DNA from: a virus
Reading direction: 5' to 3' (one strand)
IMG/VR virus record: IMGVR_UViG_3300037585_001447
Coordinates: 1-30,843 of that record
DNA length: 30,843 nucleotides
The notes beneath the pieces were generated by a model, which ran no database searches, had not been told where the DNA came from, and saw only the letters and a program-made list of their open reading frames with translations. Of this stretch, positions 1-30,843 are shown piece by piece (the stretch's first letter is position 1; every line of letters begins with the position of its first letter). A program made the position numbers and the translations under genes.

Positions 1-262
1 ATAACGATGGGCTTGAGCTAAAACTAGTCGGGTAAGTTATTTGTGCATAGTAAGCGTTAGCTAGCGTAGTATCAAATCTTATAACTGGTACTTGACCTGC
101 ACTAGCAGGGTCTGTTGTTAAAGTATAAGCGTTGGGGTTACCATATATTCCTGGTACAGTAGTTGCTACAGTACATCTGCTTTCAACTGTACCATCAATA
201 TCTGCTGCTAAAACTGGTGTTGCTCCAAGTATAAAGCTTATTGCTATTAATAATTTTTTCAT
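1..262 (-). CDS. Secreted protein, 3' part missing
   Basis: This reading frame starts at the ATG at 262 and runs off the window edge after 87 codons. Residues 1-20 are a typical signal peptide: MKK, a hydrophobic core, then PVLAA before the acidic ADIDG start of the mature part. The visible mature part is rich in Thr, Ser and Tyr and has one cysteine near residue 31, suggesting an exported beta-rich protein. Its ATG overlaps the stop of the upstream gene (ATGA), so translation is probably coupled. No family was recognised. It is the third gene in a row with an export signal or membrane anchor at the end of the late operon. A lysis, envelope or virion-surface role is inference. Confidence 0.75.
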   Translation of the reverse strand, partial: MKKLLIAISFILGATPVLAADIDGTVESRCTVATTVPGIYGNPNAYTLTTDPASAGQVPVIRFDTTLANAYYAQITYPTSFSSSPSL

Positions 263-1143
263 TTGTATTGCTCCTCAACCATTTGGTTCATTAATTTATC
301 TTGCCCTAAACTTCTTAAGGCTCTTCTATTATCCACTATATCTTTGTCTTGTAAAACAACACTATCCCGGTATATCTTACCCGGAATCTGTGCAACATAG
401 TAAGTGTTAATATTGGTCGCTTGGTTTATAACTTGTAGTAATGCAGCTTGTGATACTTCATTTGCAATAGTAAGTGCATTCTCTGTAGTAGCTAAAAGAG
501 ACTCCATATTTTCTTTGTCCTTCTCTTCTTCATCTTCATCTTTAGCCTCTTCTTCCTCTTCTAATAACTCCTTATCAGTTTCTGTTTGCGCGAGCTGGAC
601 TGACTCATCTTGCAACGCGTCATAATCTGGTATGTCAGGTACTGGAGGTGGTTTAGGCTTTACGTACCCAGGACAGTTAGGGTCACTCTGTGGATCAAAG
701 CAAGGGTCAAATCTATATATGTATCTTACATCTGCACCTTCTATACTACCTGTGCCTTCTTGTTTAAGTCTACCATCACCAAAAACTGCAATAGGTAAAT
801 AAGGCAATGCAATAGTTCTTCTTACCTCAATACCACCTTCACGCTGTGACCAATCTTGTTTATCTTGAAATACATAACCACCACCTACTTTATCGTTTTC
901 TAAAGTAACAATGTAGTCATCTTCTTTGTTTTTAATGGGTGTGTATTTGTAAGTAACTCCTGATATATCCATGCCACCAATACCATTAGCACCTAGATAC
1001 GTAGGTGTCATTGTCCACTCTAAGCCACTAATTGCTACGTTAGGTGTGTAGCCAAATGTGTAGCTAAAAGAAGATAAAGGCAGCAGCAGCAGTACCCATA
1101 ATGCTGAGAACCTTATCACGCTTTTCTTGTGCAGTAATTTCAT
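259..1143 (-). CDS. Secreted protein with proline hinge and acidic coil
   Basis: This 294-residue protein is of unknown function. Residues 1-28 form a signal peptide: basic MKLLHKKS followed by a Leu-rich core ending SSFS. The next 130 residues look globular and beta-rich. A CFDPQSDPNCPGY segment with two cysteines follows, then a proline hinge (KPKPPPVPDIPD). After that comes a strongly acidic Glu/Asp/Lys stretch likely to form a coil or helix, and a C-terminal helical region. I chose the ATG at 1143 because GAGG lies six bases upstream; the in-frame ATG at 1149 abuts that GAGG. The first 80 bases overlap the upstream gene in another frame. It sits next to holin-like genes, so an envelope or lysis role is possible but unproved. 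Confidence 0.7.
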   Translation of the reverse strand: MKLLHKKSVIRFSALWVLLLLPLSSFSYTFGYTPNVAISGLEWTMTPTYLGANGIGGMDISGVTYKYTPIKNKEDDYIVTLENDKVGGGYVFQDKQDWSQREGGIEVRRTIALPYLPIAVFGDGRLKQEGTGSIEGADVRYIYRFDPCFDPQSDPNCPGYVKPKPPPVPDIPDYDALQDESVQLAQTETDKELLEEEEEAKDEDEEEKDKENMESLLATTENALTIANEVSQAALLQVINQATNINTYYVAQIPGKIYRDSVVLQDKDIVDNRRALRSLGQDKLMNQMVEEQYK

Positions 1144-1642
1144 CTTCATCCTCTGGCATAGGTATTAGGTCAGTCCTAACTTGCCATGCAGCTTTGGCTT
1201 CATTGCCTATCAAACCATCTATCGGGCATGGAGTCCCGGCGTCCATCATCGCTTGCCACACGTCTTTGTCTTGGCACATTATTGATACTGCGGCTACTTT
1301 CATCCCCATATCGTACAATCTACCGGCTTTTTTTAATCTAAGGCAGTTCTCCTCGGTGTATGTAGCACCTAGGCTTAAAGAGAGAATTTGGGTGCCTAAA
1401 GCACCACTAGAAGATATAGTACATAAATCTGAATTATTACCACCTACATTAGGAGATATGGCAGAAGGGGGTGGAGAGTTAACTGTAGTCTCATTTGTAC
1501 CGGTTGTAGTAACTGTAGAAGTCGTATTCTGTGTGATTGAGCTTTCGTCTACGGCTTGTACTACTGTGGGTATAACTAAAATGAGCCAGAAAGCAATAAC
1601 TAAAAAACCTGCTATAGTATTGTTCCTGGCTCGAGGTGTCAT
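1064..1642 (-). CDS. Membrane-anchored or secreted protein with Cys-rich domain
   Basis: This 192-residue protein is of unknown function. Residues 11-30 are a hydrophobic segment (signal peptide or anchor) after MTPRARNN. A low-complexity Thr/Ser/Asn linker (about 35-70) follows. Residues 73-150 form a compact domain with four cysteines (LCTIS, ENCLR, IMCQD, TPCPI) and the recognisable strings LSLGATYTEENC and LYDMGMKVAAVSIMC. I have the impression this domain recurs in phage genomes but cannot name a family. The C-terminus ends in a short hydrophobic tail (GTAAAAFIFF), encoded by the same DNA as the next gene's signal peptide in another frame. It lies seven bases after the 80-residue membrane protein, in the same operon. 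Confidence 0.7.
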   Translation of the reverse strand: MTPRARNNTIAGFLVIAFWLILVIPTVVQAVDESSITQNTTSTVTTTGTNETTVNSPPPSAISPNVGGNNSDLCTISSSGALGTQILSLSLGATYTEENCLRLKKAGRLYDMGMKVAAVSIMCQDKDVWQAMMDAGTPCPIDGLIGNEAKAAWQVRTDLIPMPEDEDEITAQEKRDKVLSIMGTAAAAFIFF

Positions 1643-1649
1643 CTAATAC

Positions 1650-1892
1650 CTATTTCTTTAGGTCGTTTTTTATGTCATCATCTAACAAACGCCATATTAA
1701 CGCTGCAGCAATTATTCCTACCAAGCCAGCGTCTCCTAGCTGACCTACAAGGCCGATGATAGTACCAATGACGTTACCGCCACCTAAAAAAGGTACCTCA
1801 CTAAATACAACCTGCAAAACGATTGCTAAACTAATTAGTTTAATACCTACGTTTATAGCAGCGTCAGCGCCACTCATTATTTTATTTAACAT
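1650..1892 (-). CDS. Small membrane protein, holin-like
   Basis: This 80-residue protein has two predicted membrane segments, about residues 15-33 and 41-69, joined by a Gly-rich turn (FLGGGNVIG). It has a short charged C-terminal tail (DDDIKNDLKK). Its size, two helices and charged tail fit small phage holins or antiholins, but no specific holin family was recognised. The ATG at 1892 has AGGAG a few bases upstream. It lies between a three-helix holin-like gene and a gene for an exported protein, which supports a lysis-cassette reading. No endolysin gene is visible in the window, so the lysis role stays inference. Confidence 0.7.
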   Translation of the reverse strand: MLNKIMSGADAAINVGIKLISLAIVLQVVFSEVPFLGGGNVIGTIIGLVGQLGDAGLVGIIAAALIWRLLDDDIKNDLKK

Positions 1893-1930
1893 ATACTTCT
1901 CCTATAGTTGAGAAAAGCACGACTCATAGG

Positions 1931-2362
1931 CTACTTGCCCTTCGCGAGCTGTGCTCCAAAGTAGAATTCGATAATCATTGTTGCCCATTTGAAAATCTCG
2001 TCAAATTTCAACATCCCTTCTACCGTGACGTATTCTACCACATCAGGTGTAAATTGCAATCCGAGGAAGCTAAAGCCCTCAACCACTGTAGGAACAACGG
2101 TTGGGACGTTAAAGAAGACTGGAGCGACTTGCGTAAAGATGATTAAACCAAGGATTACCATAATGATAAATCTTCGGTTCCACGCAGCCATAGGACTTTC
2201 TTTATCAGCCCTATCTCTAGCCATGTTAAGAGACTCATTGCGAGCCTGCATTGACTGTATCATAAGCTTCTGCTGCTCTTGTGCTGCTTGACTTTTTAAT
2301 GCAAGTAGCTTGGCAAAGAAGCCTAAGAATATCGGTAACATACCAGTAATCAAACTAATCAT
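1931..2362 (-). CDS. Three-helix holin-like membrane protein
   Basis: This 143-residue protein has three hydrophobic segments: about residues 3-21, 65-87 and 122-139. A long charged helical linker rich in Gln, Met and Arg joins the first two. The AAWNRRF motif before the second helix and the FYFGAQLAKGK ending recall three-transmembrane phage and gene-transfer-agent holins, in which a Trp-Arg motif precedes the second helix. That family match is from memory and not proven. A holin would form membrane lesions that release an endolysin. The start ATG at 2362 has AGGAG just upstream. The upstream leader contains a strong inverted repeat, listed separately. Confidence 0.55.
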   Translation of the reverse strand: MISLITGMLPIFLGFFAKLLALKSQAAQEQQKLMIQSMQARNESLNMARDRADKESPMAAWNRRFIIMVILGLIIFTQVAPVFFNVPTVVPTVVEGFSFLGLQFTPDVVEYVTVEGMLKFDEIFKWATMIIEFYFGAQLAKGK

Positions 2363-2374
2363 TTGTTACTCCTA

Positions 2375-2456
2375 GTATAAAAAGTTAGGACACGTCTTTA
2401 GTCAGTTGGAAGCACTAAATATAGTTCTGAAAAATAAATGCCCTAACGTTTTATAC
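2375..2456 (-). other. Long nested inverted repeat (possible RNA structure)
   Basis: Two 15-base arms, 2375-2389 and 2442-2456, are reverse complements at 14 of 15 positions (GTATAAAAAGTTAGG and CCTAACGTTTTATAC). The 52-base spacer holds a second perfect stem, TTTAGT at 2397-2402 with ACTAAA at 2414-2419. The outer arm overlaps the stop codon of the upstream coiled-coil gene, and the element lies in the leader of the holin-like gene. It could be a regulatory leader, an RNA-processing site, a weak terminator or a paired protein-binding site. There is no U-tract directly after it on the minus strand. Confidence 0.5.
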
Positions 2457-2639
2457 TGCTATTTTTAAAAAATCTACTAACCCTATTTGCGACAGTAAGA
2501 AAAACCCTACTGCTCCAAACACACTGTATTTTATCTGAATAGCCGATTGCTCTATTCTAGTCATACGCTTCTCGATACTTTTTATATCTGAAAACACCCT
2601 TGCTACTTGGTTCTCCACCCTATTTAATCTCTTTTCCAT
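2451..2639 (-). CDS. Small coiled-coil protein with C-terminal membrane helix
   Basis: This 62-residue protein has an N-terminal amphipathic coiled coil (MEKRLNRVENQVARVFSDIK and on to about residue 38). One hydrophobic segment follows (about residues 42-58, FGAVGFFLLSQIGL). I chose the ATG at 2639 because AGGA lies eight bases upstream. An upstream in-frame TTG at 2666 exists but has no such signal. The coil-plus-anchor plan resembles small phage lysis accessory proteins of the XhlA type, a comparison of shape only. It overlaps the end of the 56-residue gene upstream in another frame. Confidence 0.6.
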   Translation of the reverse strand: MEKRLNRVENQVARVFSDIKSIEKRMTRIEQSAIQIKYSVFGAVGFFLLSQIGLVDFLKIAV

Positions 2640-2790
2640 TCTTATCCTTTTTAGCACTCGAATCAAAAGGTGACATAGGCGGCTTTGGCGTATGCCTTTC
2701 TTCTGTCTCTATTATATATTCATTTTCAGTTTCTTTGAAAACTTTTGCTAATCGCTCTAAACCTTCTTGCTTATCCCACCAAGTGTTCAT
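2620..2790 (-). CDS. Small hydrophilic protein, 56 residues
   Basis: This short frame begins MNTWWDKQEGLERLAKVFKE and ends in a Pro- and Lys-rich tail (HTPKPPMSPFDSSAKKDK then NGKEIK). It has no membrane segment and no recognised family. The N-terminal half is likely helical. It fits the operon: it starts 10 bases after the stop of the 57-residue gene and overlaps the start of the coiled-coil gene by 20 bases. The gene call rests on this tight fit and on sensible composition, so it is moderately supported. Confidence 0.55.
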   Translation of the reverse strand: MNTWWDKQEGLERLAKVFKETENEYIIETEERHTPKPPMSPFDSSAKKDKNGKEIK

Positions 2791-2800
2791 TATTTACCTG

Positions 2801-2974
2801 TTATCCATTTAACTTTTGTGTATTGTCTTGAATCTCAAAATTACAAGAATGCTCTATCTCTGCGTTTATTTTTTCGACAGAGTCGCCAGTTATCCTAGAT
2901 GTATAGTGTAATAACGCTACATACATATAAGGTATTTTCTGTGCTTCTATGTCTTGTGCTTCTTCTTCTGTCAT
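2801..2974 (-). CDS. Small acidic protein, 57 residues
   Basis: This short protein begins MTEEEAQDIEAQKIPYMYVA and continues with a likely helical segment (LLHYTSRITGDSVEKINAEI). It has one cysteine and no membrane segment. The function is unknown. Its ATG overlaps the stop of the last oxygenase gene in the ATGA pattern, the same coupling used within the oxygenase cassette, so it is probably translated together with it. It could be an accessory to the oxygenases, but only position suggests this. Confidence 0.6.
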   Translation of the reverse strand: MTEEEAQDIEAQKIPYMYVALLHYTSRITGDSVEKINAEIEHSCNFEIQDNTQKLNG

Positions 2975-3561
2975 GATTTATAGAAATTGTACGCTAAACT
3001 GATGCGTTGTTCATCAATATTGTGTTGTTGTACCATATGTTCAATATAACTTCTAAAAATAATTACGCTACCTTCAACTGGAGTAATATGTGCAATCTGT
3101 GTGTTGTCAAATGTTGCTTCAGTTACTTGTGGCGATAACATATCCTGGTAAGGATTTTTGAAATAAAATCTTGCAGAATCAAGTGGTGCTTTTAGGTAGT
3201 AGACTGCACTAATAATACTATTTGCGTGCGTATGGAATTCTTGACTGTCACCTTTGTTGTATATGTTTAGCCATCCATCTGTAGGGTTTTTTTGTATTTT
3301 AGATGAATCTAGTTTAGTGTCGTTACAGTATTCATGCACTGCTTCAGATACGAATTTATTTATACTTTTAAAACTTTTATCTGTACATACGCTGTGAGTT
3401 GAATGCGTATTGTACGTTCTGAATAACCAATTGTTGCCACCACTAGGTACTTGATTTTGGATTGTGTTGCATTTTTTAATTAATGTATCAGCCACGTCAT
3501 GATGGTTTGGGTTTGTCTTAGCCCCTATTACACTAGCAAAAAATCTGTCGTAACCAATCAT
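2971..3561 (-). CDS. 2-oxoglutarate/Fe(II) dioxygenase 5 (HxH type)
   Basis: This 196-residue protein has the double-stranded beta-helix signature of 2OG-Fe(II) oxygenases: FHTHANSIISAVYYLKAP (metal motif H110-x-H112), then GSVIIFRSYIEHMV (distal H175) and R186 in QRISLAYNF, which would hold 2-oxoglutarate. The pattern best fits the PF13759-like group (SxYYL then FRS..EH..), in which enzymes hydroxylate an unknown substrate using O2, Fe(II) and 2-oxoglutarate. The usual HxD metal pair reads HxH here. The N-terminal 90 residues are specific to this protein. Its ATG shares a base with the preceding stop (TAATG). It is the last of five such genes in one operon. Confidence 0.8.
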   Translation of the reverse strand: MIGYDRFFASVIGAKTNPNHHDVADTLIKKCNTIQNQVPSGGNNWLFRTYNTHSTHSVCTDKSFKSINKFVSEAVHEYCNDTKLDSSKIQKNPTDGWLNIYNKGDSQEFHTHANSIISAVYYLKAPLDSARFYFKNPYQDMLSPQVTEATFDNTQIAHITPVEGSVIIFRSYIEHMVQQHNIDEQRISLAYNFYKS

Positions 3562-4073
3562 TATGAAAAATAGTTTAAGTTTAAAACATATCTAAATGGT
3601 TTGTCAGTATGTGTAGTTCCAGTGTGTTGTAATGAGTTAGGAAATATAACTACTGAGTTAGCTTCACATTCTATTTCTTTTACTTTGTTGTTTTCTTTTA
3701 TCAATGTTTTACCATCTGTGTCATTAAGATAATAAATAGCTGTTGTTAAATTAGCGTGTGGCTGTTTTTTCTCGTTGCCGATATCTATGTGATAACCACC
3801 TAGTATACGGTTTTCATTTTGTTGGATGTTACAATTTAGTCTTAATCTATGGAATGCTACTATTTGTAATTCTCTAAACAGTGGTTTAAATACATCAAAC
3901 AAAGTAGACGTGACATTGTGATCTAAGTAAATAGTGTGTGAAAACTGATAATCTTTTGTATTGCTATCTAGCACTTGACCTTTGTACCAACAAACGTCAT
4001 CAGCCTGCACAACAGACAATATATTTTTGTGTGTTGACTCTGTTAAGAAATTTTTTATAACCTTAATCGTCAT
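3561..4073 (-). CDS. 2-oxoglutarate/Fe(II) dioxygenase 4 (HxD type)
   Basis: This 170-residue protein is close to a minimal oxygenase core. The canonical facial triad is visible: H95-x-D97 in GGYHIDIGNE and the distal H150 in VVIFPNSLQHTG. R161 in KPFRYVLNLNYF is the likely 2-oxoglutarate anchor. Between them PHANLTTAIYYLNDTDGKTL is a typical core beta-strand region and resembles the prolyl-4-hydroxylase-like group, such as PF13640. All catalytic residues are present, so it should be active. The substrate is unknown. Its start overlaps the end of the upstream oxygenase gene by 11 bases. Confidence 0.82.
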   Translation of the reverse strand: MTIKVIKNFLTESTHKNILSVVQADDVCWYKGQVLDSNTKDYQFSHTIYLDHNVTSTLFDVFKPLFRELQIVAFHRLRLNCNIQQNENRILGGYHIDIGNEKKQPHANLTTAIYYLNDTDGKTLIKENNKVKEIECEANSVVIFPNSLQHTGTTHTDKPFRYVLNLNYFS

Positions 4074-4548
4074 TGGTAGTTACTTTAACAGCAATAGTAA
4101 ATCTATGTTTGTTTCTAAACGTCGTTGCTTTGTGTACTAAATTTGCATCAAAACCAACTAACCTGTTTGGGATAGGTAGTATGCCTTTAATCTCATTGTC
4201 AACTATTATTTGTGTTTCACCACCATCGTCTAGTTGCCAACTATCGTTTATGTAATACAAAAATGTAATACCTTTTTTACCATCAGTATGAAAATAAGGT
4301 TTTTCTGACGGTGCGAAGCAATTAACATACATTCTGTTAATACTTACATTTTGTAAATTAGTAAAAACTTCTTGTATCCTTTTCTTAAATAATTTGTAGA
4401 TACGTTCAGTTTTGTTTATTTCGTGAACCATGCCTGTTGGTGGTGTTGTATCTGTGTCTGTTTCTCCATATGTGTAAGAAGATGTAAGGCAGTATTTGTA
4501 GACATATTCTGCATCTTTTGTTTCTAAAAACTTGTCTACAACTTTCAT
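4063..4548 (-). CDS. 2-oxoglutarate/Fe(II) dioxygenase 3 (HxD type)
   Basis: This 161-residue protein is a compact oxygenase. The metal motif is H87-x-D89 in PYFHTDGKKG, the distal ligand H139 in FDANLVHKAT, and R149 in NKHRFTIAVK is the probable 2-oxoglutarate residue. The core string ITFLYYINDSWQLDDGGETQ is characteristic of P4H-like phage and cyanophage oxygenases, with the GGET turn found in that group. It is distinct in sequence from gene 4, so the pair is not a fresh duplication. It overlaps the upstream gene by four bases (ATGA) and the downstream one by 11. Confidence 0.85.
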   Translation of the reverse strand: MKVVDKFLETKDAEYVYKYCLTSSYTYGETDTDTTPPTGMVHEINKTERIYKLFKKRIQEVFTNLQNVSINRMYVNCFAPSEKPYFHTDGKKGITFLYYINDSWQLDDGGETQIIVDNEIKGILPIPNRLVGFDANLVHKATTFRNKHRFTIAVKVTTNDD

Positions 4549-5153
4549 ATTAGCTTTATCCTCATATGACTGTCTGCTGTAGGCACTCCAACTGTACCAA
4601 AAGGCATAACATTAAAAGCTAATGAGTTTCTTTTGTGCTCACTTTTATTTTTATTGACAATGTGCCACATCTTACTTGGAAACAACAAAATTAAACCGTT
4701 TACAGGCTGTACTGTGTAAGAATTACCATTCAAGACGTTGTATTCTGTGCATGGCACTTTAATTTGTTCATCACGAAAATCTTCAAATGTAATGCTTCCG
4801 CTATCTTCATTAACATTTAAGTACAACACACCACTTATAAAGCTGTTTTGATGTTGGTGGTATTGTGACTGTTCCATACTGTCTGTTTCTGTAAACCAAG
4901 ACGTGGTAATTTTAAAATCAGCGTCGTATTTCATTATGTTGTTTGCATAATTATATATTTCAGCATTAATAATACTTTTAAGGTGTTTGTGCTGTTCTTC
5001 TTCTAATACATACAATGAAGAATCGCTAGGTCTTGTTTCTTTAGGTTTGTTTATTTCTGCTTTTAACGGTTCACGCATATTTTTTACAATAGCTTGTGTG
5101 TCTAAGTCTAAGTTATTACTGTATAACACATCGCCAAATATAACGTCAATCAT
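4545..5153 (-). CDS. 2-oxoglutarate/Fe(II) dioxygenase 2 (HxH type)
   Basis: This 202-residue protein has H99-x-H101 in QYHQHQNSFISGVLYLN, a distal H164 in LLFPSKMWHIV and R175 in HKRNSLAFNVMP. SGVLYLN and LLFPS..WH are strong marks of the PF13759-like oxygenases. As in genes 1 and 5, the usual Asp of the metal pair is replaced by His. The N-terminal 90 residues look helical and variable. A short C-terminal extension (about residues 183-202) follows the core. It shares one base with the upstream stop and four bases with the downstream gene, so the cassette is probably translated as a chain. Confidence 0.85.
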   Translation of the reverse strand: MIDVIFGDVLYSNNLDLDTQAIVKNMREPLKAEINKPKETRPSDSSLYVLEEEQHKHLKSIINAEIYNYANNIMKYDADFKITTSWFTETDSMEQSQYHQHQNSFISGVLYLNVNEDSGSITFEDFRDEQIKVPCTEYNVLNGNSYTVQPVNGLILLFPSKMWHIVNKNKSEHKRNSLAFNVMPFGTVGVPTADSHMRIKLI

Positions 5154-5797
5154 TATTTATGTACCCAATCATTACGCTTTAAATAAATATTACCTGCAAC
5201 TGTAATTCTTTCAACGTCTGAAAAAAATGGAGTTACTGAATGGTTTAACCAAGAAGGGAAAATGTAAATATCACCCTCGTCAGGTAAATGCGAAAAACCT
5301 GTTTTATTAAATAACAAGTTTTCGCCATAGTTAAAATCAATTGTTCCTGTACCGTTGTTATTGTGTTTTGCCTTTGTGCGTTCGTTTTCTTCTCTTAGTT
5401 CTTGTGGTATTTTTAAGTAAATGACAAATGACAAATCACCAGTATGATTATGTTGTGGGTTAAATTCTCGGCATTTTGTGTAATTTATCCAAAGCTCAGT
5501 TTTAGTAATTTCAAACGGTTTTTGTATTGCGTCTGCTGTTTCACTCCAATCTTTTTGAAATATGTCTTGGTAGACAGACAACAAAGGTAAAAACTCAGGC
5601 ATAAACCACCCTTCAAAATCTTCAAAAGCGTATTCTTCTTTAATCATGCCTACTAATTTTTCGGTATGTAGTAAGCGTTCTTGTTTAGACTTTTTGCCTT
5701 CTATTAATAATTTGTTTTGGAACGATTTAGATATATGTGTTTTAACAACAAGCGCGCCAAAATAAGGAAACCAATGGTGTCCTTCTTGGACTACCAT
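5153..5797 (-). CDS. 2-oxoglutarate/Fe(II) dioxygenase 1 (HxH type)
   Basis: This 214-residue protein is the first and longest of the cassette. Signature strings are FNPQHNHTGDLSFVIYLKIP (H116-x-H118), then GDIYIFPSWLNHSVTPF with distal H186 and R197 in DVERITVAGNIYL. IFPSWLNHSVTPF is close to the PF13759 pattern. An insert of about 40 residues rich in Glu, Lys, Asn and Gly lies between the metal motif and the distal strand. Its ATG lies inside the end of the zinc-ribbon gene, a seven-base overlap, so expression is tied to that gene. The substrate is unknown; see findings for virion and host-surface hypotheses. Confidence 0.85.
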   Translation of the reverse strand: MVVQEGHHWFPYFGALVVKTHISKSFQNKLLIEGKKSKQERLLHTEKLVGMIKEEYAFEDFEGWFMPEFLPLLSVYQDIFQKDWSETADAIQKPFEITKTELWINYTKCREFNPQHNHTGDLSFVIYLKIPQELREENERTKAKHNNNGTGTIDFNYGENLLFNKTGFSHLPDEGDIYIFPSWLNHSVTPFFSDVERITVAGNIYLKRNDWVHK

Positions 5798-5994
5798 TTA
5801 CCAATTGGGCATTTTTCGTTAGCTATAGCTGATTTAGCTCTGATAATACAGCCGCATTCACCGCATAGAAATGACTTGCGAGATTCGCAGTCGTTGCATA
5901 TATTTCTTCTGTTATCTTTAGTCTCTTGGTTCGCTAAAATCAGACCTTTGATTGTGTACGTCTGTTTGTCTGTATCCTTAATCCAATCAAACAA
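5791..5994 (-). CDS. Small zinc-ribbon protein (CPIGKW ending)
   Basis: This 67-residue protein has six cysteines arranged C33-x2-C36, C44-x2-C47-x-C49 and C62, ending CPIGKW. The pattern C-x2-C, C-x2-C-G-C and CP-x-GKW is a common small phage protein often found beside tail genes. It probably binds zinc, and its role is unknown. No Met begins the frame; the TTG at 5994 fits, with AAGGGG six bases upstream. It sits between the tail genes and the oxygenase cassette and overlaps the first oxygenase by seven bases. It could be an accessory of tail assembly or of the oxygenases. Confidence 0.75.
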   Translation of the reverse strand: MFDWIKDTDKQTYTIKGLILANQETKDNRRNICNDCESRKSFLCGECGCIIRAKSAIANEKCPIGKW

Positions 5995-6012
5995 GTTTTC
6001 CCCTTATTACAG

Positions 6013-6486
6013 TTATACAAAATTGTCATCCGCCCATTCTAAAGTTATGTTACCTGATTTATGTGTAGATGTGGAAGGATATGCCGGTGCGCTTGGGGAA
6101 CCTATTTTTTGCATTCTATCACCATCAACTTCTTCCGTATGCTCTGCTATCCACTCATCGTATGCTGTTTTCCATGTATCGTAATCTGATTTTAATAAAA
6201 CCGTTGCTACTACTTTGATAACTGTAGTGCCTTTTTCAGACTGGAGTACTTTCATTTCTGAGCTACTGTAGTCTATAACACCATCGTCATCTGCATCATT
6301 TTCAACAGATTTATAATGTAGCGTTGTTGCTGCAGGTGCGCCTCCTCCATGCGTTACAGTTGCACCACTTACTACTTCAACGTGGTGAACGCATGAGTAT
6401 GCTGGACCGTCAATAGTTAATTGACATTCTAGCACATCTTCAGCACTATATTTATCTCCTCTAATTAACCTTGCTTTTAATGCCAT
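6013..6486 (-). CDS. Tail-region protein of unknown function
   Basis: This 157-residue soluble protein begins MALKARLIRGDKYSAEDVLE and has a beta-rich first half followed by an acidic helical part (YDTWKTAYDEWIAEHTEEVDG). No signal peptide, membrane segment or known family was recognised. It lies just downstream of the glycine-rich adhesin gene with a short gap and has an AGGAA signal before its ATG. Position suggests a virion protein, an adhesin chaperone or an assembly factor. In phages with Gly-rich gp38-type adhesins, small assembly proteins often follow the fibre genes, so that role is possible but not shown. Confidence 0.6.
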   Translation of the reverse strand: MALKARLIRGDKYSAEDVLECQLTIDGPAYSCVHHVEVVSGATVTHGGGAPAATTLHYKSVENDADDDGVIDYSSSEMKVLQSEKGTTVIKVVATVLLKSDYDTWKTAYDEWIAEHTEEVDGDRMQKIGSPSAPAYPSTSTHKSGNITLEWADDNFV

Positions 6487-6495
6487 AATATATTC

Positions 6496-7566
6496 CTATG
6501 AAATTTGACCTGTATTACCTGCTAATGCTGAACCACTAGCACCATTAGAACCTGCTGAACCATTATAGTTTCCTGTTGCTCCTGCTGAACCACCTGAGCC
6601 ACCACCTGATGTACCATTAGATCCATTTTGCGCTAAGTTACCGCCGTTTCCACCACGACCACCATAACAAGAACAATAGCCACAACTTGTTGCGGCACGA
6701 TAGGATTGTCCACCTGAACCACCTGATGTTGAACCACCACCTGAACCGTTTTGCCAACCTGAGCCGCCTGATCCACCATTTGCGCCGCCTCCACCTCCGC
6801 CGCCATTGTCTGTGTAAGAACGGTTGTTAGTAGTAAAGTTTCCACTACATTGTCCGCCACCGCCTCCTCCGCCACCATTTCCTGTGACTGAGTGCGTACC
6901 TGCTGAACCTCCTGCACCACCTGAACCACCTGTTCTTGTGCCTGCTGTATCAAATATTACTGATAAATAGTTATCACCAGTTTGTGAGTGTTCAAAGGCG
7001 GTACCACCTGCTGAACCATTACTTCCATTGTTAGAGCCTGATGCTGAACCATTTCCAGTTCCACCTGCCCCACCTGAACCACTATTTGCGTTTCCACCTG
7101 AACCACCACCTGACGTTGGATTTCCTGACGTGTTAGAGCCGGATGAACCCGCTGAACCGTTAGCACCAACTATCGAGCCATTATTAATAATGTTGATTGT
7201 TGTGCCATTTGCCCAACCTGTATCTGTTTTCATAGCCGGTGTTGAATTACTACTTGAGCTAACTGTTACACCACTATTAATAGTTAAAATAACTGGTGTG
7301 CTTGTATCACCACCCGCTGCTACTGCCGCTGACTTAATGTTGTAGTTACTTGTGTTTGAAGAAATTGTTAATACAGTTGCCGCAACTGAACCGTAAAACG
7401 AGTTCATCGTAATTTGACCTGAAGTAGCTATACCAGGGTTTGCACCTGCTGGTACTAAATCACCACCACCATAATACTCACTCATAGCATGTGGTGCCGA
7501 ACCACCAAACTCAGCTACTATGTCACCATTTAGTGCTAAATTTGCTCCTGATGATTTAACTGCCAT
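6496..7566 (-). CDS. Glycine-rich tail-tip adhesin
   Basis: This 356-residue protein has an N-terminal module (LALNGDIVAEFGG, then MSEYYGGG, then GIATSGQITMNSFYGS) common in marine phage structural proteins. A beta-rich segment (about residues 85-130) follows. From about residue 130 to the end it is dominated by Gly, Ser and Asn, with GGSGG, GGGGGGG and NGSAG runs. This resembles the gp38 adhesins of T4-like phages such as S16, whose Gly-rich parts pack as polyglycine-II helices with variable loops between them. By that analogy it binds a host surface receptor. Four cysteines near residues 285-300 may pair in a loop. It starts on the fibre gene's stop (TAATG). Confidence 0.78.
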   Translation of the reverse strand: MAVKSSGANLALNGDIVAEFGGSAPHAMSEYYGGGDLVPAGANPGIATSGQITMNSFYGSVAATVLTISSNTSNYNIKSAAVAAGGDTSTPVILTINSGVTVSSSSNSTPAMKTDTGWANGTTINIINNGSIVGANGSAGSSGSNTSGNPTSGGGSGGNANSGSGGAGGTGNGSASGSNNGSNGSAGGTAFEHSQTGDNYLSVIFDTAGTRTGGSGGAGGSAGTHSVTGNGGGGGGGGQCSGNFTTNNRSYTDNGGGGGGGANGGSGGSGWQNGSGGGSTSGGSGGQSYRAATSCGYCSCYGGRGGNGGNLAQNGSNGTSGGGSGGSAGATGNYNGSAGSNGASGSALAGNTGQIS

Positions 7567-10121
7567 TATTTCTTCTCCAGTTTTTCTACTTTCGCAGTAA
7601 GCTCCTTAATAGACTCAATCAATAAAGCGTGTAAATTGTCGTAGTTTAAAGTCTTGTATGACTTACCATCGTTTTTATGAAGTGGTAATTCTCTTTCAGA
7701 TACCGCACAAGGCATAACTTTTTCAACATCTTGAGCTAGTAAACCTGCTGACTCCATTCCATCTTTAAGGTATTTATAAGTAACACCTGTAAGCTGTGCA
7801 ACTTTGTCTAAAGCGTGGTCGATAGGATTAATGTCATACTTTAACGTTGCATCTGAAACTGTAGATGAGAAAGCAATAACGTCACCATCAACGTGTAAAT
7901 CACCATCAGCCTCAAGACGCATTTCTTCGTTGCCATTTAATTTAAACTGTATAGTAGTAGTTTCGATGTCAATATGGTCGTTGTCATCTAATCCAAATTT
8001 TCCAGCCGAAGCATAGCATTGACCAGTTACTTGAACACCAGCTGAAGTTGTTTCAATTTTCTTATTATTATCGTGATAGAGTTCTACAGCACCGTCATTG
8101 ACACATTTTACATAATGATGACTTTCACCATCTAATAACGAAATATTTGTTTGACCTTGTATTTTTAAATCACCAGTACCAACCTCTGTAATATAAGAAT
8201 CTGAACCATCGTGATAAATTTGTAAATCATTAGACGCACCAAACTTAGCTAAGACATTATCACCGTAAGCGAGGTCACCTGTCATTGTTCCACCAGCTTT
8301 AGGCAGAGCAGCATTAGCAGTTGTATTAGCTGTAACACCTGTGGCAATATCGGTGTTAATTGAGTTAGCTAACTTGGCTGCTGTTACTTGGTCATCACCA
8401 ATGTGTGCTGTGTCTATAGAGCCATTAGCGTAGTGCTGACTGTCAATAATATCATTAGCTATTTTTCCAGATGTGCTTATAGCACCATCGGGAATTTTAG
8501 CGCCTGTTATTGAATTGTTTGCAATGTGTGCTGTATCTATTGAACCATCTACATAATGTTCTGAGTCAATAGAATCATCAGCGATATTATCGCCATCAAC
8601 TGCATCACCTGCAAGCATCGCATGTTCTACGGCTCCAGTTTGAATCGTTGCTGCCGCAGTAAAGTTTGCACTGCCATCAAAGTTAGTAGAAGTAATTACA
8701 ACATCACCTGTAGTAGTAAATGATCTTGCAGTTGCAAGTTTAGTAGCAGTAGCAGCATTACCTGTCAATGCACCTGTAACATTGCCCTCTAAGTTAGCAA
8801 CTAATGTTCCAACGGCATATCCTGTTCCAGATGTATTAACTGTTGTAGTAGGTGCTGCTTGATTGTCCTTAAACAATTTCCACTTTCCTGAATCACTAGC
8901 ATCTCTGAATAAACCGCCATAAAGGTCTTGTGAACCTGATGTATCGTATAAACCGTATATACCAATATCTACTGCATCGGCTGAGTTGTTCCCTGTTGCA
9001 AGAGAAACTAAAGGGTCTTCTACTGCTAGTGTAGCGGTGTTAACTGTAGTAGTATCACCAGAAACAGTAAGGTCTCCTGACACTGTAACATTACCACCAA
9101 GAGTTACATTATCAGCAATCTTAGCAGTTGTTACTGAGTCTGCAGCTAGTGCAGTAGTGTCTACAGAGCCCGGTGCATAGTGTTCCGCGTCAATTGAATC
9201 TGCCGCTATATGTTCACTATCAATAGCGTCGTCAGCAATCTTGGCACCTGTTACCGCATCTGCTCCAATCTTAGTTGTAGTAACTGCACCTGATGCAATC
9301 TTAGCTGTAGTAACTGAAGTCGCAGCTAAAGAAGATGTACCGACCGTAGTCCAGTCTAGGACACCTGAACCGTTAGTAAGTAGAACTTCATTTGCAGCGC
9401 CGTCATCATCAGGAAATGTCAATGTGTAATCAGCACCGGCCGAATGAGGCGGGCTTTTTAATCTTATACCGTGTGAATTTTCTGAACAATTTAATTGTAT
9501 ATAACCATCTGTAACTCCAGATGTTCCTTTAGCCTCTAACGAAGGTACACTGCCGGTAGATATTAAATTTAACTTAGCTTCTGTAACTGCATCATTTGCA
9601 ATCTTAGCTGTAGTAACTGCATTTGATGCTATGTGTTCTGCATCAATGCTTCCATCTACGTAATGAACACTATCAATGCCATTTTCTAAATGAGTTTTAA
9701 TCTGTGCAGCTGTTTGGTCGGCTGTTGCATTAGCTTCAATGCCGTCTAATTTTGTACCATCTGCTGATAAATCTCTGCCATCAACTGTTTGCGAGCCTGC
9801 CATAGTTATATTGCCAGACATTTGCCCACCGGCAAGCGGTAAGGCTTCAGTATCTTCAGCAAAGTCATTTAAAAGCTCTGCTGTCATCCTTAACTCAACG
9901 GGAACGCCAGCACTGTGCGCACCACTCGTGGCAACACAGGTTAACGTAGTCCCGCTGATTGCGGTAACTTTAACTACTTCATCAGTTATGGAGACATACA
10001 TATGGTCTCCAACACCCAAGGAAGGAAATGTTGAAACTGAAGCTACACTAAAGCTAGTAGCTCCTGCACTTATACCACTGGATAAAGTGGTAAAGGCATT
10101 ATTGGTAAACTTAACTCCCAT
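7566..10121 (-). CDS. Tail fibre with C-terminal S74 chaperone domain
   Basis: This 851-residue fibre begins MGVKFTNNAFTTLSSGISAG, a virion-attachment type N-terminus. It continues with many degenerate repeats such as VTTAKIA, DSEHIAADSIDAEHY and IDTAHIANNSITGAKI, typical of trimeric fibre shafts. The last 96 residues are a peptidase S74 intramolecular chaperone: SDATLKYDI (predicted self-cleavage before S756, followed by D757 and K761), AQLTGVTYKY, SAGLLAQDVEKVMP and a terminal helix rich in Leu and Lys. Such domains drive trimer folding and then cleave themselves off. It is the longest tail gene and probably carries the first host contact; the adjacent Gly-rich protein may form the tip. Confidence 0.9.
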   Translation of the reverse strand: MGVKFTNNAFTTLSSGISAGATSFSVASVSTFPSLGVGDHMYVSITDEVVKVTAISGTTLTCVATSGAHSAGVPVELRMTAELLNDFAEDTEALPLAGGQMSGNITMAGSQTVDGRDLSADGTKLDGIEANATADQTAAQIKTHLENGIDSVHYVDGSIDAEHIASNAVTTAKIANDAVTEAKLNLISTGSVPSLEAKGTSGVTDGYIQLNCSENSHGIRLKSPPHSAGADYTLTFPDDDGAANEVLLTNGSGVLDWTTVGTSSLAATSVTTAKIASGAVTTTKIGADAVTGAKIADDAIDSEHIAADSIDAEHYAPGSVDTTALAADSVTTAKIADNVTLGGNVTVSGDLTVSGDTTTVNTATLAVEDPLVSLATGNNSADAVDIGIYGLYDTSGSQDLYGGLFRDASDSGKWKLFKDNQAAPTTTVNTSGTGYAVGTLVANLEGNVTGALTGNAATATKLATARSFTTTGDVVITSTNFDGSANFTAAATIQTGAVEHAMLAGDAVDGDNIADDSIDSEHYVDGSIDTAHIANNSITGAKIPDGAISTSGKIANDIIDSQHYANGSIDTAHIGDDQVTAAKLANSINTDIATGVTANTTANAALPKAGGTMTGDLAYGDNVLAKFGASNDLQIYHDGSDSYITEVGTGDLKIQGQTNISLLDGESHHYVKCVNDGAVELYHDNNKKIETTSAGVQVTGQCYASAGKFGLDDNDHIDIETTTIQFKLNGNEEMRLEADGDLHVDGDVIAFSSTVSDATLKYDINPIDHALDKVAQLTGVTYKYLKDGMESAGLLAQDVEKVMPCAVSERELPLHKNDGKSYKTLNYDNLHALLIESIKELTAKVEKLEKK

Positions 10122-10152
10122 ATACTACTCCTCTAGATGCTAAATTGAATTA

Positions 10153-10575
10153 TTAAGATATAGTAATAGTCCAAGTAATTGTAATTGAATCAGACGCACC
10201 TTTGTTAACTACTGAGAACACAGTTCTCGCCAACATGTCGCCACCAGAAGAAGCATCAAAAATACCAGCCTCAGTAATCGCGCCAGTTGCATCTCCTGCT
10301 GCCCAAGTGGCTGCATAAGCAATAGTGTTATTAGAAACGGTCGTGCTTGTTAGAGCATTTCTGTCTAATTCAGTTTGCAAAGTTGTATCTCCTGCTGCTG
10401 CAGCATTTGTGCCTGTACCTAACGCCATATACGTCATTACTGTGTTTGCATTGTTCATTCTATCAGCAACCCAGTTTTTACCTGCTGTTACTACTAGATT
10501 TTTTGCTTTTTGCACTACTACATCATTTACTTCGATTGTTAACGCACCAGTTAGTGCTAAGTTATCATTTAACAT
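10153..10575 (-). CDS. Conserved tail-associated protein
   Basis: This 140-residue protein carries the well-known phage strings YMALGTGTNAAAAGDTTLQT, GAITEAGIFDASSGGDMLAR and SVVNKGASDSITITWTITI. This family lies beside tail or fibre genes in many tailed phages and is annotated as a hypothetical or tail protein. It is beta-rich and lacks membrane segments. It probably forms part of the distal tail or supports the fibre, but no activity is known to me. It begins 10 bases after the stop of the repeat-rich protein, upstream of the fibre gene. Confidence 0.75.
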   Translation of the reverse strand: MLNDNLALTGALTIEVNDVVVQKAKNLVVTAGKNWVADRMNNANTVMTYMALGTGTNAAAAGDTTLQTELDRNALTSTTVSNNTIAYAATWAAGDATGAITEAGIFDASSGGDMLARTVFSVVNKGASDSITITWTITIS

Positions 10576-10585
10576 TTTTAAACTC

Positions 10586-11707
10586 CTAGTTTAATTGTAC
10601 TCTATTCAATGGAATCATGTTCATGACTCCGCCGGTGACACGTACTAAATTAATTGTATCAGATATATTCATTATATCAGCACTTTCGTTTAGCGATTTA
10701 GAAAAATTATTGACCGCCGCTTCTGCTAGATTTATAGTATCCACAGGAGTTTTGAGGGAAAAATAAAGTTCCTCTGTTAAGTTAATTGTTTCAGGCACGC
10801 CTTTCCCTACACCATAGTAATTAGTGTCAGTGCCAAAAGTAAATGAATCTGCTAAATTTTTACCTGGCCCTACTGAGGCTACGTCTGTAACACCAAAGTT
10901 GTCTACTGCGTCGTTACCTTTAGTTAGTAGAAACTGTGAGTTTCCAGGGTTAAGCATTGACGTGTTAAGTACGTTTGTTCCTACAGGGTTATTCTCAACA
11001 TCTGATAGTACAATAGTGTCGCTAAAAACTCTACCATGCCCATAAGAAATTGACAGTAAGTCAGTCATTGCAACAACATTACCTTTAGTAAGTAGTCCAG
11101 CAGGGAGAACAATTGTATCGTCTAAAGCTACAGAGTCATTAAAAAATCTACCAAAGTGGTGAGATAGTGACATTACATCACTCATTGTAGCAACATTACC
11201 TTTAGTAAGTACCGAATTAGGTAAAACAACTGCGTCATCTAAAGCTATAGCATCAGCAAGTTGTTTGTTGTAGAACAACCCAATTATTTCACTTGCGGTA
11301 ACAGAATCAGCTATTGAAGGCTTGGTTAAGTCTACACCTAACTCATCGGATGCAAAAGCAACATTATTTTTAGAAAAGATTCCATTAGGAATTGTTGCAA
11401 TATCATCTAAAGCAATTCCATCAGTAAAGCTACGGTTGTAGGCTACTATTTTAGCAAACGTATCTGCCACGCCTACACTTTCTACTAACGTACCCATAGT
11501 AAACGCTATAGCTGCGTCTTCTCCAACAGTAACGTTTTCAGTAAGATTTTTTACGAAGTCTAATAACTCAGCGTCACTAGCAAATACTGAATCAAACTTT
11601 TCAATATGTTTTAAGTAAAAACCTAACTCAGCAAGAGCGCTTATTGCTAATGCCTTAACTGAGACACTTATACTGTTTTTTGTTAGAGATTTATTTTTTA
11701 TACTCAT
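10586..11707 (-). CDS. Repeat-containing tail protein
   Basis: This 373-residue protein has internal repeats of roughly 50 residues: LTKGNVATMSDVMSLSHHFG and LTKGNVVAMTDLLSISYGHG, with weaker forms FSKNNVAFASDELGV and LTKGNDAVDNFGVTD. Each is linked by DSVALDDTIVLPAG-type strings. At DNA level ACATTACCTTTAGTAAG occurs twice. The composition suggests an elongated repeat structure, for example a tail spike stalk or fibre adaptor. No enzyme motif is visible. It overlaps the upstream gene by four bases (ATGA). Similar DSV/DDT repeats are common in environmental phage tail proteins, but the exact role is not known. Confidence 0.7.
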   Translation of the reverse strand: MSIKNKSLTKNSISVSVKALAISALAELGFYLKHIEKFDSVFASDAELLDFVKNLTENVTVGEDAAIAFTMGTLVESVGVADTFAKIVAYNRSFTDGIALDDIATIPNGIFSKNNVAFASDELGVDLTKPSIADSVTASEIIGLFYNKQLADAIALDDAVVLPNSVLTKGNVATMSDVMSLSHHFGRFFNDSVALDDTIVLPAGLLTKGNVVAMTDLLSISYGHGRVFSDTIVLSDVENNPVGTNVLNTSMLNPGNSQFLLTKGNDAVDNFGVTDVASVGPGKNLADSFTFGTDTNYYGVGKGVPETINLTEELYFSLKTPVDTINLAEAAVNNFSKSLNESADIMNISDTINLVRVTGGVMNMIPLNRVQLN

Positions 11708-12036
11708 GCAAAGTCTTCTCTAATTTTAAACTTATACACATCGTATAAAGTTTCTCGTACACCTGACCCTCGTACTATTTCTAGCTCCCCTCGATACGCC
11801 CCTGCAGGTTGATCTAAATCACCAGTAGCCCATGCCACAACTGCTATTCCTGCTGTAGCTGGACTTTTAATCTGTAGTCTTCTAGTGAATAATATAGTGT
11901 CTGCCCCTGCAGCGCGGAAATGAAGGTCAACTGTAGCACTAGTTAAGTCTGTCGCAAGGCCGGTCTCGTCGTCCGTTAGAGTAAACTGCAACTGTGGGCC
12001 AGTATCTCCTTGAACGAATTTAAAAGTTTCTGCCAT
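11704..12036 (-). CDS. Beta-sandwich tail protein
   Basis: This 110-residue protein starts MAETFKFVQGDTGPQLQFTL. It contains TDLTSATVDLHFRAAG and ends YDVYKFKIREDFA, a pattern seen in small phage baseplate or Ig-like proteins (QGDT.P.l.ftl, DLT.A.V..h.R), including BppU-like upper baseplate domains. It is all beta in appearance with no membrane segment. The place between neck proteins and repeat-rich tail protein suits a connector between tail and fibres. The family assignment is tentative. Confidence 0.6.
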   Translation of the reverse strand: MAETFKFVQGDTGPQLQFTLTDDETGLATDLTSATVDLHFRAAGADTILFTRRLQIKSPATAGIAVVAWATGDLDQPAGAYRGELEIVRGSGVRETLYDVYKFKIREDFA

Positions 12037-12044
12037 TTGTCCTC

Positions 12045-12677
12045 CTAGTCAGCAAAGCCTACAGAAGCCACGCGAAGATTAACTCTTCTAGTGTCTCTTC
12101 CTTTAGCGTTAGAAATCTTACGCTCATAGTCAATACGATGCTGCATAGCTAAGTCTGGGTTACTCCATTCTTTATTAGGAATCTCCGCAAGTCTAGCAAT
12201 AGCTCCTGCCGCTATAGAACGACCATGAGTGTCAAAAATAAAAGTTTCTACTCCAGTAGCAGATAATTTTGGTTTCAGTACTCCTAGCCCATTAAACGTA
12301 TACTTCTGGTCTGGAGTTGGGTATAAGCGGATACTGTTATCATCTAGCATGGAAAAATACATTGGTGTACCTTTTACAGCACTACCGTCTTTGTTAACAG
12401 CAGGTTTAAAGTGCCTTTCTGACACTCTCTGCAACATATTTCCATCTAAGTATAAATACATTATGTTTTCTAAAAGAGTACCCGTAGTCACATCTATATC
12501 GTAGTCTGCTTCTCCGTTGAAAGTGTAATCCGGTTCTATAGTGTATCGCCAAACTTCACTTTCAGCACAAAACTCAGCTGCTGCTTCTTGTAAGTGCGAT
12601 TCTATAACAATTTCTGGACACCCAGGAACATAAGGTTGTACATAAGGGTAAAAAGTTGTCCATAAAGTAGTAGCCAT
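12045..12677 (-). CDS. Second neck/tail adaptor protein
   Basis: This 210-residue protein begins MATTLWTTFYPYVQPYVPGC. Recognisable strings are IESHLQEAAAEFCAESEVWR, IMYLYLDGNMLQRVSERHF and SIRLYPTPDQKYTFNGLGVL, ending in a helical AGAIARLAEIPNKEWSNPDL segment. It fits conserved podovirus proteins that follow the DUF6682-type adaptor and may be a second ring of the neck or a tail-tube subunit. It has no catalytic motif. Its ATG directly follows the upstream stop with no gap. The assignment rests on gene order and general features; the exact ring is uncertain. Confidence 0.65.
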   Translation of the reverse strand: MATTLWTTFYPYVQPYVPGCPEIVIESHLQEAAAEFCAESEVWRYTIEPDYTFNGEADYDIDVTTGTLLENIMYLYLDGNMLQRVSERHFKPAVNKDGSAVKGTPMYFSMLDDNSIRLYPTPDQKYTFNGLGVLKPKLSATGVETFIFDTHGRSIAAGAIARLAEIPNKEWSNPDLAMQHRIDYERKISNAKGRDTRRVNLRVASVGFAD

Positions 12678-13358
12678 TTACACTTCCTCCGTAGGTGAAG
12701 AGCCTACATCACTCTGTGTCTTATTACCTATAGACGACATAAATGTCTGGTAATGAGCACCTGCCCTAGCAGCGTTAGCTGCAAATTCAGCATCTTTAGA
12801 GAAAGCTCTGTATAGTATCCAATCAGTAATGACACTTAAATATGTATCATCCACTTTTATAACTTCTGAACTACCGGTAGTAGGGTGCAAGTTTGCCTCA
12901 GAAAGGCTATGTGTCCCAGGTAAGTCAGTGTACACTACTTCTAGTTGAGCAGAGGTAGTAGCTGGAGGGAACACAAAAAATTCTTTAGGTTGTCTAACAT
13001 CAAATGTATAGTTTTGAATGTTTACCGAAGCGGTATCATTATGCCAAGCGGGACGTTGGTCATCTAAAACACTTCTATCTATAAGTCGAACTACTTTTTT
13101 GTCTGAGCTAGCTGCTAAATTTCTTACTACATCTAGTAAACGTAGTGCAGTAGAGAATCCTGATGTGATTGTTTGTCTGCTACCAGCAACACAAGTAAGT
13201 GTACCGGTCTTAGAACTAGCGTCAGGTCTTAATAACGCAATTTGTAAGTACGACTCATTAAGCCAATTTTGCAACTCGACGCGTGGCCATCGTATATTTG
13301 AATCTTGTAGAACATCTTCTACGCGCTTAATAATTTCTATAACTTTTATTGTTGCCAC
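12678..13358 (-). CDS. Head-tail adaptor protein (DUF6682-like)
   Basis: This 226-residue protein shows the pattern I associate with DUF6682 adaptor proteins: VLQDSNIRWPRVELQNWLNE, IALLRPDASSKTGTLTCVAG, LRLLDVVRNLA, DDQRPAWHND and PKEFFVFPPATTSAQLEVVY, then a helical C-terminus. Such proteins attach to the portal and form the first neck ring of short-tailed phages. It is the first gene after the coat protein, the usual position. The C-terminal 20 residues are polar and probably flexible. Confidence 0.78.
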   Translation of the reverse strand: MATIKVIEIIKRVEDVLQDSNIRWPRVELQNWLNESYLQIALLRPDASSKTGTLTCVAGSRQTITSGFSTALRLLDVVRNLAASSDKKVVRLIDRSVLDDQRPAWHNDTASVNIQNYTFDVRQPKEFFVFPPATTSAQLEVVYTDLPGTHSLSEANLHPTTGSSEVIKVDDTYLSVITDWILYRAFSKDAEFAANAARAGAHYQTFMSSIGNKTQSDVGSSPTEEV

Positions 13359-13381
13359 ATTCTACTCCGTACGTTGATATA

Positions 13382-13403
13382 AGGAGGGAGTTTCCCCCCT
13401 CCT
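13382..13403 (-). terminator. Hairpin after coat gene, possible weak terminator
   Basis: AGGAGGG (13382-13388) and CCCTCCT (13397-13403) form a perfect seven-base GC-rich stem with an eight-base loop. On the minus strand it lies 22 bases after the coat-protein stop and is followed by TTATAT, not a clean U-run. It may attenuate transcription or protect the abundant coat mRNA from decay. Confidence 0.5.
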
Positions 13404-13424
13404 CAATTAGTTAACTAGACCTCC

Positions 13425-14432
13425 TTATGGAGTTCCAATCAACGCTGTAACTAGAGCTTCAGGCTTAACAACCTTACGGCCATATACAGAAAGTCCACGA
13501 ACGATGTCGCCGAAATCTGTTTGGTTACGTAGAGGCTCTGTCTTAGTGATTTGCGAAGCAAATGACACAGCGTCTGAAGTACCTGCTACCATCATACGAC
13601 GTGGCTTAGCATTTGAAAGCGTAGCGCCTGCTGAAGTTGCTGTTAATCCTGCAACTGTAGCTTTAGATGTAGTACCTTTAGGTAGTAAGTTAGAAACATA
13701 AACCGTAAAGCGGTCTAGCATTCCAATCTTACCAGTACGAACGATACTTGACTGGTCACCAGTGAAGTACGCCTGTGCAATGTCTGATTGCATCAAGATG
13801 TGACGATCGTGTGGAGACATAATCAACCAACGACCTTCTTCTGGTACGTTCTGCTCGTCTAACGCAGCTGACATACGTAGAATCATCTTCAACATTTCAC
13901 CAGATGTAGCTTGGTTAACTGGCACAGTGTCAGTACCTAGACCGTAGCTTGCTGAGATAGCACCAGCTGTTGCGCCTTTGTTAGCCGCGGCTGCGCCTTC
14001 TGTTACAAACCACTGGAAGAAGCATTCGTTTTCGATTGCAATCTTCAACTGCTTAGCAGCGTCATCAGTGAACATGTTCATCAAGTCCATATCAGCTTGA
14101 TGTGCTAATACATCGTTGACCTGTACGCTGAAATACTTACCTTTGTTGATTTGTAAATCTTGAAAGATAGGTACAGGAACTTCACTTGATAAAGTCGTAC
14201 CAGCTCCAGCATAATCATTGATAGTGATTGATGGTGCAGTACGGATGCGAATTGAATCACCTTGGTTCTTGATTTCGCCTTCCCAACTAGTGTTGGCGAT
14301 TTCAGTCATCATTGTGTTCGCAAAGAATTTTGCATTCAGCTTGTTAGACCACAATTGTGGAATAAAACTACCTGAATAACTAGGGTTAGTGTCAAACGCA
14401 CCAGAGCCTACTACGGGGAATATTGCCGCCAT
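13425..14432 (-). CDS. Major capsid protein
   Basis: This 335-residue protein starts MAAIFPVVGSGAFDTNPSYS with SFIPQLWSNKLNAKFFANTM, a pattern shared by P22/N4-like HK97-fold coat proteins. NVPEEGRWLIMSPHDRHILM and IGMLDRFTVYVSNLLP match the coat-protein core, and the end (LSVYGRKVVKPEALVTALIG) is typical. It follows the scaffold gene and precedes the neck adaptor, the expected order. AAGGAG lies a few bases before the ATG. No decoration or protease domain is fused to it. It should be the most abundant virion protein. Confidence 0.9.
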   Translation of the reverse strand: MAAIFPVVGSGAFDTNPSYSGSFIPQLWSNKLNAKFFANTMMTEIANTSWEGEIKNQGDSIRIRTAPSITINDYAGAGTTLSSEVPVPIFQDLQINKGKYFSVQVNDVLAHQADMDLMNMFTDDAAKQLKIAIENECFFQWFVTEGAAAANKGATAGAISASYGLGTDTVPVNQATSGEMLKMILRMSAALDEQNVPEEGRWLIMSPHDRHILMQSDIAQAYFTGDQSSIVRTGKIGMLDRFTVYVSNLLPKGTTSKATVAGLTATSAGATLSNAKPRRMMVAGTSDAVSFASQITKTEPLRNQTDFGDIVRGLSVYGRKVVKPEALVTALIGTP

Positions 14433-14504
14433 TTTTGTACTCCTTAAAAATTAAAAAATAAAACAGTTTGGGTTAAGGCTGTGTACTTAAATGGCTAATT
14501 AATT

Positions 14505-15503
14505 TTACTTAACTCGACCTTCCATGTATGCAGCGGTTAACTCAGCTTCAAGTTTTTCCGCATCGTCATACTTGCCCTGTGTGTTTAAAGTTCGAATCTT
14601 AGTCCAAGCATTATTCAATTCTTTTTCTGAATATACTTTAGAGTCCTTACCCGAGCTCTTAGTCACTGTGCTAGCAGAACGACTTGGTGTTACTTGCTTT
14701 TCGAGCTCTGTATCGCGATCACTCTTGCCGTTAGCTACTGGTTCAACACTTTCACGGAATAAACCCACATAGTGAGCTACCGCTTCTGCGTCACCTGCGT
14801 TAAAGGCAGCTTGAGCTTGATCTCTGCGTGGCCCCCTAGTCATAGGGTCGTACTCATTTAGCCATGCAACCCAACGTTCGTCATTGTCAAGTTGGTCAAA
14901 TCCAGGTACTAAAGCATTTAGCTTCTGGGTAAAACCTACCTCTCCAACTTGGCTTCCAGTATTTGAAATCTGCTGTTGCAATTGTTCAATTACTCTAGCC
15001 TGTTGCTCAAAGCGGTCTTCATACTCCTGGGACGCTTCTTTGGCAACTCGACGTTGAAAGTCGATCAAATCATCACCGTACTCTTCTCGATCTGCATCGG
15101 TAACATAACTAACTTTCTCTTTCGGTTTCTCAGCTTCTGCTTTTTTTGCAGCTTCTGCTTCATATCGGATAGCATTCATTTGGTCAGTAAGTTCTTTAAC
15201 CTGCTGGTGCAGTCTCGGAACTTCTGCATCGTACTTTCCTCTCAGTGTAGCGTACTTCTGTTTAAAGCTTTCTGATACTTCTTCGACAGAATCGTTAGCC
15301 GGCGTTGCTTCTACTGCTACAGGCTCCTCGATTGGTTCGTCATCTGTTACTTCAACTTCCGTATCCTCGGCTTTAGCTTTTTTAGAAGTTTTCTTTTTCT
15401 TAACTTCTGGTTTTGCTTCTACTTCTTCGCCTTGGGCTTCTAATTGTTTCTCTAACTCTTCAACTTCATCAAGTTGCTTTTGTACCTGTTTTGGCAATGC
15501 CAT
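14505..15503 (-). CDS. Capsid scaffolding protein
   Basis: This 332-residue, highly charged and helical protein has MALPKQVQKQLDEVEELEKQ, then a Lys/Glu-rich low-complexity part (about 30-85). A coiled coil (about 85-120 and 150-180) and a basic, Ser-rich C-terminal region (about 275-332) follow. This plan and the position directly upstream of the coat gene are typical for scaffolding proteins that guide procapsid assembly and leave before or during packaging. No protease motif is visible, so exit without cleavage is likely. GGGAG lies upstream of the ATG at 15503. Confidence 0.85.
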   Translation of the reverse strand: MALPKQVQKQLDEVEELEKQLEAQGEEVEAKPEVKKKKTSKKAKAEDTEVEVTDDEPIEEPVAVEATPANDSVEEVSESFKQKYATLRGKYDAEVPRLHQQVKELTDQMNAIRYEAEAAKKAEAEKPKEKVSYVTDADREEYGDDLIDFQRRVAKEASQEYEDRFEQQARVIEQLQQQISNTGSQVGEVGFTQKLNALVPGFDQLDNDERWVAWLNEYDPMTRGPRRDQAQAAFNAGDAEAVAHYVGLFRESVEPVANGKSDRDTELEKQVTPSRSASTVTKSSGKDSKVYSEKELNNAWTKIRTLNTQGKYDDAEKLEAELTAAYMEGRVK

Positions 15504-15579
15504 TTTTTTCTCCCTTAAAGCACCAACTCTGTTTCGCAGCGCAATGTATGCTGCTCCCGTTATGGTGTGCTTAACAAAT

Positions 15580-15595
15580 GCGTTATTTCTAACGC
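15580..15595 (-). other. Perfect hairpin at stop of small head gene
   Basis: On the minus strand GCGTTA-GAAA-TAACGC forms a six-base perfect stem closed by a GAAA tetraloop. It contains the TAG stop of the small head gene and is followed by ATTTGTT, a poor U-run. It may be an RNA-processing, decay-blocking or attenuation site between the portal group and the scaffold/coat group. Confidence 0.45.
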
Positions 15596-15819
15596 GCCTT
15601 AACTTTAGGCGATTCTTCGACCGCCTTTAGTAAATCTTCAAAAGCTTCTGCCCTACCTTGCAAACGGTGGATTGTTCCCATTTCGTTCGCGTAGACCAAC
15701 TTTTGTTTTGTACTCTCAAGTTCCCTTTCAAGTACTGTTAACACCTTATTTACCCCGGGTTCTCTCAGCCTATTTAGCGATGAAATCTCCGAGGCGCTTA
15801 AAGAATTAACATTAATCAT
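15589..15819 (-). CDS. Small helical head-region protein
   Basis: This 76-residue protein begins MINVNSLSASEISSLNRLRE and is mostly helical and charged (VLTVLERELESTKQKLVYAN, then QGRAEAFEDLLKAVEES). It lies between portal and scaffold genes, where small conserved head or assembly proteins are usual in short-tailed phages. The ATG at 15819 has GAAG just before it. An in-frame TTG at 15837 would add six residues but lacks a good signal. No family was recognised and the function is unknown. Confidence 0.65.
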   Translation of the reverse strand: MINVNSLSASEISSLNRLREPGVNKVLTVLERELESTKQKLVYANEMGTIHRLQGRAEAFEDLLKAVEESPKVKAR

Positions 15820-15861
15820 TTCTTCGTATAATACCAAATAATTTTATGTAGTGGAAGCAAT

Positions 15862-17922
15862 TTACCTACCATTAGGCCTTTGCGCCATAAAATTGTCTTG
15901 TCTTCCACCCATTTCTGTACCATCTTCTTGTAAATTAGCAGCTTGTTGTGCAGCCATTTGTTCTGCAGCCATTTGTTCTTGCTGCATCTGCATCATCATC
16001 TGTTGTTGCTGTTGCGCCATCTGCTGTTGTTTCTCTACATCTTCTCTAGAAGGAACTAGCCTGTCAATGTTTCCATTAAGGTTACCAGCAAGGTCACGCA
16101 TAAGTTCTGCAGTACCTGGCAATCCAACAATCTGTTGCGCTACAGGACTTTCTAAAACTAATCTTAAGAACTCAGTCTTACGAACAGACTCAGCTTCTTT
16201 GACAACAAGTGACATAGCACCTTTAGCAATAATCTGGACATCACCTACTAAGTCCATATCGTCACTGTACCTTAAATTTCTTTGGTACTGTCTTTCCAAC
16301 ATAGGAGTTAATACATCATGGTCAATATTAGCTATTACTTGTTTGATACTCTTACCTGCATTAGAAATCAACATAGATAAACCTGAAGAAGTACGACCCG
16401 CGCCTGGCACGTGTTGTCCTGTCATGTATTTCGGTATACCTGTCATTTCATCTGCAATATCCATAAACCTATCAAACACAGCCATAAGTTCTCCTGCATT
16501 TGAACCAGGTTGGAAAAAATTCATTGGTGGAGAAGAATCTCCAAATTCCGATTGCTGGAACTGCCAAATCTTCCATGGGTACATTTGTGTGATGTCTTCT
16601 CCAGCTGGTAAGCGACTTACGTTTACGCCTACCTGTGGGCCAGAGCTGATACCCATATTATTTGACAATGAACGAGCTGCGGCGTTACACATGCTCTGCG
16701 CGTCCATACATAAATCTGCTACACCGTTACCGTCTATACGTCCGGGGACCTTTTCGAACGACGTGACGTAATATGGTTTACGCCCTAATGGGTCATAGTT
16801 AAGTACAGCTTTGATTACTGTATCGTTAATCATCCATACTTCACATGGGTAAGACCTTTGAGGGTCATCAATCTCTTTCTCTTTCATACCCCACTCTAAC
16901 AGCAAAGTTCCAGGGATAGAGTCCCATAACTGGATAGCTCCAACTAAATCATTGTCAATATCGTCAAAATCTTTACCTTCAAGCTCTTCCATTTCAGAAT
17001 CTTCATGGTCTAACCAGTCAATACCGCCTGCTCCAAAATCCGACAACAACGCTCTCACCGCGTCTTCGTCGTAGCCTTCGACGCCTATCATAGCTTCGAG
17101 GTCGGCTCTAGTTAAGTGGTGAACCTCTATTACAGGCATATTTTGTATATCGTCACCCCAAGGAGACCAATAGAACTTATATGGGTCTACTCTTTCCCAC
17201 TCATCACGTACAACTTCCGACGGCTCTAACCCTCCAGTCTCAGCATATTTTAAAACTTTGCGTTTTCTAGGAACTGGGCCTTTTAGTACAGCGTACGGGT
17301 ATGTTGCAATATCATTAGTGAACTCAAACAAAGACTTAACATAACCACCTTCTAAAAGCTGGTCTTCCATCTTCTTTTCCATACGGTCAACACGCTTTTC
17401 CGCTTCATGTTTCATTTCGCGCATAGCAGTGTCTTTCATACCTTCTGCTAATTTTTGTAGGTTAGCAGGGTCAACTTGCTCTCCGCCCTGGTCATAAAAC
17501 TGCATAAGGTTTTGTTCCATTATCACTTGCAGCCTATCTATTATATCGTCTGGAACTTCTGGAATAGGAGTTGCTGCGATAGACCATGGTTTGTCTGTAC
17601 CTGTACCAAGTAGGGTATCCCTTAACCACGCAGTTGCTGTACGGCATTTTGTGCTAACAATACCCATAAATATCTCTGAACCACCTTGCGCTTGTATCTC
17701 TGCTAACTTAGCAGGTGGGTACTCCATGTTTCTAGCACGTGCTGTTTCAGTTAATCTGTCTTCAATTTCTTCTTGTTTGTGGTCTCTCATAACAACCCAG
17801 CGCTTATGTACGTGGGATGCTAAACCTTGAATAAGAGGTCTTAATTGTTTCTTTTCGTTTTTCTTGAGCGCTTCTTTCTCTAGCTTTGATGCACTTGCTA
17901 CTGGAATAATATTTACAGCCAT
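15862..17922 (-). CDS. Portal protein
   Basis: This 686-residue protein has the size and gene position of a podovirus portal, the 12-subunit ring through which DNA enters and leaves the head. Recognisable parts are IEDRLTETARARNMEYPPAK, GIVSTKCRTATAWLRDTLLG, PFKFYW-like VDPYKFYWSPWGDD, and ARSLSNNMGISSGPQVGVN with FDRFMDIADEMTGIPKYMTG near residues 490-515. The C-terminal 60 residues are very rich in Gln and Met (KQQQMAQQQQQMMMQMQQEQ), a low-complexity tail seen in several portals. It follows the large terminase directly. Confidence 0.9.
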   Translation of the reverse strand: MAVNIIPVASASKLEKEALKKNEKKQLRPLIQGLASHVHKRWVVMRDHKQEEIEDRLTETARARNMEYPPAKLAEIQAQGGSEIFMGIVSTKCRTATAWLRDTLLGTGTDKPWSIAATPIPEVPDDIIDRLQVIMEQNLMQFYDQGGEQVDPANLQKLAEGMKDTAMREMKHEAEKRVDRMEKKMEDQLLEGGYVKSLFEFTNDIATYPYAVLKGPVPRKRKVLKYAETGGLEPSEVVRDEWERVDPYKFYWSPWGDDIQNMPVIEVHHLTRADLEAMIGVEGYDEDAVRALLSDFGAGGIDWLDHEDSEMEELEGKDFDDIDNDLVGAIQLWDSIPGTLLLEWGMKEKEIDDPQRSYPCEVWMINDTVIKAVLNYDPLGRKPYYVTSFEKVPGRIDGNGVADLCMDAQSMCNAAARSLSNNMGISSGPQVGVNVSRLPAGEDITQMYPWKIWQFQQSEFGDSSPPMNFFQPGSNAGELMAVFDRFMDIADEMTGIPKYMTGQHVPGAGRTSSGLSMLISNAGKSIKQVIANIDHDVLTPMLERQYQRNLRYSDDMDLVGDVQIIAKGAMSLVVKEAESVRKTEFLRLVLESPVAQQIVGLPGTAELMRDLAGNLNGNIDRLVPSREDVEKQQQMAQQQQQMMMQMQQEQMAAEQMAAQQAANLQEDGTEMGGRQDNFMAQRPNGR

Positions 17923-17933
17923 ACTTTAATCTC

Positions 17934-19364
17934 CTATGTCCAACCGCCTGCAGGTACAGATACCACTTCTCTGCGTTCGTTGGCAACTGTCATGTTACCG
18001 AATACTTCTCCCCCATCAGCGTGTAAGCATATGTACTGAAACGCATCTGCAATATCAGACCATGGGTGCGACTTCTCTGGTTTCTCATCTTTAACGCCTT
18101 TGGTATTTATCTTGTACCTGTACTTGCCGGCAAGAGCTTTTACCAACTGGCCTCCAGAGTTAGGGTCTACTATTAGACCAAATTTACCATCAACTACTCT
18201 AGTCAAAAATTTCTCTACAGCCGCTATTCTAGCAGCAATCGAGTTTGTTCGAGCAGGTTTTAACACAAAACCTTCGTTCTTGTATATGTCTGCGACGGTA
18301 CGCTCATCTGTCTGTACACGCTGGAACGCAGCTGGGTCAATTATAACAAGAGCTCTGCGCCCAGGGAACTTATTTGTCAATAATGGCTTTAACCTTTCTC
18401 TAACGAACCGTAGCGCGCCCATGCCGTCGGACGTTATCGCGTCATATACTACTAGTCGACCGTCGTATATAGTCTCACCTATCACCGCAGCGGGCGTAAG
18501 CCCAGCATCAATACCGATTAGCAACGGTGCGTCACTAAACATAGGTTTTATTTCTTCATCTGCTACGTGGTTAGGACGGTCAAACGAACGAAATACTGGC
18601 TGCCCTGACAATGACTTACCGAATTTAGCGTGGATGTAAACATCTACCCAATCTTCTGTCTTGCCGTGAGCTAAGTTATCGTAGTAGTCATCAGGCAAAA
18701 ATTGTGTCCAGTCCGCTTCCGGAGCTAGCCCTGACGGTTGTATCGTCACATGGCAGTTCTCAGGCGGTTTATTCAGTATATCTTCCCAGAACGTATCCTG
18801 GTCTGGCGGGTTAGTCATCCCCCACAGATGGGCATTTGAATCACCATCGTGCGTTTTACAGCCTACGCCGTTCATCATTTTGTCAGGATAACGACCAAGA
18901 CGACCCTGAGCTGCGTTGAATATGTCTGGGTGTATCTCTCTAAACTCGTCGAAGATGAAGAAGCTAGCCTGAAGTGAGAGTAGACGACGTACGTCGTTCG
19001 CGTCATCAAGGCCCCTGAAGAGAACTTCGCATTCGATGTCTCCGACCTTTATCACAAACTTATACTCTGTCTTAAGGAACGAACCCATTATCCCTTCTGG
19101 TATCCACTTCATAAAGTCTGGTATAGATGTATCACGTAACTGCTCACGCGTGTTACGTACCCAGATAGCGCGAGACCGGCGAACACCGTCTTTACACGGC
19201 GCCATAACGGCTGCATGATGCAAAATTTTCATGATGCCCGCGGTCGTCTTCGTTGACCCTACTGGACCAACCGCTAGGGAGATAAACTTAGTGGAGTAGA
19301 AGAAATCGTCTAAAGACGCGATTACCTCAAAATTAATTTCGTGCTCTGGGGCTGCTATCGTCAT
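17934..19364 (-). CDS. terL: Terminase large subunit (packaging motor)
   Basis: This 476-residue protein is the DNA-packaging ATPase and nuclease. Walker A is GPVGSTKTT (K39), and Walker B is FFIFDEF (D138, E139). A coupling motif WGMTNPP follows around 180. The nuclease part has GIDAG (D285), VIIDPAA (D342) and HPWSDIADAFQY (D436, D439), the expected acidic metal ligands. It would pump DNA into procapsids through the portal and cut concatemers. Its ATG overlaps the upstream gene (ATGA). All key residues are present. Confidence 0.95.
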   Translation of the reverse strand: MTIAAPEHEINFEVIASLDDFFYSTKFISLAVGPVGSTKTTAGIMKILHHAAVMAPCKDGVRRSRAIWVRNTREQLRDTSIPDFMKWIPEGIMGSFLKTEYKFVIKVGDIECEVLFRGLDDANDVRRLLSLQASFFIFDEFREIHPDIFNAAQGRLGRYPDKMMNGVGCKTHDGDSNAHLWGMTNPPDQDTFWEDILNKPPENCHVTIQPSGLAPEADWTQFLPDDYYDNLAHGKTEDWVDVYIHAKFGKSLSGQPVFRSFDRPNHVADEEIKPMFSDAPLLIGIDAGLTPAAVIGETIYDGRLVVYDAITSDGMGALRFVRERLKPLLTNKFPGRRALVIIDPAAFQRVQTDERTVADIYKNEGFVLKPARTNSIAARIAAVEKFLTRVVDGKFGLIVDPNSGGQLVKALAGKYRYKINTKGVKDEKPEKSHPWSDIADAFQYICLHADGGEVFGNMTVANERREVVSVPAGGWT

Positions 19365-19711
19365 GTTTCGAGTGCAGGAGTACCCTCAATAACAACTTCG
19401 TCAGTGTTATCTTTAGCCCGTGTTATGTTAATAACTACTTGTGGGCCGGTATCCGCACCGACTACTGCTTTTCCATCTGGTTCTAATTTACCCATTTTAT
19501 TGAGCATTTTTTGGAATTCTAATCGTGTGGCAGGATTTATAGTGGGATTTTGCATGTGACGGAACAAATTGTCTAGATTCACTGCTCCCATAAGCCTTGC
19601 GAGGGTTTCCATCTTTGCCGGGTCATCCTCAATCATCTGGAGTTGCCCCCTAGATAGAATGGATTTGTGGGCGAAATCTGGGCCGGTTACTTTATCTATA
19701 GGGTTACTCAT
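19361..19711 (-). CDS. Candidate terminase small subunit
   Basis: This 116-residue protein is called by position directly upstream of terL with an ATGA overlap. It starts MSNPIDKVTGPDFAHKSILS and has a helical part (LARLMGAVNLDNLFRHMQNP, then NPATRLEFQKMLNKMG) that could form an oligomerisation helix pair, then a short beta-like tail. No clear DNA-binding helix-turn-helix was recognised, so the assignment is inferential. It is the first gene of the late leftward operon. Its ATG lies only eight bases from a good promoter -10 and has no clear ribosome site, which fits a leaderless message. Confidence 0.6.
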   Translation of the reverse strand: MSNPIDKVTGPDFAHKSILSRGQLQMIEDDPAKMETLARLMGAVNLDNLFRHMQNPTINPATRLEFQKMLNKMGKLEPDGKAVVGADTGPQVVINITRAKDNTDEVVIEGTPALET

Positions 19712-19718
19712 ACTGCGA

Positions 19719-19748
19719 AGTTTACACGGTTTACCTAATAGATGTCAA
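19719..19748 (-). promoter_or_regulatory. Candidate sigma70-type late promoter
   Basis: On the minus strand TTGACA (19743-19748) matches the -35 consensus. TAAACT (19719-19724) follows after 18 bases as a four-of-six -10 match. Transcription would begin at or next to the ATG at 19711, giving a leaderless mRNA, consistent with the lack of a ribosome site there. This would drive the packaging and virion genes. Confidence 0.45.
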
Positions 19749-19760
19749 TAATTTAATCTA

Positions 19761-19773
19761 GTTCATTTTGAAC
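19761..19773. promoter_or_regulatory. Dyad GTTCA-TTT-TGAAC, possible operator
   Basis: A perfect five-base inverted repeat with a three-base centre lies 13 bases upstream of the candidate late -35 box. Its GTTCA half resembles the AGTTCAG half of the dispersed palindromic element but is a different arrangement. It could be a repressor or activator site for the late promoter. Confidence 0.4.
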
Positions 19774-19820
19774 AGTATCTAAAAAATAGGGGTTGTGATG
19801 TACGGAGTACCTAAGCCTGG

Positions 19821-19834
19821 GTGGTCATGACCAC
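19821..19834. promoter_or_regulatory. Perfect 14-base palindrome GTGGTCATGACCAC
   Basis: This uninterrupted palindrome lies in the divergent control region close to the small-terminase candidate. It could be an operator for either transcription unit, or part of a packaging recognition site, since these often lie by terminase genes. It is GC-richer than its surroundings, and a C-rich stretch follows at about 19848-19856. Confidence 0.4.
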
Positions 19835-19904
19835 TTGCCTCGTTCCCTACCCCCCCTTGTCCACCGTCCGCCTGTGGTACAGGGTTAGACAGTTAAATAA
19901 ATAA

Positions 19905-19920
19905 AGTTCAGCCCTGTACT
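19905..19920 (-). repeat. Dispersed palindromic element, copy 1
   Basis: AGTTCAG-CC-CTGTACT, a two-base-spacer copy with the T-run (A-tract on the minus strand) to its right. It lies 24 bases upstream of the first early gene's ATG and is the exact reverse complement of copy 4 (21616-21631). It may be an operator or phage-specific promoter part. Confidence 0.75.
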
Positions 19921-19943
19921 TTTTAACTAACAATGGAGATATT

Positions 19944-20429
19944 ATGAATATTAAATCTTTTCAAAATGTGCATAACAATGCAATGGGACTGGGAGAAGCA
20001 CAAGGTAAACTTAATCAGCAACTAGCAGATATTTACCGCGACAAGAAAGTACAGGCTGACTACCTTACTTGGGTAACCGCTACTCACAGAGATGACAGTC
20101 AAGGTAAGATAGTGCAAGACAAGTTCGCTGAACAAGTCAAAGCGGTGCAAAAAAATATCAACCTTGCTAACACTCAGAAGTTAATGCTTAAGGGTGAGAT
20201 AACGAAAGAACCACTTACTCAAAAGGTTAGACTGTTAAGAGCCAATAAGCCATTAATGAATCAAGGCTTTGTAACTGAGCAAGATATTAAGGATAAGAAG
20301 TACTTTTTTATCACTACTGATATCACACCAGCGACAGAGAAAACTTGTGATGAAAATGTAACGGCTTTTATGTCTAGACATGGTTATACCAAAAAGCAGA
20401 TGTTAAAGGCTTTACAAAATCAGAAGTAA
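19944..20429 (+). CDS. First early rightward gene, unknown function
   Basis: This 161-residue soluble protein begins MNIKSFQNVHNNAMGLGEAQ. It is mostly helical and basic in the middle, with a C-terminal half containing KKYFFITTDITPATEKTCDE and HGYTKKQMLKALQNQK. No signal peptide, membrane helix or known family was recognised. It is a single-gene unit: it has its own ribosome site (GGAG), a palindromic element just upstream and an intrinsic terminator just after its stop. Standing alone and first from the control region suggests an early regulator or host-takeover protein. That role is inference from position only. Confidence 0.75.
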   Translation: MNIKSFQNVHNNAMGLGEAQGKLNQQLADIYRDKKVQADYLTWVTATHRDDSQGKIVQDKFAEQVKAVQKNINLANTQKLMLKGEITKEPLTQKVRLLRANKPLMNQGFVTEQDIKDKKYFFITTDITPATEKTCDENVTAFMSRHGYTKKQMLKALQNQK

Positions 20430-20443
20430 AGTAATAAGCGATT

Positions 20444-20462
20444 ACCCCCTTACGGGGGTTTT
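20444..20462 (+). terminator. Intrinsic terminator after first early gene
   Basis: ACCCCC-TTAC-GGGGGT is a perfect six-base stem with a four-base loop, followed by TTTT. It starts 15 bases after the stop codon and should end the transcript of the single early gene before the repeat block. Confidence 0.85.
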
Positions 20463-20494
20463 CGTGTGTCTGGTCGTAAATTATGAAATGGATT

Positions 20495-20509
20495 AGTTCA
20501 GTCTGTACT
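20495..20509 (-). repeat. Dispersed palindromic element, copy 2
   Basis: AGTTCAG-T-CTGTACT, one-base spacer, followed by a T-run on the plus strand (so the A-tract is on the minus strand). It lies between the terminator of the first early gene and the 8-base repeat block. Confidence 0.75.
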
Positions 20510-20572
20510 TTTTTCGTAGGCTCGACTCATAGGCTAATGCTCGCAAATCGACAGTTTGTCCACCATTTGCCT

Positions 20573-20842
20573 AATAAGACGCCGAATAAGACAATATATG
20601 GCACTTTGTCTTATTACAAAAAGCCTTATGCAGATAGGGTTGCAAGTGCCTATTAAGACAATAAGACAATAAGACAATATATAAAAATGAATAGTAAAAG
20701 TAATACATTTAGTAGTAGTTATGACGAAAAAGCACTATCCAAAAGTGCCAACTTGCCATCTCTCTACGCAATTGTCTTTTTGTCTTATTGCAGAGTAAGT
20801 CGTTGTTATTTATTTAATAAGCCAAAATCAAATTGTCTTATT
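20573..20842. repeat. Array of ATAAGACA / TGTCTTAT repeats
   Basis: The gene-free block 20430-20900 contains many copies of an 8-base word. Direct copies AATAAGAC lie at 20573, 20585, 20660 and 20668, with ATTAAGAC at 20652; 20653-20676 is three tandem units. Inverted copies GTCTTATT lie at 20608, 20782 and 20835, with a variant GTCTTTTT at 20774. Several direct copies continue into AATATAT. Clustered short repeats beside AT-rich DNA, upstream of a replication operon, recall iterons of a replication origin or a cluster of regulator sites. The 70-codon frame at 20687-20899 crossing it is probably not a gene. Confidence 0.75.
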
Positions 20843-20860
20843 GCAATGACTTATTACAAA

Positions 20861-20876
20861 AGTTCAGTACTGTACT
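20861..20876 (-). repeat. Dispersed palindromic element, copy 3
   Basis: AGTTCAG-TA-CTGTACT, two-base spacer, followed by a run of T on the plus strand. It lies 24 bases before the start of the zinc-binding protein gene, matching copy 1's distance to its downstream gene, so it may control the start of the long rightward operon. Confidence 0.75.
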
Positions 20877-20900
20877 TTTTTTATTATGAGGTTAATTAAC

Positions 20901-21095
20901 ATGTCCACCAAATGCACTTTATGTAACGCCGAGGTTCACCCTCTAAGAATTCAAGCAGGTATTTATACTTGCATACATTGTGGCGACAAACTAGCCAAAC
21001 AACGCACACATTGTATCGTGCCAATGCACAAATCAAATTACATTGTCGTTACTGACCGCGACGACCTTGTACGCATCAACAACAAAAGCGGTTAA
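20901..21095 (+). CDS. Small C4 zinc-ribbon protein, DksA/TraR-like
   Basis: This 64-residue protein has C5-x2-C8 and C24-x2-C27 with the string YTCIHCGDKLAKQR, then VPMHKSNYIVVTDRDDLVRI. The second CxxC and following basic helix resemble the DksA/TraR-type zinc finger seen in many small phage proteins. The PMHKSNYI..TD tail is a pattern I associate with phage homologues. It may bind RNA polymerase or nucleic acid, but this is not shown. I chose the ATG at 20901, with GAGG eight bases upstream; an upstream ATG at 20886 has no signal. It is the first gene of the long operon. Confidence 0.72.
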   Translation: MSTKCTLCNAEVHPLRIQAGIYTCIHCGDKLAKQRTHCIVPMHKSNYIVVTDRDDLVRINNKSG

Positions 21096-21112
21096 TCACA
21101 TAGGAGTAGATT

Positions 21113-21268
21113 ATGAAATCAAGATATAACTTACAAGTAGTAAGAGTAGATATGACTACAACCCATATGATGATAAAGATATTCAAGTATCTAATGCTTG
21201 CAATCATCACAGGGTGTTGTATTCAGTCTGCTTTGATACTAACCATGATAGCCGAGAGGTTACTGTAA
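21113..21268 (+). CDS. Small membrane protein, 51 residues
   Basis: This short protein begins MKSRYNLQVVRVDMTTTHMM and has one hydrophobic segment (about residues 26-46, LMLAIITGCCIQSALIL). A strong ribosome site (AGGAG) lies before the ATG. Its TAA stop overlaps the next ATG (TAATG), so the two genes are likely coupled. A single-span early phage membrane protein could act in superinfection exclusion or host interference, but nothing in the sequence decides this. Confidence 0.65.
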   Translation: MKSRYNLQVVRVDMTTTHMMIKIFKYLMLAIITGCCIQSALILTMIAERLL

Positions 21269-21657
21269 TGGATATTATCACACACGGCAAGATGCAAGAG
21301 TATACCTCGACTCATCAGCACTTCGATACTGCAACTGGTACTGTGTTTACCAAAGACAAAGGCGACTTGTATGTTGTCTATTCTTACGGCGAACACTTTC
21401 CAATGTATGTATACGATAAGTTTGTTGAGTTGTGGTTCGCCAATTACGACAAATACTCACCAACTACATCAAAGCACCAAACTTTGGCTCGACCAGATGT
21501 TGAAGAACTCAATATGCTTAGTACAGAAGAATTATCTATGCTAATCCGTCTAGGTGGGTACAGAGAGTTTTGCTCTGATAGATGTGTAACAAACATGGCA
21601 ATGTACTATCCAAAAAGTACAGGGCTGAACTTTAATCATAACCAAAGGAGGGCATAA
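21268..21657 (+). CDS. Unknown early protein, 129 residues
   Basis: The protein begins MDIITHGKMQEYTSTHQHFD and has a YVVYSYGEHFPMYVYDKFVE segment typical of compact alpha/beta folds, then a helical part (EELNMLSTEELSMLIRLGGY) and two cysteines near FCSDRC. No family was recognised. The ATG at 21268 overlaps the previous stop and has GAGAGG upstream. An in-frame GTG at 21214 would extend it inside the previous gene and is less likely. The palindromic element copy 4 lies inside its last 15 codons, and its stop overlaps the AAA gene's ATG. Confidence 0.65.
   Translation: MDIITHGKMQEYTSTHQHFDTATGTVFTKDKGDLYVVYSYGEHFPMYVYDKFVELWFANYDKYSPTTSKHQTLARPDVEELNMLSTEELSMLIRLGGYREFCSDRCVTNMAMYYPKSTGLNFNHNQRRA
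21616..21631 (+). repeat. Dispersed palindromic element, copy 4
   Basis: AGTACAG-GG-CTGAACT preceded by an A-run, so its A-tract is on the plus strand, opposite to copies 1-3. It is inside the end of a coding region (read as K-S-T-G-L-N) and 26 bases before the AAA ATPase start. Confidence 0.75.
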
Positions 21658-22670
21658 TGCCATCAATCAACGAAGTCGTCAGCGTAGCGACTCAAATCTT
21701 ACGCAAATCACCAACGGCAGTTCCATTCTTCAAGGGTAAGCCAGGCATGGGTAAATCAGATGCTTGTGTGCAGATAGGTCGCAACCTTGACATACCCGAG
21801 GATAGGATACTAATCGTTCATGTTAACAACCATGATGTCGTAGACTTTACAGGTGTTCCATCTGTAACTGACGGGCAGACACGATTCAATCCCACCGAGA
21901 TGTTTTACAAGTTTCGCGAGGGAACTGGTGCAGGTCTGATAGTGTTAGAGGAGTTACCGCAATCGTCGACACACCATCAAACATGGGCGGCAGGCTTTCT
22001 GCTAGAGCGTACGACACCAACATTCAAACTGGATAAAGATGTTCGCTTCCTTGTTACAGGTAACAGGGTAGAAGATAGGGCAGGTGCGAAACAACTGCTT
22101 ACACACTTATCCAATAGAATGTATGAGTTCGAGATGGAAACATCACTCGACGACTGGTGCGAGTGGGCAATGGATAATGGTGTTGACTCTCGAGGTATTG
22201 CGTTCTTACGCTTACGACCTCAACTGCTCAACGACTTTGACGCTAATCGCTCAGTCAATCCAACGCAACGAGCGTGGACTCAGTTGTTCCTAGAAGTACC
22301 ACAAGACTTGCCGACTAATCACTACATGATGGCGTGTACTGCCAAAGTGGGTGAGGGTGCTGCTGCCGAGTGGTGTGCCGCGAGAGACCTTATGGATAAG
22401 ATGCCTAGCGTCGATTCGATTAGGCTCGCACCTGACAAAGTAGAGATACCAACCGAGCCTGCCGTTATGTTCGCAGTAGCTACGGCGTTGTCTATGACTA
22501 CTGTGCCTGATGCGTTCGAGCGTGATATGACTTACATCAGCCGTATGAACAAAGAGTTTCAGATGGTATATGTAACTGATGCTCTGCGACTTCACCCGAA
22601 GTTACAACAAACCAAACCTTTCGTCGATTGGGCGATTGCTAACAAAGACATCTTTATGGGAGGAAACTAA
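21657..22670 (+). CDS. MoxR-type AAA+ ATPase
   Basis: This 337-residue protein has Walker A GKPGMGKS (residues 27-34), Walker B LIVLEELPQ (94-102, with Glu in place of the usual first Asp), sensor 1 FLVTGNR (N136) and an arginine finger in LSNRMYEFEM (R154). This is the MoxR/CbbQ/NorQ/CobS type of AAA ATPase, which remodels or activates client proteins with a VWA-domain partner. Such a partner is encoded four genes downstream (24356-25519). The C-terminal 150 residues are helical and specific. Its ATG overlaps the previous stop (TAATG). The client protein is unknown. Confidence 0.85.
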   Translation: MPSINEVVSVATQILRKSPTAVPFFKGKPGMGKSDACVQIGRNLDIPEDRILIVHVNNHDVVDFTGVPSVTDGQTRFNPTEMFYKFREGTGAGLIVLEELPQSSTHHQTWAAGFLLERTTPTFKLDKDVRFLVTGNRVEDRAGAKQLLTHLSNRMYEFEMETSLDDWCEWAMDNGVDSRGIAFLRLRPQLLNDFDANRSVNPTQRAWTQLFLEVPQDLPTNHYMMACTAKVGEGAAAEWCAARDLMDKMPSVDSIRLAPDKVEIPTEPAVMFAVATALSMTTVPDAFERDMTYISRMNKEFQMVYVTDALRLHPKLQQTKPFVDWAIANKDIFMGGN

Positions 22671-22671
22671 G

Positions 22672-22923
22672 ATGAGCAAAAGTAAATCACACAACGGAAT
22701 GTTGTTATCCAACAAATCCGACTTGCCTTTGAAGTGGCATACAAGTTTTATAAAAATGCACTGCGAAAAGGCTATCAAGGAAACTGACGATACTCTTACT
22801 GCTTACCAATGGGGAGAAGTCCTCAAATGGATAAATGGTCTTGAGGAAAACAGACTAAAGAGCCGTGAGTATTACAACAAGTACAACGCACGCCAGCGTG
22901 CAAAACAAAGGAGTAAATCATGA
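22672..22923 (+). CDS. Small basic protein in AAA/VWA module
   Basis: This 83-residue protein begins MSKSKSHNGMLLSNKSDLPL. It has a helical middle (FIKMHCEKAIKETDDTLTAY) with a Trp pair (QWGEVLKWINGLEENRLKSR) and a basic end (NARQRAKQRSKS). The function is unknown, but the basic tail could bind nucleic acid. I chose the ATG at 22672 because GGAGG lies upstream and it follows the AAA stop by one base. A longer frame reading back to 22579 would run inside the AAA gene. It overlaps the next gene by four bases (ATGA). Confidence 0.65.
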   Translation: MSKSKSHNGMLLSNKSDLPLKWHTSFIKMHCEKAIKETDDTLTAYQWGEVLKWINGLEENRLKSREYYNKYNARQRAKQRSKS

Positions 22924-23927
22924 ATAATATATTACAAAATGCAATAAACAATGCAGTAGAGTCCGAGGAAAAAGTACAGACTGTACTTTCTACACCAATA
23001 ACACCACCGAGTGGGCAAGGTGTACCTCACGACACATCACCTGCGATACCGACACCTCTGAAAGTCAAGGGGTTAGATGAGAAAGCAGTACTGATTAGTG
23101 TCAAGCGTTACATGTACTCACCATACAAGCTAGACCAAGAGGAAAGCAAACAGTATGGTGCAGGGAATGTTAACAAACATCTGTTCGAGGGTAGGAATAA
23201 CCTCGTTAAGTCTACAATCAGTAAGTTCACAGAAGTGTATACATATGTGAAAGACAATACTGTGCCGTGGACTACTGGCGTTGACATGCTTAACATAAAC
23301 CACTACATGGAGTTCAATGCAGGTTTGCGTCAGCGTGTAGATGATGCCCACCGAGCAGTCGACACGCTCTGCTTGTCTTGGGAAGATGAAGTCAAAGATG
23401 ACCTCGACAGGTTAAGTCAGATAGCCATTGCCAAAGGGAAACCAAACCTTGCGAACGCGAGCGACTATCCCGATGTCGATGAACTCAGAGCGAAGTTCGG
23501 CATTGAGATACGATACATGCCAGTACCAACGACAGGCGACTTTCGTGTAGACATATCCGATGACGACAAAGCGTCATTGCAACAACAACTTGATGATGCG
23601 GGTGTCAACGCGAACAAGCATGTGATTAAGTCTATGCTAGAGCCAATGGAACGAGCGATTGCTAAGCTGTCAGTACCAATCGGCAACGACGGTTCTGTGT
23701 TTCGCGACACTCTCGTTGACAATCTTGTCGAAGTTACCGAGCGTATGAACAAAATCAATCTAAGCGACGATGCAGTCATTCAAGATAGTATCAACGGCTT
23801 ACGCGATTTGATTAGTACATATGCTAGTGAGCAAGGTAAAGACTTACTGCGTAGCAATCAGACATCTCGTGAGAAAGCAGTTACTGACATAGACTCCCTG
23901 TGCAAGCAGATGTCGGGGTTGGTGTAG
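22920..23927 (+). CDS. Unknown AAA/VWA module partner, DUF3150-like
   Basis: This 335-residue protein lies between the MoxR ATPase and the VWA protein. The first 55 residues are polar and low in structure (Pro-rich TPITPPSGQGVPHDTSPAI), followed by SVKRYMYSPYKLDQEESKQY and long helices (about 100-160, 220-320). Proteins of the DUF3150 type are known next to AAA and VWA genes in plasmids and phages; this has a similar size, helical plan and place, but I cannot confirm the family. It may bridge ATPase and client. Element copy 5, a perfect 19-base palindrome, lies in its 18th to 24th codons. Confidence 0.6.
   Translation: MNNILQNAINNAVESEEKVQTVLSTPITPPSGQGVPHDTSPAIPTPLKVKGLDEKAVLISVKRYMYSPYKLDQEESKQYGAGNVNKHLFEGRNNLVKSTISKFTEVYTYVKDNTVPWTTGVDMLNINHYMEFNAGLRQRVDDAHRAVDTLCLSWEDEVKDDLDRLSQIAIAKGKPNLANASDYPDVDELRAKFGIEIRYMPVPTTGDFRVDISDDDKASLQQQLDDAGVNANKHVIKSMLEPMERAIAKLSVPIGNDGSVFRDTLVDNLVEVTERMNKINLSDDAVIQDSINGLRDLISTYASEQGKDLLRSNQTSREKAVTDIDSLCKQMSGLV
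22973..22987 (+). repeat. Dispersed palindromic element, copy 5 (perfect)
   Basis: AGTACAG-A-CTGTACT; with flanks the perfect palindrome spans 22971-22989. It is preceded by GAGGAAA (A-tract on plus) and lies inside a gene, read as E-K-V-Q-T-V-L-S. Copies 6 and 7 are read in the same frame. Confidence 0.8.
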
Positions 23928-23928
23928 C

Positions 23929-24384
23929 ATGGGATATCGTAGCGACACAAGTATCCTTATCTATGGCGACGACAAAGATGTTGTTGCCTTTAAGGCAGGC
24001 GAGCGATTGAAAGGGTATCCAAAAGGTATGTTATACAACCCACTTGACAAACCCGAAGATGGACATCTGTGTGATGAGCATTTTGTTTGGCATACAGATG
24101 ATGGCGACACCATGCTTGAGTACAACTTCTTTGGTGTTAAGTGGTATGAAACATACCCCGAGATAGCCTACTGGGAAGAACTCAAGAGTGTGTGGGATGA
24201 CGCTTATGGGAAAACCTCGCTACAACTGGAGTTCGTACGACTAGGTGAGCAGGCTGATGATATCGTTACTGAGTACTTCGGTAGCGATTGTCAGTACTAC
24301 CTCAATGTCGAGCGAACAATTTATAAATCAATGGGAATAAAGGAGGAAGTACAAAATGAGTACCTCAAACAATACAACAGTTAA
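23929..24384 (+). CDS. Conserved phage protein starting MGYRSD
   Basis: This 151-residue protein begins MGYRSDTSILIYGDDKDVVA, an N-terminus shared by a group of small phage proteins of unknown function (MGYRSDV-type). It is acidic and rich in Trp and Tyr (HFVWHTDDGDTMLEYNFFGV; WYETYPEIAYWEELKSVWDD), suggesting a compact alpha/beta fold. No catalytic motif is evident. It starts one base after the previous stop, and its end overlaps the VWA gene by 29 bases, so it belongs to the module at least in expression. Confidence 0.7.
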   Translation: MGYRSDTSILIYGDDKDVVAFKAGERLKGYPKGMLYNPLDKPEDGHLCDEHFVWHTDDGDTMLEYNFFGVKWYETYPEIAYWEELKSVWDDAYGKTSLQLEFVRLGEQADDIVTEYFGSDCQYYLNVERTIYKSMGIKEEVQNEYLKQYNS

Positions 24385-25519
24385 CCTCGACGAGGTTCAA
24401 CGCAAAGTCAGTAAAGCGAAAGCCTTGCTGATACTAGACCATCCGTTCTTCGGTACTGCCGTATCTCGGCGACCGATACAGTATGGTGATGAAGTGCCAA
24501 CGGCAGGAATGTCAGCGACAGGTCAGATAATGCTTAACCCCGAGTGGGTAGAGCCTTTGACTGTCAAAGAGATAATGTTCCTGTTGGCTCACGAGGCTAT
24601 GCACTACATGTTATCTCATGCGTTGCGACGACAACACCGCGACCATAGAGCATGGAATGTAGCTTGTGACAAAGTCATTAATGACACACTCATTGATGCC
24701 AAAGTCGGTACATTTATTGACGGCGGTGTCACACATAAAGATGCTAGGTTCGGTGCGTCCGAGCAGTTCTATGATGAGAACGACGATGACATGGGTGAGG
24801 GCGGTATCGGTGAAGATGTCGGCGACATAGTTGACGAAAATGGTCAGCCATTAGACGACGCAACTGTGCAACAGTTACAGGCTCAAGCTAAGATAGAGGC
24901 TATACAGTCTGCAAAACTAGCCAAGCAAAGTGGTAAGTTGCCCGAGTCTATCGAGCGAATAGTTGAAGAAATGGTTAATGTAGTAACTCCGTGGCACGAG
25001 AAACTGGAACGATACATGTCTGCCAAAGTCAGAGATGGCTACTCATGGAATAGACCTAATCGTCGTTTCGTCGGACAGGGTATGTACCTCCCAGGCTACG
25101 ACTACATACCACGCATGGGTGAAGTTGTTATTGCAGTAGACACCTCGGGCAGTCTTGACTCCAGAGAGTTAGCATTGTTTCAAGGGCATATCAATCGTAT
25201 CGTCGATACCTGTACACCAGAAAAGATAACTGTGTTGTACTGCGACTATGCCATAGGTGGTACTACTGAGTATACACCCGACGACTTACCGATAGTACTC
25301 AAACCAGTAGGTGGTGGCGGTACTTCGTTCAAGCCTGTGTTCAAGTGGCTCGACTCCTATGACGGCGAGGTAGAGTGTCTTATCTACTTTACCGACGGCT
25401 GGGGCGACCAAGACGAGCTAGACCAGTTATCCATCACAGGCAAGGTAGATACTGTGTGGCTAACTACTGATAAAGAGGACTTCCCGTTTGGCGAAGTCAT
25501 AACATTTAACGAGGAGTAA
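24356..25519 (+). CDS. Metallopeptidase-like/VWA protein (DUF2201-type)
   Basis: This 387-residue protein has two domains. Residues about 15-125 form a metallopeptidase-like domain with FLLAHEAMHYMLSHALRR (HExxH at H79-H83) and RAWNVACDKVINDTLID (D105 a possible third ligand). Residues about 255-385 form a VWA domain with a metal-ion site D262-T-S264-G-S266, GGGGTSF (T323) and YFTDGWGD (D347). An acidic, flexible linker joins them. The layout matches DUF2201 proteins that work with MoxR-type ATPases. Whether the HExxH domain cuts peptides is unknown. GGAGG precedes the ATG. Confidence 0.85.
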   Translation: MSTSNNTTVNLDEVQRKVSKAKALLILDHPFFGTAVSRRPIQYGDEVPTAGMSATGQIMLNPEWVEPLTVKEIMFLLAHEAMHYMLSHALRRQHRDHRAWNVACDKVINDTLIDAKVGTFIDGGVTHKDARFGASEQFYDENDDDMGEGGIGEDVGDIVDENGQPLDDATVQQLQAQAKIEAIQSAKLAKQSGKLPESIERIVEEMVNVVTPWHEKLERYMSAKVRDGYSWNRPNRRFVGQGMYLPGYDYIPRMGEVVIAVDTSGSLDSRELALFQGHINRIVDTCTPEKITVLYCDYAIGGTTEYTPDDLPIVLKPVGGGGTSFKPVFKWLDSYDGEVECLIYFTDGWGDQDELDQLSITGKVDTVWLTTDKEDFPFGEVITFNEE

Positions 25520-25522
25520 ATT

Positions 25523-25762
25523 ATGTCAAAAGTAAAAGACGAAGAAATTGCAAGACTAAAGGAAGTCATTGCAGGGTTAACTGCTGAGCGGATACTACCA
25601 CCCGAACCCGAGGAGGAGTATGTGCAAGAGTACACTTGCGATGACTGTGCTTGGCCAGACGGACAACTACGCAGTGATGTAAGTTGTGAGTGTGGTATGA
25701 ATGATGATGAAGAAACACCCAAAGGTTTTTACCATTGGGCAGATGAGGAGGAGTACAAGTGA
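25523..25762 (+). CDS. Small acidic cysteine-containing protein
   Basis: This 79-residue protein begins MSKVKDEEIARLKEVIAGLT, a short coiled coil, and then has TCDDCAWPDG and SCECGMNDDEE, four cysteines that could bind one zinc. It is very acidic overall. The function is unknown. It lies three bases after the VWA stop, and its TGA overlaps the next gene's GTG start. Its place suggests it is co-made with the VWA protein. Confidence 0.65.
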   Translation: MSKVKDEEIARLKEVIAGLTAERILPPEPEEEYVQEYTCDDCAWPDGQLRSDVSCECGMNDDEETPKGFYHWADEEEYK

Positions 25763-26490
25763 AAGAACTAAAATTTGATAATGATAACAAGAGGTGGGAT
25801 AGGTACGGTGCTTTCCACCACACAGATGGTGGGCTTGTACACTTTGATACGGGCGAGGTCATGGTTAGAGCGAACATGGAATCGTACTATCGTACTGTGT
25901 ACTCCGAATTCGGAATACAGTTAGTGTCTACGACTGAGAAAGAATGTCCTAAATTGTACTTCGACAGGGAATGTACTGAACTTGTGACTAAGGCATGGCT
26001 CACACAAGATGGTCAACAAGAGTTGGCTATCGACCTCGAGCAGAACTGTGCCGTAGCGTTTAGATATCACAACTGGTATCGGGGCAAACGCGAGGCTCTA
26101 CCTGCTCTAGGCTCTCATGTAGAGCAAGCAAGTGCGTACTGGTCGGGTGCTAATCGTATGCCTGTGCCACTAGCTAAGATACAAGTACAAGCACCTAACC
26201 CCGATTACAGGAAAAAAGTTCAGCCTGTACTAAATGATGAAGTGCAACCTGTTGTTACTGCAATGTGGCGACTGTCTGATGCAAGCAAAGGTTATCAGTA
26301 CAGTACCAGTAAGTTTAGAGCCAAAGAAACATGGCTCGACTCATCGGGGCAGGAAATTATCGACGACATAATGACAGGTCTAAGTGACTACAACAAAACT
26401 GAGGCTATGCGTTCGATAGCACAACACGGGTTTCGTCTACCCCGAGCAACGACTGAAGTAGACTTTCTATATATAAAAGGAGGTGCGTAG
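25759..26490 (+). CDS. Unknown protein, 243 residues
   Basis: This 243-residue protein starts at a GTG (25759) overlapping the previous stop, with GAGGAG upstream. It begins MKELKFDNDNKRWDRYGAFH. It has a beta-rich first half with FDTGEVMVRANMESYYRTVY and ACNW-like patches (FRYHNWYRGKREALPALGSH), then a helical end. No known family or catalytic motif was recognised. Element copy 6 lies around codons 153-158. A weaker second copy follows 24 bases on (26241-26255), giving the protein repeat KVQPVL / EVQPVV. Confidence 0.65.
   Translation: MKELKFDNDNKRWDRYGAFHHTDGGLVHFDTGEVMVRANMESYYRTVYSEFGIQLVSTTEKECPKLYFDRECTELVTKAWLTQDGQQELAIDLEQNCAVAFRYHNWYRGKREALPALGSHVEQASAYWSGANRMPVPLAKIQVQAPNPDYRKKVQPVLNDEVQPVVTAMWRLSDASKGYQYSTSKFRAKETWLDSSGQEIIDDIMTGLSDYNKTEAMRSIAQHGFRLPRATTEVDFLYIKGGA
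26217..26231 (+). repeat. Dispersed palindromic element, copy 6
   Basis: AGTTCAG-C-CTGTACT preceded by an A-run on the plus strand, inside a gene and read K-K-V-Q-P-V-L-N. A degenerate neighbour, AGTGCAA-C-CTGTTGT, starts exactly 24 bases downstream at 26241. Confidence 0.7.
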
Positions 26491-27089
26491 TGCATCAGAA
26501 TAATTTTAGTGAAATAGTAGGTATGGCTCACAACAAAGCCACAAAGCAAGTACGAGTTGAAATGGACTTCGACACAAGTAAGTGGTCGGGGCGTATGAAG
26601 AACATCGTATGTAGAGCAATCGACACAGGTGTCGCAGACTGTGGTTGGGAAACAGGTTGGTGGATTAAACACTTCCTAGCACACCACGGGTTAGGTACTG
26701 AAAGGTTGTGGGGTTGGCAGTCTGACCTACCTCTAAATGTAATCAAAGAGGACATGGTTGAAGAGGCAGTTGCGTATGTAGCCGCGATGATTAAAGTCAA
26801 AGACTATAAACTATTAGACTACAACGAGCGAAACTGGATAGAAAGACTAACTGAGAAAGGAGTTAGTAGTTTGACTAAACAAGAGTTAGATGCCATGAAC
26901 TGGCAACAGAGAAACAATCAAGGTGTGATAGACATACCTGTGCCTAACTTTAGCAAGGCTGATAGACAGGTGTTTATCAAGAAATACCTAAAGCCAATGG
27001 ACGAGCAACAGAAGATAAAACGAGCCGAACTAATAAATTCTATAAGAAGTGGTTCATTGTTATCTATTTCGTATATAATTAATGATTAA
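26490..27089 (+). CDS. Unknown protein, 199 residues
   Basis: This 199-residue protein starts at GTG 26490, one base into the previous stop, with GGAGGTG upstream. It begins MHQNNFSEIVGMAHNKATKQ. The middle is Trp-rich (CGWETGWWIKHFLAHHGLGT; RLWGWQSDLPLN), and the C-terminal half is helical and charged. No family was recognised and there is no signal peptide or membrane segment. It lies in the early operon between the VWA module and the DNA polymerase. Confidence 0.65.
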   Translation: MHQNNFSEIVGMAHNKATKQVRVEMDFDTSKWSGRMKNIVCRAIDTGVADCGWETGWWIKHFLAHHGLGTERLWGWQSDLPLNVIKEDMVEEAVAYVAAMIKVKDYKLLDYNERNWIERLTEKGVSSLTKQELDAMNWQQRNNQGVIDIPVPNFSKADRQVFIKKYLKPMDEQQKIKRAELINSIRSGSLLSISYIIND

Positions 27090-27100
27090 GGAGAGCAAAT

Positions 27101-27769
27101 ATGTATGTAAGAAAAACACAAACCCTCATCACAGATATTGAGCATGAGGTCTATAAGATGCAACAGAGTGCTATTTCTAAACTCACTAGTGAGAACAATG
27201 TAGAGATAGGCACACCACTCCATGCAGAAATTAAAACTGCCATAGAAAATACTCTGTGGCAATTAGCACCCGACCTCAAAGATAAGATGCCTAAAGAATG
27301 GTTGTCCGATGAAACGCATGTAATGGTTGATTTTCCATCAGACGAACATAGAACTGTACGCTACAACTTTGGGTCGCAAACTGGTGACGAACTCAAGATA
27401 CCACCACACTTTAGGCGTTGGGATGATATCCACATATCACAAAAGTACTGGACACCCTTAATACAAGAGTGGTTAAGCAGTCAACACAATGCAGAAGTTG
27501 AGCGACAGAAGATTGTTGATAGTTACCATACTATCAGTTCGCAATTGACTTCGTTCATGGCAAAGCATGCGTCACTTAACACGGCACTCAAAGAGATGCC
27601 CGAGTTAGAACTTTATGTACCTAATAGTTACATTGAGAAAGTGAACAAAAAAGAAGAACGCGTCAAAGCGACACCATCCGTACCAACTACACACGACGAC
27701 ACAGAAGTTGATGTTGAAGCGTTGACGAGGGCGGCGATTGCTCATCGAGTAAGTACGGCGAGCGAATAA
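27101..27769 (+). CDS. Unknown helical protein, 222 residues
   Basis: This 222-residue protein begins MYVRKTQTLITDIEHEVYKM. Its first 140 residues alternate helix and short strands (ENTLWQLAPDLKDKMPKEWL; PPHFRRWDDIHISQKYWTPL), followed by a helical region and a charged tail. No motif was recognised. A clear AAGGAGAG site lies before the ATG. The next gene starts one base after its stop. Confidence 0.65.
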   Translation: MYVRKTQTLITDIEHEVYKMQQSAISKLTSENNVEIGTPLHAEIKTAIENTLWQLAPDLKDKMPKEWLSDETHVMVDFPSDEHRTVRYNFGSQTGDELKIPPHFRRWDDIHISQKYWTPLIQEWLSSQHNAEVERQKIVDSYHTISSQLTSFMAKHASLNTALKEMPELELYVPNSYIEKVNKKEERVKATPSVPTTHDDTEVDVEALTRAAIAHRVSTASE

Positions 27770-27770
27770 T

Positions 27771-27971
27771 ATGTCTATGCACGGGCGAGAATGGAAGTGC
27801 CTAGATGAGGTTGAGATGGTAGATTGTGCAATGGAAGTTAAGAAGTTGTACAATCTATACCTCGACGCTGACTTTGAAGATGATGTAACACTAGCCTTAT
27901 ACTATAAGTCTAAGATGCAACATTTTCAAAAGTTAGTGGACGACGGCGTAGAGTTTCAGCCTAATTTTTAA
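27771..27971 (+). CDS. Small acidic protein, 66 residues
   Basis: This 66-residue protein begins MSMHGREWKCLDEVEMVDCA and is mostly helical (MEVKKLYNLYLDADFEDDVT, then LALYYKSKMQHFQKLVDDGV). It has two cysteines and no membrane segment. The function is unknown. It sits between an unknown gene and the winged-helix gene in the operon. Confidence 0.6.
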   Translation: MSMHGREWKCLDEVEMVDCAMEVKKLYNLYLDADFEDDVTLALYYKSKMQHFQKLVDDGVEFQPNF

Positions 27972-27984
27972 CTAAGGAGCGATT

Positions 27985-28284
27985 ATGACTATTGATGAAC
28001 TTAAAAAAGGTTGGGCAAAGGTTACTATCCTACGAGATTTAAAGGATAGGACTGAGGAAGTTAGCCAAACCGAACTGAGTGAAACTGAATTTGATGTGTT
28101 ATGTTTTATTGCACATCAGAGCGGTACTGCTACTATAACTGCAATGGTGACGCACCCTTACTTCAAGGGTGTTTCATTGTCTACTATAAAGAGGGCGGTA
28201 CTTTTATTAACCAAAGAAACACTTATACAGGCAACAGAAGGTAGCGATAGGCGAGAAAGATACCTTTCTGTGGTGGAGGTGTAA
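27985..28284 (+). CDS. Candidate winged-helix DNA-binding protein
   Basis: This 99-residue protein resembles MarR-type winged-helix regulators. After a short N-terminal helix, residues 31-50 (LSETEFDVLCFIAHQSGTAT) and 51-80 (helix-turn-helix with GVSLSTIKRAVLLLTKETLI) are followed by a beta-wing (SDRRERYLSVVEV, DRR-x-R typical of the wing). The wing and recognition helix positions fit. It is the only DNA-binding regulator candidate in the window, so it might bind the dispersed palindromes, but nothing shows this. AAGGAG precedes the ATG. Confidence 0.65.
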   Translation: MTIDELKKGWAKVTILRDLKDRTEEVSQTELSETEFDVLCFIAHQSGTATITAMVTHPYFKGVSLSTIKRAVLLLTKETLIQATEGSDRRERYLSVVEV

Positions 28285-28285
28285 C

Positions 28286-28528
28286 ATGCACAAGAAACTT
28301 TACTATCTACTAATGACGGCAGGTTCTTTCGCTATGACAATTATGCTAGGCATATGCGTTGTGTGGGTACTTGCAATCGCAGGGTGTTCGACGAACTACG
28401 AGGACAACCCGTTACTGATACCACCCAACACACTACTTAACAGTACACCCGACAAGGGTATTTGTTGTATGGCTGATGAGGACTTTCCATCGGGTTGCGA
28501 TGGTTTTTTAACAATTTGTGAGGAGTAA
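28286..28528 (+). CDS. Possible lipoprotein of the replication operon
   Basis: This 80-residue protein has a long hydrophobic N-terminal segment (residues 5-32) ending in a lipobox-like I31-A32-G33-C34. A 46-residue polar, acidic domain with four cysteines follows (ICCMA, SGCDG, TICEE). If processed, C34 would be lipid-modified at the membrane; otherwise the segment is a plain anchor. Phage lipoproteins can be spanins or superinfection-exclusion proteins, but this one sits in an early operon, unlike a spanin. GGAGG precedes the ATG. Confidence 0.6.
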   Translation: MHKKLYYLLMTAGSFAMTIMLGICVVWVLAIAGCSTNYEDNPLLIPPNTLLNSTPDKGICCMADEDFPSGCDGFLTICEE

Positions 28529-28530
28529 GT

Positions 28531-28836
28531 ATGTCAAAAAAAGAGACACTAGCCGATAAGGCTAAGAAAGCAGGACTACCCGTACAGGTAGTTTATAACC
28601 GCAAGCACGCAGGTTGGTCAGAGAAGAAGGCACTATCTGTACCTTTGCGAGGTTACAAGAAAAAAGAGATATCCTATAAGGTAGAGCCTAAGAAGGTGCA
28701 AACCTCGGCAGCGAAGCCTAAAAAACCTACTGTGCCTTTACCTGTGGAAAAATATGAAGCACCTAAGAGTAATACATTTATATATCTATCAGTTGTATTA
28801 GTCATTTTAGTAATCTTTGCAATTATGTCCACATGA
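28531..28836 (+). CDS. Basic protein with C-terminal membrane anchor
   Basis: This 101-residue protein has a Lys-rich hydrophilic part (MSKKETLADKAKKAGLPVQV, then a Lys- and Pro-rich stretch to about residue 75) and one C-terminal hydrophobic segment (about 82-99, FIYLSVVLVILVIFAIM). This makes it a tail-anchored membrane protein with a basic cytoplasmic domain. Such a protein could bring DNA or the replication machinery to the membrane, an inference only. It overlaps the polymerase gene by four bases (ATGA). Confidence 0.65.
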   Translation: MSKKETLADKAKKAGLPVQVVYNRKHAGWSEKKALSVPLRGYKKKEISYKVEPKKVQTSAAKPKKPTVPLPVEKYEAPKSNTFIYLSVVLVILVIFAIMST

Positions 28837-30749
28837 AGATATGTACAGTTGACTTGGAGACTTTTTGGGATGTTGGTCATTCGCTTACCAAGATGTCTCC
28901 AATCGCGTACTGCATGCACCCCGACACAGAGATAATCAGTTGTGCGTTTAAGTTCGGCAACCAAGAAACCGAAGTAATCTTTGGTGAGGATGAAGTCAAG
29001 CAATACTGTGATTCCGTTGATTGGTCACAGTATTGGGTTGTCGGACACAACCTGTCGGGATTCGATTCCATGATACTATCATGGCGACTCAACATCAAAC
29101 CCCTACTATGGGGTTGTACTCTTGCAATGGCAAGACCTATCCACGCAAAAGATGTAGGCTTATCGTTAGCCAAGCTAGTAACTCATTACGGACTTGGTGT
29201 CAAAGATAACTTCGCTCTACTACAAACCAAAGGCAAACGACTATCCGATTTCACAGAGCAAGAGATTGCAGACATGGGTGTATACAACAAAGCTGATGTC
29301 GACCAATGCTATCAGTTGTTGCTACGACTCATACCACAGACAAAAAAAGACGAGGTAAAACTAATCGACATGACAATTCGCTCACTTGTTGAGCCTACAT
29401 TCGCATGTGATATGGATTTACTACATAACACCTTAGAGGAAGAAAGCATACGCAAACGCGAACTACTGCTTGACGCCGCCGACAAGATGCTCGACGAACC
29501 TCTACTAACGGATGAAGAAAAAGTACAGTCTGTACTAAAACTTCTATCATCTGCCCCCAAGTTTGCTAAGTTTTTAGAAAGTATTGAAGTTGAAGTACCT
29601 AAAAAAATTTCGCCGACAACAGGTAAAGAAATACCTGCATTAGCAAAGACTGACGAGGAGTTCATTGCACTACAAGAGCATGATAATCCTCTGGTCGCAA
29701 CGGCGGCAAACGCAAGACTAGATGCAAAGAGTACATTGTTGCAGACTAGAATCAAGGCTTTCATCTCGGCGGCAGACTCACACCCACAAAAAAAAGTACC
29801 GATTCCGTTAAAGTATTACGGTGCTGATACTACTGGTCGTTGGTCGGGTTGGGCATATAACCCACAGAATTTACCACGGGTACACCCTAAGTTTCCCAAG
29901 CCATCCGATGCACTACGCAAATCCCTAGTTGCACCCAAAGGATATAAGGTCGTAGTTGCAGACTTATCGGGTATTGAACTAAGAGTTAACCACTTCTTAT
30001 GGAAAGTACCATCTAGCATGGAACTATTCGAGAAAGACAGAGAGAACGCAGACTTATATAAAGACTTTGCAAGTAAACTCTATGAGGTATATGAGAGCGA
30101 AGTAACTAAAGAACAACGACAAGTTGGTAAGGTTGCACATTTAGGTCTAGGCTTTGGTGCAGGCTCCGTTACCTTTCAGAAAGTGGCCAAGCTTATGGGT
30201 GGCGTCGATATAGACCTGGACGAATCGAAAGACATCGTCGATGCGTGGCGAATGGCATACCCCGAGATAACTATCGGGTGGCGGACATGTCACAAGGCAC
30301 TATCAACTATCATTAGAGGGGCGACAGGTGGTGCAATAGACCCGTGGGGAATGGTATATCCTACACCCGAAGGACTTCAAACACCTAAAGGGATAATCAG
30401 ATACCCTAACCTACGCACAGAAATGAACGAAGAAACTAACAGAACTGAGTTTGTTTATGGGCAAGGCAGAAATAAGGCAAGGATATATGCAGGAAAAATT
30501 GACGAGAACATTGTTCAGCACCTTGCGAGGTGCGTCATTGCAGATAATGCTTTAGAAGTACAACGCCGTTTGGGACTAATACCTGCACTTATGGTACACG
30601 ACGAACTCGTCTATGTAGTTCCTGGAGATCAAGCTCAAACGACGCTTGACATCGTCCAAGAGATAATGCGTACGCCCCCTGTTTGGTGGCCAGAACTCCT
30701 TACTTGGAGTGAGGGTGACATAGCAGATACCTACGGCGACGCCAAATAA
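28833..30749 (+). CDS. polA: Family A DNA polymerase with 3'-5' exonuclease
   Basis: This 638-residue replicative polymerase has exonuclease motifs D7-L-E9, GHNLSGFD (N73, D78) and YNKADVDQ (Y151, D155), and polymerase motif A VVVADLSGIELR (D377). Motif B is RQVGKVAHLGLGFG (R429, K433) and motif C is MVHDELVYV (H589, D590, E591). Catalytic residues for both activities are present. It lacks a 5'-nuclease domain, as is usual for phage polymerases. In the O-helix the residue equivalent to E. coli Phe762 is L437, and F441 takes the place of Tyr766. Palindromic element copy 7 lies inside it at K230-L235. It overlaps the tail-anchored gene. Confidence 0.93.
   Translation: MKICTVDLETFWDVGHSLTKMSPIAYCMHPDTEIISCAFKFGNQETEVIFGEDEVKQYCDSVDWSQYWVVGHNLSGFDSMILSWRLNIKPLLWGCTLAMARPIHAKDVGLSLAKLVTHYGLGVKDNFALLQTKGKRLSDFTEQEIADMGVYNKADVDQCYQLLLRLIPQTKKDEVKLIDMTIRSLVEPTFACDMDLLHNTLEEESIRKRELLLDAADKMLDEPLLTDEEKVQSVLKLLSSAPKFAKFLESIEVEVPKKISPTTGKEIPALAKTDEEFIALQEHDNPLVATAANARLDAKSTLLQTRIKAFISAADSHPQKKVPIPLKYYGADTTGRWSGWAYNPQNLPRVHPKFPKPSDALRKSLVAPKGYKVVVADLSGIELRVNHFLWKVPSSMELFEKDRENADLYKDFASKLYEVYESEVTKEQRQVGKVAHLGLGFGAGSVTFQKVAKLMGGVDIDLDESKDIVDAWRMAYPEITIGWRTCHKALSTIIRGATGGAIDPWGMVYPTPEGLQTPKGIIRYPNLRTEMNEETNRTEFVYGQGRNKARIYAGKIDENIVQHLARCVIADNALEVQRRLGLIPALMVHDELVYVVPGDQAQTTLDIVQEIMRTPPVWWPELLTWSEGDIADTYGDAK
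29522..29536 (+). repeat. Dispersed palindromic element, copy 7
   Basis: AGTACAG-T-CTGTACT, a perfect palindrome with a one-base centre, preceded by GAAGAAA (A-tract on plus). It lies inside the DNA polymerase gene in the likely thumb region and is read E-K-V-Q-S-V-L-K, the same frame as copies 5 and 6. Confidence 0.8.
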
Positions 30750-30761
30750 TAGTGTACACTA
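30750..30761. promoter_or_regulatory. Palindrome TAGTGTACACTA after polymerase gene
   Basis: This perfect 12-base palindrome begins directly after the polymerase stop codon, 33 bases before the next ATG. The core GTAC is shared with the dispersed element, but the halves differ. It may be a regulatory site for the next gene. Confidence 0.35.
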
Positions 30762-30793
30762 CGACTCATAACTAACACAAAAAGGAGTTAAAA

Positions 30794-30843
30794 ATGATGT
30801 ATGTAATTTATGGGGTAATAGTTTCAGCAATTCTTATCGGTTG
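30794..30843 (+). CDS. Start of a small membrane protein (cut by window end)
   Basis: Only the first 16 codons are visible (MMYVIYGVIVSAILIG). They form a hydrophobic segment that could be a membrane helix or signal peptide. AAGGAG lies nine bases before the first ATG; the second ATG at 30797 could serve instead. The rest lies outside the window. Confidence 0.55.
   Translation, partial: MMYVIYGVIVSAILIG

Follow-up and report, generated by a model that had tools for sequence, protein, structure and literature searches.

Which factor reads a palindromic element that recurs along the early half of a phage genome, and what would its dispersed copies do there? The question was raised by an IMG/VR virus record (IMGVR_UViG_3300037585_001447), which was analysed over its entire length of 30,843 nucleotides; this whole stretch is called the window below. 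The structural genes of the window (terminase, portal and capsid) run leftward, the replication genes (MoxR-like ATPase and DNA polymerase) run rightward, and the base skew switches near 20 kb. Five leftward open reading frames (ORFs) form a run at 2971-5797, and at least some of them resemble 2-oxoglutarate/Fe(II) oxygenases by eye. Named phages are distant, with 41% terminase identity to Pseudomonas phage Rollin and 39% capsid identity to Rhizobium phage RHph_TM3_14A, and a terminase scan of bacterial genomes returned one distant prophage-like locus only. Relatives were collected by MoxR and terminase searches, which provided more than 100 viral loci; individual loci are designated by L numbers.

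Dispersed palindromes in the early operon

The initial annotation of the window had described seven palindromes in the rightward half, three intergenic and four inside genes, at a frequency far above chance, and this description was upheld. All seven copies match AGTWCAG-N(1-2)-CTGWACT exactly and start at 19905, 20495, 20861, 21616, 22973, 26217 and 29522, with a centre of one base in four copies and two bases in the other three. A pattern search of the 30,843-base record allowing one mismatch revealed no site beyond these seven. Dinucleotide-preserving shuffles yielded a mean of 0.55 sites (one-base centre) and 0.57 sites (two-base centre) at up to two mismatches, compared with seven real copies at zero mismatches. 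Every copy lies within the rightward early operon, and the leftward late half contains none.

No strand is assigned to any copy. Copy 1 (AGTTCAGCCCTGTACT, 19905..19920) is located 24 bp upstream of the start of the first rightward gene (gene 1) and is proposed as an autoregulatory operator; copy 2 (AGTTCAGTCTGTACT, 20495..20509) is located downstream of the gene 1 terminator; and copy 3 (AGTTCAGTACTGTACT, 20861..20876) is located 10 bp upstream of ORF 20886. These three are the intergenic copies, the third falling within the doubtful ORF 20687-20899. The four copies inside ORFs are copy 4 (AGTACAGGGCTGAACT, 21616..21631), near the end of ORF 21214-21657 and 26 bp upstream of the MoxR-like ATPase gene (21657-22670); copy 5 (AGTACAGACTGTACT, 22973..22987), at codon 18 of ORF 22920-23927; copy 6 (AGTTCAGCCTGTACT, 26217..26231), at codon 153 of ORF 25759-26490; and copy 7 (AGTACAGTCTGTACT, 29522..29536), at codon 230 of the DNA polymerase.

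In five of the seven copies an AGTTCAG half is paired with an AGTACAG half, which breaks the symmetry of the window dyad at the W position. An A-tract is present as annotated; its supposed restriction to the AGTACAG side did not hold, since over 79 sites in 15 phages the flanks are symmetric (63% A in the five bases on the left, 53% T in the five on the right). The A-tract therefore gives no polarity, and the suggestion of polar guide sites found no support in an element that is itself symmetric. Mismatches between the arms amount to 53 of 553 pairs, and 12 of them are of the G-U type, for which about one-sixth is expected by chance. Since the arm mismatches lack a clear G-U excess, the palindrome is more likely a symmetric DNA site bound by a dimer than an RNA hairpin. 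A role as RNA hairpin or terminator was rejected on this absence of G-U bias and on the T-T arm mismatch seen in four window copies.

An iteron-like region with AATAAGACAAT repeats lies between copies 2 and 3 (window 20569..20861; L005 6896-7166; L010 4886-5143) and is likely the replication origin. The repeats occur in both orientations at near-fixed spacing, and word and spacing are unchanged in phages with other palindromes. A further recurring word, CACGACTCATAGG/CGACTCATCGG, often stands close behind palindrome copy 2 and resembles part of a phage promoter. It was found at 1920 and 20523 (+) of the window, in weaker form at 26337, 29325 and 30762, and at 4851, 5166, 7699, 11497, 14702 and 15073 of L010. 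A search for a phage RNA polymerase (PF00940) gave no match, and the control genomes gave none either.

Gene 1 and the palindrome types of related phages

Gene 1 (19944..20429, + strand) is located between palindrome copies 1 and 2 at the head of the early (replication) operon, and is followed by an intrinsic terminator (20444..20459, + strand), a terminator of similar form being present behind gene 1 in the relatives. It encodes a hypervariable protein of 161 amino acids, which comparison of the relatives points to as the candidate reader of the palindromes. Gene 1 and its homologues are 26-37% identical by local alignment, compared with mostly 82-100% for the terminase and MoxR of the same phages; homology between the L003 gene 1 and that of the window was not detected by local alignment. 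No relative was found by Pfam, PHROG or PDB sequence search. Structural models of gene 1 are confident (mean pLDDT 88-89) and combine a helical part at the N-terminus with two strands and a pair of helices at the C-terminus. A fold search with two models against solved and viral structures, in which parts of the models were barely tested, returned no confident match (no Foldseek match under E 0.29; VIA Z at most 4.8), which does not prove that the predicted fold is novel. No DNA-binding domain was recognised by Pfam, PHROG, PDB sequence or fold searches, and no classic HTH_3 repressor (PF01381) was detected in the window or the gene-1 records.

The initial annotation had proposed a motif search in relatives as a check. 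Near-identical phages keep the window palindrome; other relatives carry a different one and at first appeared to have none. A search for any inverted repeat revealed that many of these relatives possess another dispersed palindrome, built on the same AAAGT...ACTTT frame with other inner bases. At least 12 palindrome types occur across the relatives, with the half-sites AGTWCAG (window), AGTAYRG, AGTACTG/AGTATGC, AGTATCY, AGTATCA, AGTCCAA, AGTCCAC, AGTACAC, AATATCG, AGTAGCA, AGTATTCTCG and AGTATTATC. Each phage has its own type, apart from a few isolated matches and the overlap of similar types such as those of the window and L003. In nearly all phages with a recognisable gene 1, their own palindrome stands shortly upstream of its start and another behind its terminator. 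General divergence does not account for the change of palindrome, because the nearby iteron-like words are constant across types.

The presence of such palindromes is linked with gene 1. An unbiased search detected a repeated palindrome in 31 of 34 gene-1 loci and in 20 of 110 others (shuffle background, 25 of 110), and at least three copies in 20 of 34 and 2 of 110, respectively; these loci are non-independent, and many of the 110 may not span the gene-1 slot. These palindromes are missing from relatives in which an unrelated gene occupies that slot (Fisher 9e-15, again with non-independent loci). This slot gene belongs to PHROG 1448 (L012 2132-2674, L024 8316-8855, L031 7494-8003, L045 4464-4973), and no locus contains both it and gene 1. 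Kinship between the two genes was rejected (hhalign probability 0.2%). Several PHROG 1448 loci carry TGTTAACA/TGTTTACA palindromes, some of them near TTGACA promoter-like boxes, which perhaps represent a second regulator system.

The palindrome type follows gene 1 and not the phage backbone. Among relatives with terminases 97-100% identical, gene-1 alleles of about 20-32% identity are accompanied by different palindromes. L028 and L062, for example, have the same terminase sequence over the compared part but different palindromes and only 26% identity in gene 1; for L064 and L028 the identities are 99.8% in the terminase and 21% in gene 1. Pairs sharing at least 60% identity in gene 1 differ at 0.39 of seven half-site bases (24 alleles; permutation p = 5e-5), and at 0.27 where their terminases are below 95% identity. 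Conversely, pairs with terminases at least 97% identical and gene 1 below 40% differ by 2.64 bases, compared with 2.66 in unrelated pairs. Palindrome similarity was not associated with the terminase backbone (permutation p = 0.24). A rank Mantel test over all pairs gave a weak correlation (0.09, p = 0.10), as gene-1 identity is saturated near 25% in the majority of pairs. The window and L003 have nearly the same palindrome at only about 20% gene-1 identity, so divergent alleles may read similar sites.

Distant sites and competing explanations

Sites far from gene 1 matter for this association, because operators adjoining gene 1 could travel with it as one cassette. Using seeds taken solely from the palindrome upstream of gene 1, 44 distal sites (more than 150 bp away, at most one mismatch) matched the seed of their own phage in 12 phages, compared with 0.5 in shuffles; the other cross matches mostly joined phages whose palindrome types are identical or alike. 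Phages that combine near-identical backbones with different types are mostly represented by short contigs, so distant sites are seen to switch together when lineages are compared, not within one recent swap.

The distant sites occupy the same places with different sequences across lineages, namely, before MoxR, in ORFs 22920 and 25759 and in the DNA polymerase, and relatives have up to nine sites per phage. In nine other phages, eight of them with another palindrome, the site of ORF 22920 falls within codons 17-31; that of ORF 25759 lies at codon 153 in L003 and 149 in L005; and that of the DNA polymerase lies at codon 230 in L003, 229 in L005 and 232 in L010. The three in-gene copies of the window with a common reading share K-V-Q-x-V-L, which fits an ancestral V-x-x-V-L. 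Sites are also present upstream of the primase gene in the L005 and L017 records, and weaker ones, with two mismatches, in L137 and L138, whose records extend further right. The late regions of L074 and L018 showed no palindrome copies.

Regulator operators, one of several roles that the initial annotation had listed, are the role favoured by these data, and gene 1 can be named as the specific candidate regulator. On the comparative evidence, the palindromes are probably operators of the gene-1 protein, which would act as a repressor, silencing the early operon or forming roadblocks in it. We infer that a dimer of this protein would bind each symmetric site and block the start or the passage of transcription. 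Further operators before or just inside genes would carry this control through the entire early operon, in relatives as far as the primase gene, so that the operon would be shut off late in infection or held silent. Gene 1 is probably self-controlling, because it stands at the operon head with an operator directly upstream and another behind its terminator.

A protein encoded by gene 1 might instead read the palindromes as an activator or timing factor of early and middle transcription. Sites do stand shortly upstream of several gene starts (MoxR, ORF 20886 and gene 1; the primase gene in L005 and L017), and no sigma-70-like promoter was found beside the palindrome copies on the + strand, so unusual promoters may need a helper. 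Activation is nevertheless rather unlikely, since sites deep in genes (codons 153 and 230) and far from the next start suit a roadblock better, and one site lies directly upstream of gene 1 itself. It is less probable again that gene 1 and its sites serve to organise the DNA of the early half for replication, partition or packaging. The iteron-like region is flanked by copies 2 and 3, and dyads rich in A+T are typically found at nucleoid or partition sites. Against this, the sites span the early operon only, close to gene starts and with no clustering at the origin, and the iterons are a separate, unchanged word; a nucleoid-like protein would leave the many sites directly upstream of gene starts unexplained.

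The sites could also be read by another protein, either the MarR-like winged-helix protein at 27985-28284 or a host regulator, which we regard as improbable. The winged-helix protein is small and has homologues in L010 and L017 that match MarR weakly, and MarR proteins bind palindromes. Unlike in MarR-type regulator and operator pairs, its predicted recognition segment SLSTIKRAV does not change with the palindrome, being nearly constant across palindrome types and in the palindrome-free L013, so this protein is an unlikely reader. L017 and L021 have one palindrome in common at only 57% winged-helix identity. A host regulator would not track gene 1 among phages whose terminases are 97-100% identical. 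The least credible reading, to which we give very little weight, is a small mobile palindrome spreading through genomes, another of the roles listed initially. Several near-identical copies at scattered places would suit it, but the same places carry different sequences in different lineages, and in relatives without gene 1 (L031, L042 and L043) the place of the polymerase site is taken by ordinary sequence of the same length, so that this site arose by substitution and not by insertion. Inserted copies of the REP or MITE kind were ruled out on this equal-length coding sequence at DNA polymerase codon 230.

Comparison with known systems and implications

The repressor of Streptomyces phage phiC31 and the C1 repressor of P1 control early genes through dispersed operators, which are inverted repeats in phiC31. 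The likeness to the proposed gene-1 repressor lies in the dispersed operators and, for phiC31, also in the inverted repeats. In the Cluster A mycobacteriophages L5 and Bxb1, the repressor has many sites scattered over the genome, several of them off promoters; regulator and site have diverged together among related phages, and relatives form specificity groups. The L5 stoperators are 13 bp long, asymmetric and aligned with the direction of transcription, and are bound by a repressor monomer that has its HTH at the N-terminus (PMC6550527, PMC9283540). The palindromes resemble these stoperators in being dispersed, including outside promoters (seven in the window, four of them in ORFs; at most nine in relatives), and in a site sequence that co-varies with the regulator among related phages. 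Unlike those of L5, the sites of the window group are symmetric dyads with symmetric A/T flanks and are restricted to the early operon, and gene 1 has no known-family match (Pfam, PHROG, PDB sequence) and no confident fold match. Site symmetry thus places them outside the L5 kind, and by analogy it is plausible that they work like L5 stoperators.

In SP-beta, the repeated element SPBRE occurs at many genome places, is reported as intergenic, and is read by the phage-encoded MrpR, which has a tyrosine-recombinase fold and not a classic repressor fold (PMC10516654). The shared features are a repeated element at many places of a phage genome and one proposed phage-encoded reader. Unlike MrpR, gene 1 is half the size and has no confident fold match, and unlike SPBRE, the palindromes also occur inside genes and vary in sequence by lineage. 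The tyrosine-recombinase fold was not among the fold matches of the two gene-1 models, which does not exclude such a fold.

No PF00589 integrase was found in six gene-1 records with these palindromes, all of them partial; the L010 and L005 records, which run past the primase gene, have none between the primase gene and the late genes. In contrast, PF00589 was found in three relatives without gene 1. Because no integrase was found in the gene-1 records, the purpose of the proposed repressor could be timed shut-off and the exclusion of phages of the same type rather than lysogeny. A phage entering with a matching operator type would be silenced too. Between lineages, allele and operators change in concert, as they do in heteroimmune phages, the exclusion of rivals being the presumed selective force. 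We tentatively propose a modular exclusion system, in which near-identical phages that may not integrate would swap, as a cassette, a small protein that binds DNA and belongs to an undescribed family, its dispersed operators (up to about nine) would re-evolve at fixed places, and at least 12 specificities would exist in one phage group. In the open-access literature, whose coverage is incomplete, no earlier description of such a system was found. These results suggest a swappable switch for gene silencing and virus exclusion that has not been described before in this virus group.

With at least 12 site types and about 20 distinct alleles, a single uncultivated phage group provides a natural series of regulator and operator pairs. 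The system makes it testable how a regulator with many sites shifts its specificity, since every site must follow, and likewise whether heteroimmunity-like diversity occurs in phages without an evident integrase. Such phages could then be sorted into predicted exclusion groups by sequence alone.
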